From the NCBI GenBank assembly GCA_016180965.1, contig JACPAF010000004.1, forward strand, positions 1 to 38,688: a DNA stretch of 38,688 nt, read 5' to 3'. The translations under genes were made by a program, and so were the position numbers. The notes beneath the pieces were generated by a model that searched no databases, was not told the origin of the DNA, and saw nothing but the letters and a program-made list of their open reading frames with translations. Every line of letters starts with the position of its first letter. Position 1 is the stretch's first letter. This document shows, one piece after another, positions 1-38,688 of the stretch. Source of the DNA: Candidatus Aenigmatarchaeota archaeon (lineage in GTDB: Archaea > Aenigmatarchaeota > Aenigmatarchaeia > JACPZZ01).

Positions 1-1863
1 GGCGGATGCGTAATCTTCCCTTTCGAACGCAGCCAATGCAAGGTTAAGCAGGTTTTTTGTTTCGTCCACGCGAAGCCCGTTATTTTCCGCGATTTTAATG
101 CTGTTCATGATTTCCTGTATAAGGTCTTTAGTGTTGAATGCAGCATTTCTTGTAAGCAATATCATGCCGGTTATTTCGTTGACTTTTTCATAATCCTTTT
201 CTTTAAACGTGTTTTCCGCCTGATCAAGAAGTTTTTTAATAGTGGCAGCCGGGAATCCTGCGTTTACCATGTCCTGGTAATCTTTTGTTGCTTCTTCCAA
301 AATTGAACCGGCTTCCGACCTGCTGACTTCGTGAACGGACAGCGTTACAAGCCTTTGCTCTATTATGTTCCTTTCCGAGGCTCCTTCGACAAGCCTCCCT
401 GTTATTGTGAAGTTTAAAGGGTGGTTGCCCTTTGTCAGGTATGTCGGCGCAGTTATTGTTACTTCGAATTCACCGGTTCCATTATAATTAATTTCCGTTA
501 TTTTATCCGGAGCTATTTGAATATATTGGGCTAGGAAACCTTGCACAGCAAGGGTCACGTTTTTCATAACAGAATTTTTGAAAGGGTTGGTCACTTTTAT
601 CATGAATGTGCCGTTGAAACCCCTCAGCAGTTCCAATTCTTCGCTTGTTTGAAGCAACAGAGCTTTTTGTTCTTTTGTGGCCTCTTTTGTTGAGGCTGTT
701 CCAGTGACGCTGCCGCTGCTTGAACTAGACGATCCCGAGGATGTTGGCGTCAATGAATTGACATTGACGGATTTGGAATCGCTTCCGCTTGCATCGCTGC
801 TTGAACCGGCGGTGGCGATTATTGTCTGTGCGCCGGTCAATGATGACGTGCCCACGGAAATTGTTATGTTGTTTACGGCCTTTGAACCTACACCAAGGAA
901 TCCTACGAAATTTTCCGCGATGCCGGATACGTTGGTCCATCCCGACGGCAGGCTCCAGTTAAACCACGTGTTCGTCGCTTCGGATGTTCCCAGATTTGAA
1001 AGGGTTGCAGTTAAAACAACGCCTGCGTCGCCCTGGGCTACGGTGGCGTCGTAATTGGTTATCGTAACGGAAAAGAATGGTCCGGCAACATTCTGTATTA
1101 CGACAGTACCGTTTAACGATTGTGAAGAGATTAATGTGGAGCCCTGGGCGTATGCGTTGATTGTTATGCCGTATGTGTATGTTCCTACAGCAAATCCGGT
1201 CGTGTTTGCAGTTATGTTAAACGTCGTTATATTGCCGGCTGGCGCGATTCCCAGATAAAATGATGTGTTGGTCCTGTTGAATAAGATCCAGGTGCTGTTT
1301 GAAGTTATTGTGAAGTTGAGATCAAAATCGCCGGTGTTGTTCAAAGTTATGTTTCCCAATTGTAGTTCTCTTTGTTCGGTTTGGACTATAACTTTTGTTG
1401 TTTGGATTGATGTGACATTGATCCACGCGTAATCTAATCCTATTGAAACATTTATTATCGCGCTGTAGTTTATGTTGCTGGACGTATCGTTTGCGTATAT
1501 CCTGAAGCTCCAGTTGCCGATTGTGGGAGTGAAGTTACCTGAATACATCGTTGAAGTAATCGGTGTCATCAAGGCGCCTGTCCAGTCGGACGATGTGTTT
1601 AATTTGTATTGTAGTAATACAGTCCCTACGGAAACGTTGTCACGAACAAATGCCGTGACGTTTACCATTACGCCCGGATCCAGGTCTCTTGTGGTGTTAG
1701 GCAGATAACTAACATTCTCGATTGCAGGCGCTGTGATATCCGATATGGTTATTGACCACGTTGTTGTGTTGACCAAGCCGGCCTTGTCAAACGCGTAAGC
1801 TTTGCATTGTATTATGCCCGGAGTCGTATTGACAGAATTTATCGTGTAATTTATCCAATCGTT
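1..1863 (-). CDS. C-terminal part of giant surface protein (partial, after frameshift)
   Basis: This reading frame is open from about 1887 to the window edge and continues the protein that begins at 4882, after a one-base frame change near 1864. It encodes about 620 residues of Ig-like and CARDB/NEW3-like beta domains rich in N-x-S/T sequons. A Ser/Gly/Thr linker lies at about 690-760. A further beta domain follows, then a Lys/Glu-rich helical tail, resembling many extracellular archaeal proteins. No membrane anchor or stop is seen before position 1, so the true C-terminus lies outside the window. The frame has no convincing start of its own, so I read it as the second half of a frameshifted gene. 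The match to surface or adhesin proteins rests on composition and domain style. The ligand is unknown. Confidence 0.75.
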
Positions 1864-4800
1864 TCCGATTAATGAACGAATAGCAAACTATATCAACTGC
1901 GTCATTAGGCGAAGCAGGCGTGTTGTTTTTCAAAACATTTTGCGGCCTTGTTGTGTCGATGAAGAAATAAATTGTTGAAGAATTGCCGGTGTTCTTGTTT
2001 GCCGATGTGTCGTTTGCGTAAAACCTGAGGCTGTACGGGCCATCTTGCTGCGATATTGTTGCGTTCCAGCTGACCAATGAGATGTTGCTCATGCTTGTGT
2101 TTGCTGTCGCGTTTAACGAATACGAAGCCGAGATTCCTGATTCGCTAAGCGTTATATTCGCAAGCACGCTAGACGACGAATGGTAAGTTCCGTTCGAAGG
2201 CGACCATACTGTTATTGTCGGAGGCGTTGTGTCTGTCAGTGTCGTGTCAACGGAGAATATTTTTTCGTTTGCGCCCATGTTGCCGTAGGAGTCGTTTGCG
2301 TAAAACCTGATTGTGTGTCCGCCGTTGGACAGACTTGATATTGTGGAGCTCCAAAATGTTGTTGTCGAGTTAACCATGGTCAAGTTTGCCGCGCCGTCCA
2401 GTGAATAGCCGGCCCAATTTGTCGTTTCACTAATACTCAACTGCGCGGACACGGAATTTTCCGAATACGTGTTATTTTCCGGATTTATGATTGTGATAAT
2501 TGGTGATGTCGAATCTGTCAAGTAAGTTCCGGACATGTTTGTTATTGCAGATTCGTTTAAACTGTCGTAAAGGAAAGCGTACCAGTTGTGAGTTGTGTCG
2601 TCATTTTCTGAATTGAAAGAGCAAGTTGAATTGACAGTTCCGGTCGCGTTTGAACAATATGTGTAACTGCATCCAGCAGACGACACGGATGTTGTGTTAC
2701 ATACGAACAAGCTCAGGGTTTGGCTTGAGTCGGCGTCCGATGAGATTGTGGTTATTGTTATACCGGAGTTTCCTTTGATAGTTGCCGTATTGTCGATTGC
2801 GGAAGTTAAGACTGGAAGATTGTTGATGTTTATCGTTTTGTTTTGGATCGCCTGTATGTTGCCTGCGGGGTCCGATGAATTGTATCTTAACAAGTTGATG
2901 CCTCTGTTCGAAGATGTGAATGTAACTATTTCGTCGGAATCTATACCTGTCGAAGGCGTGCATGAGCCGGATGTGTCTGTGCAATAAGATGTTTTTATGC
3001 TGGCAGTCCCGTACGCTAAGTTGTCGTTCTCTGTTATTTTTATCGAGTACGGAGGGACGTGAATGTCTGTTGACGAATTGTCAGAAGTTGTGGGCGCGAT
3101 CCAGTCGTGGATCAGGGAAATTATGTCCAAGTTCTGTGTTACGTTTTGCGAATTCAACAGTGAGTCTTGGCAGCTTACATAGAAGTTGTACGAGTCTAAA
3201 CCTTGCGCTGTTGTAATTGTCGGACATGATGCCTGGCTGCCGGAAATTGTGCAGTCGTTGGTCATAGAAGAATATACTATATCAGAAGTTCCCCACCTGC
3301 ACACCATACTTGTTTCGCCGTTAATTGTTATGTTGGTCCAGCCGTCATTCGTGTTATCGTAATATGTGATGTCCAGGTCGCCGGCTACGCTAGCCACTGA
3401 GGTGGATGGAGGCGTGGAATCGGTTATGAAACTTGTGTTTACGACGTTGGAATAGAAATCACCGTCGAAAGCCCGGCAGTAAGGAGTGTGGGTAATATCA
3501 TCAGTGTTTGTGGTGTATGTGCAAGTCATAGCGTACGGGCTTGTAGTATCGACGGTAGTTCCGCCGGTGCATATTGTGTTTGTCGCGTTCGGAGCGGTTG
3601 AGGATTCAGAGCAATACATGTTTAGCGTCTGGCTGTTCGGATCGTCGATGTTGTTGCCGGTTATTGTTATTACATTGCCGCCTTTTATCGGGCTTGTTGA
3701 AGTTGAGACGGATAACATTAACGGGGTTGAATTCTCTACTAGAATTGATATTAGTCTTGACCTGTTTACGTCGAAATTGGTTAACGTACCGCCGGTTGCG
3801 CTGTGTTCCAACCTGTCAACCTGTGAAGCTGCGGTTAAATTGGAAATTGTCATAAACATTGATGTGGTCCAATCGGTTACTGCGCTTGCTTCAACGGAAA
3901 TATTATTTACGGGTGTGGTGCCGTTATAAAATCTGATCCTGTTTGAATTGGCTGTGCTTGATTGATGCTCTATCGAACCGATAATCAAATGCCGTCCGGG
4001 CGTACTTGTATAGACGTTGATAGTTTTGTTGTACCAGGTGTTTGCGGCTGCAGGCGTTGACGCAGACTCAGTTTCGTTATAGTACGATTTGTTGAATGCA
4101 TCCAGCCTGACCGCGACCAGATGTGCGTTTCTTATTGTTGCAGTGTCTGCTGTGTTCTCTACGTTGAGCGTGATGTTCATTGTCGCCTGGTTTGCGGGAA
4201 GATTAATTTTTTTCATGGCAGCACACCCGTAGAGGTTTCCCAGATCCCTCTGGTCATAAATACATTTCATCTGTTCCGTGCCGTTTACGTAGAGTTTTGC
4301 GACGGCCGCCCTTCCTGTTGCGGAGTTTTGTATGTTGGCGGAAGCTATGATTAAGTAATCTCCGGCAGACGGTGGGGTGAAATTCAATTTAACTTTCTCA
4401 ACCGGTGTTGTGCTGCTCGTTGTCGATGCGGTTTCGCTTTCATTATACTGTGCGTCCACCTGCATCACGAATATCCTTGCGTTTCTTATGAACCCTTTGG
4501 AAGTGGCGTTCCATTCTATGATTACTTTGTGCTGGTTTGTGTTGAGGTGGATTAATTTGACGGCGGAGAAAGGATACCAATCGGTTATGTCCTTGGGCCT
4601 GTATAAAATTTCCTGATATACGGTATTATCAACGGTTAAGGCTGCTCCCACATATTCGCCCGCCCCCGCGCTTGAGTGATTGAGTTCTGCGGTTACAATG
4701 ATGGTGTAGTTAGCCTTCGCGAGAGGCGTGAAAGTCAATATTGTTTTGTTTGTGTAATTGCTTGCGGTTATTGATTCTTCGCCCGAGCTTTCGTTGAAAT

Positions 4801-4882
4801 AGAACTCAATTGCGCCGGCGTAACCGATCAGCATGTTTACGACAAACGCCAAGGCCACGAAACATGATAATTTATTATTCAT
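1787..4882 (-). CDS. N-terminal part of giant secreted surface protein with Ig-like/TIG domains
   Basis: The open frame has 1031 codons. Residues 1-24 form a signal peptide (Lys near the start, hydrophobic core, cleavage near AGA/IEF). Three tandem repeats of about 115 residues follow, each starting near an Asn/Thr-rich strand and ending in an R-N-A-x-I/L-V type strand. Next come a TIG/IPT-like domain (motif ITITGNNI) and several Ig-like domains containing cysteines and many N-glycosylation sequons. The last 25 or so residues are out of register: at about 1864 one extra base in GGAAAC switches to a non-homologous tail, while the good coding frame continues to position 1. The intact protein would exceed 1600 residues. 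It probably acts as a cell-surface or adhesion protein. It follows a small ribbon-helix-helix gene, overlapping it by eight bases. Confidence 0.8.
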   Translation of the reverse strand: MNNKLSCFVALAFVVNMLIGYAGAIEFYFNESSGEESITASNYTNKTILTFTPLAKANYTIIVTAELNHSSAGAGEYVGAALTVDNTVYQEILYRPKDITDWYPFSAVKLIHLNTNQHKVIIEWNATSKGFIRNARIFVMQVDAQYNESETASTTSSTTPVEKVKLNFTPPSAGDYLIIASANIQNSATGRAAVAKLYVNGTEQMKCIYDQRDLGNLYGCAAMKKINLPANQATMNITLNVENTADTATIRNAHLVAVRLDAFNKSYYNETESASTPAAANTWYNKTINVYTSTPGRHLIIGSIEHQSSTANSNRIRFYNGTTPVNNISVEASAVTDWTTSMFMTISNLTAASQVDRLEHSATGGTLTNFDVNRSRLISILVENSTPLMLSVSTSTSPIKGGNVITITGNNIDDPNSQTLNMYCSESSTAPNATNTICTGGTTVDTTSPYAMTCTYTTNTDDITHTPYCRAFDGDFYSNVVNTSFITDSTPPSTSVASVAGDLDITYYDNTNDGWTNITINGETSMVCRWGTSDIVYSSMTNDCTISGSQASCPTITTAQGLDSYNFYVSCQDSLLNSQNVTQNLDIISLIHDWIAPTTSDNSSTDIHVPPYSIKITENDNLAYGTASIKTSYCTDTSGSCTPSTGIDSDEIVTFTSSNRGINLLRYNSSDPAGNIQAIQNKTININNLPVLTSAIDNTATIKGNSGITITTISSDADSSQTLSLFVCNTTSVSSAGCSYTYCSNATGTVNSTCSFNSENDDTTHNWYAFLYDSLNESAITNMSGTYLTDSTSPIITIINPENNTYSENSVSAQLSISETTNWAGYSLDGAANLTMVNSTTTFWSSTISSLSNGGHTIRFYANDSYGNMGANEKIFSVDTTLTDTTPPTITVWSPSNGTYHSSSSVLANITLSESGISASYSLNATANTSMSNISLVSWNATISQQDGPYSLRFYANDTSANKNTGNSSTIYFFIDTTRPQNVLKNNTPASPNDAVDIVCYSFINRKRLDKLHDKFCQYDSGHNTMQSLRV

Positions 4883-5018
4883 TTTTTTCTTTCTCCGTTA
4901 AAAGCTCTATAGCAGTTTCTATGGCATGAGAAGCGTTCCTGTACTTCTTTTTTTTAACCATGTATTTCAGGAATTCGATCTTGTCCTTGTCCACGGTCGC
5001 GGATATCCTGCATTTCAT
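4875..5018 (-). CDS. Small ribbon-helix-helix (CopG/Arc-like) protein
   Basis: The gene has 48 codons including TAA and encodes 47 residues. It begins with a short beta strand (CRISATVDKD), followed by two predicted helices (FLKYMVKKKKY and ASHAIETAIELLTEKEK), the layout of the ribbon-helix-helix fold. Such proteins bind DNA as dimers through the N-terminal strand. The stop overlaps the ATG of the surface-protein gene, so the two are probably translationally coupled. The AT-rich upstream DNA holds two copies of the near-palindrome AGTAATACT, a plausible autoregulatory operator. It could instead be an orphan antitoxin, but no toxin partner is adjacent. The fold assignment is by pattern only. 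Confidence 0.72.
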   Translation of the reverse strand: MKCRISATVDKDKIEFLKYMVKKKKYRNASHAIETAIELLTEKEKNE

Positions 5019-5019
5019 A

Positions 5020-5057
5020 AGTAATACTCTGTAATATTTAGTATATTTAGTAATACT
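5020..5057 (-). promoter_or_regulatory. AT-rich promoter/operator with repeated AGTAATACT
   Basis: Two identical near-palindromes, AGTAATACT, lie at 5020-5028 and 5049-5057. The related sequences GTAATATT and AGTATATT lie between them. On the minus strand this AT-rich block also supplies the TATA-like element AAATATAC, about 25 bases before the ribbon-helix-helix start at 5018. Overlap of repeats and TATA box suggests repression by the encoded protein. That is inference. Confidence 0.5.
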
Positions 5058-5100
5058 TAATGCTTATGTCCGGGCCTGTTAAGAGTTGTGGATAAAAATA

Positions 5101-6123
5101 CTATGCTTTTTCTCCCATTCCGCCGAAGACTTCCTGTTCCGGATAGACGACTAAACCTTTGTCGGTAATCTGGAAAGCGACGACCTTTTTCTGGTGTTTT
5201 GTCCCCCTCATTTTCAAAATTTCGATTGCATTTTCCCTTATTGTGCCTCTTCTAATGTTGTAAAGCACTATGACGCCGTCGGCCAGGAATTCTTCTATAC
5301 CATTTTCGCTGAATTTTGTCGGCAGCTGCTCGGTTTCAGATATCAAAAATGACAGCACGCCCTTTTTCTCGAAATACCTGAACAACTGCTCTATGTAAAT
5401 TCGGTACGTTTCCTCTTTGTCCGTGAATGCGGCGGCGAGCGCGGATAAAGAATCAAGCACAATCCTGTCCGGTTTGAAGCCTTCGGGTATCAAGCCCGGA
5501 ATTTCATCCAGCTCGATAAGCAATTCACCCTTAGCTTTGGCCAATAACGCCTCGACAGATGTTGATATGTCAAACGCGTTCGCTTGTTTGATCTTTAAAA
5601 AACCTTTTTTTTCCAACGCTTCCGGATTCCAGCCAAAGTCTTTCATGTGCTTTTTTAGGTTTTTTTCAGACTCTTCAAATGAGATGTAAAGGCATTTTTC
5701 CCCCTTGGATGCTGCGTAATTCAGGATCTGGAGCGCGAATATGGTCTTTCCGGATCCCGCACCTCCGGACAATAGAATTGCCGAGCCTGCGGGTATGCCC
5801 TTTTCAAGCAGGTCGTCAAAGCCTTGTATACCGGTTTTCATCCATTTTTCGACTGGAGCCGTTTTAACAGCCGCCTTTTTTATATTTTTTATCGAATTGC
5901 GTTTTTTTCTTATTTCGTCCGGCGTAGGATAATGCTTCAATTTATGCTTTTCGGCAATTTTCCTCTCCTTTTTTTTTCTTCCGATAAAATCCTTGTACCG
6001 TCCACTTGGCGGGTTATCCTGTTTTTTAAATAAATGGGTCAATGTGTTTGCGTCGTTTTCGACGGTTTTTAAAAGTTTGTTAAATGCGCTTTTTCCTTTT
6101 TTAATCCTTTTTTTAGGCGCCAT
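5101..6123 (-). CDS. KaiC/RadA-like ATPase with basic N-terminal extension
   Basis: The protein has 340 residues. Residues 1-90 are a Lys/Arg-rich extension with no clear domain. Residues 91-330 form one KaiC-type RecA-fold domain. The Walker A motif GGAGSGKT is at 120-127, the glutamates after strand 2 (SFEESE) are at about 149-154, and the Walker B motif IVLDS is at 221-225. Single-domain KaiC proteins are common in archaea and are thought to act as ATP-dependent signalling modules, often beside membrane or receiver proteins. The basic extension could bind nucleic acid. It lies downstream of a membrane protein and a second KaiC-like gene on the same strand, so the three may form one functional group. 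No circadian role should be assumed. Confidence 0.85.
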   Translation of the reverse strand: MAPKKRIKKGKSAFNKLLKTVENDANTLTHLFKKQDNPPSGRYKDFIGRKKKERKIAEKHKLKHYPTPDEIRKKRNSIKNIKKAAVKTAPVEKWMKTGIQGFDDLLEKGIPAGSAILLSGGAGSGKTIFALQILNYAASKGEKCLYISFEESEKNLKKHMKDFGWNPEALEKKGFLKIKQANAFDISTSVEALLAKAKGELLIELDEIPGLIPEGFKPDRIVLDSLSALAAAFTDKEETYRIYIEQLFRYFEKKGVLSFLISETEQLPTKFSENGIEEFLADGVIVLYNIRRGTIRENAIEILKMRGTKHQKKVVAFQITDKGLVVYPEQEVFGGMGEKA

Positions 6124-6156
6124 AATTAATGTTAGCCCGCTTGAGTTATAAATTGC

Positions 6157-6465
6157 TCACTTGTCTGCCGGTTTATCGAATTTTATTTTCGAATTATACG
6201 ACCGCAGAAGCTGAAAAACAGACACGAACACGAGAAGATACCCGACGAATCTTACACCCGATAAAAGTACTTTCTGGTCAGCGAACTGGGCGGTGGCTTG
6301 CAGGATTCCATTAGCAGCCACGAAAACGAACCCGAACATGAGATAAATCCAGAACGGCGGCTTCTCCATACCTTTGAAATATGTAACGAGTATGTACAGA
6401 AATCCCGCTGTTATCCCTATCAACAGGGCTATCGATAATCCGTCTAAGATAAGTTCTATTGCCAT
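6157..6465 (-). CDS. Small three-helix membrane protein
   Basis: The protein has 102 residues from ATG 6465; a TTG at 6477 would add four. I chose the ATG because a Shine-Dalgarno-like GGTTGAT lies just before it. It has three hydrophobic segments, at about 4-26, 35-57 and 68-88, and a short Lys-rich cytoplasmic tail. No family is recognised. It sits directly after the 228-residue KaiC-like ATPase and before the 340-residue one, all on the minus strand. In archaea KaiC-like ATPases are often encoded with small membrane proteins, so a role as membrane partner or sensor is plausible but not shown. Confidence 0.75.
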   Translation of the reverse strand: MAIELILDGLSIALLIGITAGFLYILVTYFKGMEKPPFWIYLMFGFVFVAANGILQATAQFADQKVLLSGVRFVGYLLVFVSVFQLLRSYNSKIKFDKPADK

Positions 6466-6469
6466 GATA

Positions 6470-7156
6470 TCAACCAATGATTATTTTATTGTCCTTTATT
6501 GAATAGTTTATGTTTTTCTCCAAACCGAGGCCGTCAGTCTCAATGGTCCAGCCGGACCCGCGTTTTTTCATGTGTATGAGTGAGTCTAATATGGAATTCA
6601 ACGCAGTCACGTCTTTTTCGTCGTGCATGCCCTCTTCTACGATGAACATGCTGCTGGCGCCGCCGGCTTTCATCTTGCCGTTTATCTGTTGCACAAAAAT
6701 TTCTATTGTACGCGGGTTGTTGTAAAGCAACAGCGTGGAAACGGAATCAAAGACTACCCTAATGTTATTTTTTTCCGGTATCTTTTTCATGACTTCTGAA
6801 AAGGCGATTCCTATTTCCGTTAACGCGGTCGGGCCGCCCACCCTGATAATGAATGCGGTGTTATCTTTGTGGATGCCCGCGTGAACGGAGTAACAATCCA
6901 CAAACCGAAGCAGCCCGTTCTCCAAAATCTTGTCTATGCTGACTATGCCTTCCATTTTTTTCACTATGTCTTCCGGAAAATTGTTCGTGACTATGTAGAC
7001 TCCGGACTCGTTGCTTTTCAGGCCTTCCAGAAGGAAATGCAAGCCGAACAATGTTTTTCCAGCCTTGGGCGGCCCCAATAACATTACGGAGGATTTGTTC
7101 GGTATCCCGCCCTTTAACAGGGAATCAAACTTGCCCAATCCTGTTTTAATCGTCAT
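6470..7156 (-). CDS. KaiC/RadA-like ATPase, short form
   Basis: This 228-residue single RecA/KaiC domain has Walker A GPPKAGKT at 28-35 and Walker B VVFDS at 134-138. The position after strand 2, where active KaiC proteins carry a Glu pair, reads TNNFPED, so the usual catalytic glutamates are not obvious. It may bind ATP without efficient hydrolysis and act as a switch or scaffold. The start codon follows an AT-rich promoter region shared with the divergent parvulin gene. It is the first gene of a likely transcript that continues into the small membrane protein and possibly the larger KaiC-like gene. Confidence 0.83.
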   Translation of the reverse strand: MTIKTGLGKFDSLLKGGIPNKSSVMLLGPPKAGKTLFGLHFLLEGLKSNESGVYIVTNNFPEDIVKKMEGIVSIDKILENGLLRFVDCYSVHAGIHKDNTAFIIRVGGPTALTEIGIAFSEVMKKIPEKNNIRVVFDSVSTLLLYNNPRTIEIFVQQINGKMKAGGASSMFIVEEGMHDEKDVTALNSILDSLIHMKKRGSGWTIETDGLGLEKNINYSIKDNKIIIG

Positions 7157-7199
7157 ATACAGTTATTTGTTCAAGTTGTAAAAATATATATGTGATAAC

Positions 7200-7461
7200 A
7201 TGGTTACCGAAGTTCGCGCGAGCCACATTCTGGTAAAAACGGAAAACGACGCGAAAGTAATTCTCCAACGGACACTAAATGGCGAGAGCTTTGCCAAATT
7301 AGCTGAGGAATTTTCAATGGACTCTTCTAGGTTATTTTGGCCGCGGGCGGATGGTGCGCGAGTTTGAAAACGCGGCTTTTGCGCTTGAGAAAGGTCAGGT
7401 TTCGCAGCCTGTCAAAACCCAGTTCGGCTGGCACCTGATAAAAGTTACGGATAAGAAATAA
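7200..7461 (+). pseudogene. Parvulin-type peptidyl-prolyl isomerase, disrupted by internal deletion
   Basis: The start (MVTEVRASHILVKTEND) and end ([18 protein letters not shown]) match PpiC/parvulin rotamases of about 92 residues. In the middle, the segment normally reading K/S-GGDLGYFGRG is damaged. After FSMDSS the frame runs into TGA at about 7364. The downstream half ([22 protein letters not shown]) is read in another frame starting near 7329. Compared with the family, about 14 bases, a non-multiple of three, are missing between 7325 and 7330. Parvulins isomerise peptidyl-proline bonds. This copy cannot make a normal enzyme unless the deletion is an assembly error. TATA-like sequence lies just upstream. 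Confidence 0.8.
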
Positions 7462-7464
7462 TTT

Positions 7465-8256
7465 TTATTTGAAAATTTTTTCGATGGGTTGAATCAATAA
7501 ATTACAAATTAATAGCCCACCGGTGACAGCGTATTTGGGTATTGTCAAACCCAGAACAAAAATTATCACCGCGCTGATTATTCCGTAAGCTATCCTTGCG
7601 TTTTTCGTAATCGGCGTAGTTTTAGGTTCAAGCAGCATGAAGAACGCTAAAAAATATATTAACCCGCCGAATAAGTCGTGATAAACCGGGTGGATGTTGT
7701 AATATAATTTGTGTATCACGGAAAGCGACATATGAGTAAAAACAAACGGAACGATTAGATGTAGGCGCCTGTATTTTTGTGCAATCGGTATGCCTAAAAT
7801 TAAAACCAGCAGAAGGCTTGATGCTCCAACCCAGGCGTCGCTTGAGTTCGTCAATAATATGGCAAAAAACACGCCGGACATGGCCGGGTTTAGTAAATGT
7901 CTCCCATTTAATTTTATGCGTTTAGACAGCACAGCAGCTAAAGATGCCAGTACAATGGCGTAAGGCGTATCAGGCAGCAATATCAATCCGATCAGGAGCC
8001 CTGTTATGGCCACGGATTCGTATGATATCTCTTCCTTTTTTCTTAGTTTGCTGACTATGAAGTGAAATAAAAAAATGCTGGAGATGGAAATTGCCGTGTT
8101 GGTTATTAGCTGCAACCCGACACCCAGCGAACTTATGATTACGAGCAAAAATAGGGTTGCGATCATCTGCTTGTAAATTGTGATCCGGTTGTAGCGGACT
8201 TTGATATAGTTTAACATGTTTTCTTTTTTTATGTTTGCATCTTGGATATGGTCCAT
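7465..8256 (-). CDS. RnfD/NqrB-family membrane protein (orphan)
   Basis: The protein has 263 residues from ATG 8256; longer frames run into the divergent permease and are unlikely. About eight hydrophobic helices are present. The segment LNGRHLLNPAMSGVFFAILL is characteristic of RnfD/NqrB subunits of ion-pumping NADH or ferredoxin oxidoreductases. The family normally carries covalently bound flavin on a Thr within an SGAT-like motif, which I do not see. No other Rnf/Nqr genes are present in the window. It may therefore be a shortened homologue working alone or with distant subunits. It is divergent from the APC permease, with only about 48 bases between the two chosen starts. Confidence 0.7.
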   Translation of the reverse strand: MDHIQDANIKKENMLNYIKVRYNRITIYKQMIATLFLLVIISSLGVGLQLITNTAISISSIFLFHFIVSKLRKKEEISYESVAITGLLIGLILLPDTPYAIVLASLAAVLSKRIKLNGRHLLNPAMSGVFFAILLTNSSDAWVGASSLLLVLILGIPIAQKYRRLHLIVPFVFTHMSLSVIHKLYYNIHPVYHDLFGGLIYFLAFFMLLEPKTTPITKNARIAYGIISAVIIFVLGLTIPKYAVTGGLLICNLLIQPIEKIFK

Positions 8257-8303
8257 AATACTATTTGTTTCCTTTATTATTTCAGATGCACAAAATCTCA
8301 ATA

Positions 8304-9701
8304 ATGGGCCTGAAAAAGGATTTGTCCTATTTCGATCTGACAAATATCGTGGTAGGTTCGATAATAGGAAGCGACATTTACATAGCATCCGCGATTACGG
8401 CCGGCCTGGTTGGACCGTTTTCACTTGTCGTGTGGTTTATCGCAGCAATAGCCGCTGTCATACTTGCTTCTGTTTTCGCTTATTGCAGTTTCTATGTCCC
8501 GCGTGTCGGCGGATCTTTTGCATTCGTTTCGGAAGCGTTTGACGATTTTTACGGGTTTCTCACAGGTTGGAGCCTTTGGATCGCTGAATTATTAGCGTTG
8601 CCCGTGTTTGCCATAACTTTTACGAATTATCTGCATTATTTTATCCAGCTCGATTTTTGGGGCGATACAGCTGTTAAAGCTTTGTTTTTGTTCGGCCTTA
8701 CATTTGTGAATATCGTGGGAGTAAAAGCAGCCGGAAAACTGAACGATTTCCTTACAATTGTCAAATTATTCCCGCTTTTGTTAATAATTGTTTTTGGGTT
8801 CGCCCTGTTTGCCGGTAATCCAGCAAGCTTCGCGGAAAATTACACACCATTGATGCCTTTCGGCCTTGATAATTTCGGCACGGCTCTGGTTCTGATATTT
8901 TGGGCATATGTAGGTTTTGAATTGGGCACATTGCCCGCGGGCGAGGTGAAAAACCCGAGGAAAACAATACCCAAGGCAATCATCACTGGAATATCCATAG
9001 TTACTGTGTTCTACATGCTTACTAATTTTGTAGTTTTCGGCACGGTTGGATGGCAGACTTTGACAAGCACGACAACACCGTTAATACTGGTCGGTTCAAT
9101 TTTGCTCGGGACAATGGGTGCGGCGCTGATGAGCACGGGTGCGATGGTTTCCGTTTCCGGTTCCGACGCTTCGGGAATTTTAGGAACCTCTCGATTGTCT
9201 TATGCCATGGCTATAGATGGATTATTCCCGAAAATATTTTCCAAAATACACAGGAAATACAAGACGCCTTACATGGCGCTAATCATACAATGCATAATAG
9301 CATTCATGCTGTCGCTTTTCGCAGGCGTAGCAAACCTGATATCATTCTCAGTTTTTAATCTGGGATTTTCGTTCCTTTTGACATGCCTTGCTTTGGTTGT
9401 CCTTAAAAAAGAAGGCGAGAAAAAACTTTACGGGCAGGACGTTATCCCATTGCTTGGCATTATTGTCTGCCTTTACCTTATTTATTCCACGTCTATGTTC
9501 GACAAAATTGTCGGGTCGGCGGTGATCGCTCTGGGCATTCCATTGTATGTGTTTTTCTCGCCCAAGACCGACATTCATCATCTGAAAAAACTTTTCACAT
9601 CCGAAGAGGCGATACTGGAAAGAAGGCTGGAAAGGAAAGAAAGGTTTTTGGCGAATTTCATGCGTATCGTGCACAGGATATTTGTAAAACTAAGGCGTTG
9701 A
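8304..9701 (+). CDS. APC-superfamily amino acid permease
   Basis: The protein has 465 residues from ATG 8304, with about 12 transmembrane helices. The first helix contains the glycine-rich substrate-binding motif VGSIIGSDIY typical of the APC family, and helix 6 carries the motif FWAYVGFELG. A charged C-terminal tail of about 40 residues is cytoplasmic. It should import amino acids or related cations with H+ or by exchange; the exact substrate cannot be read from sequence. ATGs at 8265 and 8286 are in frame, but a TATA-like CTTTATTATT at about 8272-8281 places the transcript start at 8304, giving a leaderless mRNA. A T-rich stretch after the stop may terminate transcription. Confidence 0.88.
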   Translation: MGLKKDLSYFDLTNIVVGSIIGSDIYIASAITAGLVGPFSLVVWFIAAIAAVILASVFAYCSFYVPRVGGSFAFVSEAFDDFYGFLTGWSLWIAELLALPVFAITFTNYLHYFIQLDFWGDTAVKALFLFGLTFVNIVGVKAAGKLNDFLTIVKLFPLLLIIVFGFALFAGNPASFAENYTPLMPFGLDNFGTALVLIFWAYVGFELGTLPAGEVKNPRKTIPKAIITGISIVTVFYMLTNFVVFGTVGWQTLTSTTTPLILVGSILLGTMGAALMSTGAMVSVSGSDASGILGTSRLSYAMAIDGLFPKIFSKIHRKYKTPYMALIIQCIIAFMLSLFAGVANLISFSVFNLGFSFLLTCLALVVLKKEGEKKLYGQDVIPLLGIIVCLYLIYSTSMFDKIVGSAVIALGIPLYVFFSPKTDIHHLKKLFTSEEAILERRLERKERFLANFMRIVHRIFVKLRR

Positions 9702-9758
9702 TCTTTTTTTGGCGGTTATTTAAGCCTGTTAATGACTAATTAGTTTTTGGTAAATTTT

Positions 9759-11297
9759 ATGCTGATTCCTGCCAAAGAGAACAAAGCGCTAATAATGTTT
9801 TCCGTTCTTAGCGGTTTGTTTTTAGCTGCGCTTGATCAAACAATCGTGTCTACAGCATTGCCGAAGATCGCAGCATCATTGGGCGGTGTTGACATACTGA
9901 GCTGGGTCGTTTCAGCTTATTTGTTATCTTCGACAGCTACTGTGATAATATACGGCAAACTTTCGGACATATACGGGCGCAAGAAACTTTTCATACTCGG
10001 CATATTGATATTTTTGGCCGGCTCCGTGTTATGCGGTTTGTCAAACAGCATAATTTATCTTATCATTTTCCGTTTCATCCAAGGCGTGGGGGGCGGCGCG
10101 ATATTTGCGAATTCCATGGCGATAATAGGCGATTTGTTCCCGCCCGTTGAAAGAGGCAAGTGGCAGGGCGCAATCGGCGCGACATTCGGGTTGGCTTCTA
10201 TTCTAGGCCCGTTGATGGGAGGTTTTTTAACCGATTCGATCAGCTGGCATTGGGTGTTTTTCATTAACGTGCCGATAGGCATAATTTCTATTTTAATATT
10301 GCAGAAATTCCTGCCTTTTTCACATGCGCATGCGAACAGGACGATAGATTACAAAGGTTCGTTCCTGCTTGTCCTATCGATATTATCTTTTATGCTGGGA
10401 TTGTTAACTGACGGAGCTGGCAATCATTTAAGGACTGCATCCTTGTTCGTGTTTTCCTCAAGTTTGATTTATTTTTTCATTAGAACCGAGAAAAGAGCCA
10501 AGGAGCCGATCATGCCTTTGGATATTTTCCACAACAAAATATTCCTGGTTTCAGTTTTCATAGTGTTCATAACGGCGATGGGATTTTTCGGAGCTGTCAC
10601 TTACATACCGCTTTTCGTCCAGGGCGTTTTAGCCAAAACGGCCACTAACTCAGGATTGATAATGACTCCGATGGTTATTGCAATGGTCATGTCGAATATA
10701 ATTTCGGGGCAGATAGTTTCGCGCACCGGAAAATATAAAGCGGTTACGGTTTTCGGAATGTTTATGATGACAGCCGGGATAATTATGCTGTCTTCTATAG
10801 GATTATCAACAACAGACGATGAACTTTTCAGAGACCTTTTCTTGATTGGAGTTGGTTTAGGCACGACATTTCCCACGTTAATGGTTGCGGCCCAGAATGC
10901 ATTTGACCATTCCAGGATGGGGGTTGTTACTGCATCGCTGCAATTTTTCAGGAGCATAGGCGGTTTGGTTGGCGTTACAGTGTTCGGAACAATAATGGTT
11001 TTGTCTTTGAACGCGCATTTGGCCGGGCAGAAAATCACGGATCCAAGCGTTCTGGTTGACGGGAATTTATCGCAGTTGAGCGCTGAGCAGACTTTGCAGT
11101 TAAGGGCGGCTCTGGCGTCTTCGATAAGCAGCCTTTACTCCATAGCTTCGGCAATAACTGTCATTGGATTTTTGATATCTCTTTTCCTGAAAGAAATTCC
11201 ATTACGGAAAACCCATAATCCGGTTTTAGAAGAGGCTGGTGTAGAGTTGGCAGAAGAGGAAGGCCTGTTCGATGCGAAGAACGAACCAAAGCGTTAG
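9759..11297 (+). CDS. DHA2-type MFS multidrug exporter (EmrB/QacA family)
   Basis: The protein has 512 residues from ATG 9759; a TTG at 9747 is an alternative start nearer the position expected from the TATA element TTATTTAAG. Fourteen hydrophobic helices are predicted. Family motifs are clear: [14 protein letters not shown] in helix 1 (motif D1), [11 protein letters not shown] in the loop after helix 2 (motif A), RFIQGVGGG (motif B) and LGPLMGGFL in helix 5 (motif C of antiporters). These transporters use the proton gradient to expel drugs, bile-salt-like or lipophilic compounds. The C-terminus is acidic. It probably has its own promoter, about 58 bases after the permease gene. Confidence 0.9.
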
Positions 11298-11306
11298 TTT
11301 TTTGGT

Positions 11307-11627
11307 TTAAACTCTTTTTATTTTCTTTTTGTCAGCCAATATTTCCATTTTCAATATTTTCGAAATAAATTTGGTCGTAATGTATATCAGCTCTCCTCCA
11401 ATAAGAATTTTAACTATAGCAACCAGAGTGAAAAATAAGGGATAGTTTTTAATCAGCAAAACTTCTTCCAAAAAGCCGTAGCGCAGGGATTTTACCCCCA
11501 AAATCAAACCGAATATGTAAACTATTACTGTGATTATGGAGAACGCTATTAATCCAGCAATACCGAGTATCGTGGATTCTAGGAACTGCTTCTTTTCAAA
11601 TTTTATTCCTGTTTTTTTCTCCGCCAT
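11307..11627 (-). CDS. Small two-helix membrane protein
   Basis: The protein has 106 residues from ATG 11627; the upstream in-frame ATG at 11660 is less likely. A TATA-like element TTGTATTTATC lies about 28 bases before 11627, fitting a leaderless transcript. Two long hydrophobic segments occur at about 22-46 and 66-88, flanked by Lys-rich ends (IKFEKKQF and ILADKKKIKRV). No family is recognised. Both termini are probably cytoplasmic. It converges with the exporter gene and is divergent from the small zinc-ribbon gene at 11680. Confidence 0.65.
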   Translation of the reverse strand: MAEKKTGIKFEKKQFLESTILGIAGLIAFSIITVIVYIFGLILGVKSLRYGFLEEVLLIKNYPLFFTLVAIVKILIGGELIYITTKFISKILKMEILADKKKIKRV

Positions 11628-11679
11628 TAGAATGGTTAATCTGATCACAGATAAATACAAATGACCGCTTAATTATGGC

Positions 11680-11772
11680 ATGGCGAACGAAAACGCGGGT
11701 TTCAAATCCTGCGGCAAATGCGGGGCAATAATAAAACCCAATGACATACGATGCCCGGGCTGCGGCAAATGA
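11680..11772 (+). CDS. 30-residue zinc-ribbon microprotein
   Basis: The frame has 31 codons including TGA. Two C-G-x-C-type knuckles (CGKCG and CPGCGK) are separated by about 12 residues, the layout of a minimal zinc ribbon. A TATA-like ATAAATAC at 11651-11658 lies about 26 bases before this ATG, supporting a leaderless transcript; an ATG at 11675 is out of this frame. Free-standing zinc ribbons of this size are common in archaea. It is too short to assign to a named family such as RpoP. Confidence 0.6.
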   Translation: MANENAGFKSCGKCGAIIKPNDIRCPGCGK

Positions 11773-11883
11773 AACAATTTTATCGTTTCTAACTTTATCG
11801 TTGATGGGTAAACCGCGTTACAGTCTCATTCAAACCCGTTTTTAGGGGCTGGTATAAATAACCGGATTTTGTTAGGAAGTTTT

Positions 11884-13125
11884 CTAGCGTTCGTAATCTG
11901 TATACGAAGAGTAGAATGACCATGGTCCGCTGCCGCAATTTTTTGAGGACAATTTTTCAATACGTAAAGAGGCTGAGTTTGTCAATTGCATTATTATCGA
12001 ATATGATAAATTGTCGCCACGATTTACTTCGTAACAGTAAATATTTCCATCGGCTGTCACATATTCAGGATCCCGGTTGAAGATACCGGAAGGTAAAGGT
12101 TTGAAATTGTACTTTCCCGATTGAATATCGGAAAGAGTGTTTCCCACGGAAATAACTTTTACATTCGGATTTGTGTTGTCGGGACCTATGTAAATGCCGT
12201 CCGATTCGCCTATGGTCATAGGAGATGAACCTTTTTTAAACCAATAGCCTTGCAAAGAATCCTTCACATCTGTGAATAAAGTGCCACAAGAAAGATTTGT
12301 TATCAAACCATCTTGACCGTCCATTGAATACTTTATCTGGCTTTTAACTTCGTCTGTGAAGTAGTCGAAGGGGCAGACCGCGTAGCAACGGTCAAATGGA
12401 TTTGTGTAACCATTTTTGCAGAATCTATCCGGGTTTAATAGGGCAGTTTTGCCTGTAGGTAATCTGTAATCGCGCGCACCTAAATCGAACCCGTAAACGC
12501 CCCCTTTCAGGTCACCTGCAGTTGCGATTTGTTGGCCGGCTTCAACGGGTATGTTTACGACCCCACTGCAATAGTCTTCATTGCGATCTTTGCTGAAGCT
12601 GCAGGTTTGGAGTATCTTATTAGCAGCATCAATAAACGGCTGGTATGTTAAGGTGCGTAAGTGATGGAAGTACAAATCGAATTCCGCACATGGCGAAAAC
12701 ACCAAAGTGTAATCAATATAGTTATAGTATTGTCCAATGTGGTTGTAGTGCCTTAGTCCTATTTGCTTTAAAACCATATTACCGGACGCGTAAACTGGAA
12801 CTTCCGAATCTTTCTGGTTTTTCCAGTCTATGACATAGAAGTACATGTGGGGTGCAGGTAAAACGTGGTCCGGCGGGCTCATAGCCCCAACGGGCGTCAG
12901 AGTAAGCACTTTGTCCAATGGCGCAGGCGATACAGAAAATAAAATATTATCAGAGCCGCATGAAGGTTGGATTGCAAATTTATTAGGTTCATTTTGTGGA
13001 AAAGTTTCATTTTCATTTTGTGTTTGTTGGTACGGTTTTTTAATAGAGTCTGCCGAAACGCAGCCGCTGATAAGTACAACAGCGATTATCAGCAATGCAG
13101 AAAGGTTGTAATGTTTTTTGATCAT
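11884..13125 (-). CDS. Lipoprotein with degenerate M23 peptidase-like domain
   Basis: The protein has 413 residues from ATG 13125. The hydrophobic start ends in the lipobox LISGC, with the lipidated Cys at 22, so it is probably tethered outside the cytoplasmic membrane. The central part resembles an M23/LytM fold: an APHMYFYVID strand, VPVYASGNMVLKQI, YFHHL, and VEAGQQIATAG. The HxH metal motif expected near the end is replaced by FDLGARD. The catalytic zinc site therefore looks incomplete and activity is doubtful. About eight cysteines could form disulfides. In an archaeon without murein it is more likely a structural or binding module. The M23 similarity is by eye. Confidence 0.65.
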   Translation of the reverse strand: MIKKHYNLSALLIIAVVLISGCVSADSIKKPYQQTQNENETFPQNEPNKFAIQPSCGSDNILFSVSPAPLDKVLTLTPVGAMSPPDHVLPAPHMYFYVIDWKNQKDSEVPVYASGNMVLKQIGLRHYNHIGQYYNYIDYTLVFSPCAEFDLYFHHLRTLTYQPFIDAANKILQTCSFSKDRNEDYCSGVVNIPVEAGQQIATAGDLKGGVYGFDLGARDYRLPTGKTALLNPDRFCKNGYTNPFDRCYAVCPFDYFTDEVKSQIKYSMDGQDGLITNLSCGTLFTDVKDSLQGYWFKKGSSPMTIGESDGIYIGPDNTNPNVKVISVGNTLSDIQSGKYNFKPLPSGIFNRDPEYVTADGNIYCYEVNRGDNLSYSIIMQLTNSASLRIEKLSSKNCGSGPWSFYSSYTDYER

Positions 13126-13234
13126 ATTTGTCGTTGTATTTTGATTGTTATATTCCTGAAATTTATTGGGGAAACCACGTGGGAATTCCATTATAACCCG
13201 TTTTATTTATTTGATGAGCAACTAAAGTGATCTT

Positions 13235-13495
13235 ATGGTTTACAATATTGAAACAACAGATACCTTTGAAAGAGAGTTCGAAAAGAAACATAGGGACAAA
13301 GTGGCATGGCTGAAAAAGATAAAAGATAGGTTAAAGGAAAATCCGGAATACGGAAAGCCGTTGAGAAGCAGATTGCATGGCATATGGCAAATAAGGATAG
13401 GACCTTTTAGGGTGTGGTATGAAATCAATCATGTCGAGAAGAAAGTTATACTAAAGGCGATACTTCACAAAGACGAAGCGATAGAGTATTACTGA
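13235..13495 (+). CDS. RelE/ParE-family toxin
   Basis: This 86-residue protein has the RelE fold signature: an N-terminal strand with DTFEREFEKK, a helical hairpin, then LHGIWQIRIGPFRVWYEI, whose basic residues (R54, R59) correspond to the RNA-binding face, and a final strand VILKAILHKDEAIEYY. RelE-type toxins cleave mRNA on the ribosome; ParE-type toxins poison gyrase. Archaeal members are mostly of the RelE type. The gene ends tail to tail with the probable antitoxin gene on the other strand, overlapping it by seven bases. A TATA-like TTTTATTTAT lies about 30 bases before ATG 13235, so the toxin has its own promoter. Confidence 0.83.
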   Translation: MVYNIETTDTFEREFEKKHRDKVAWLKKIKDRLKENPEYGKPLRSRLHGIWQIRIGPFRVWYEINHVEKKVILKAILHKDEAIEYY

Positions 13496-13662
13496 CCTTT
13501 TTTTAATTCCTTGATAAATTTGTCTATATTTCTGGTTCTTCCTTCCTTTATGTCCCGCTCGCTTTTTTCCAACTGCTCCATTACTGTTTTATTCTGCAGG
13601 GTTTCCACGGTAGATTCCAGACTTTCCAGATCCGATTTCGGCACGCTTACCAACCTTTGCAT
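13489..13662 (-). CDS. Probable RelE-partner antitoxin
   Basis: The protein has 57 residues from ATG 13662, or 60 from GTG 13671, which directly abuts the stop of the upstream gene. I prefer the ATG because AAGTGAT before it resembles a ribosome-binding site. The sequence (LVSVPKSDLESLESTVETLQNK, then EQLEKSERDIKEGR) matches the style of archaeal antitoxins found with RelE toxins: a short beta strand, an acidic helix and a toxin-wrapping C-terminal helix. It is encoded opposite the toxin in convergent orientation, which is unusual. It follows the CutA-like gene on the same transcript. Confidence 0.68.
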   Translation of the reverse strand: MQRLVSVPKSDLESLESTVETLQNKTVMEQLEKSERDIKEGRTRNIDKFIKELKKGQ

Positions 13663-13671
13663 TTCTATCAC

Positions 13672-14016
13672 TTAACAAATATCTTCTTTCTTGCCATATT
13701 TATAGATTAAAGTTTCATCTATCCACTTAAGAAGTTTTTCATTGCCCTCAAATTTGGTAAACCAGACCATTGGAACTTCTTCTGCCGATGTTTTCTTAAC
13801 ATCGTCAATTATAGCTTGTTTGTGTTTTTCTTTTGTAAATGTAGAAATATTGTAGTAATTCATGTCAATAATTTTACCCTTCCACCAAAATCTTGCTGGG
13901 GCACTAAGTAATAGACCTCCTGAAACTAGTTTTTTCTTTAAAAGTGAGTTAAGAATTTTATCTGCCTGTTTCTTATTTTCTGCACTAATAAAAACTTGTA
14001 AATAGCCGTCGTTCAT
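13672..14016 (-). CDS. CutA1-like protein
   Basis: This 114-residue protein shows the CutA1 ferredoxin-like pattern: a first strand (LQVFISAENKKQADKI), a helix (LNSLLKKKLVSGG), the strand with the typical WW motif (ARFWWKGKIID), then KEKHKQAIIDDVKKTSAEEVPMVWF, equivalent to the HPYEVPEI segment of CutA1. The His-Pro-Tyr of that segment is replaced by TSAE, so metal-binding capacity may differ. CutA1 forms trimers and is linked to copper tolerance in bacteria, though its role is not settled. It is the first gene of a two-gene unit with the antitoxin, with no gap between stop and GTG. Confidence 0.7.
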   Translation of the reverse strand: MNDGYLQVFISAENKKQADKILNSLLKKKLVSGGLLLSAPARFWWKGKIIDMNYYNISTFTKEKHKQAIIDDVKKTSAEEVPMVWFTKFEGNEKLLKWIDETLIYKYGKKEDIC

Positions 14017-14080
14017 ATAATCCCAGTTTATTCTACCTACGCCTGATTTATAAGACCTTATCTACTACCCTGAAGTCCAT

Positions 14081-14266
14081 TGGGGAAACCGTGATTTGAA
14101 CACGGGTCACCGACTTATTCTGACCTCAAGGAAACCTAAGGTTTCCTTACAGGCCTATCCTTCCTAAATAGGCTTGCCTCTTTCAAATTTCTTTTAATTG
14201 ACTTTTTCTTTTGAAAGAAAAAGTCACCCGAAGCCGGTATCTTAGACCAGGCTGGACCATTTCCCC
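14081..14266 (-). tRNA. tRNA-Pro(CGG), intron-containing
   Basis: The two exons are 14227-14266 and 14081-14115. The acceptor stem is GGGGAAA paired with TTTCCCC, discriminator A, no encoded CCA. The D arm contains AGCCTGGT. The anticodon stem is CCGGC paired with GTCGG (one G-U pair), and the T arm is CCGTG-TTCAAAT-CACGG. The 5' side of the anticodon loop reads TTCGGG, then a 111-base intron (14116-14226), then A and the stem. Splicing at the usual 37/38 site gives loop TTCGGGA, anticodon CGG with G37, as in proline tRNAs. A relaxed bulge-helix-bulge can be drawn (TTC pairing with GAA, bulges GGT and TAA). If the intron sat elsewhere the anticodon would change: joining TTC to ATAA would give CAT. 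Mature length is 75 before CCA addition. Confidence 0.8.
14116..14226 (-). other. tRNA intron, 111 bases, three hairpins
   Basis: The intron is filled by hairpins. An 11-bp perfect stem, GACTTTTTCTT with AAGAAAAAGTC (14200-14210 and 14215-14225), abuts the 5' splice site. GCCTAT pairs with ATAGGC in the middle. A 9-bp perfect stem, AAGGAAACC with GGTTTCCTT (14128-14136 and 14140-14148), lies near the 3' side. The first stem competes with the bulge-helix-bulge pairing GAC with GTC needed for splicing, so folding may be ordered. No box C/D motifs were recognised. Confidence 0.65.
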
Positions 14267-14373
14267 CCTTGCCGATAGACGCATACCAATAGTATGTGTC
14301 AATCGCCTTTTCTTTATTATGAACCTTATCTTTTAAAATACGCTTTTATTACGATTTCTAAGTAAGTTAAATT

Positions 14374-15249
14374 ATGATAATCCACAGGGATAGAGTCTTG
14401 GCTGCGGTTCTTTTATCTGCTCTGTTTTTAATTTCGATCTCTGATCTTTCGGCGGGTTACAGTGTGCGGAAAGCTGATATCTCTGTTGATCTGAGCGCGG
14501 ATAGTTCGGCCCGCCAAATTATAAAATTTTATTTTGCCGAACCGGTTGCTGACAAGTCTATAAACTACACATTGAGCGAACCGGCCAAAAATATAGAAGT
14601 TTACGGCGACGATAAGAAACTTACCTATACTACGATCGCGGAAGGCGATGACTATAACCTACAATTATTTCCCGATTCGCCTGTGAGCGTCCTGTTGATA
14701 AGTTATACCGTAGATGACATAGTTTTCCATAGCGGGCCGGTCAATTACTTTTTTACTGACTTTTTTTTCGGGGATACTTTGCTGGAGGTGAATTCCGAAT
14801 TAAAGCTTCCGGCGGGTTATGAGATCTACCAAAATTCTTACAGGCCCGCAGACGGGGCGATAATATCTGACGGCAAGCGGATAATACTGGAATGGAATGA
14901 GACAAACGTAAATGGTTCGATATCATTCTCGGTAAAATATGCCAACACGGACAATGGTTTTGTAATTTGGTTGTTCGTTTCGATCATATTGGCTGTTGCG
15001 TTTGTCTTTATTTATTCCATTTCCAAGAAAAAGACTGCCGAAGCCTTTTTGAAGGGATTCCGTGAAGACGAGAAGAAAACTATAGCATATCTTCAGGGCA
15101 AAAAAGTTGGGTTGCAGAGCGATTTGCAGGCCGAATTCGGTTTTTCTAGAGCCAAATCAACTAGGATAGTTTACGAACTGGAGAAGAAAGGCCTTTTGAG
15201 AAAACAAAGGCACGGTAGGACCAACAAGCTGTTCTGGCTTGGCGAGTGA
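14374..15249 (+). CDS. Membrane-anchored winged-helix regulator
   Basis: The protein has 291 residues. A signal peptide or anchor spans about 8-27. An extracellular beta-rich domain spans about 30-190, followed by a transmembrane helix (VIWLFVSIILAVAFVFIYSI) and a basic linker. The C-terminal winged helix-turn-helix spans about 230-290 (KTIAYLQGKKVGLQSDLQAEFGFSRAKSTRIVYELEKKGLL). This architecture, an outside sensor domain joined to an inside DNA-binding domain, is a known archaeal type of membrane-bound transcription factor. It is followed by two exported proteins on the same strand, and repeats in the gap (15248-15291) could be its target. The signal sensed is unknown. Confidence 0.8.
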   Translation: MIIHRDRVLAAVLLSALFLISISDLSAGYSVRKADISVDLSADSSARQIIKFYFAEPVADKSINYTLSEPAKNIEVYGDDKKLTYTTIAEGDDYNLQLFPDSPVSVLLISYTVDDIVFHSGPVNYFFTDFFFGDTLLEVNSELKLPAGYEIYQNSYRPADGAIISDGKRIILEWNETNVNGSISFSVKYANTDNGFVIWLFVSIILAVAFVFIYSISKKKTAEAFLKGFREDEKKTIAYLQGKKVGLQSDLQAEFGFSRAKSTRIVYELEKKGLLRKQRHGRTNKLFWLGE

Positions 15250-15291
15250 CTGTTTCACGACTGTTTCAACACTCAAATTAGGACGTGAAAC
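15248..15291. promoter_or_regulatory. Direct and inverted TGTTTCA repeats, candidate operator
   Basis: GACTGTTTCA occurs at 15248-15257 and again at 15259-15268, an 11-base period, which places both copies on the same face of the helix. The inverted form GTGAAAC is at 15285-15291. The block begins within the stop of the winged-helix regulator and precedes the exported-protein gene at 15351. It is a reasonable binding site for the upstream regulator, but no direct evidence exists. Confidence 0.45.
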
Positions 15292-15350
15292 GGACAACAC
15301 ACATTGTCAAGAATGGCGCGCGAAGACGCTTTTCTGACGGAGGTGGGAAC

Positions 15351-16127
15351 ATGAAATCGTGGATTTCAGGAATGTTAATGGCGCTGGTATTATCAGCGCC
15401 ATTAACAGTAGGCCAACAGGTTTCGACAAATACGGATATACAAACCGTAAGTACAGTCGGCCTGGGATTTAGGCAAATAGGCGAAGCCTTCGGGGATTTT
15501 GTATTCCGCATCAGGGCCGCTTTAACTTTTGACGGCGATGCGAAGCTGGATTTGCTGAAGGCAAGAAACGATGAAATGAAAACAAGGCAGCGGGTTTGGT
15601 TGGAAATAAAAAATAATCTGACCGAACAATTAAAATCGGATAACATGACGGCTGAGGAAAAACGACAGGTTATAAAATACCTGATAGCCGAGCATGAGGC
15701 GATAATAAGAGAGCATCTCAGGCTGACAGCCGACATGTGGAACGTCCAGTTGAAAGCAAGGGCCGATAAACACAATGAAATTGAGAGATCGGCTAGGATA
15801 GAGGCGGAGTACGCGGAGCGTTCCAGCCTTTCATCCGGCTTGAACATCAGCGGCGAGGTTGAGCTTAACATAGGAGTTAATGGAGACCTCACTGCAGGGC
15901 AGGCGAAAGCCCTTGCCCAGGAAAGGCTCGGGTTCCATGCAACGGACATAAGAACAGAGACGAGAAATGGTGCCACATTTTACGTGGTGTCTGGCTCAGA
16001 AAACAGCACTGCGGGAAATTACACCTTGAAAAAGGGTTTTGAGATGTGGGTCAGAACAAACACCGGCACCATAGAATCGTTGGACCTGAATGCCAGATTG
16101 GACAGCAGGTCGGAGGTCAGCGTCTGA
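15351..16127 (+). CDS. Exported DUF5667-like protein with PepSY-like C-terminus
   Basis: The protein has 258 residues from ATG 15351. A GGAGGTG ribosome-binding site at about 15339-15345 decides this start over the GTG at 15285. A signal peptide occupies about 1-22. A long Lys/Glu-rich helical region (about 55-160, starting RIRAALTFDGDAKLDLL) resembles DUF5667 proteins. The C-terminal part (LTAGQAKALAQERLGF to the end) resembles a PepSY-like inhibitor module. It lies after the membrane-anchored regulator and before a second DUF5667-type protein. Its job is unknown; an envelope-stress or surface role is inference. A 14-bp perfect inverted repeat lies inside the signal-peptide codons. Confidence 0.72.
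   Translation: MKSWISGMLMALVLSAPLTVGQQVSTNTDIQTVSTVGLGFRQIGEAFGDFVFRIRAALTFDGDAKLDLLKARNDEMKTRQRVWLEIKNNLTEQLKSDNMTAEEKRQVIKYLIAEHEAIIREHLRLTADMWNVQLKARADKHNEIERSARIEAEYAERSSLSSGLNISGEVELNIGVNGDLTAGQAKALAQERLGFHATDIRTETRNGATFYVVSGSENSTAGNYTLKKGFEMWVRTNTGTIESLDLNARLDSRSEVSV
15373..15407 (+). repeat. 14-bp perfect inverted repeat inside signal-peptide codons
   Basis: TGTTAATGGCGCTG (15373-15386) and its exact complement CAGCGCCATTAACA (15394-15407) flank a seven-base loop. The hairpin starts about 22 bases after the start codon. It would be one of the most stable structures in the window and could affect translation or mRNA stability. Confidence 0.85.
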
Positions 16128-16153
16128 AAGTAGGACATGACACCCCAGAAAAG

Positions 16154-16199
16154 GGCCGGACGGGCTAGCCAGCCATGCCAGTTAAATTTCCGTCCGGCC
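16154..16199 (+). terminator. GC-rich hairpin between the two DUF5667-type genes
   Basis: GGCCGGACGG (16154-16163) pairs perfectly with CCGTCCGGCC (16190-16199) around a 26-base loop that itself contains GGCTAGCC. There is no T-run directly after, so it is not a classical terminator. It may act as an RNA processing or stability element between the two genes. Confidence 0.45.
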
Positions 16200-16246
16200 T
16201 ATTACTTATACAAGTTTAAATCGAAGAGGTCTATGGAGATAAAAAA

Positions 16247-17077
16247 ATGAAAATAAATCTGTTGTTGTTTGTGCAGTTGGCTGTGTTCGTTGTTTTAACT
16301 AATCCTGTTTCTGCACAGCTTGCATCCCAATCGTTTGAACGGATAAATTTTAGCGAGGATGATCTGACCGTTGCGAAGTTGGAGGTTGTTCAAACGACAT
16401 TTTCATCTCCCGGAATCCTTCCCAACCATCCTTTGTATTTTTTGAAAAGAGGATTTGAAAACGTCCAGGTATTTTTTGAGTTTGACAAGGAAAAGAAGGC
16501 TAAATTGCACCAGGAGTTTGCAAAATCCAGGCTGGCTGAAGCGAAAAAACTTTTTGACGATAACAATACGGATTATGCCAGGGTGGCGTTGGAAGATTTT
16601 GATGCCGAGCTGAACATATCCGCGGATTTGTACAACTCGATTGGAAATAATGTTTCCGATTCAACAAGGAATAGAGAAGATTTCGCTGCACAAAGCGGGA
16701 TTGCACTTGAAATCATGCTGAATAAAATGCCGGAGCACGATAAGCCTGCCATAGAAAGGATTTTGGACAAATCTTTTGTGCGTAAAGCCGGGTCTAATGA
16801 TATCAGAAAAAATAAAACCGAGCAGATCGATGAAGATACCAAGAAGAAAGATTCCGAAAAAGGAAAAATTAGACCGGATAATTCCGCAGTTCATATAACC
16901 GCGGATTCCGGCGACGAATTCCAGTCTAAGATAATAGTTAACGAAAATTCAAAAACACTCGCCCGTGAAGTTGTAGGCTCCATGGACAACGGCATGCCAA
17001 TTTCCACTTCAAACGTTCCGGTTGTGAATGTGGGCAACAATGATAAAGTTGATGCAGTAAAAATTAAAGCTTTGTGA
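16247..17077 (+). CDS. Exported DUF5667 protein
   Basis: The protein has 276 residues. A signal peptide spans about 1-23 (cleavage near VSAQ). The segment GILPNHPLYFLKRGFENVQVFFEFDKEKKAKLH (about 53-85) is the hallmark of DUF5667, followed by helices rich in Lys/Glu (KSRLAEAKKLFDD). The C-terminal third is low-complexity and charged. A GGAG element precedes ATG 16247. The family is widespread in archaeal and candidate-phylum genomes; its function is unknown. It is probably part of the envelope set headed by the membrane-bound regulator at 14374. Confidence 0.78.
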   Translation: MKINLLLFVQLAVFVVLTNPVSAQLASQSFERINFSEDDLTVAKLEVVQTTFSSPGILPNHPLYFLKRGFENVQVFFEFDKEKKAKLHQEFAKSRLAEAKKLFDDNNTDYARVALEDFDAELNISADLYNSIGNNVSDSTRNREDFAAQSGIALEIMLNKMPEHDKPAIERILDKSFVRKAGSNDIRKNKTEQIDEDTKKKDSEKGKIRPDNSAVHITADSGDEFQSKIIVNENSKTLAREVVGSMDNGMPISTSNVPVVNVGNNDKVDAVKIKAL

Positions 17078-17082
17078 ATCGT

Positions 17083-18189
17083 TTAAAATTTAAGTTCTGC
17101 GTGCTGCATCTTTAACGAGTCCGCGACTTCTTTATTCACGAGCGTCCCTTTATGCGTGTTGATGCCTTTTTTTATCGGTTCGTTTTTTGTTGCTGCAGAT
17201 TCGATTCCGTGTTTAGCTATGGTGAGCAGGTAAGGCAGAGTTGCGTTGGTTAAGGCCATAGTCGACGTGTTTGGAACAGCGCCGGGCATGTTTGTCACGC
17301 AGTAATGTATCACGCCTTCGTCTATGTAAATTGGGTTCTGATGTGATGTCGGCCGGGAGGTTTCGATGCAACCGCCTTGGTCTATCGCAACGTCAACGAT
17401 GACAGATCCGGGTTTCATTTTACTTACCATGCCTCTTGTTACAAGTTTCGGCGCGCTTAGTCCTGTTATGTAAACACAGCCGATTAAAAGGTCTGTTTCA
17501 GCTACGGCTTTTTCTATGTTGTATGAATTTGAAAATAACGTCTTGATCCTTCCCGTAAACGTGTCGTCTATCATCCTTAATTGGGCCGGATTCCTGCCAA
17601 TGATTGTAACATCAGCGCCCGCGCCCATTGCGATTTTTGCGGCGTTTATACCGACAACACCGGTTCCTATAATTGTAACTTTTGCGGGTAATACACCGGG
17701 CACTCCGGATAATAATTTGCCGAATCCGCCGTTTGTTTTTTCCAGGTAATGCATTCCTATTTGTACGGACATGCGTCCGGCGACTTCGCTCATTGGAGCA
17801 AGCAACGGGGTTGAACCGTCGGCAAGTTCAATTGTTTCGTAAGCTACTCCCGTAACTTTCCGCTCGAGAAGCATTTTAACCACTTCAGGCTCCGCTGCCA
17901 GATGTAAGTATGTAAATAAAACCTGGTTTTCTTTTAGGAGGCCGAACTCGGATTTTTGCGGCTCCTTAACCTTGATAATAATATCGGTTTTTGAGTAAAC
18001 TTCAGATGCGTTGTCTAAAATTTCCGCGCCTTGTTTTTCGTATTCGCTGTCCGGGAAACCGGAATTATTGCCGGCATTCTTTTCCACAAAAACTGTGTGG
18101 CCGTCCTTTACCAGTGCGTTAACGCCTTGCGGAGTCAATCCAACACGGTTCTCGCCGATTTTTATTTCCTTGACAGTCCCAATGATCAT
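17083..18189 (-). CDS. ald: Alanine dehydrogenase
   Basis: This 368-residue protein is collinear with alanine dehydrogenases, which interconvert alanine and pyruvate plus ammonia using NAD. Key family residues are at the expected numbers: R15 (ENRVGLTP), K75 (VKEP), H96 (TYLHLAAE) and D270 (DVAIDQGG). The NAD-binding glycine motif GTGVVG is at 175-180. The length is normal. The enzyme supports alanine catabolism or ammonium assimilation in the cytoplasm. It converges with the DUF5667 gene, leaving only five bases between stops, and is the last gene of a minus-strand run. Confidence 0.94.
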   Translation of the reverse strand: MIIGTVKEIKIGENRVGLTPQGVNALVKDGHTVFVEKNAGNNSGFPDSEYEKQGAEILDNASEVYSKTDIIIKVKEPQKSEFGLLKENQVLFTYLHLAAEPEVVKMLLERKVTGVAYETIELADGSTPLLAPMSEVAGRMSVQIGMHYLEKTNGGFGKLLSGVPGVLPAKVTIIGTGVVGINAAKIAMGAGADVTIIGRNPAQLRMIDDTFTGRIKTLFSNSYNIEKAVAETDLLIGCVYITGLSAPKLVTRGMVSKMKPGSVIVDVAIDQGGCIETSRPTSHQNPIYIDEGVIHYCVTNMPGAVPNTSTMALTNATLPYLLTIAKHGIESAATKNEPIKKGINTHKGTLVNKEVADSLKMQHAELKF

Positions 18190-18241
18190 TTTTTCACTCA
18201 GATGATTTGAATGTTTAGTTTTAAATAAACTGTTTTTTTGT

Positions 18242-18508
18242 TCAGGAAACGTCCAAGTGGGTTTCGTACATGAATGCGGCCGGTTTATGGACTTTCCTGA
18301 GTTGGGAAATGACTTTTCTGGAAATCTCCTTTGAAGTAACGCGTTTACGCTTGCGAACCCATTTTTTAATTTCCTTGCTGACGTTTGAAGCGATTATTTC
18401 GCAGCCGTTTTCATGCAAACCGCATGTCATACATGCTGCGTAGCATGAAGCATAGATTTTACGCTCATCAAATTTTTCCACGTGACCTTTCCTTTTAACT
18501 ACGTACAT
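18242..18508 (-). CDS. Stand-alone ATP-cone protein
   Basis: The protein has 88 residues, nearly all forming one ATP-cone domain: VVKRKGHVEKFDERKIYASCYAACMTCGL, the alpha-helical middle, and VTSKEISRKVISQLRKVHKPAAFMY. The ATP-cone senses ATP/dATP in ribonucleotide reductases and NrdR. Here neither a reductase nor an NrdR zinc ribbon is attached. Three cysteines in CYAACMTC are notable. It sits 10 bases after the CcdA-like gene, on the same transcript. A nucleotide-sensing regulator is plausible. Confidence 0.78.
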   Translation of the reverse strand: MYVVKRKGHVEKFDERKIYASCYAACMTCGLHENGCEIIASNVSKEIKKWVRKRKRVTSKEISRKVISQLRKVHKPAAFMYETHLDVS

Positions 18509-18518
18509 ATTCTCTCCT

Positions 18519-19220
18519 TTATGCGAAATTTATTGTGCCGTTTGCTATCAGCATAAGCAGCCAGCCCAGCGAAACGAGCAACAGGCCCATGGCCAATCTC
18601 ATGTATGCGCGGTTTTTATGCTTCCATTCTTTTATGGCGTGCAGGCTTGTGCCGAAGTAAACCATTGTAAGTATGACAAGCAGCGGAAACACGAATATGA
18701 GATTGTACAATACGAGGAGCAAGAACGCGGTGAAATTGAAATTTTGCGATAACAATAAAGTGACAGCAAGATAAGGTCCGCCGGTGCACGGAAGCTCAAC
18801 AGCCGCGACGAAGGCGCCAAGCATTATTATGCCGGGCGTGCTCATATTTTTCGTGTATTCATGTATCTGTTTTACGCGTTTTTCTGGGATCGCCAGGGAT
18901 ATGCCGCGCCCGTACCAGAAGAAATCCTTTATTTCCACGATCCCTGCCAACACGATCAATGTCCCAACTGCAATGGAGATGTATTCGGCAATTGAAATGG
19001 GTATGCGCTGCAGAAATGCGATCAAGCCAAGGCCAGCCAACAGGTAAGTGACAAATATTGCGGTTATGTAGAGCAGCCCTATCCTGAACATCCTGCTTTT
19101 TTTTGTGACTGTAACAGACATCAGCAGAATAAAAACGCCAATCGCGCAAGGATTTATGGAATCGATTACGGCTGCGCCTAATACTGTTCCTATCGCAGGC
19201 AGGGAAGCTTCGACAGCCAT
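18519..19220 (-). CDS. CcdA/DsbD-like transmembrane thiol carrier
   Basis: The protein has 233 residues with six hydrophobic helices. The two conserved cysteines of CcdA proteins are present, C25 in SINPCAIG and C145 in ELPCTGGPY, each followed by the typical small residues. CcdA/DsbD proteins carry reducing power from cytoplasmic thioredoxin across the membrane to exported proteins. Its start overlaps the stop of the upstream His-rich membrane protein (TAATG), indicating translational coupling, so that protein is the likely redox or metal partner. Confidence 0.88.
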   Translation of the reverse strand: MAVEASLPAIGTVLGAAVIDSINPCAIGVFILLMSVTVTKKSRMFRIGLLYITAIFVTYLLAGLGLIAFLQRIPISIAEYISIAVGTLIVLAGIVEIKDFFWYGRGISLAIPEKRVKQIHEYTKNMSTPGIIMLGAFVAAVELPCTGGPYLAVTLLLSQNFNFTAFLLLVLYNLIFVFPLLVILTMVYFGTSLHAIKEWKHKNRAYMRLAMGLLLVSLGWLLMLIANGTINFA

Positions 19221-19990
19221 TAAGGCGCCTCCGAGAATTTTGGATTTATCTTGTCAAGAGGTTTTTCAGAAAAAACTATTTTTATAGTGTCGCCGGGCGG
19301 GATGTTGAAATAGGGGCTTATTATGTACTCGTCCATCGTTTTCTCAAGCTTACCGTTCACGAACATGTACAGCCATCCCATTTTACCGTTGCAATCGTAA
19401 CCGTTGAACCATTTCTTGACGCCTTCTGTTGTCGGCATTGTTATTGAATCCGAGTTAAACTCGCCGCCAACCGAGTGGAAGAATTCACCCAGTTCTATGT
19501 CTTTCATATCCATCACAACGCCTTCGATATGCATGCGGTCGTCGTCGTGAAGGTGCATCAAAGATTCGCCCACTTTGTTGTCCCAGCCGGTTGAATGAAC
19601 GAAATGGTATTTGTTGCCGCAGGCCCACACCTCCATGTCGGCGTGCCAGTGAACCGGTCCCTTCGTCGCGGATGCTGTGTTAAGCGCCAGCGTAACACCG
19701 ACCAGATACAGGGTCGCGAAGATTATCGGAACAGTTATTAGGATAAATATTATTTTTTTGTGCTTATTCTGGAAACTTTTTTTGAATATGAGAGAAAGCG
19801 TTACGAAAAACGCAACAACCGCCGAGGATAACAGAACGATTTTTACAGGGTCTGGTATGCCTAGGGCGGATTCTATCGCAGTCTGTCCCGAGCCTGCAGC
19901 CGGCTCAATTGTGTGGGCCAATGAGACCGCGGATAGCAATATTACTACAAATATTGCGGTTGCAGGTGTCGTTAGTTTCATCCGGGACAT
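19220..19990 (-). CDS. Membrane protein with His/Cys-rich extracytoplasmic domain
   Basis: The protein has 256 residues from ATG 19990; ATG 19981 is also possible and TTG 20008 is unlikely. There are three hydrophobic segments: a signal-like N-terminus and two helices at about 50-70 and 82-105. The rest is a soluble domain with candidate metal or redox ligands: HWHADMEVWACG, KYHFVHSTG, MHLHDDDRMHIEG and a second Cys in GYDCNG. The domain is presumably outside the membrane. The coupled CcdA-like gene suggests its two cysteines are kept reduced or form a disulfide. I do not recognise a named family. Confidence 0.75.
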   Translation of the reverse strand: MSRMKLTTPATAIFVVILLSAVSLAHTIEPAAGSGQTAIESALGIPDPVKIVLLSSAVVAFFVTLSLIFKKSFQNKHKKIIFILITVPIIFATLYLVGVTLALNTASATKGPVHWHADMEVWACGNKYHFVHSTGWDNKVGESLMHLHDDDRMHIEGVVMDMKDIELGEFFHSVGGEFNSDSITMPTTEGVKKWFNGYDCNGKMGWLYMFVNGKLEKTMDEYIISPYFNIPPGDTIKIVFSEKPLDKINPKFSEAP

Positions 19991-20106
19991 CCTTAGCAGA
20001 ATTCGCAAGCGTTCTTGCTCCTGAAGACTTTTCCCTTGTGCTTGTGAGGGTTCGCGGCCATAATTTATACCTTATTTATTATTTGTTCAATATCACTTTT
20101 ATTGTT

Positions 20107-20973
20107 ATGCCAGTAAATGCCGGATATGATTACTTTGCTGCACAGAAGAAATACCAAGAAGCCAAAACATTGGACGAGAAAATACGCGCTCTAGAAGAGC
20201 TTATCAAAGTATCGCCTGGCCATAAGGGGGCTGAGAATGTGTTGGCCCAGCTAAAAACCAAGCTTTCCAAATTGAAGTCTCAGAAAGTAGCGGCAAAAAA
20301 GAAATCGGGCGGGCGCGTTACCGCAGTGCCTAAAACGGGCGCTGCACAGGTCTGCATTGTCGGCTTTGCGAATGCGGGCAAGTCTGAACTTCTGAAGGCG
20401 CTGACAGGAGTCGGAGAGCCGTCGCCTATGCCGTACTCGACAAAATCGCCGCGCGTCGGCATGATGCTATTCGAGGATGTCCAGATACAGGCTGTTGAGA
20501 TACCGTCGAGCATGGAACCGGAATTTTTGTCGATCGCGCACAATTCTGAATTGGTCATTTTTTTGTACGATGCTTCAAGACCCGAGGATGTTGACGGGTT
20601 GATGGAGATGGCGGAGAAAGAGGAATTAAAAAATATTTTGTGGGTGGCTAACACGATTTCTGCGAAAAGGGCTGTCGGGTTTGCGGTTAATGCGTCGACC
20701 GGCGATAATATCGACGAATTAAAAAGAATGATATGGCAGCGGTTAAAGCTTGTGCGCATCTATACAAAAATAGCCGGCAAGAAGGCTGAGACGAAACCTA
20801 TGACGATGCCCAAAGGATCTATGGTACGCGACGTCGCGAGGGATGTGCACAAAGACTTTTTAAAAAATTTCAAGTTCGCCAGGGTTTGGGGCTCTGCGAA
20901 ATTTCCTGGCGCCCGGGTCGGGTTGGACCATGTTGTCAAGGACAAGGACATAATAGAAATCCATGTGGGCTGA
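20107..20973 (+). CDS. DRG/Obg-related GTPase with TGS domain, degenerate G motifs
   Basis: The protein has 288 residues from ATG 20107; a TATA-like TTATTTATT about 28 bases upstream supports this start. Residues 1-75 are helical and Lys-rich. The G domain follows with G1 GFANAGKS. The G3 DxxG position reads EIPSSM and the G4 NKxD position reads ANTIS, so specific GTP binding or hydrolysis may be weak. The C-terminal 75 residues form a clear TGS domain (RIYTKIAGKK, DFLKNFKFARVWG, RVGLDHVV), as in DRG proteins, which act with ribosomes. It overlaps the DUF192 gene by 11 bases. Confidence 0.85.
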   Translation: MPVNAGYDYFAAQKKYQEAKTLDEKIRALEELIKVSPGHKGAENVLAQLKTKLSKLKSQKVAAKKKSGGRVTAVPKTGAAQVCIVGFANAGKSELLKALTGVGEPSPMPYSTKSPRVGMMLFEDVQIQAVEIPSSMEPEFLSIAHNSELVIFLYDASRPEDVDGLMEMAEKEELKNILWVANTISAKRAVGFAVNASTGDNIDELKRMIWQRLKLVRIYTKIAGKKAETKPMTMPKGSMVRDVARDVHKDFLKNFKFARVWGSAKFPGARVGLDHVVKDKDIIEIHVG

Positions 20974-21418
20974 TAAGTTGAAGCGCGGGTTTTTGATAGT
21001 TGCGGCATTGGTTTTACTGTTATTCGTGGCTGGCATAAAACCGTCGAATGAGAAAATTATTTATTTTTCGTCTGGCGGAAAAAACGTGACGCTTCTGGTT
21101 ACGGTCGCCGATATCGAAGAGACACGCGCGAAGGGGCTGATGTTTGTTAAAACACTGGGCGAAAACGAGGGCATGCTGTTTGTTTTCCCGGATGAATCTG
21201 TTCATACGTTCTGGATGAAAAACACGCCGATATCGTTGGATATGGTTTTCGTAGCATCTAATGGAACTGTGGTGGGGTTAATTGAAGGCGCAACACCTTG
21301 CGAAAAGGATCCTTGCGAAACCTATTCAGTCGACGCGGATTCGAAATACGTAGTCGAAGTTAATGCGGGTTTCGTGAAGAAAAATGAAATTTCTTTAGGT
21401 GCGATTCTATACCAGTGA
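20963..21418 (+). CDS. DUF192 exported protein
   Basis: The protein has 151 residues. An N-terminal anchor or signal helix spans about 8-24. The rest matches DUF192: ARGKGLMF-like ARAKGLMF (here TRAKGLMFVKTL), EGMLFVFP, TFWMKNTPISLDMVFV, and the end VVEVNAGFVKKNEISLG. DUF192 proteins are small beta proteins of unknown role, mostly exported or membrane-anchored. Two cysteines in TPCEKDPCE may form a disulfide. It overlaps the end of the GTPase gene, indicating co-translation. Confidence 0.87.
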   Translation: MWADKLKRGFLIVAALVLLLFVAGIKPSNEKIIYFSSGGKNVTLLVTVADIEETRAKGLMFVKTLGENEGMLFVFPDESVHTFWMKNTPISLDMVFVASNGTVVGLIEGATPCEKDPCETYSVDADSKYVVEVNAGFVKKNEISLGAILYQ

Positions 21419-21652
21419 ATGTTCGGGTTTGTTGCGTTGCCTGTACTTTGCCATCAGGTCTTCGACGTTGGTTTTTTCGCCCATGTCGCAAAGTTCGAGA
21501 TAGCAGGCGTATATAGAACGGCTCAGCATTTTCCTGTCGGCGGAAGGTTTGAATCCCATGACCTGGGGCGGGTGCATATCCTTGATGTCCCTTTCATACT
21601 GCAGCAGCCTTTCCATGGAGTTCAGATAAATTTCTTTCATACTCTTGCGCAT
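21407..21652 (-). CDS. Hypothetical 81-residue protein, paralogue of 23821-24087
   Basis: The protein is helical and charged, with no family recognised. Shared blocks with the broken copy at 23821-24087 include RLLQYERDIK, APQVM-like PPQVM, LSRSIYACYLELC and KYRQ. The family is therefore repeated locally, which suggests a lineage-specific gene. The 3' end overlaps the end of the DUF192 gene by 12 bases on the opposite strand. Confidence 0.65.
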   Translation of the reverse strand: MRKSMKEIYLNSMERLLQYERDIKDMHPPQVMGFKPSADRKMLSRSIYACYLELCDMGEKTNVEDLMAKYRQRNKPEHSLV

Positions 21653-21754
21653 TCTGATGTCCTATTCATCAACCATATTTTTAATCTGGCTTTATCGTAT
21701 TTAACGGGATTGGTTGAATCAAAAGAATTTAAACCTGCCGATCCACGGGAAATT

Positions 21755-22150
21755 ATGCGCAACGACTACAATAAACTCGACGATTTGCCCAGTGATGTTA
21801 TCGGAGATTACATCAATAGCGTTGCTATTCTGGCCTTTTTAGAGGAGCGAAATGCGCCTACATTTCTGATTGACGGTCGTAGAAAGATGGTTGAATACAG
21901 GCGCGAAAGACTTTTGGAAGAAGTAAGTAGAAAGGAAATTGTACTGGAGCCTAATTTGTTGTACAGATATTTGTTGGATAAGGGAATCAAAAGATACCGC
22001 GAAGAGCAGGAGAAATACAAAAAGACAGTTCATAATGTCGAGTATCCGGAAGACCCTATTGAGGCGGTCAATATAGACGACGCTATTTTTGACGAGGAGC
22101 GCTTTCGTTTGATGGTTGAGAAAGGTTTGACGGGGCAGTTGGACCTGTAA
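21755..22150 (+). CDS. Hypothetical 131-residue cytoplasmic protein
   Basis: The start is ATG 21755, about 24 bases after a TATA-like AATTTAAAC, so the transcript is probably leaderless; the longer open frame upstream is not coding. The protein is mostly helical, rich in Glu, Arg and Lys (RRERLLEEVSRKE, YREEQEKYKK), with no signal or membrane segment. The C-terminal third is acidic. I do not recognise a family. It is followed by the CBS-domain gene after 33 bases, possibly on the same mRNA. Confidence 0.7.
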   Translation: MRNDYNKLDDLPSDVIGDYINSVAILAFLEERNAPTFLIDGRRKMVEYRRERLLEEVSRKEIVLEPNLLYRYLLDKGIKRYREEQEKYKKTVHNVEYPEDPIEAVNIDDAIFDEERFRLMVEKGLTGQLDL

Positions 22151-22183
22151 TTATTATTTAAGACAGTGTGCGGAAAAGGATTC

Positions 22184-22795
22184 ATGGAAAATATTACAGT
22201 GCGAAACATAATGTCTACCAGGGTCGCTACCATAGGGATCGACCAAAGCGTTATGGAAGCATCACAAATAATGGACCGTGATAAGGTTAATTGCCTTGTC
22301 GTAATGGGCGGGCGAAGCGCAGTCGGGATTATATCGGATTCCGATATAACTAGATATGTTGTGAGCAAGGGGTTGGACCCGAAGCAAACCAAGGTTATCG
22401 AAATAATGTCCTCGCCCCTGGTTTTCGTCAATCCCAATGATGGCGTTGAGAAAGCTTCGGAAATTCTTATCAATCATAAAATAAACAAACTGGTAGTTAT
22501 TGAAAATGGAAATCTTGTGGGAATAATAACGGATTCGGACATTTCCAATATCAAGCCCGCGGTTAAACAAGTTAAACCGGCTTCCCCCGGCATGGACATT
22601 TCATTCATGGAAGGCATGAACAAACGACCGGACTGGGACCGCGGATCGGGTTTCTGTGACAATTGCGGACATCACGAAGATGATTTGGTAAATTCTGGTG
22701 AAGAGAAATTGTGCAGGAGTTGTCTTGATAAAAAAAGGCAGGCCGGTCCGTATTGGGTTAGTAAAAAAAGACCGGGAAGTTCGTTTACCGGTTGA
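22184..22795 (+). CDS. CBS-pair protein with C-terminal zinc ribbon
   Basis: The protein has 203 residues from ATG 22184, with an AAAAGGA ribosome-binding element just before; the upstream GTG at 22166 is less likely. Two CBS motifs span about 1-58 (VRNIMSTRVATIG to VVMGGRSAVGIISDSDI) and 66-125 (VIEIMSSPLVFVN to GNLVGIITDSDI). The C-terminus carries a four-Cys zinc site (CDNCGHHEDD and CRSCLDKK). CBS pairs bind adenosyl nucleotides and regulate partner activities. The zinc ribbon suggests contact with RNA or protein. No partner is adjacent. Confidence 0.9.
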   Translation: MENITVRNIMSTRVATIGIDQSVMEASQIMDRDKVNCLVVMGGRSAVGIISDSDITRYVVSKGLDPKQTKVIEIMSSPLVFVNPNDGVEKASEILINHKINKLVVIENGNLVGIITDSDISNIKPAVKQVKPASPGMDISFMEGMNKRPDWDRGSGFCDNCGHHEDDLVNSGEEKLCRSCLDKKRQAGPYWVSKKRPGSSFTG

Positions 22796-22852
22796 TTGCC
22801 GCCTTGTTGAAGGCCATGTCGGGTTTATATAATTTTTTCAAGGATAGGTTTT

Positions 22853-23818
22853 ATGCTATTGTCAAGCGAGCGTGATCTTGGTTTTTTTGTTTTCCGTGGG
22901 TTGCATTCCATTTCTGGGCCGCTGCAACTTGTAAGAGGCGGTGAAACTTACAGAATAAGAAAAGTTTTAGGATACCGCGGAATAAGGGCTGATGTAAGGA
23001 GCAATTTGCCTGCCGTAATAGAATACAGGGTAGAGAGCGGTTTTTCCGGACAGGGTTATGACGGCCTTGAATCGAGGACAAGGCGGTTTTTGGATGCGTG
23101 GCACCAAAGATACAGAAACGCTTCAAGTCATTCCAACAAAGACGCGCAGGAGGACGCGGAATACAGCGCACTTGCTTCGGGTTTTTTATATAGCGGTATT
23201 CTTGGCAGTTCGGTAGCAGTGCCTTTAGACATGGTTGCGAATGCGAGGGACAATGCGGTAGCTGACGGAATCACGCGATTCGCAGTCGCGACCGGGGAAT
23301 TTGTTTCTTATGCCGTGCCTTTTATCACCAGAAGAGACAAAGCATCAGCGTCAAGGGCGCTTGAATTTATCAAAGATTCCGGTATCGGCCTTTTCGCAGG
23401 GCCGGCGATGCAGATTGCAGGTTATTTCGCCGGGTTGAATGATGTTGATTGGTACAGGGGCCTTACTGTTTCTATGTACAGCAACGGCAACAATTGGGCT
23501 GCGATAACCGGGAGGTTTGCGAGGGATATCAGGCACGAAGGCCTGGTGAAAGGAGTTAAAACTTATTTCAATGACGCATTTCCCGTGGCGAATCTTGCGG
23601 TGATGGCAGGCGACACATTGTGGGGCGGTGTTATCAGGCCTGGGATCGGGTTCGAAACAACGTCCAATACGGCTGCGATGGGCGAGTCCATGATACTCAG
23701 CAGCGATTGCACGCGGGCAGCGGGCCTGGCAATGGTAATTAAACGCATCGCGGACAGGAAACTTAATACACTTGTGAGCAGAAAGTTTCTCGACAAGCTT
23801 TATGCGGATACAGAATGA
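22853..23818 (+). CDS. Orphan 321-residue protein
   Basis: I do not recognise a family. The N-terminal 80 residues are a basic, strand-rich segment (YRIRKVLGYRGIRADVR). Residues about 100-230 alternate small residues and hydrophobic stretches (ALASGFLYSGILGSSVAV, FAVATGEFVSYAVPF, IGLFAGPAMQIAGYFAG) that could be short amphipathic or membrane helices. The C-terminal part is helical with several Met and Gly. A stop follows at once, next to the broken paralogue on the other strand. Codon use looks like the neighbours. Confidence 0.7.
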   Translation: MLLSSERDLGFFVFRGLHSISGPLQLVRGGETYRIRKVLGYRGIRADVRSNLPAVIEYRVESGFSGQGYDGLESRTRRFLDAWHQRYRNASSHSNKDAQEDAEYSALASGFLYSGILGSSVAVPLDMVANARDNAVADGITRFAVATGEFVSYAVPFITRRDKASASRALEFIKDSGIGLFAGPAMQIAGYFAGLNDVDWYRGLTVSMYSNGNNWAAITGRFARDIRHEGLVKGVKTYFNDAFPVANLAVMAGDTLWGGVIRPGIGFETTSNTAAMGESMILSSDCTRAAGLAMVIKRIADRKLNTLVSRKFLDKLYADTE

Positions 23819-23820
23819 TT

Positions 23821-24087
23821 TTAACTTAACGAAGGCACGAGCGTTTTGCCTTGCCTGTATTTTGTTATCGTTGCGTCTGCTTCTTTCCTTTCTCCTATTG
23901 AACAAAGATCTTCGTAAAGGCCGAATATGCCGCGGCTCAGTACCTTTGTTTGTATAGCGCTTTTGTAGTCCATGATTTGAGGAGCGTTTGATCGTTTGAT
24001 ATCCTGCTCTTATTTCAACAGCCTGTCAAGAGAACTAACATACACGGCTTTCATGCACGGGCGCATTTTTTCGTCAACGTTTTCCAT
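23821..24087 (-). pseudogene. Broken paralogue of the 81-residue protein (in-frame TAA)
   Basis: From ATG 24087 the frame reads 25 residues (ending SSLDRLLK), then TAA at 24010-24012, then continues open for 62 more codons (EQDIKRSNAPQIMDY, LSRGIFGLYEDLC, ITKYRQGK) to TAA 23821. The intact copy at 21407-21652 has Tyr at the stop position (RLLQYERDIK), so a single change of TAT or TAC to TAA explains it. Aside from this, the copy is full length with no frameshift, so the inactivation is recent or the base call is wrong. Confidence 0.75.
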
Positions 24088-24147
24088 AATAATTTCTATT
24101 AGTTGGAATTGTATTTAATTCGCGTGGTCAAATTTTACAAACACGTC

Positions 24148-24199
24148 ACTTTAGCTACAAAACGCAGACTTTAGCTACAAAATCGACTTTTTCTACAAG
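24148..24199 (+). repeat. Three tandem ~20-bp iterons upstream of a TATA box
   Basis: ACTTTAGCTACAAAA occurs at 24148-24162 and 24168-24182, exactly 20 bases apart. A variant ACTTTTTCTACAAG follows at 24186-24199. A weaker relation, AATTTTACAAAC, lies at 24131. Tandem copies with two-turn spacing before a promoter are typical of binding sites for a cooperative regulator. Confidence 0.75.
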
Positions 24200-24202
24200 C
24201 CC

Positions 24203-24213
24203 GGGGGGGGGGG
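24203..24213 (+). repeat. 11-base G tract in promoter spacer
   Basis: An uninterrupted run of 11 G lies between the iterons and the TATA element TTTATATAC (about 24220-24228). Such tracts slip readily in replication. Here any change would alter the distance between the iterons and the TATA/BRE region. Confidence 0.85.
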
Positions 24214-24219
24214 CGTAAC

Positions 24220-24260
24220 TTTATATACAAGGTATGATATAGTAGGATATAGTGAGATAA
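24220..24260 (+). promoter_or_regulatory. Strong archaeal TATA promoter
   Basis: CTTTATATAC at about 24219-24228 is nearly identical to the element before the pilin gene at 38557 (CTTTATATACC). The expected transcript start is about 24248-24254, six or more bases before ATG 24260. It drives either the 80-codon frame or a structured RNA through 24260-24650. Confidence 0.65.
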
Positions 24261-24502
24261 TGTCGTATAATGATGCGATGCAATTGCCGAAAGCTGAACG
24301 AAACGGATTGTCCGCTCCGTTTGGCAAGGCGGAAACGTCTGTTAACCCAGGCAGGCTCGGAACCTGCGCGAGTCAGAAACCGTTTCCGTCCTCCTACTCG
24401 CAAGCCAGCGGGATAAAAGATGCGCCTGGCCTCGTTGTGGAAAACAGGTTTAACCTGTTTAGTTCTATTGCCAGCCAGCAGACGGGCCGGGCGCGTTCGT
24501 AA
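24260..24502 (+). CDS. Doubtful 80-residue protein or structured RNA
   Basis: The frame follows a strong TATA box, and its codons (GCG, CCG, AAA, GAA) are compatible with the genome. The predicted peptide, however, is polar and Ser/Pro/Gly-rich with no recognisable fold. The DNA has several short inverted repeats (GCAGG with CCTGC near 24350; AAACAGGTT with AACCTGTTT at 24442-24460). It could be a small lineage-specific protein or the non-coding part of an RNA. I cannot decide. The G tract and iterons upstream make its control unusual. Confidence 0.35.
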   Translation: MSYNDAMQLPKAERNGLSAPFGKAETSVNPGRLGTCASQKPFPSSYSQASGIKDAPGLVVENRFNLFSSIASQQTGRARS

Positions 24503-24505
24503 TTA

Positions 24506-24537
24506 GAAACAGGTGTTATTTTGTATACACCTGTTTC
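24506..24537 (+). terminator. 11-bp hairpin after the 80-codon frame
   Basis: GAAACAGGTGT (24506-24516) pairs perfectly with ACACCTGTTTC (24527-24537) around a ten-base loop. The AAACAGGT/ACCTGTTT core is also the stem of the palindrome at 24442-24460, so the two hairpins share a sequence. It may terminate or protect the transcript; there is no strong T-run. Confidence 0.55.
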
Positions 24538-24596
24538 AGTTGACAAAGAGGGTGAAGGACATGTAAGATTTAGTTGACAAAATAAAGCCGTTAAAC

Positions 24597-24644
24597 CGGG
24601 AGGGCGGTTGTGGGAATTGGAGTTTTCCAATCGTCCTCCAAAAA
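24597..24644. other. Hairpin-in-hairpin element between converging genes
   Basis: GGAGGGCG near 24598 pairs with CGTCCTCC near 24633 (one G-T). Inside, ATTGG pairs with CCAAT around AGTTTT. The element sits just before the 3' end of the HD-hydrolase gene. It could be the end of the upstream RNA or a shared terminator. Function is unknown. Confidence 0.4.
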
Positions 24645-24655
24645 CCCGAATAAAA

Positions 24656-25285
24656 TCATTTTTCGTTGCGCATTTTGGCCGCGTTGAATTTCGCCTTTTC
24701 GATGTCTATTCCGGAAGCTTTTAATTTTCCCATCGAATCTTTTTTGACCATTTCATTGAACATTTTTATCGCTTTGTCGAATTCGCAATACTTGTCAGAA
24801 GACATTAGATTGTATGAATGTTCGATTTCGTTCCATGTTTTTATGTCCGCTTCGTTGTGCTGTATCAATACCTCTATCCTATCGAGCGCTTTTACGAATT
24901 TTGATTCAATTGTCTGCGAATTTTCGAATTCGCTCCATAAATCGTGGATTTCGTCTCCGGTTTTATTTCCAAGCATTTTTTTGATGTTTTCAATCGCTTT
25001 TTGTTCGTTTTTTATTTTTTCTTCTTTTCTGTTTTTCTCGAATGCAGGTATATCGCCGGCCTGGGCCTCTACGATATCATGAATGATGACCATTTTCAAA
25101 ACCTTTTCCAAGTTAACCGGGTTTTCCAGATGCGGTTCCAGCAGGATAGCCATCAGCGCAGTTCTCCATGTGTGTTCTGCGACGCTTTCTTGTGTATTGT
25201 TGGATAACCAGCTGTGGCGAAGTTCAATTTTCAATTTTTCGGCTAGGTGCAAGAATGCCAGTATTTTTGAGAATTCTTTTTCCAT
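24656..25285 (-). CDS. HD-domain nucleotidase (YfbR/HDDC2-like)
   Basis: This 209-residue protein carries the HD phosphohydrolase metal ligands: H38 (ESVAEHTWR), H69-D70 (VIIHDIVE) and D135 (KALDRIEV), with E73 and the acidic loop AGDIP as in YfbR and human HDDC2. These enzymes remove phosphate from deoxynucleoside 5'-monophosphates. The C-terminal part is helical and charged. Length fits the family. It is the last gene of a minus-strand run, 30 bases after the transporter. Confidence 0.87.
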   Translation of the reverse strand: MEKEFSKILAFLHLAEKLKIELRHSWLSNNTQESVAEHTWRTALMAILLEPHLENPVNLEKVLKMVIIHDIVEAQAGDIPAFEKNRKEEKIKNEQKAIENIKKMLGNKTGDEIHDLWSEFENSQTIESKFVKALDRIEVLIQHNEADIKTWNEIEHSYNLMSSDKYCEFDKAIKMFNEMVKKDSMGKLKASGIDIEKAKFNAAKMRNEK

Positions 25286-25315
25286 ATTTTACCTAGAAAA
25301 ATAAGTGTTATAAGC

Positions 25316-26182
25316 TTATTTTTTCCTTTCCGTGGATAATTTGTATGAAGCTGCGATGATTATTGTGGCGCCAAGCAATTGGATTTCGTTTATTGACTCG
25401 CCTAGCCAGAGAAAAGAAAGCGCGCCGCCTGCTATCGGCGTTATTGATAGCAAAGCTGCGACTTTCCAGGCTTCAATTTTTTTCAGCGCTTCGAACCATA
25501 ACGATAGGCCTATAACGTAAAAAGTTATTACGCTGCCCATTGTGAGCATTAACGCGCTTGCGGGCATAACCAGGTTTTTGACTGTGATTGCAGACACTGT
25601 CAAGAGGATAAGCCCGCCAAACAAGTTGCTGTAGGCGGTAAGGATTAACGGGTCTGTTTTTTGCATCATCCTTCTTGATGGGATGTAGGAATAGCCGAGG
25701 AAAAGCAGGGATGAAAGGACCAATAGGTCGCCGATTTGCGTGCCACTCAGCGACAGTTTACCGGATGTCGAGACTAAAATTGCGCCGATAATTGTGAGCG
25801 ATACGAACAGAATTTCCTTTTGCTTTAATTTTTCTCTCAGGAGAAAATAACCAAACAGTATGACGAAGGCCGGTTCAAGGCGCAGGATAACTAACGAGTT
25901 TATTGATGTTGTTAAACTCATTCCGTAAAGCAGAAAAATTGTTCCGAAGACGTTGCGCGACAGGGTTATTTTCCAAAAATCTTTGTCGTGTTGGAGCCGT
26001 TTGATATCCGACAACTTTTTGTTCATGATGCGGGCTAAGACTAGAAGTATGAACGAAGAAATTAGCAGCGCATAGGTTGCGATTAAAATTGGTTCCGCAA
26101 GTTTTGATGCTTGGTTTTGGAAAACTATTGAAAAACCTATCAAAACCGCCGAGGATAAAGCTAATTTTGATCCTTGGTTCAT
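25316..26182 (-). CDS. EamA/DMT-family transporter
   Basis: The 288-residue protein has ten predicted transmembrane helices in two EamA repeats. The first repeat ends near VILFGYFLLREKLKQKE; the second ends near LSFLWLGESINEIQLLGATIIIAASY. Such proteins export amino acids or other metabolites. Substrate cannot be predicted. ATG overlaps the HAD gene stop by four bases, so it is co-translated with it. Confidence 0.88.
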   Translation of the reverse strand: MNQGSKLALSSAVLIGFSIVFQNQASKLAEPILIATYALLISSFILLVLARIMNKKLSDIKRLQHDKDFWKITLSRNVFGTIFLLYGMSLTTSINSLVILRLEPAFVILFGYFLLREKLKQKEILFVSLTIIGAILVSTSGKLSLSGTQIGDLLVLSSLLFLGYSYIPSRRMMQKTDPLILTAYSNLFGGLILLTVSAITVKNLVMPASALMLTMGSVITFYVIGLSLWFEALKKIEAWKVAALLSITPIAGGALSFLWLGESINEIQLLGATIIIAASYKLSTERKK

Positions 26183-26781
26183 ACACTCACACCAAGTCTT
26201 TTCAATTTTTTTGATACCTGTATTGTTGAGACGAATTTGACCGTTTTTATACCCAGTTTGCGCGCGCCTTTTAGGTAACCGGCATTGTCGTCGATAAATA
26301 TTATTTCATCAGGCTTTGCGCCGATTTTTTTCAGCAATAATTTGAATATTTTCGCTTTTGGCTTGCGGGTTTTTACGTTGTGCGAATATATCCCGAAATC
26401 GAATAATTTTGATATTTTGTATTTTTTCTCCAGATATTGTACGATTTCACGCACGCTGTTTGACAAAAATCCGGTTTTGTAACCGTTTTTCCTGAGTTTT
26501 TTTATCAGGTTTTTTGTTTGGACGTTAATTTTGTAGTAATTGTTCAGCCTTTTTTCAAGAATTTTTGGATTAGTTTTGACACTGAATTCTTTGTCGAATT
26601 TTTTCCAGAATGAAAGCTCGCTGTAACGGCCCTCGAACATTTGTTTGAACCCGTTTATGGTGAATTTTTTGACTTTGCTGTAATTTAGTGAGAATTTTTT
26701 TGCCAGATGCGATTGCATCGGATAAACGCCGTCGACCACTAACACGCCGCCGAGGTCGAATACGATGATTTTTTTCATCAT
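26179..26781 (-). CDS. HAD-superfamily hydrolase (subfamily IA)
   Basis: The 200-residue protein shows HAD motif I as FDLGGVL (nucleophile D9; the usual second Asp is Gly, as in the epoxide-hydrolase N-terminal and related phosphatases), motif II GFLSNS, motif III lysine in KTRKPKAKIF, and motif IV IFIDDNAGY. A helical cap lies between motifs I and II. It should hydrolyse a small phosphate ester. Overlaps of four bases with topA and with the DMT transporter indicate one operon. Confidence 0.86.
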   Translation of the reverse strand: MMKKIIVFDLGGVLVVDGVYPMQSHLAKKFSLNYSKVKKFTINGFKQMFEGRYSELSFWKKFDKEFSVKTNPKILEKRLNNYYKINVQTKNLIKKLRKNGYKTGFLSNSVREIVQYLEKKYKISKLFDFGIYSHNVKTRKPKAKIFKLLLKKIGAKPDEIIFIDDNAGYLKGARKLGIKTVKFVSTIQVSKKLKRLGVSV

Positions 26782-28940
26782 ACTTCCTTCTTTTTTCTGG
26801 GTTTTCTAGTTTTTTTTTCAACTTTAACCGGCGCGGTTGTCAGTTGTTCGCCGGCTTTAACGTCCGCGGTTTTAGCAGCTTCTGCTTTCGCAGCCTCAGC
26901 TGCAAGTTTAGCAGGGGATTTGCAGTTCATGTCTATGCAATTGCGGAATACGCGCCCTTCCCTGCGGACTACGATCATCGGCTTTCCGCAGCGCGCGCAA
27001 TTTTGTTTAAGCGGTTCTATTGTGCCTGTTTGAGGCAGGGGGAAGCCGGTTTTGCAGTCTGGATACGATGAACACCCGATAAAGCGTTTGCCGGACTTCA
27101 TCGATCTTATGATTTTTAATTCGCCTTTTTCGCAATTGGGGCATTTGCCTATTAATTTCGCAGCACGCCGCATTGTTATGAACGCTTCGAGTAAATTTTC
27201 CCCCACAACCTTTTCGTTGTTCTTAAAATTTGTGAGCGTTTTTTCCAATATCAATTCAGCTTCTTTGATGACGTTTTCTTTATTAATTTCGCCCGTTTCT
27301 ATTTTTTCCATCTTAGCCTCGAAGCTTCGCGTGAGTTCTTCGGATAAAATTTCGGGCGAGTATTTTTCAAGCGTGTTCGCCACGGTCAGGCCTAAATCGG
27401 ATACTTCAATGGATTTTCCTAAGACGTAACCGCGCGAGAATAACGTGCGCACTATGGTTGCGCGCGTTGCTTTTGTCCCTAGCGAGCGGGATTCTAATTC
27501 CTTGACTAGGGATGCTTCGTTAAAGCGTTTCGGCGGCTGAGTTTCTTTGCTTAACATTATTACGTCGCCGTCGAATGAATCGCCTTTTTTGAAATCGGGT
27601 AGCGATAAATCTTCTGCTGATATGTACGGGCTGTAGAATCGTAGCCAGCCTTCTTCGAGCGTTGTTTTTCCGGTTGCGTTGAAGTTGTTATTTCCTATCG
27701 AGAACGTGTATTTTACCGACTCGCGTGTGGCTTCTTCCGCGAACACGGCTAAGAATCTTTTGACAATGAGGTCGTACAATTTTTCCTGCTGCGCTGTCAG
27801 CCTTTGAGGCATTTCTCCGGTCGGGTATATTGACGGGTGGGCGGGATCCGATTTCTCGCCTTCGTTGGGTTTTAACTCAGTTTTGTTTAAAAGATCCTCG
27901 GCAAGCTTTGAATATGTTCTTATTTTTGCAATTTGTTCGATGATTTTGCGGTGGCCCAATTGTTCAGGTAATTTCTGAGATGATGTTCTTGGATAGGAGA
28001 TTAAACCGGATTCGTACAATGATTGGGATAAATTTTGAGTTTGCACGGGCGTGTAGCCGAACCACCTGTACGCTTCGCTTTGCAATGTGGTTAAATCAAA
28101 AGGAACGGGAGGTTTTTGCTTGTATTTTTTCTTTTCTATGTCAGTCACGATTGCCTTTTCTTTTTGGCAGTCGCCAACGATTTTTTCAGCTTCTTTCTTT
28201 TCCCAGAATCTTTCAGTTTCATGCTGCGCTACGATGTCCATGGCTTCAACTTTCAGGCGGAGTTCAATTTCCCAGAACGGAACCGGCACGAAGGCGCGGA
28301 TTTCTTTTTCGCGTTCCGCCAATAAATGCAATGACGGACCTTGGACGCGGCCCGTCGACAATACGAAGAAACGGCCGGCTGCTTTCATGGCCAAGCTTAA
28401 AGCGCGACTTGTGTTTATGCCGTAGTACCAGTCCAAGACATGGCGAGCTAAGCCTGCGTTAACTTGGCCTGCGTCCATGCTTTCTGATGCTTTGTCGTAA
28501 GATTCTTCCAGTTCCGATTTAACCAAAGTGGAGAATTTCATCCTTTTTGCGTCATGCACGTTGCAGATGTATTCCAGGATGTTTTTAGCTATAACGTCGC
28601 CTTCGGTGTCGTAGTCCGTCGCAACAATGAAGTCGGATGCGTTTTTCGCGAGCATTGCGATGTTGTCAAAGTATTTCTTGGTGTAAGCGCTTTTTTTGTT
28701 TTCATAGATTGGCTTCCAGACTATGTCGAAGACGGGATAGCGCCAGCCTTTTGATGCCTGCTTTAGCCCGAACAAGTGACCTACTGCCGGCACGACAACC
28801 AGCTTTTTGCCGTTGCGCGACAGTTCGTAATAACTTGCGCCCGCGTCGTTTTTTTGCGTTTCTACACGGCCCTCGGCTAGGGATTGGGCAATGCGGAAAG
28901 CGGCTTTCGGCTTTTCAGAAATAATGAGAGTGTAGGACAT
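26778..28940 (-). CDS. topA: DNA topoisomerase I (type IA)
   Basis: The protein has 720 residues from ATG 28940; the TTG at 28949 is less likely. The Toprim domain carries E9 and DYDTE at 109-113. The active-site tyrosine is Y316 in SGLISYPRTSS. The C-terminus holds two zinc ribbons: CPNCEKGEL with CSSYPDC, and CARCGKPM with CIDMNC. A Lys/Ala-rich tail follows. The enzyme relaxes negative supercoils by cutting one strand. It heads the operon topA, HAD hydrolase, DMT transporter. The upstream leader contains the three-way-junction element at 28965-29118. Confidence 0.94.
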   Translation of the reverse strand: MSYTLIISEKPKAAFRIAQSLAEGRVETQKNDAGASYYELSRNGKKLVVVPAVGHLFGLKQASKGWRYPVFDIVWKPIYENKKSAYTKKYFDNIAMLAKNASDFIVATDYDTEGDVIAKNILEYICNVHDAKRMKFSTLVKSELEESYDKASESMDAGQVNAGLARHVLDWYYGINTSRALSLAMKAAGRFFVLSTGRVQGPSLHLLAEREKEIRAFVPVPFWEIELRLKVEAMDIVAQHETERFWEKKEAEKIVGDCQKEKAIVTDIEKKKYKQKPPVPFDLTTLQSEAYRWFGYTPVQTQNLSQSLYESGLISYPRTSSQKLPEQLGHRKIIEQIAKIRTYSKLAEDLLNKTELKPNEGEKSDPAHPSIYPTGEMPQRLTAQQEKLYDLIVKRFLAVFAEEATRESVKYTFSIGNNNFNATGKTTLEEGWLRFYSPYISAEDLSLPDFKKGDSFDGDVIMLSKETQPPKRFNEASLVKELESRSLGTKATRATIVRTLFSRGYVLGKSIEVSDLGLTVANTLEKYSPEILSEELTRSFEAKMEKIETGEINKENVIKEAELILEKTLTNFKNNEKVVGENLLEAFITMRRAAKLIGKCPNCEKGELKIIRSMKSGKRFIGCSSYPDCKTGFPLPQTGTIEPLKQNCARCGKPMIVVRREGRVFRNCIDMNCKSPAKLAAEAAKAEAAKTADVKAGEQLTTAPVKVEKKTRKPRKKKEV

Positions 28941-28964
28941 GAGTCTCAACGGGATGTCGTGTTA

Positions 28965-29118
28965 GAAGCATACCGGAAAGCTGGAAGCATTGAGGAAACT
29001 GAAACATACCGATATTGAGAAAATCAAACGGATTTTCTCAAATAGTTTGCTAAAGCAAACTATTCAGTATACGGTATGTTTCTAGCGACCAGTGCTTCAG
29101 TTCACGGCGGTATTCTTC
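28965..29118 (-). ncRNA. Candidate structured RNA or topA leader, three-way junction
   Basis: Nested complementary segments cover 154 bases. Outer stem: GAAG-ATACCG (28965-28975, one mismatch) with CGGTAT-CTTC (29108-29118). Next: GAAGCATTG (28984-28992) with CAGTGCTTC (29090-29098). Next: GAAACATACCG plus ATATT (29001-29016) with AGTAT plus CGGTATGTTTC (29066-29082). This closes a tight junction with two perfect hairpins, GAGAAAATC/GATTTTCTC (29017-29039) and AATAGTTTGC/GCAAACTATT (29041-29064). On the minus strand a TATA-rich block at about 29147-29168 could start a transcript through it into topA. Both strands can form the fold. Confidence 0.6.
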
Positions 29119-29119
29119 A

Positions 29120-29345
29120 GTCTACAAGTGGATCGACTTCGGTAACCATATATAATATATATAATTTAAATAGGTTTTCAGAAAAGTTGGATTTTAGCAA
29201 TGTAATTTATGCATCTAATATTCATTATTTTTAATTATACGTATTTTTTAAAAAATAAATCTAATTTTAACGAAAATATCATTCTTTTAATGCTTTTTTA
29301 TGCGATTTTAATGCGTTTTTTAAGTCAACGTTTTTATAGCTGGTG
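29120..29345. promoter_or_regulatory. AT-rich divergent promoter region
   Basis: More than 200 bases are strongly AT-rich. They include a TATATAATATATATAATTTAAAT block at about 29149-29171 (minus-strand promoter for topA or its leader RNA), the near-repeat TTTTAATGC followed by TTTTTTA at about 29287 and 29308, and a plus-strand TATA-like TTTTTATAGC at about 29331-29340 for the zinc-ribbon gene. No gene is seen. A DNA-unwinding element is possible but not supported by repeats of known origin boxes. Confidence 0.4.
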
Positions 29346-29368
29346 TGCGATGTATGCACCTGGTTAAT

Positions 29369-29524
29369 ATGAAGATTTGCGGTTATTGCGGGATTGAATA
29401 CCATGATTCACGGGCGGATTGTTTGCGCTGCGGAAATAGGCTTAGGAATGTTGATCCGAAAGGGCCGATTGAGATAGGTTCAGGCGGTTCGACGGGAAAA
29501 CACGCAACTTATCGTGACTGGTAA
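29369..29524 (+). CDS. 51-residue zinc-ribbon protein
   Basis: From ATG 29369 (ATG 29354 in frame would add five residues) the peptide begins with CGYCG and has CLRCGNR 14 residues later, a compact four-cysteine zinc ribbon. A Gly/Ser-rich, probably flexible tail follows (IGSGGSTGKH). A TATA-like element lies about 32 bases upstream. Its stop codon directly adjoins the end of the converging gene at 29525. Function is unknown. Confidence 0.6.
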   Translation: MKICGYCGIEYHDSRADCLRCGNRLRNVDPKGPIEIGSGGSTGKHATYRDW

Positions 29525-29950
29525 TTATTTTTGAACAATGATCCTTTCTCCGAACGGGATTTTTTTCGGTTCGAAGCCCAGGCGTTTAGCTTTTTCCCAG
29601 AAAGCTTTGAAAACATCCTCGGAGACGCGGTTGTATTCTATGCCTTTTGCGCTTTTTGTCTTAATTATGAAGCTTTTGATGTCGTTGATCCTTGTGTACG
29701 AGAACTCAGTAACAGGCGAGCCGAGATAATTTAAGATATCTTCGACGCGTTCCTTGATTATGCCTTTCCTTTTCAGCAGGTCGGTCCACATTTTACGGCC
29801 GGAAACGTTGAGCGATTTTAAAAAGCATTTTACGCAGGTGACTTCGTCGCTTTTTGAAACTGTGCATTTGTCGCACGAGAATTCGTGGCATATTGAGCAT
29901 GCCACGGGCCTAGTTGCGATTTCGCCGCAATTGATGCAATTTACAGGCAT
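29525..29950 (-). CDS. Zinc-finger protein, hypothetical
   Basis: This 141-residue protein has an N-terminal treble-clef or B-box-like cluster of eight Cys/His residues (CINCG, CSICHEFSCDKC, CVKCF). A helical and strand region follows, containing NVSGRKMWTDLLKRKG and a C-terminal FWEKAKRLGFEPKKIPFGERIIVQK. No named family is recognised. The basic C-terminus and zinc cluster suggest nucleic-acid or ribosome binding. It is divergent from the pilin-like microgene at 29986. Confidence 0.7.
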   Translation of the reverse strand: MPVNCINCGEIATRPVACSICHEFSCDKCTVSKSDEVTCVKCFLKSLNVSGRKMWTDLLKRKGIIKERVEDILNYLGSPVTEFSYTRINDIKSFIIKTKSAKGIEYNRVSEDVFKAFWEKAKRLGFEPKKIPFGERIIVQK

Positions 29951-29985
29951 AAGATTAATTGTGCTATGAAGTTAAAATCTATTCT

Positions 29986-30102
29986 ATGAAAGCGATAACG
30001 CCCGTTATTGCGTTAGTTATCTTAATGTTAATCACCGTGAGTATTGTTGGCATTGCTTACACATGGTTTTCCGGGTTATTTTCTTCGCAGATAAAGAAGT
30101 GA
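29986..30102 (+). CDS. 38-residue archaeal pilin N-terminus (micro-pilin or remnant)
   Basis: The frame encodes MKAITPVIALVILMLITVSI and a short remainder ending FSGLFSSQIKK, then TGA. It is nearly the same as the N-terminus of the pilins at 34891 and 38557 (ITPVIALV, LITV, SGL-S-Q). The signal is the archaeal type IV pilin type: a short charged leader then a hydrophobic assembly helix. Both large genes continue with a head domain, whereas here a stop follows KK. It is either a truncated remnant or a stand-alone assembly peptide. No head-domain sequence is seen downstream. Confidence 0.7.
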   Translation: MKAITPVIALVILMLITVSIVGIAYTWFSGLFSSQIKK

Positions 30103-30151
30103 GTTTTTGCGCAATAGAATTATTTTAATTCAAATTGCTATGATGATATAC

Positions 30152-30732
30152 ATGGATTTTTCAACATTCGGTAAGGCTGTGGGGGGGGGGGAGTGGAAAA
30201 GCGTATTAAGAACGCGAGCGGCTATCTTAATTCCGGAAGTCTCGACGGACCGGATATAGAGTCTGCGGCGGTCGAGTACGGCAAAGCACGTTCCGAATTA
30301 ACTTTGGCAGGATCTTACGCCAAAACGCCCGAACAAAGACAGCGATATGATAAGGCTGCGGAAAGTTTGCATGGAATGGCAAAGGCGATAATTAACAAAG
30401 GTTTGGAAACTGTCAGAGAGGACATGGGGGCTTCAGAGCTATACATGCAACTTGCGGGGGACAAAGGCGACATTTATCATGCTAAACTTGTGAAAGCGCC
30501 GTCGACTTTTCCTTTTACACCAACTTTTGACAGGGATCCTCTGATGGGCAATGCTAACACGGTATATGATGGCGTCAATGCTACGATAACGCGTGCAGAA
30601 AAAAGGTTGGATTATACTAGACAAATAGCCGAGGCTGAAAACAATCCAGCTGCGAGCACGGATATAGAATCTTTAGGGAAGAGCGTGGCTGGATTGCGTC
30701 AGAAGCTTGAAGCGCGCGCCCGCGGAAATTAA
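30152..30732 (+). CDS. Orphan helical protein with 5' 11-G tract (possibly frameshifted or phase-variable)
   Basis: The clear open frame runs 30193-30732 (179 residues from GTG). It is Ala/Glu/Lys-rich and helical (YGKARSELTLAGSYAKTPEQRQRYDKAAESLHGM). No family is recognised. An upstream ATG at 30152 (with ATGs at 30140 and 30143 in frame) starts MDFSTFGKAVGGGG but is out of register with this frame because of 11 G at 30181-30191, and it stops at TAG 30257-30259. With nine or twelve G the two would join into one protein. A TATA-like TTTTAATT at about 30123 fits a start at the ATG cluster rather than at the GTG. Confidence 0.65.
30181..30191 (+). repeat. 11-base G tract at gene start
   Basis: A run of 11 G lies 29 bases after ATG 30152 and ends one base before the GTG at 30193. 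Tract length decides whether the upstream ATG is in frame with the 179-codon frame: nine or twelve G join them, eleven G do not. It is the only other G or C run of this size in the window besides 24203-24213. Confidence 0.85.
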
Positions 30733-31652
30733 ATTTCTTTGACCAATGAGCGGATTGTTTCCGTTATCGTTTGCTCGGACGTGTGAGTCGGGTTCCAGCC
30801 CAGGCTGTTTGCTAATGTTATATCCGGCTGGAAGATTTTGACGTCGCCTTTCCATCCCTTGGCCTCGTTTGATGTGAATTTTATCTTCGCATTCGTTCCC
30901 ATTTCATTTATGACTATTTCAGCGATCTTTTTGATGCTGATCACGTCTTTGGAGCCCAGATTAACAATGTTCACAGATTCGTCCGTGTTTTCCATGACTT
31001 TGATAATGCCGTTGACGCAATCATCCACATGGAGATAACATCTTTGCTGGGTCCCGTCGCCTAAAACTTCCAGTTCGGAAGCGTTTTTTCTCAATTTGGC
31101 TATGAAATCGTAGGCCGGACCATGTCTTAGGCGAGGCCCGCCCACATTGGCGAAGCGGAAGATCCAGGATTTCATGTTGAAGGTGTGGCAATAAGCGGAT
31201 ATTAGAGATTCGCAGGCCAGTTTTGAAGCTGCGTAGAGCGAATTGGGTTTTAACGGGCCATAAGTTTCTTTAGTCGGCACAGGAGCGTTGCCGTAGATTA
31301 TAGCCGAGGATGCGAATGCGAGGTTTTTGATGTCGTTTTCTTTCATAGCCTCGAGTATGTTGTGTGTCATAGTTATGTTGCCGATCATCTCCGGCGAGGC
31401 GGTTACGCTGGCCAGCGGGTTTGCGGCTAAATGGATAACCAGGTCGGCGCCTTTGATTGCTGATAAAACAGAATTTTTGTCCAAAAGGTTGACGTTGACG
31501 TAATTTGCTTTGCTGTTCAGAGTTTTTCTCTTATCAGGCGTTATGTTGTCGGCTACCGTGATCTTGTTATTTTTCACCAGAGAATCCACCAGGTGAGAGC
31601 CTATGAAGCCGGCGCCACCCGTGATTAGTATGTGTTTCCCTTCAAGCTTCAT
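30729..31652 (-). CDS. NAD-dependent sugar-nucleotide epimerase/dehydratase (GalE-like)
   Basis: The 307-residue protein is an extended short-chain dehydrogenase. The NAD motif TGGAGFIGS is at 11-19, D37 or nearby in VADN binds the ribose, HLAA is at about 74-77, the catalytic Ser is near ASSAIIYG (115-121), and the Tyr-Lys pair is Y140 and K144 (LYAASKLACE). RFANVGGPR and the C-terminal substrate region fit UDP-glucose 4-epimerases and related enzymes. It would supply sugars for glycans such as those on the surface protein. The exact substrate cannot be fixed. It overlaps the end of the orphan gene by four bases on the opposite strand. Confidence 0.9.
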   Translation of the reverse strand: MKLEGKHILITGGAGFIGSHLVDSLVKNNKITVADNITPDKRKTLNSKANYVNVNLLDKNSVLSAIKGADLVIHLAANPLASVTASPEMIGNITMTHNILEAMKENDIKNLAFASSAIIYGNAPVPTKETYGPLKPNSLYAASKLACESLISAYCHTFNMKSWIFRFANVGGPRLRHGPAYDFIAKLRKNASELEVLGDGTQQRCYLHVDDCVNGIIKVMENTDESVNIVNLGSKDVISIKKIAEIVINEMGTNAKIKFTSNEAKGWKGDVKIFQPDITLANSLGWNPTHTSEQTITETIRSLVKEI

Positions 31653-31683
31653 GAAAACAAGTTATGGATTTACCGTTAAATAA

Positions 31684-32274
31684 TCAACTGCTGCTTTGCC
31701 CGGCAGGCGTTACGGAATCAGATTCAATCATGGTTGCCAATGTCTGGGCATTGTACAAATCGCCTTCGAAACTAACATTAATATCGTACAATTTTTTCCA
31801 GTCCGCCCTTGTTTGTAAATCGCTTCTTGCATAGGCTATGCCAACAACAGGCCTGAACCTTCTTTGTACCATGCTATCCATTATTTCGCTTAAGTGGGCC
31901 GGCAGCATGTTTTGTTCTGCGGGTTCGATGATCTCCGCAACCGCGGCGGAGCCTTCCATCCTTGTGATGACAGTGAGGTCTTTGTCCGCAGGTGTGCTCC
32001 CGTTTTTGTAATGGGCGAGTGATTCGGATGCGTATGGAAACATCGTGGCTTTTCCGGCCAGTTCCGGGTGGTCCGGTATTGTGAGCGAAACTGTCAGTGT
32101 GTTGACGGGCCTGCCTTCGTAAACACTTCTGTTTACGGGTCCGATTTTTATGTAAACTTTAATCGGATCGGGCGGGTTGTATGCGTTGTTGAAATTCTTT
32201 ACAGCTTCTAAAGTTTTTGGGTCCAAATTTAGAGGACCTATGTCTGTTGAAATTTCCACACCATTCAATTTCAT
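31684..32274 (-). CDS. Orphan 196-residue protein
   Basis: The protein is strand-rich with no signal peptide or membrane segment. Features are DPIKVYIKIGPVNRS, TLTVSLTIPDHPEL and a C-terminal helix and strand (DWKKLYDINVSFEGDLYNAQTLATMIE). It ends in a Ser-rich tail. I recognise no family. It is probably cytoplasmic. It lies upstream of the epimerase gene on the same strand, 31 bases away, so the two may be co-transcribed. Confidence 0.7.
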   Translation of the reverse strand: MKLNGVEISTDIGPLNLDPKTLEAVKNFNNAYNPPDPIKVYIKIGPVNRSVYEGRPVNTLTVSLTIPDHPELAGKATMFPYASESLAHYKNGSTPADKDLTVITRMEGSAAVAEIIEPAEQNMLPAHLSEIMDSMVQRRFRPVVGIAYARSDLQTRADWKKLYDINVSFEGDLYNAQTLATMIESDSVTPAGQSSS

Positions 32275-32419
32275 TTTATCTACCTTCTTCTAGGAGGAAA
32301 AGTTCTCTCCTTGCGGAGCAAAAAGACCCACCACTAATTCGCTTAACAATGATTTATACTTTAGTTTTCAAATTTAGAATTTGTTCTTTGGCCGAAATTC
32401 TGCGAAATAAAAAGGAAAA

Positions 32420-32672
32420 AGTATTTATATCAGAAACATAAAATAAAAGTACTACTATAATCAAACTTCTGGACAAAGTTTGATTGGAATCGAATCTGTC
32501 TGGACAACAGATTTTAGTTTCGTATGGACTTATCGGAATTTTATCAGACTTGTTAGTGCAAAACCTTTCAACAGTTGGACTTCTGCTAAAAAATTTCTAA
32601 GAAAGATTGGTGAAACTTATATAAAAAGTTTTAGGCCATTAAAAGTCATTTTTTGGCCAATCGGAGCGCATA
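32420..32672 (+). promoter_or_regulatory. ftsZ promoter and long leader with twin hairpins
   Basis: The 398-base gap before ftsZ has a TATA-like GTATTTATATC at about 32421-32431. Two hairpins follow near the expected transcript start: AATCAAACTT/AAGTTTGATT (32459-32485) and AATCTGT/ACAGATT (32493-32513). Both have the identical seven-base loop CTGGACA. The leader to ATG 32673 is then about 220 bases, unusually long for this genome. A weak open frame (32480-32731) runs through it but has a TTG start and no homology. The stretch 32275-32420 shows no gene. Confidence 0.5.
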
Positions 32673-33827
32673 ATGTGCGTGACGAAAGTAATGGGGGTGC
32701 GGAAGTTGAGTTTACTTCAAAACGCTTTTGAAAAGGCGTATGCGTATAAGGAAACCGGATCGACGGAAAAATTCGACATGAAAACATTGGAAGAAAAAAT
32801 TGCGACTGAATTCGGCATAGAAGTCAAGAAAGCAAAGATAATGGTTTTCGGATGCGGGGGCGGCGGGTGCAATACTATATCTCGACTAACGGAGATGGGA
32901 ATTGACGGCGCAGCTACTGTGGCCGTTAATACCGATGCGAAGGCATTGGCGATGACAAAAGCCGATAAGAAGATTTTGATCGGCAGAGACATAACGCGCG
33001 GTTTGGGAGCAGGCGGTTACCCTGAAATTGGGCGAAAGTCGGCCGAAGAAAGCAGACAGCAGATTAGAGAATCTATACAAGGCTGCGACATGCTTTTCGT
33101 CGTGGGCGGCATGGGCGGCGGGACCGGAACTGGTTCCGCACCGGTTGTGGCGCAGATCGCCAAAGATATGGGTTCGATGGTAATCGGAACAGTTACGATG
33201 CCTTTCAAGATTGAAGGGGCGCGTATTGTGAAGGCTGAAGACGGGTTGAGCCGTTTGCGCGAGAACTGCGACAGTGTTATTGTCATTGAGAATGACAAGC
33301 TGTTGGAGTTTGCGGGCGATTTGCCATTGCAGCAGGCGTTTGCTTTGGCTGACGAGCTTGTGGCTACAATGATCAAGGGCATTTCAGAAACAATCAGCCA
33401 GCCATCGTTGGTCAATTTAGACTATGCCGACGTGAAAGCGATAATGCATTCCGGTGGCGTTGCGGCGATCGGGTTCGCGGAATCGACCAGTTCGAACCGT
33501 GCTGAGGATGCGATACAGAAGGCTTTATCCAACCCGCTGATCGAGGTTGAGTATGCCGGCGCTACAGGCGCGTTGGTGCACATAACCGGCGGGGCTGATT
33601 TGAGGCTGGACGAAGTGAACGTCATAGGCGAATACGTTTCGAAACAATTGGATCCGTCGGCCCAGGTAATCTGGGGCGCGCGCGTTGTGCCGAACTTTGG
33701 TAACAAGGTCCAGGTAATAACGATCGTGACCGGAGTCAAAAGCCCGTACATATTGGGACAGGCGTCTGTTGAAAGATTACAAACAGGCGAAGTCTCGAAT
33801 GAACTCGGGATTGAGATATTGAGATAA
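32673..33827 (+). CDS. ftsZ: Cell-division GTPase FtsZ
   Basis: The protein has 384 residues from ATG 32673, preceded by GGAG at suitable distance; ATG 32691 is a possible later start. The GTPase domain shows GCGGGGCNT at about 60-68, NTDAKAL at about 86-92 and the tubulin signature GGGTGTG at 148-154. The T7 synergy loop NLDYADVKAIM has D250 and D253. The C-terminal domain ends at ELGIEILR without the extended tail peptide of bacterial FtsZ. It polymerises into the division ring. Archaea often have two FtsZ forms; which one this is cannot be told without an alignment. Confidence 0.95.
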   Translation: MCVTKVMGVRKLSLLQNAFEKAYAYKETGSTEKFDMKTLEEKIATEFGIEVKKAKIMVFGCGGGGCNTISRLTEMGIDGAATVAVNTDAKALAMTKADKKILIGRDITRGLGAGGYPEIGRKSAEESRQQIRESIQGCDMLFVVGGMGGGTGTGSAPVVAQIAKDMGSMVIGTVTMPFKIEGARIVKAEDGLSRLRENCDSVIVIENDKLLEFAGDLPLQQAFALADELVATMIKGISETISQPSLVNLDYADVKAIMHSGGVAAIGFAESTSSNRAEDAIQKALSNPLIEVEYAGATGALVHITGGADLRLDEVNVIGEYVSKQLDPSAQVIWGARVVPNFGNKVQVITIVTGVKSPYILGQASVERLQTGEVSNELGIEILR

Positions 33828-33839
33828 GACAATGATTGA

Positions 33840-33875
33840 GGCAGGTAGGTTAGCCTACCTGCCAATTATTATTTT
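33840..33875 (+). terminator. Hairpin plus T-run after ftsZ
   Basis: GGCAGGTAGG (33840-33849) pairs perfectly with CCTACCTGCC (33854-33863) around TTAG, followed by an A/T tail with eight T. It lies between converging ftsZ and the pilin gene and can serve as a terminator, mainly for the plus strand. Confidence 0.7.
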
Positions 33876-33895
33876 TTTTGAAAATTTCTAGTTTT

Positions 33896-34891
33896 TTAAG
33901 TGCAAATTACGGAAGTTTCGGCGACGCTGCTGGATGTTCCTATTCTGATATTGTGCCGTCCTGTTGTCCCGGGATAATTTATCACCAATCCAGATGCACC
34001 GCTTGGAATGTTTACATTCCCCGCCACCTTATTGTAAACCTTTACATCGTCTATGGAACCTTTGAAGAACCTTCCACTTCCATAGCGTACATCTTTACCG
34101 ATTTCTATGCCGGAGGATGAGGCATCGTTTATCTCTGTGAGCGCGGTCGGGTTGCTATTTTTGGAAACCCCGTTGAGATACATTCGAAGGCTGTTGCCTG
34201 AATAGACGGCTGTCACATGCGTCCATACATTATCTGCAATCGGGTCAGTCATGGGGCTGGAAGACGTTGATGCGCCGTCAGAGATCAATAAATAGAATTT
34301 GTCGTTGTCGCCATGAACCAGCCAACCATAGTTTGGAGGTGAATCAACACCCTTTCCATAGCCGATGCCGCTTCCTATTGTGATAGGCCCGTCCCGTCTT
34401 ACCCAAAATGTGATTGTCAGCGCGTTTGAAAACGTCGGCGGGTTCGGGGCTTTTACAAATTCATCAACGCCGTCAAAATTCAGGGCATTTCTGATCTTTC
34501 CGTTGACCCAATCGGCCGGTTCCATGTTATTCAAATTTCCGTTATTTCCATTTCCGGAAGAATCGGAAGCTGCGAGTCCAGAGGTTTCATCAAGCATCCA
34601 ATAACCGATTAAACCAGAATTCATATCGCCAAAAAACGGCGTGTTCGAAACATCAACGCCGTCGACTTGAGCAACCAATATGTCCGAACCGGCCAAAGTT
34701 GTATCGCCGTTGTTTAGGGCGTAAACTTTTATTTCACTATTGGAGCAATACGCACCTCCCGATGGTATGGATATGGCCTTTTTAGTTTGTGAAGAAAGCA
34801 GCCCGCTGAACCAGGAATAAGCTGTCCCAACGATGCCGACGGTGATCAACACGAGCATTACCAATGCAATGACAGGTGTTATGCCTTTCAT
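33896..34891 (-). CDS. Archaeal type IV pilin with inserted LamG domain
   Basis: The protein has 331 residues. The N-terminus KGITPVIALVMLVLITVGIV is the pilin assembly signal and helix. A short beta half-domain follows (about 48-85, with one Cys). Residues about 90-290 are a concanavalin/LamG fold: YWMLDETSG, the strand NALNFDGVDEFV, TITFWVRRDG, WTHVTAVYSG, LRMYLNG, FKGSIDDVKVYNKV. Then the pilin beta domain resumes (IPSGASGLVINYPG to the final Cys). The LamG module, usually carbohydrate- or protein-binding, is therefore inserted as a loop in the pilin head. It is probably a surface adhesin pilin cut by a prepilin peptidase. Confidence 0.85.
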   Translation of the reverse strand: MKGITPVIALVMLVLITVGIVGTAYSWFSGLLSSQTKKAISIPSGGAYCSNSEIKVYALNNGDTTLAGSDILVAQVDGVDVSNTPFFGDMNSGLIGYWMLDETSGLAASDSSGNGNNGNLNNMEPADWVNGKIRNALNFDGVDEFVKAPNPPTFSNALTITFWVRRDGPITIGSGIGYGKGVDSPPNYGWLVHGDNDKFYLLISDGASTSSSPMTDPIADNVWTHVTAVYSGNSLRMYLNGVSKNSNPTALTEINDASSSGIEIGKDVRYGSGRFFKGSIDDVKVYNKVAGNVNIPSGASGLVINYPGTTGRHNIRIGTSSSVAETSVICT

Positions 34892-34928
34892 GAAAATAAC
34901 TTTCTATTCAGTTGAAATAAAGAACATG

Positions 34929-35723
34929 TTATTCCACGGAATTCCAGACGAAATTGAAATAGTTGCCTAAAACATTTGTGGATGCATGTTCGGATTTGGT
35001 CCAGAATGCCAAATCTTGCGATTGGTGTTCTGCGTCGTCTGTTAATCCTACTAATGATTGTTTGTTGTCGATAATGAGAACGCGCCCGGCCGGGTTTGGC
35101 AATTTCTTTAATTCGGCTATGTTGCTTAACGCCTTGAAAGCTTCCATTGAATCTTCGTTGTTGTGAGCCGCTATTCTTATTGAAATTCCGTTGTCTTTTG
35201 CGGCCTTCAGGGAGTCGTAATGGTTGATATGTAAATCCTTTAAGCCTTGTCCGGTTGTTATGATTTGGATGTTGTTTTTTGCGCCTTTGATCATTGTGCC
35301 CACATGTTGGAAAACGGAATGGCGGCCGCGTACGGAGCCGGTTATTTCCGACGGCTCGACGAGCTTAACGCCGTGATTGTACAATTCAGACATTTCCTTC
35401 AACACGTCGGAATTCTTTAATTGGTCTATCTTTTTCATAGTCAATTCCATGTCTTCCTTTAGTTTTTGCGATGCGCGGTTTAGTGCTTCCTGCGGGTCTA
35501 TCGCAACGTAACGCAAGGGTTTGGAGTTTTGTGAGACCAGGAAGCCTTTTGCAGCCAATGACTCCAGTACATCGTAACTTCTGGACCGCGGGACGTTTGC
35601 TATTTCAGCCAATTCGCCTGCCGTAGACGTGCCACGGGCTAAAAGGGCTGCGAATAACTTTCTTTCGTACAAATTAAGGCCTATGTCACGCAGTGCGTCA
35701 AGAACTTTTTGTGAAACTACCAT
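34929..35723 (-). CDS. TrmB-family transcriptional regulator
   Basis: The 264-residue protein has an N-terminal winged helix (about 8-75: LNLYERKLFAALLARGTSTAGELAEIANVPRSR style), a coiled-coil linker (about 80-110) and a PLD-like C-terminal sensor domain (GAKNNIQIITTG, IIDNKQSLVGLTD). TrmB proteins control sugar or energy genes in archaea by binding small ligands. The upstream region holds a perfect palindrome at 35781-35798. Divergent from the orphan gene at 35863. Confidence 0.86.
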   Translation of the reverse strand: MVVSQKVLDALRDIGLNLYERKLFAALLARGTSTAGELAEIANVPRSRSYDVLESLAAKGFLVSQNSKPLRYVAIDPQEALNRASQKLKEDMELTMKKIDQLKNSDVLKEMSELYNHGVKLVEPSEITGSVRGRHSVFQHVGTMIKGAKNNIQIITTGQGLKDLHINHYDSLKAAKDNGISIRIAAHNNEDSMEAFKALSNIAELKKLPNPAGRVLIIDNKQSLVGLTDDAEHQSQDLAFWTKSEHASTNVLGNYFNFVWNSVE

Positions 35724-35780
35724 ATTTTTTACCAGCCTAGATTAAATCGGATAAGCTTATAAAGATTTATCCAATTTTGA

Positions 35781-35798
35781 TGTCACTATCTAGTGACA
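35781..35798. promoter_or_regulatory. Palindromic operator TGTCACTA-TC-TAGTGACA
   Basis: Two 8-base half sites form a perfect palindrome with a two-base centre, between the divergent TrmB gene and the orphan gene at 35863. A second inverted pair, GGATAA and TTATCC, lies nearby at about 35749-35772. A site of this form is typical for a dimeric winged-helix regulator, so TrmB autoregulation is likely. Confidence 0.6.
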
Positions 35799-35862
35799 TA
35801 CACTGTTTATTAACAAAGAGATGGCTTGTGGCATTTAAATAGTTTTCTTGTAATAGCTGGTT

Positions 35863-36348
35863 ATGCCTATTAACAAGATTCCTGAAGCGCTGAAATTTTT
35901 TGATTCAATTATTCAGGATCATGGCGCAGATCCGGAGGATGTTGCGTCCGTACTTGCAGTTCTCAATAATATGACTTCCATGCAGGATGTTTCCCTGAGA
36001 ATAGATGCGAGATCTAACGGTATCCCATACACGGCTCTTGAAATCCACGGTGTTGATACAGACGAGCGATACAAGCCGCGAAGGATGACAAATGCGCTTG
36101 GACAGGCTGCGAAAAGGGACGGTGTTGCAGTCGATTACATGAGAGTGCTTTCAAGAAAAATAGGTTATGAGTCAACGTTACCGCATGGTTATGTGGGTAG
36201 CAGGGAAGGACATGCTCACATGGGCAGCGATTATTTCGTTGCCGAAAGCGGTTTACTGTTACCGCGCGGAGGCTCGATAGGATTGTCTATAACTATTCCG
36301 TTTGCCGAAACTGTTCGATCCAATAAATTGCCGGCTGCTGCAAACTGA
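35863..36348 (+). CDS. Orphan 161-residue protein
   Basis: ATG 35863 lies about 25 bases after a TATA-like CATTTAAATAG, consistent with a leaderless mRNA. The protein has a helical N-terminus (ALKFFDSIIQDHGADPEDVASVLAVL), then mixed strands with several His, Arg and Asp (REGHAHMGSDYF). No signal peptide or membrane segment. No family is recognised. Its divergent position to TrmB and the shared palindrome suggest TrmB control. Confidence 0.68.
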   Translation: MPINKIPEALKFFDSIIQDHGADPEDVASVLAVLNNMTSMQDVSLRIDARSNGIPYTALEIHGVDTDERYKPRRMTNALGQAAKRDGVAVDYMRVLSRKIGYESTLPHGYVGSREGHAHMGSDYFVAESGLLLPRGGSIGLSITIPFAETVRSNKLPAAAN

Positions 36349-36351
36349 ATA

Positions 36352-38037
36352 TTATTTTTTCTGCATTTCGTACAATGTGTTTAAACGCTCCATCGTTTCG
36401 CTTTCGCGTTCAGACTTTTCATTTCTAATGCGGATGAACCGCGGGAATCGCAAGCCGAAGCCTGATGAATAGGTGCGGCTTTTTTGTATCTCCTCGCAAG
36501 CGACTTCAATTACGATTTTAGGTTTTATCCTGACAATGCCGCCGGCCTCCTTTTCTATCAACGGTTTCAACATCTTGGTCATGCTGTTGTATGTCACATC
36601 CGTTTCGTCTTCCTTTTTTTCTTTTATCCCCGTGGACATCATCCCGCATTCCAAAAATTTGTTTGTGTCCGGATCGCGGACCGCGAGTACGAAAGAAGTT
36701 AACCAGCCGGAACGTTTCCCGTTTCCCCATGTTGCGCCCACAATGACGAGATCAAGATTTTCCATCGTTGGTTTGACCTTTAACCAGCCACCGGCCACGT
36801 TGCGGCCGGGTATGTAGATCGCATCCAGATTTTTAACCATCAAGCCTTCCTGGTTCGCGTTAAGCGCATCTTTGTAGAATTTTTCCGCCTTTTTCAGGTC
36901 TTTTGTCACCAATTGTTCGATGATGCGGAAATTTTCATCAGGTTTTATTATTTTTTCCAGAATCTTCCTTCTTTCATGCAGCGGTTTCTCAAAAAGCTGT
37001 TCACCGTCCACGTAGACGACGTCGAACAAATTAACCTGCACGGGTATCTCGCTGACCATGCGCTCTATTTCGTGTTTCCTTTGTATCCTTTGGGATAAAA
37101 CCTGGAACGGCAGCGGGCGCCGTGTTTTTTTATCCACGGCTATCGTTTCGCCCTCTATGATGCACTCTTTTGTTTTAACGCATTTTTTCACCATCTTAAC
37201 CATGTCCGGGAATTGGTGCGTTACGTTCTCCAAACGACGGGTGAAGATTAATACCTTGTCGCCCTGTTTGTGAATTTGGCAGCGCATCCCGTCCATTTTC
37301 CATTCTATCGCTGCGTTTTCGAAACTTTCCAATGCGGTTTTCAAATCCGGGGATTTTTCCGCTAGAAGAACTTGTACGGATTTTCCTATTTCAAGTTTTA
37401 TTTTTTCCAGGCCTTTCTCGCCCTGTTTTTTCGCGATTAAAGCGATTTCGCTGAAATCGGATTTCATGTTCCACGCACGTTCCACACTTTGTGGGTTCAC
37501 ATCAAAAGCTTTGGCTATCGCGTTGCGTATCACGCCTTCTGCTATGCCGACGCGAAGCTGCTGCAATAATGTGCGAATAATATATCTTGCTTCTTTTGGC
37601 TTTGCGGCTGTTATCAAAGAAGATATCAATGACATTTTCCTGTCCTGCGAACCTTTGCCTGTTTGTCTTGCGAGTTCCTGGATAACAGTAAAAACTTTTT
37701 CCACTGTTAAAATTTCGTTTCCAAGTGTGGATTGTTTTTTCCGGGATACGAAATGTTCCACCACAATTCCAAGGTCGCCTGAGGTTGTGAACTTTTTTTC
37801 GACCTCTTTTTGCGGTATGCCTGTGGCTTTTGATATGGATTTTATTACCAGCTGGTTGGCTATGCCTAATTCAATCTGTTCATAATCCGGAAATACGCGG
37901 CCGTTTGACAGCATGACGACCTGCTGCAAAGATTCCCCTGCGGCATTGAACAAATTTGCCACTATATCGGTCTTCGCCAATTTGGACGGGGTGGACTCCA
38001 AAAGTTCGTACGCGTCGGAGAGTTCGGAATATTTCAT
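36352..38037 (-). CDS. lig: ATP-dependent DNA ligase
   Basis: The 561-residue protein has an N-terminal DNA-binding domain (about 1-220), then the adenylation domain with motif I KMDGMR (nucleophile K247), motif III FDVVYVDG, motif IV EGLMVKN and motif V WLKVKP. The C-terminal OB domain follows (CGMMSTGIKEKK, with the final RFPRFIRIR motif). It joins nicks with ATP, as in archaeal Lig1-type enzymes. Length is normal. Its start is divergent from aIF2-beta. Confidence 0.95.
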   Translation of the reverse strand: MKYSELSDAYELLESTPSKLAKTDIVANLFNAAGESLQQVVMLSNGRVFPDYEQIELGIANQLVIKSISKATGIPQKEVEKKFTTSGDLGIVVEHFVSRKKQSTLGNEILTVEKVFTVIQELARQTGKGSQDRKMSLISSLITAAKPKEARYIIRTLLQQLRVGIAEGVIRNAIAKAFDVNPQSVERAWNMKSDFSEIALIAKKQGEKGLEKIKLEIGKSVQVLLAEKSPDLKTALESFENAAIEWKMDGMRCQIHKQGDKVLIFTRRLENVTHQFPDMVKMVKKCVKTKECIIEGETIAVDKKTRRPLPFQVLSQRIQRKHEIERMVSEIPVQVNLFDVVYVDGEQLFEKPLHERRKILEKIIKPDENFRIIEQLVTKDLKKAEKFYKDALNANQEGLMVKNLDAIYIPGRNVAGGWLKVKPTMENLDLVIVGATWGNGKRSGWLTSFVLAVRDPDTNKFLECGMMSTGIKEKKEDETDVTYNSMTKMLKPLIEKEAGGIVRIKPKIVIEVACEEIQKSRTYSSGFGLRFPRFIRIRNEKSERESETMERLNTLYEMQKK

Positions 38038-38091
38038 ACAAATTTACTTCCTATGCGGTCAATTTAAGCTATCTAGCACAAAAAAATCTTC

Positions 38092-38502
38092 ATGGTTGAT
38101 GATTACGAAACGCTTTTGAACCGCGGGCTGGCTAAAATAAAAGATTCCAACCCTTCGGGCAGGTTTGAGATGCCGGTTGCGGAAGTGGAAACGCATGGCC
38201 AGCGTACAATTGTGCGCAATTTCGCCCAGATAGCGGATAAATTTCGGCGTGAGACGCAGCATCTTTTGAAGTTTTTCCAGAAAGAACTCGCTACTTCAGG
38301 ATCGATTGAGAATGGACAGGCGATTTTCCTTGGCAATATAACCAGCAGCCTGATTACACGCAAATTAACGGATTATGCGAATGAATTTGTGTTTTGCAAG
38401 GCTTGCGGACAGCCGGACACAAAGATGGCCACGGAAGATAAAAATGAGATGCTGGTTTGCTGGGCTTGCGGGGCGAAGCGCCAGATAAGAAACCTTAGAT
38501 GA
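38092..38502 (+). CDS. Translation initiation factor aIF2 subunit beta
   Basis: This 136-residue protein matches aIF2-beta: a helical N-terminus (DDYETLLNRGLAKI), the central alpha-beta domain (RTIVRNFAQIADKFRRETQHLLKFFQKEL, GQAIFLGNITSSLI), and the C-terminal zinc ribbon (CKACGQPDT and CWACGAKR). aIF2 brings initiator tRNA to the ribosome with subunits alpha and gamma. The length is normal. Confidence 0.95.
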   Translation: MVDDYETLLNRGLAKIKDSNPSGRFEMPVAEVETHGQRTIVRNFAQIADKFRRETQHLLKFFQKELATSGSIENGQAIFLGNITSSLITRKLTDYANEFVFCKACGQPDTKMATEDKNEMLVCWACGAKRQIRNLR

Positions 38503-38556
38503 ATTTGCACCGAAACGTCTTATTAACTTTATATACCAGAAATCGATAATTCTATT

Positions 38557-38688
38557 ATGGTCAAGGGCATAACACCCGTAATCGCGTTGGTTATGTTAAT
38601 TCTCATAACCGTAGGCGTCGTCGGCTTGTTCTACGGCTGGTCTTCGGGACTGTTTAGCACTCAAACAGAAAAAGCGGTTTCAATCCCG
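38557..38688 (+). CDS. Archaeal type IV pilin-like protein (partial, runs off window)
   Basis: The first 44 residues (KGITPVIALVMLILITVGVV, then SGLFSTQTEKAVSIP) closely match the pilin at 34891 and the micro-pilin at 29986. The leader is short with Lys and Gly before the hydrophobic helix, as in archaeal type IV pilins cut by a prepilin peptidase. A TATA box CTTTATATACC lies about 22-30 bases upstream. The head domain lies outside the window. Confidence 0.83.
   Translation, partial: MVKGITPVIALVMLILITVGVVGLFYGWSSGLFSTQTEKAVSIP

Follow-up and report, generated by a model that had tools for sequence, protein, structure and literature searches.

Bacteria routinely use slippage to switch genes at random. 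In Helicobacter pylori, sabA combines a T-tract beside the -35 element with a repeat in the coding sequence, and the pair forms a working promoter rheostat (PMC4081817). In the porA and opc promoters of Neisseria and the tpr promoters of Treponema, the length of a poly-G or poly-C run of ~8-12 controls transcription (PMC7864442). For the archaea, a 2025 review of phase variation leaves the distribution of such systems to future work (PMC11868660). A survey of coding poly-A/T tracts that includes 18 archaea proposes tracts near the start of coding genes as regulators; its passages concerned treat tracts of ~3-9 in coding genes, and contain no promoter tracts and no DPANN archaea.

Here we describe a predicted archaeal promoter in which an 11-G tract lies between a repeat array and a TATA box. 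The window, as the whole stretch of DNA analysed is called below, spans 38,688 nucleotides and is part of contig 7 of the 731-kb, ~81% complete genome of an uncultured member of the Aenigmatarchaeota. An initial annotation had read the locus as a possible promoter-length switch and had stated that the design was known from bacteria, a statement borne out by sabA and by the porA, opc and tpr promoters. It had also held that no archaeal example of the layout was established; our search of the open-access literature likewise gave none, and found no archaeal promoter with homopolymer phase variation. The congeners are Candidatus Aenigmatarchaeota groundwater MAGs, and the promoter locus is present in three of four of them, G001, G003 and G004, the species compared here with one genome each.

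Repeat array, spacer and TATA core

On the forward strand, positions 24148-24227 hold, in order, two exact repeat copies, a degenerate third, GCCC, eleven G, CGTAAC and TTTATATA. Copies 1 (24148-24162) and 2 (24168-24182) both read ACTTTAGCTACAAAA, copy 3 (24186-24200) reads ACTTTTTCTACAAGC, and a fourth copy, also degenerate (ACTTTATATACAA, 24218-24230), overlaps the TATA box; the successive spacings, read directly and rechecked by script, are 20, 18 and 32. The array had been described as three tandem repeats at 20-base spacing. Two exact copies do stand 20 apart, but the third is degenerate and follows 18 on, and the count is better given as two exact copies with one or two degenerate ones than as three alike. 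With at most one mismatch, the motif ACTTTWKCTACAA has four sites in the window, all of them in the array, versus 0.26 expected. Across the 731-kb genome the only exact sites of the 15-mer are the two in the array; its other sites differ at three bases and do not outnumber those of a reversed-pattern control. A widely shared regulon was considered and rejected, this genome having no other copies and G003 and G004 few other arrays. In G004 and G003, inverted and direct copies of the motif ACTTTAGSTACAAAA lie at L060 7090-7195, L061 3600-3715 and L061 11420-11500, before accessory genes that by eye are toxin-antitoxin-like, AbiE-like and Fic-like; the L060 array includes a C10 tract.

Copy 3 is found in all four species, with its spacing to the TATA box and downstream transcript kept. 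The penultimate repeat is also present in two species, copy 2 being retained in G004 and present in degenerate form, likewise 18 bp from copy 3, in G003. Copy 1 recurs with the same spacing in G004 (L005/L060), and G001 carries a copy pair at 20-bp spacing ~335 bp upstream of its own TATA box. The TATA box itself (TTTATATA, 24220-24227) lies inside the fourth repeat copy, and the ~50 bases from it to the start region are nearly identical in the congeners; the TATA-to-start interval includes 10-bp direct repeats, GTAGGATATA-like (24232-24259), that are strongly conserved in the genus. The 26-bp core block from CTTTATATAC to GGTATGATATAGTA has a single site, with at most one mismatch, in every one of the four congeners, counting this genome, and is otherwise present in only one of the remaining 152 genomes searched. 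Judged as a TATA/BRE promoter, with TTTATATA at 24220 and strong conservation downstream, the locus is a predicted promoter, and the comparison supports the view that repeats and TATA box form a promoter conserved in the genus. The 26-bp core CTTTATATACTAGGTATGATATAGTA also stands, without mismatch, in G107 (L068 / L092 893-918), which belongs to a different family, before a gene that by eye is GGDEF-like. On the minus strand of the window, a divergent small gene (23821-24087) has an in-frame stop after 25 codons; in G004 the homologue, likewise on the minus strand (L060 1958-2227), is an open frame.

Between the last repeat and the TATA box lies a GC-rich spacer (24199-24218) of 20 bp as assembled, two bases above that of the congeners. 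Measured from the last repeat to CTTTATATAC, their spacers (AACTCCCCCGGTCGGCAT in G001, AACCCCGCGCACCGGCGT in G003, GGCTCCCCCCCGCGATAA in G004) are each exactly 18 bp, with a GC content of 67-78% and differing sequences. Since this length is shared by three diverged species while the sequence is not conserved, length appears to matter. Compared between species, the spacer homopolymers are C7, C5, no run and G11, with C7 the longest in the congeners; the spacer's function thus does not seem to need a homopolymer, and the G-tract is specific to this species. Spacer length and GC-richness therefore look constrained, and the homopolymer does not. A G-quadruplex or other strand-specific role of the G-run is disfavoured, since the corresponding strand carries C in G052, G083 and G004.

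The tract occupies 24203-24213 and contains exactly 11 G, read directly and rechecked by script; as had been annotated, it separates the repeats from the downstream TTTATATA. A 6-base gap, CGTAAC (24214-24219), follows at the BRE position. Because the tract lies upstream of BRE and TATA box, changes in its length leave the core spacing untouched. They would, however, alter the constrained spacing between array and TATA box, which evolution holds constant (20 bp here against 18 bp in the three congeners); the importance of this spacing we infer from its conservation in congeners. In the comparison of related genomes, suggested in the initial annotation, no congener has a long G-run, and their spacer length is held at 18 bp.

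The downstream product

The ATG at 24260 opens an 80-codon ORF (24260-24502), and ORFs are open downstream of the promoter in all four species. An 80-aa protein was nevertheless rejected as the product: substitutions are spread evenly over codon positions (9/9/11 and 13/15/15), without third-position bias, the frame is not kept between species and no Pfam family matches; the ATG was not confirmed as a protein start. Folding predictions point instead to a putative structured RNA at 24250-24570 (ends approximate), with a z-score against shuffles of -5.6 here and -3.2 in G004, compared with 0.2 for a control coding stretch. The two-species consensus fold of G003 and G004 has z -4.0; the signal is weaker in alignments with G001, the G000/G001 and cross-pair consensus folds giving z -1.5 to -0.2. 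At 24546-24568, the four-species alignment holds a conserved 3' motif, AAGAGGGTG-N6-ATGTRARA. We conclude with moderate confidence that the locus probably encodes a structured RNA of ~300 nt rather than an 80-aa protein, and propose that this RNA is specific to the genus.

Known RNAs were considered as the product and set aside. At gathering scores no Rfam family matched within the window, and at E up to 5 the matches were only weak and unrelated; the SRP RNA is located elsewhere in this genome. A scan of ~400 kb gave no RNase P RNA, and the failed Rfam match at E up to 5 is all that stands against it as the identity of the transcript. A hairpin in the same region, GAAACAGGTGT...ACACCTGTTTC (24506-24537), is a dispersed element with other copies near tRNA genes (L006, L009, L010, L013, L014).

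Guanine tracts in the genome and across the phylum

The promoter tract goes far beyond chance. In 399 kb of this genome the counts of G/C runs drop ~sevenfold per added base, from 115 at length 5 to 12 at length 6 and one at length 7; lengths 8-10 are absent, and length 11 then occurs twice. Whereas runs shorter than 9 were counted on these 399 kb, a pattern search of the whole genome for runs of at least 9 found only two, each 11 long and both within the window, 6 kb apart; extrapolation predicts 0.001 runs of at least 11 in the genome.

The second 11-G tract (30181-30191, forward strand) comes directly after ATGGATTTTTCAACATTCGGTAAGGCTGT and falls in codons 10-14 of a gene at 30152-30732 whose product reads MDFSTFGKAV-[G]n-VEKRIKN.... 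The assembled 11 G put the downstream 179-codon ORF in a different frame from the ATG at 30152; 9 or 12 G would bring the two into one frame, and a homopolymer near the 5' end thus sets the frame of the gene. In G004 the syntenic ortholog, L071, lies 5.6 kb from that genome's promoter, an arrangement matching the one here; it is intact and in frame without a tract, reading MDFSQFGKASGHVERRIRN, and a G004 paralog reads FGRAVGGFE. The product is a predicted helical bundle (mean pLDDT 79.7) for which a structure search gave no PDB match at E <= 0.001. From its sequence, 30152-30732 either is built like a coding contingency gene in the off state, this being its single assembled state, or contains an assembly error. 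A tract-bearing promoter and a nearby out-of-frame gene together look like a random gene switch in the bacterial style.

G-runs of at least 10 occur in 40 of 151 genomes of the phylum, mostly one or two apiece; G138 has an unusually high number and may be a poor bin. Automatic classing of 56 such tracts placed seven in coding sequence with the frame broken and seven with the frame spanning the tract; three lie at contig ends or N runs, and all others within or next to intergenic DNA. G/C tracts of at least 8 upstream of TTTAWATA were found at four loci among 156 genomes, versus none for reversed patterns, and at three of the four (here, G052 and G083) the gap between tract and TATA box is exactly 6, that in G076 being 10. 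The G052 and G083 layouts precede orthologous genes in different genera.

Several coding tracts interrupt recognizable genes. A G10 at L106 1501-1510 (G059) splits a restriction-methylase of the Eco57I/TaqI_C type (type IIG-like) just before NPPW into an N6_Mtase/Eco57I half and an Eco57I and TaqI_C half, which likens it to the phase-variable R-M genes of bacteria. At L105 436-445 (G096) a G10, C on the strand shown, stands between the frame of a PAS/HisKA/HATPase kinase and that of a response-regulator receiver, and at L131 1543-1552 (G118) another breaks a reverse transcriptase gene mid-way. The junction of the DGR genes for Avd and reverse transcriptase carries G10-G11 in four species; the two form one frame in L134 (1504-1514) and L147 (1495-1504) and are split in L135 (1481-1490) and L124 (1501-1510). 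At L098 1501-1510 and L150 579-588 a G10 follows a TATA-like box just before the ATG of a gene whose product is, by eye, lipoprotein-like in the one case and a signal-peptide protein in the other. In G003, a G10 (L118 1501-1510) lies where a Shine-Dalgarno element would be expected, 6 nt ahead of an ATG. MutS_V was absent in all 30 related genomes searched, while it was detected in 11 of 14 genomes of the control set.

A candidate switch and its known counterparts

These observations can be assembled into one mechanism. The ACTTnnnnnnCAA copies would form an operator-like upstream array, putatively bound by a regulator, and a GC-rich spacer under length constraint would set the last copy apart from the BRE/TATA core. 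Here the spacer would have turned into a run of 11 G prone to slippage during replication, and slippage without MutS repair should leave cells differing in tract length. Each change would shift the array-to-TATA distance and the helical phase by single bases, with BRE and TATA box intact, and promoter output should vary in the manner of a rheostat or switch, while the tract at 30181 would act as a second, coding switch by which the gene for the helical protein gains or loses its frame. The steps that we infer are variation in tract length, binding of the array and the effect on transcription. As to the earlier claim that slippage would alter the distance and phase between bound regulator and transcription machinery, the constrained spacer, the non-chance tract, the frame-breaking second tract and the recurrence of the layout speak for it, and the restriction of the tract to one species and the scarcity of the layout, with four loci among 156 genomes, speak against it; a promoter-length switch is thus plausible and partly supported. 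For the reading as a whole, a genus-specific structured-RNA promoter with a slipping 11-G spacer and a second coding switch, we consider the case evenly balanced.

Other explanations account for parts of the same evidence. The spacer may need only to be GC-rich and ~18-20 bp long, in which case slippage would be neutral and one or two bases would have no regulatory consequence. The GC-rich spacers of the relatives (67-78%), which are not long G-runs, and the confinement of the tract to this species fit such an account, and the absence of MutS would alone lengthen GC-rich runs. It is harder to reconcile with a spacer held at exactly 18 bp in three diverged species despite its unconserved sequence, with the near absence of G/C runs of 7-10 elsewhere in the genome, which indicates that runs do not grow freely, and with the retention of the layout before an orthologous gene of two further genera. 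We regard neutral slippage as possible, though on the doubtful side.

Small errors in metagenome assemblies commonly fall in long homopolymers, and both tracts are given as 11 where both would fit the relatives better at other lengths. The true promoter tract might then be shorter, giving for example an 18-bp spacer, and uniform, and the 30152 frame intact in cells. The flanks, however, are unique and homologous to those of the relatives, even ~9 G would be the longest run of the genome, and tracts recur at one gene junction across several independent assemblies, so that error seems an improbable explanation. Less credible still is that the repeats are replication-origin iterons or the ends of a mobile element, with the TATA box incidental: they are tandem, and related arrays adjoin accessory genes in G004 and G003 (by eye toxin-antitoxin-like and Fic-like), yet in all four species the distance from copy 3 to a conserved TATA box and transcript is preserved, and the genes flanking the promoter within the window are ordinary and chromosomal.

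Beyond this locus, we tentatively suggest, leaning slightly to the sceptical side, that the Aenigmatarchaeota possess their own set of guanine-tract contingency loci like those of Neisseria and Campylobacter, comprising TATA-proximal rheostats, TATA-to-start tracts of secreted proteins and coding tracts that switch genes for restriction-methylases, signalling proteins and DGR reverse transcriptases; the promoter in the window would be its regulatory-RNA switch. If tract length varies in deposited reads, symbiotic archaea use bet-hedging at TBP/TFB promoters, and metagenomes that already exist could answer whether it does.

Compared with the coding poly-G contingency genes of Neisseria and Campylobacter, the gene at 30152 shares a tract within its first codons (30181-30191) that sets the frame, and differs in its archaeal host, its predicted helical protein and its single assembled state. 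The promoter shares with porA, opc and tpr a G or C homopolymer inside the promoter, but the porA tract is placed between -10 and -35, whereas here it is upstream of BRE and TATA box. With sabA it has in common a homopolymer between upstream elements and the core promoter, whose length changes their alignment, and an additional frame-shifting coding repeat, which sabA carries at the same locus and which here lies at 30181. The sabA system, for its part, has a bacterial sigma-70 promoter, contacts of the RNAP alpha-subunit and a T-tract; the present one, known from sequence alone, has an archaeal TATA/BRE promoter, a G-tract, repeats for a putative binder and a probable RNA product. In its proposed mechanism, the locus resembles the sabA rheostat more than the core-spacing switches of the porA type.
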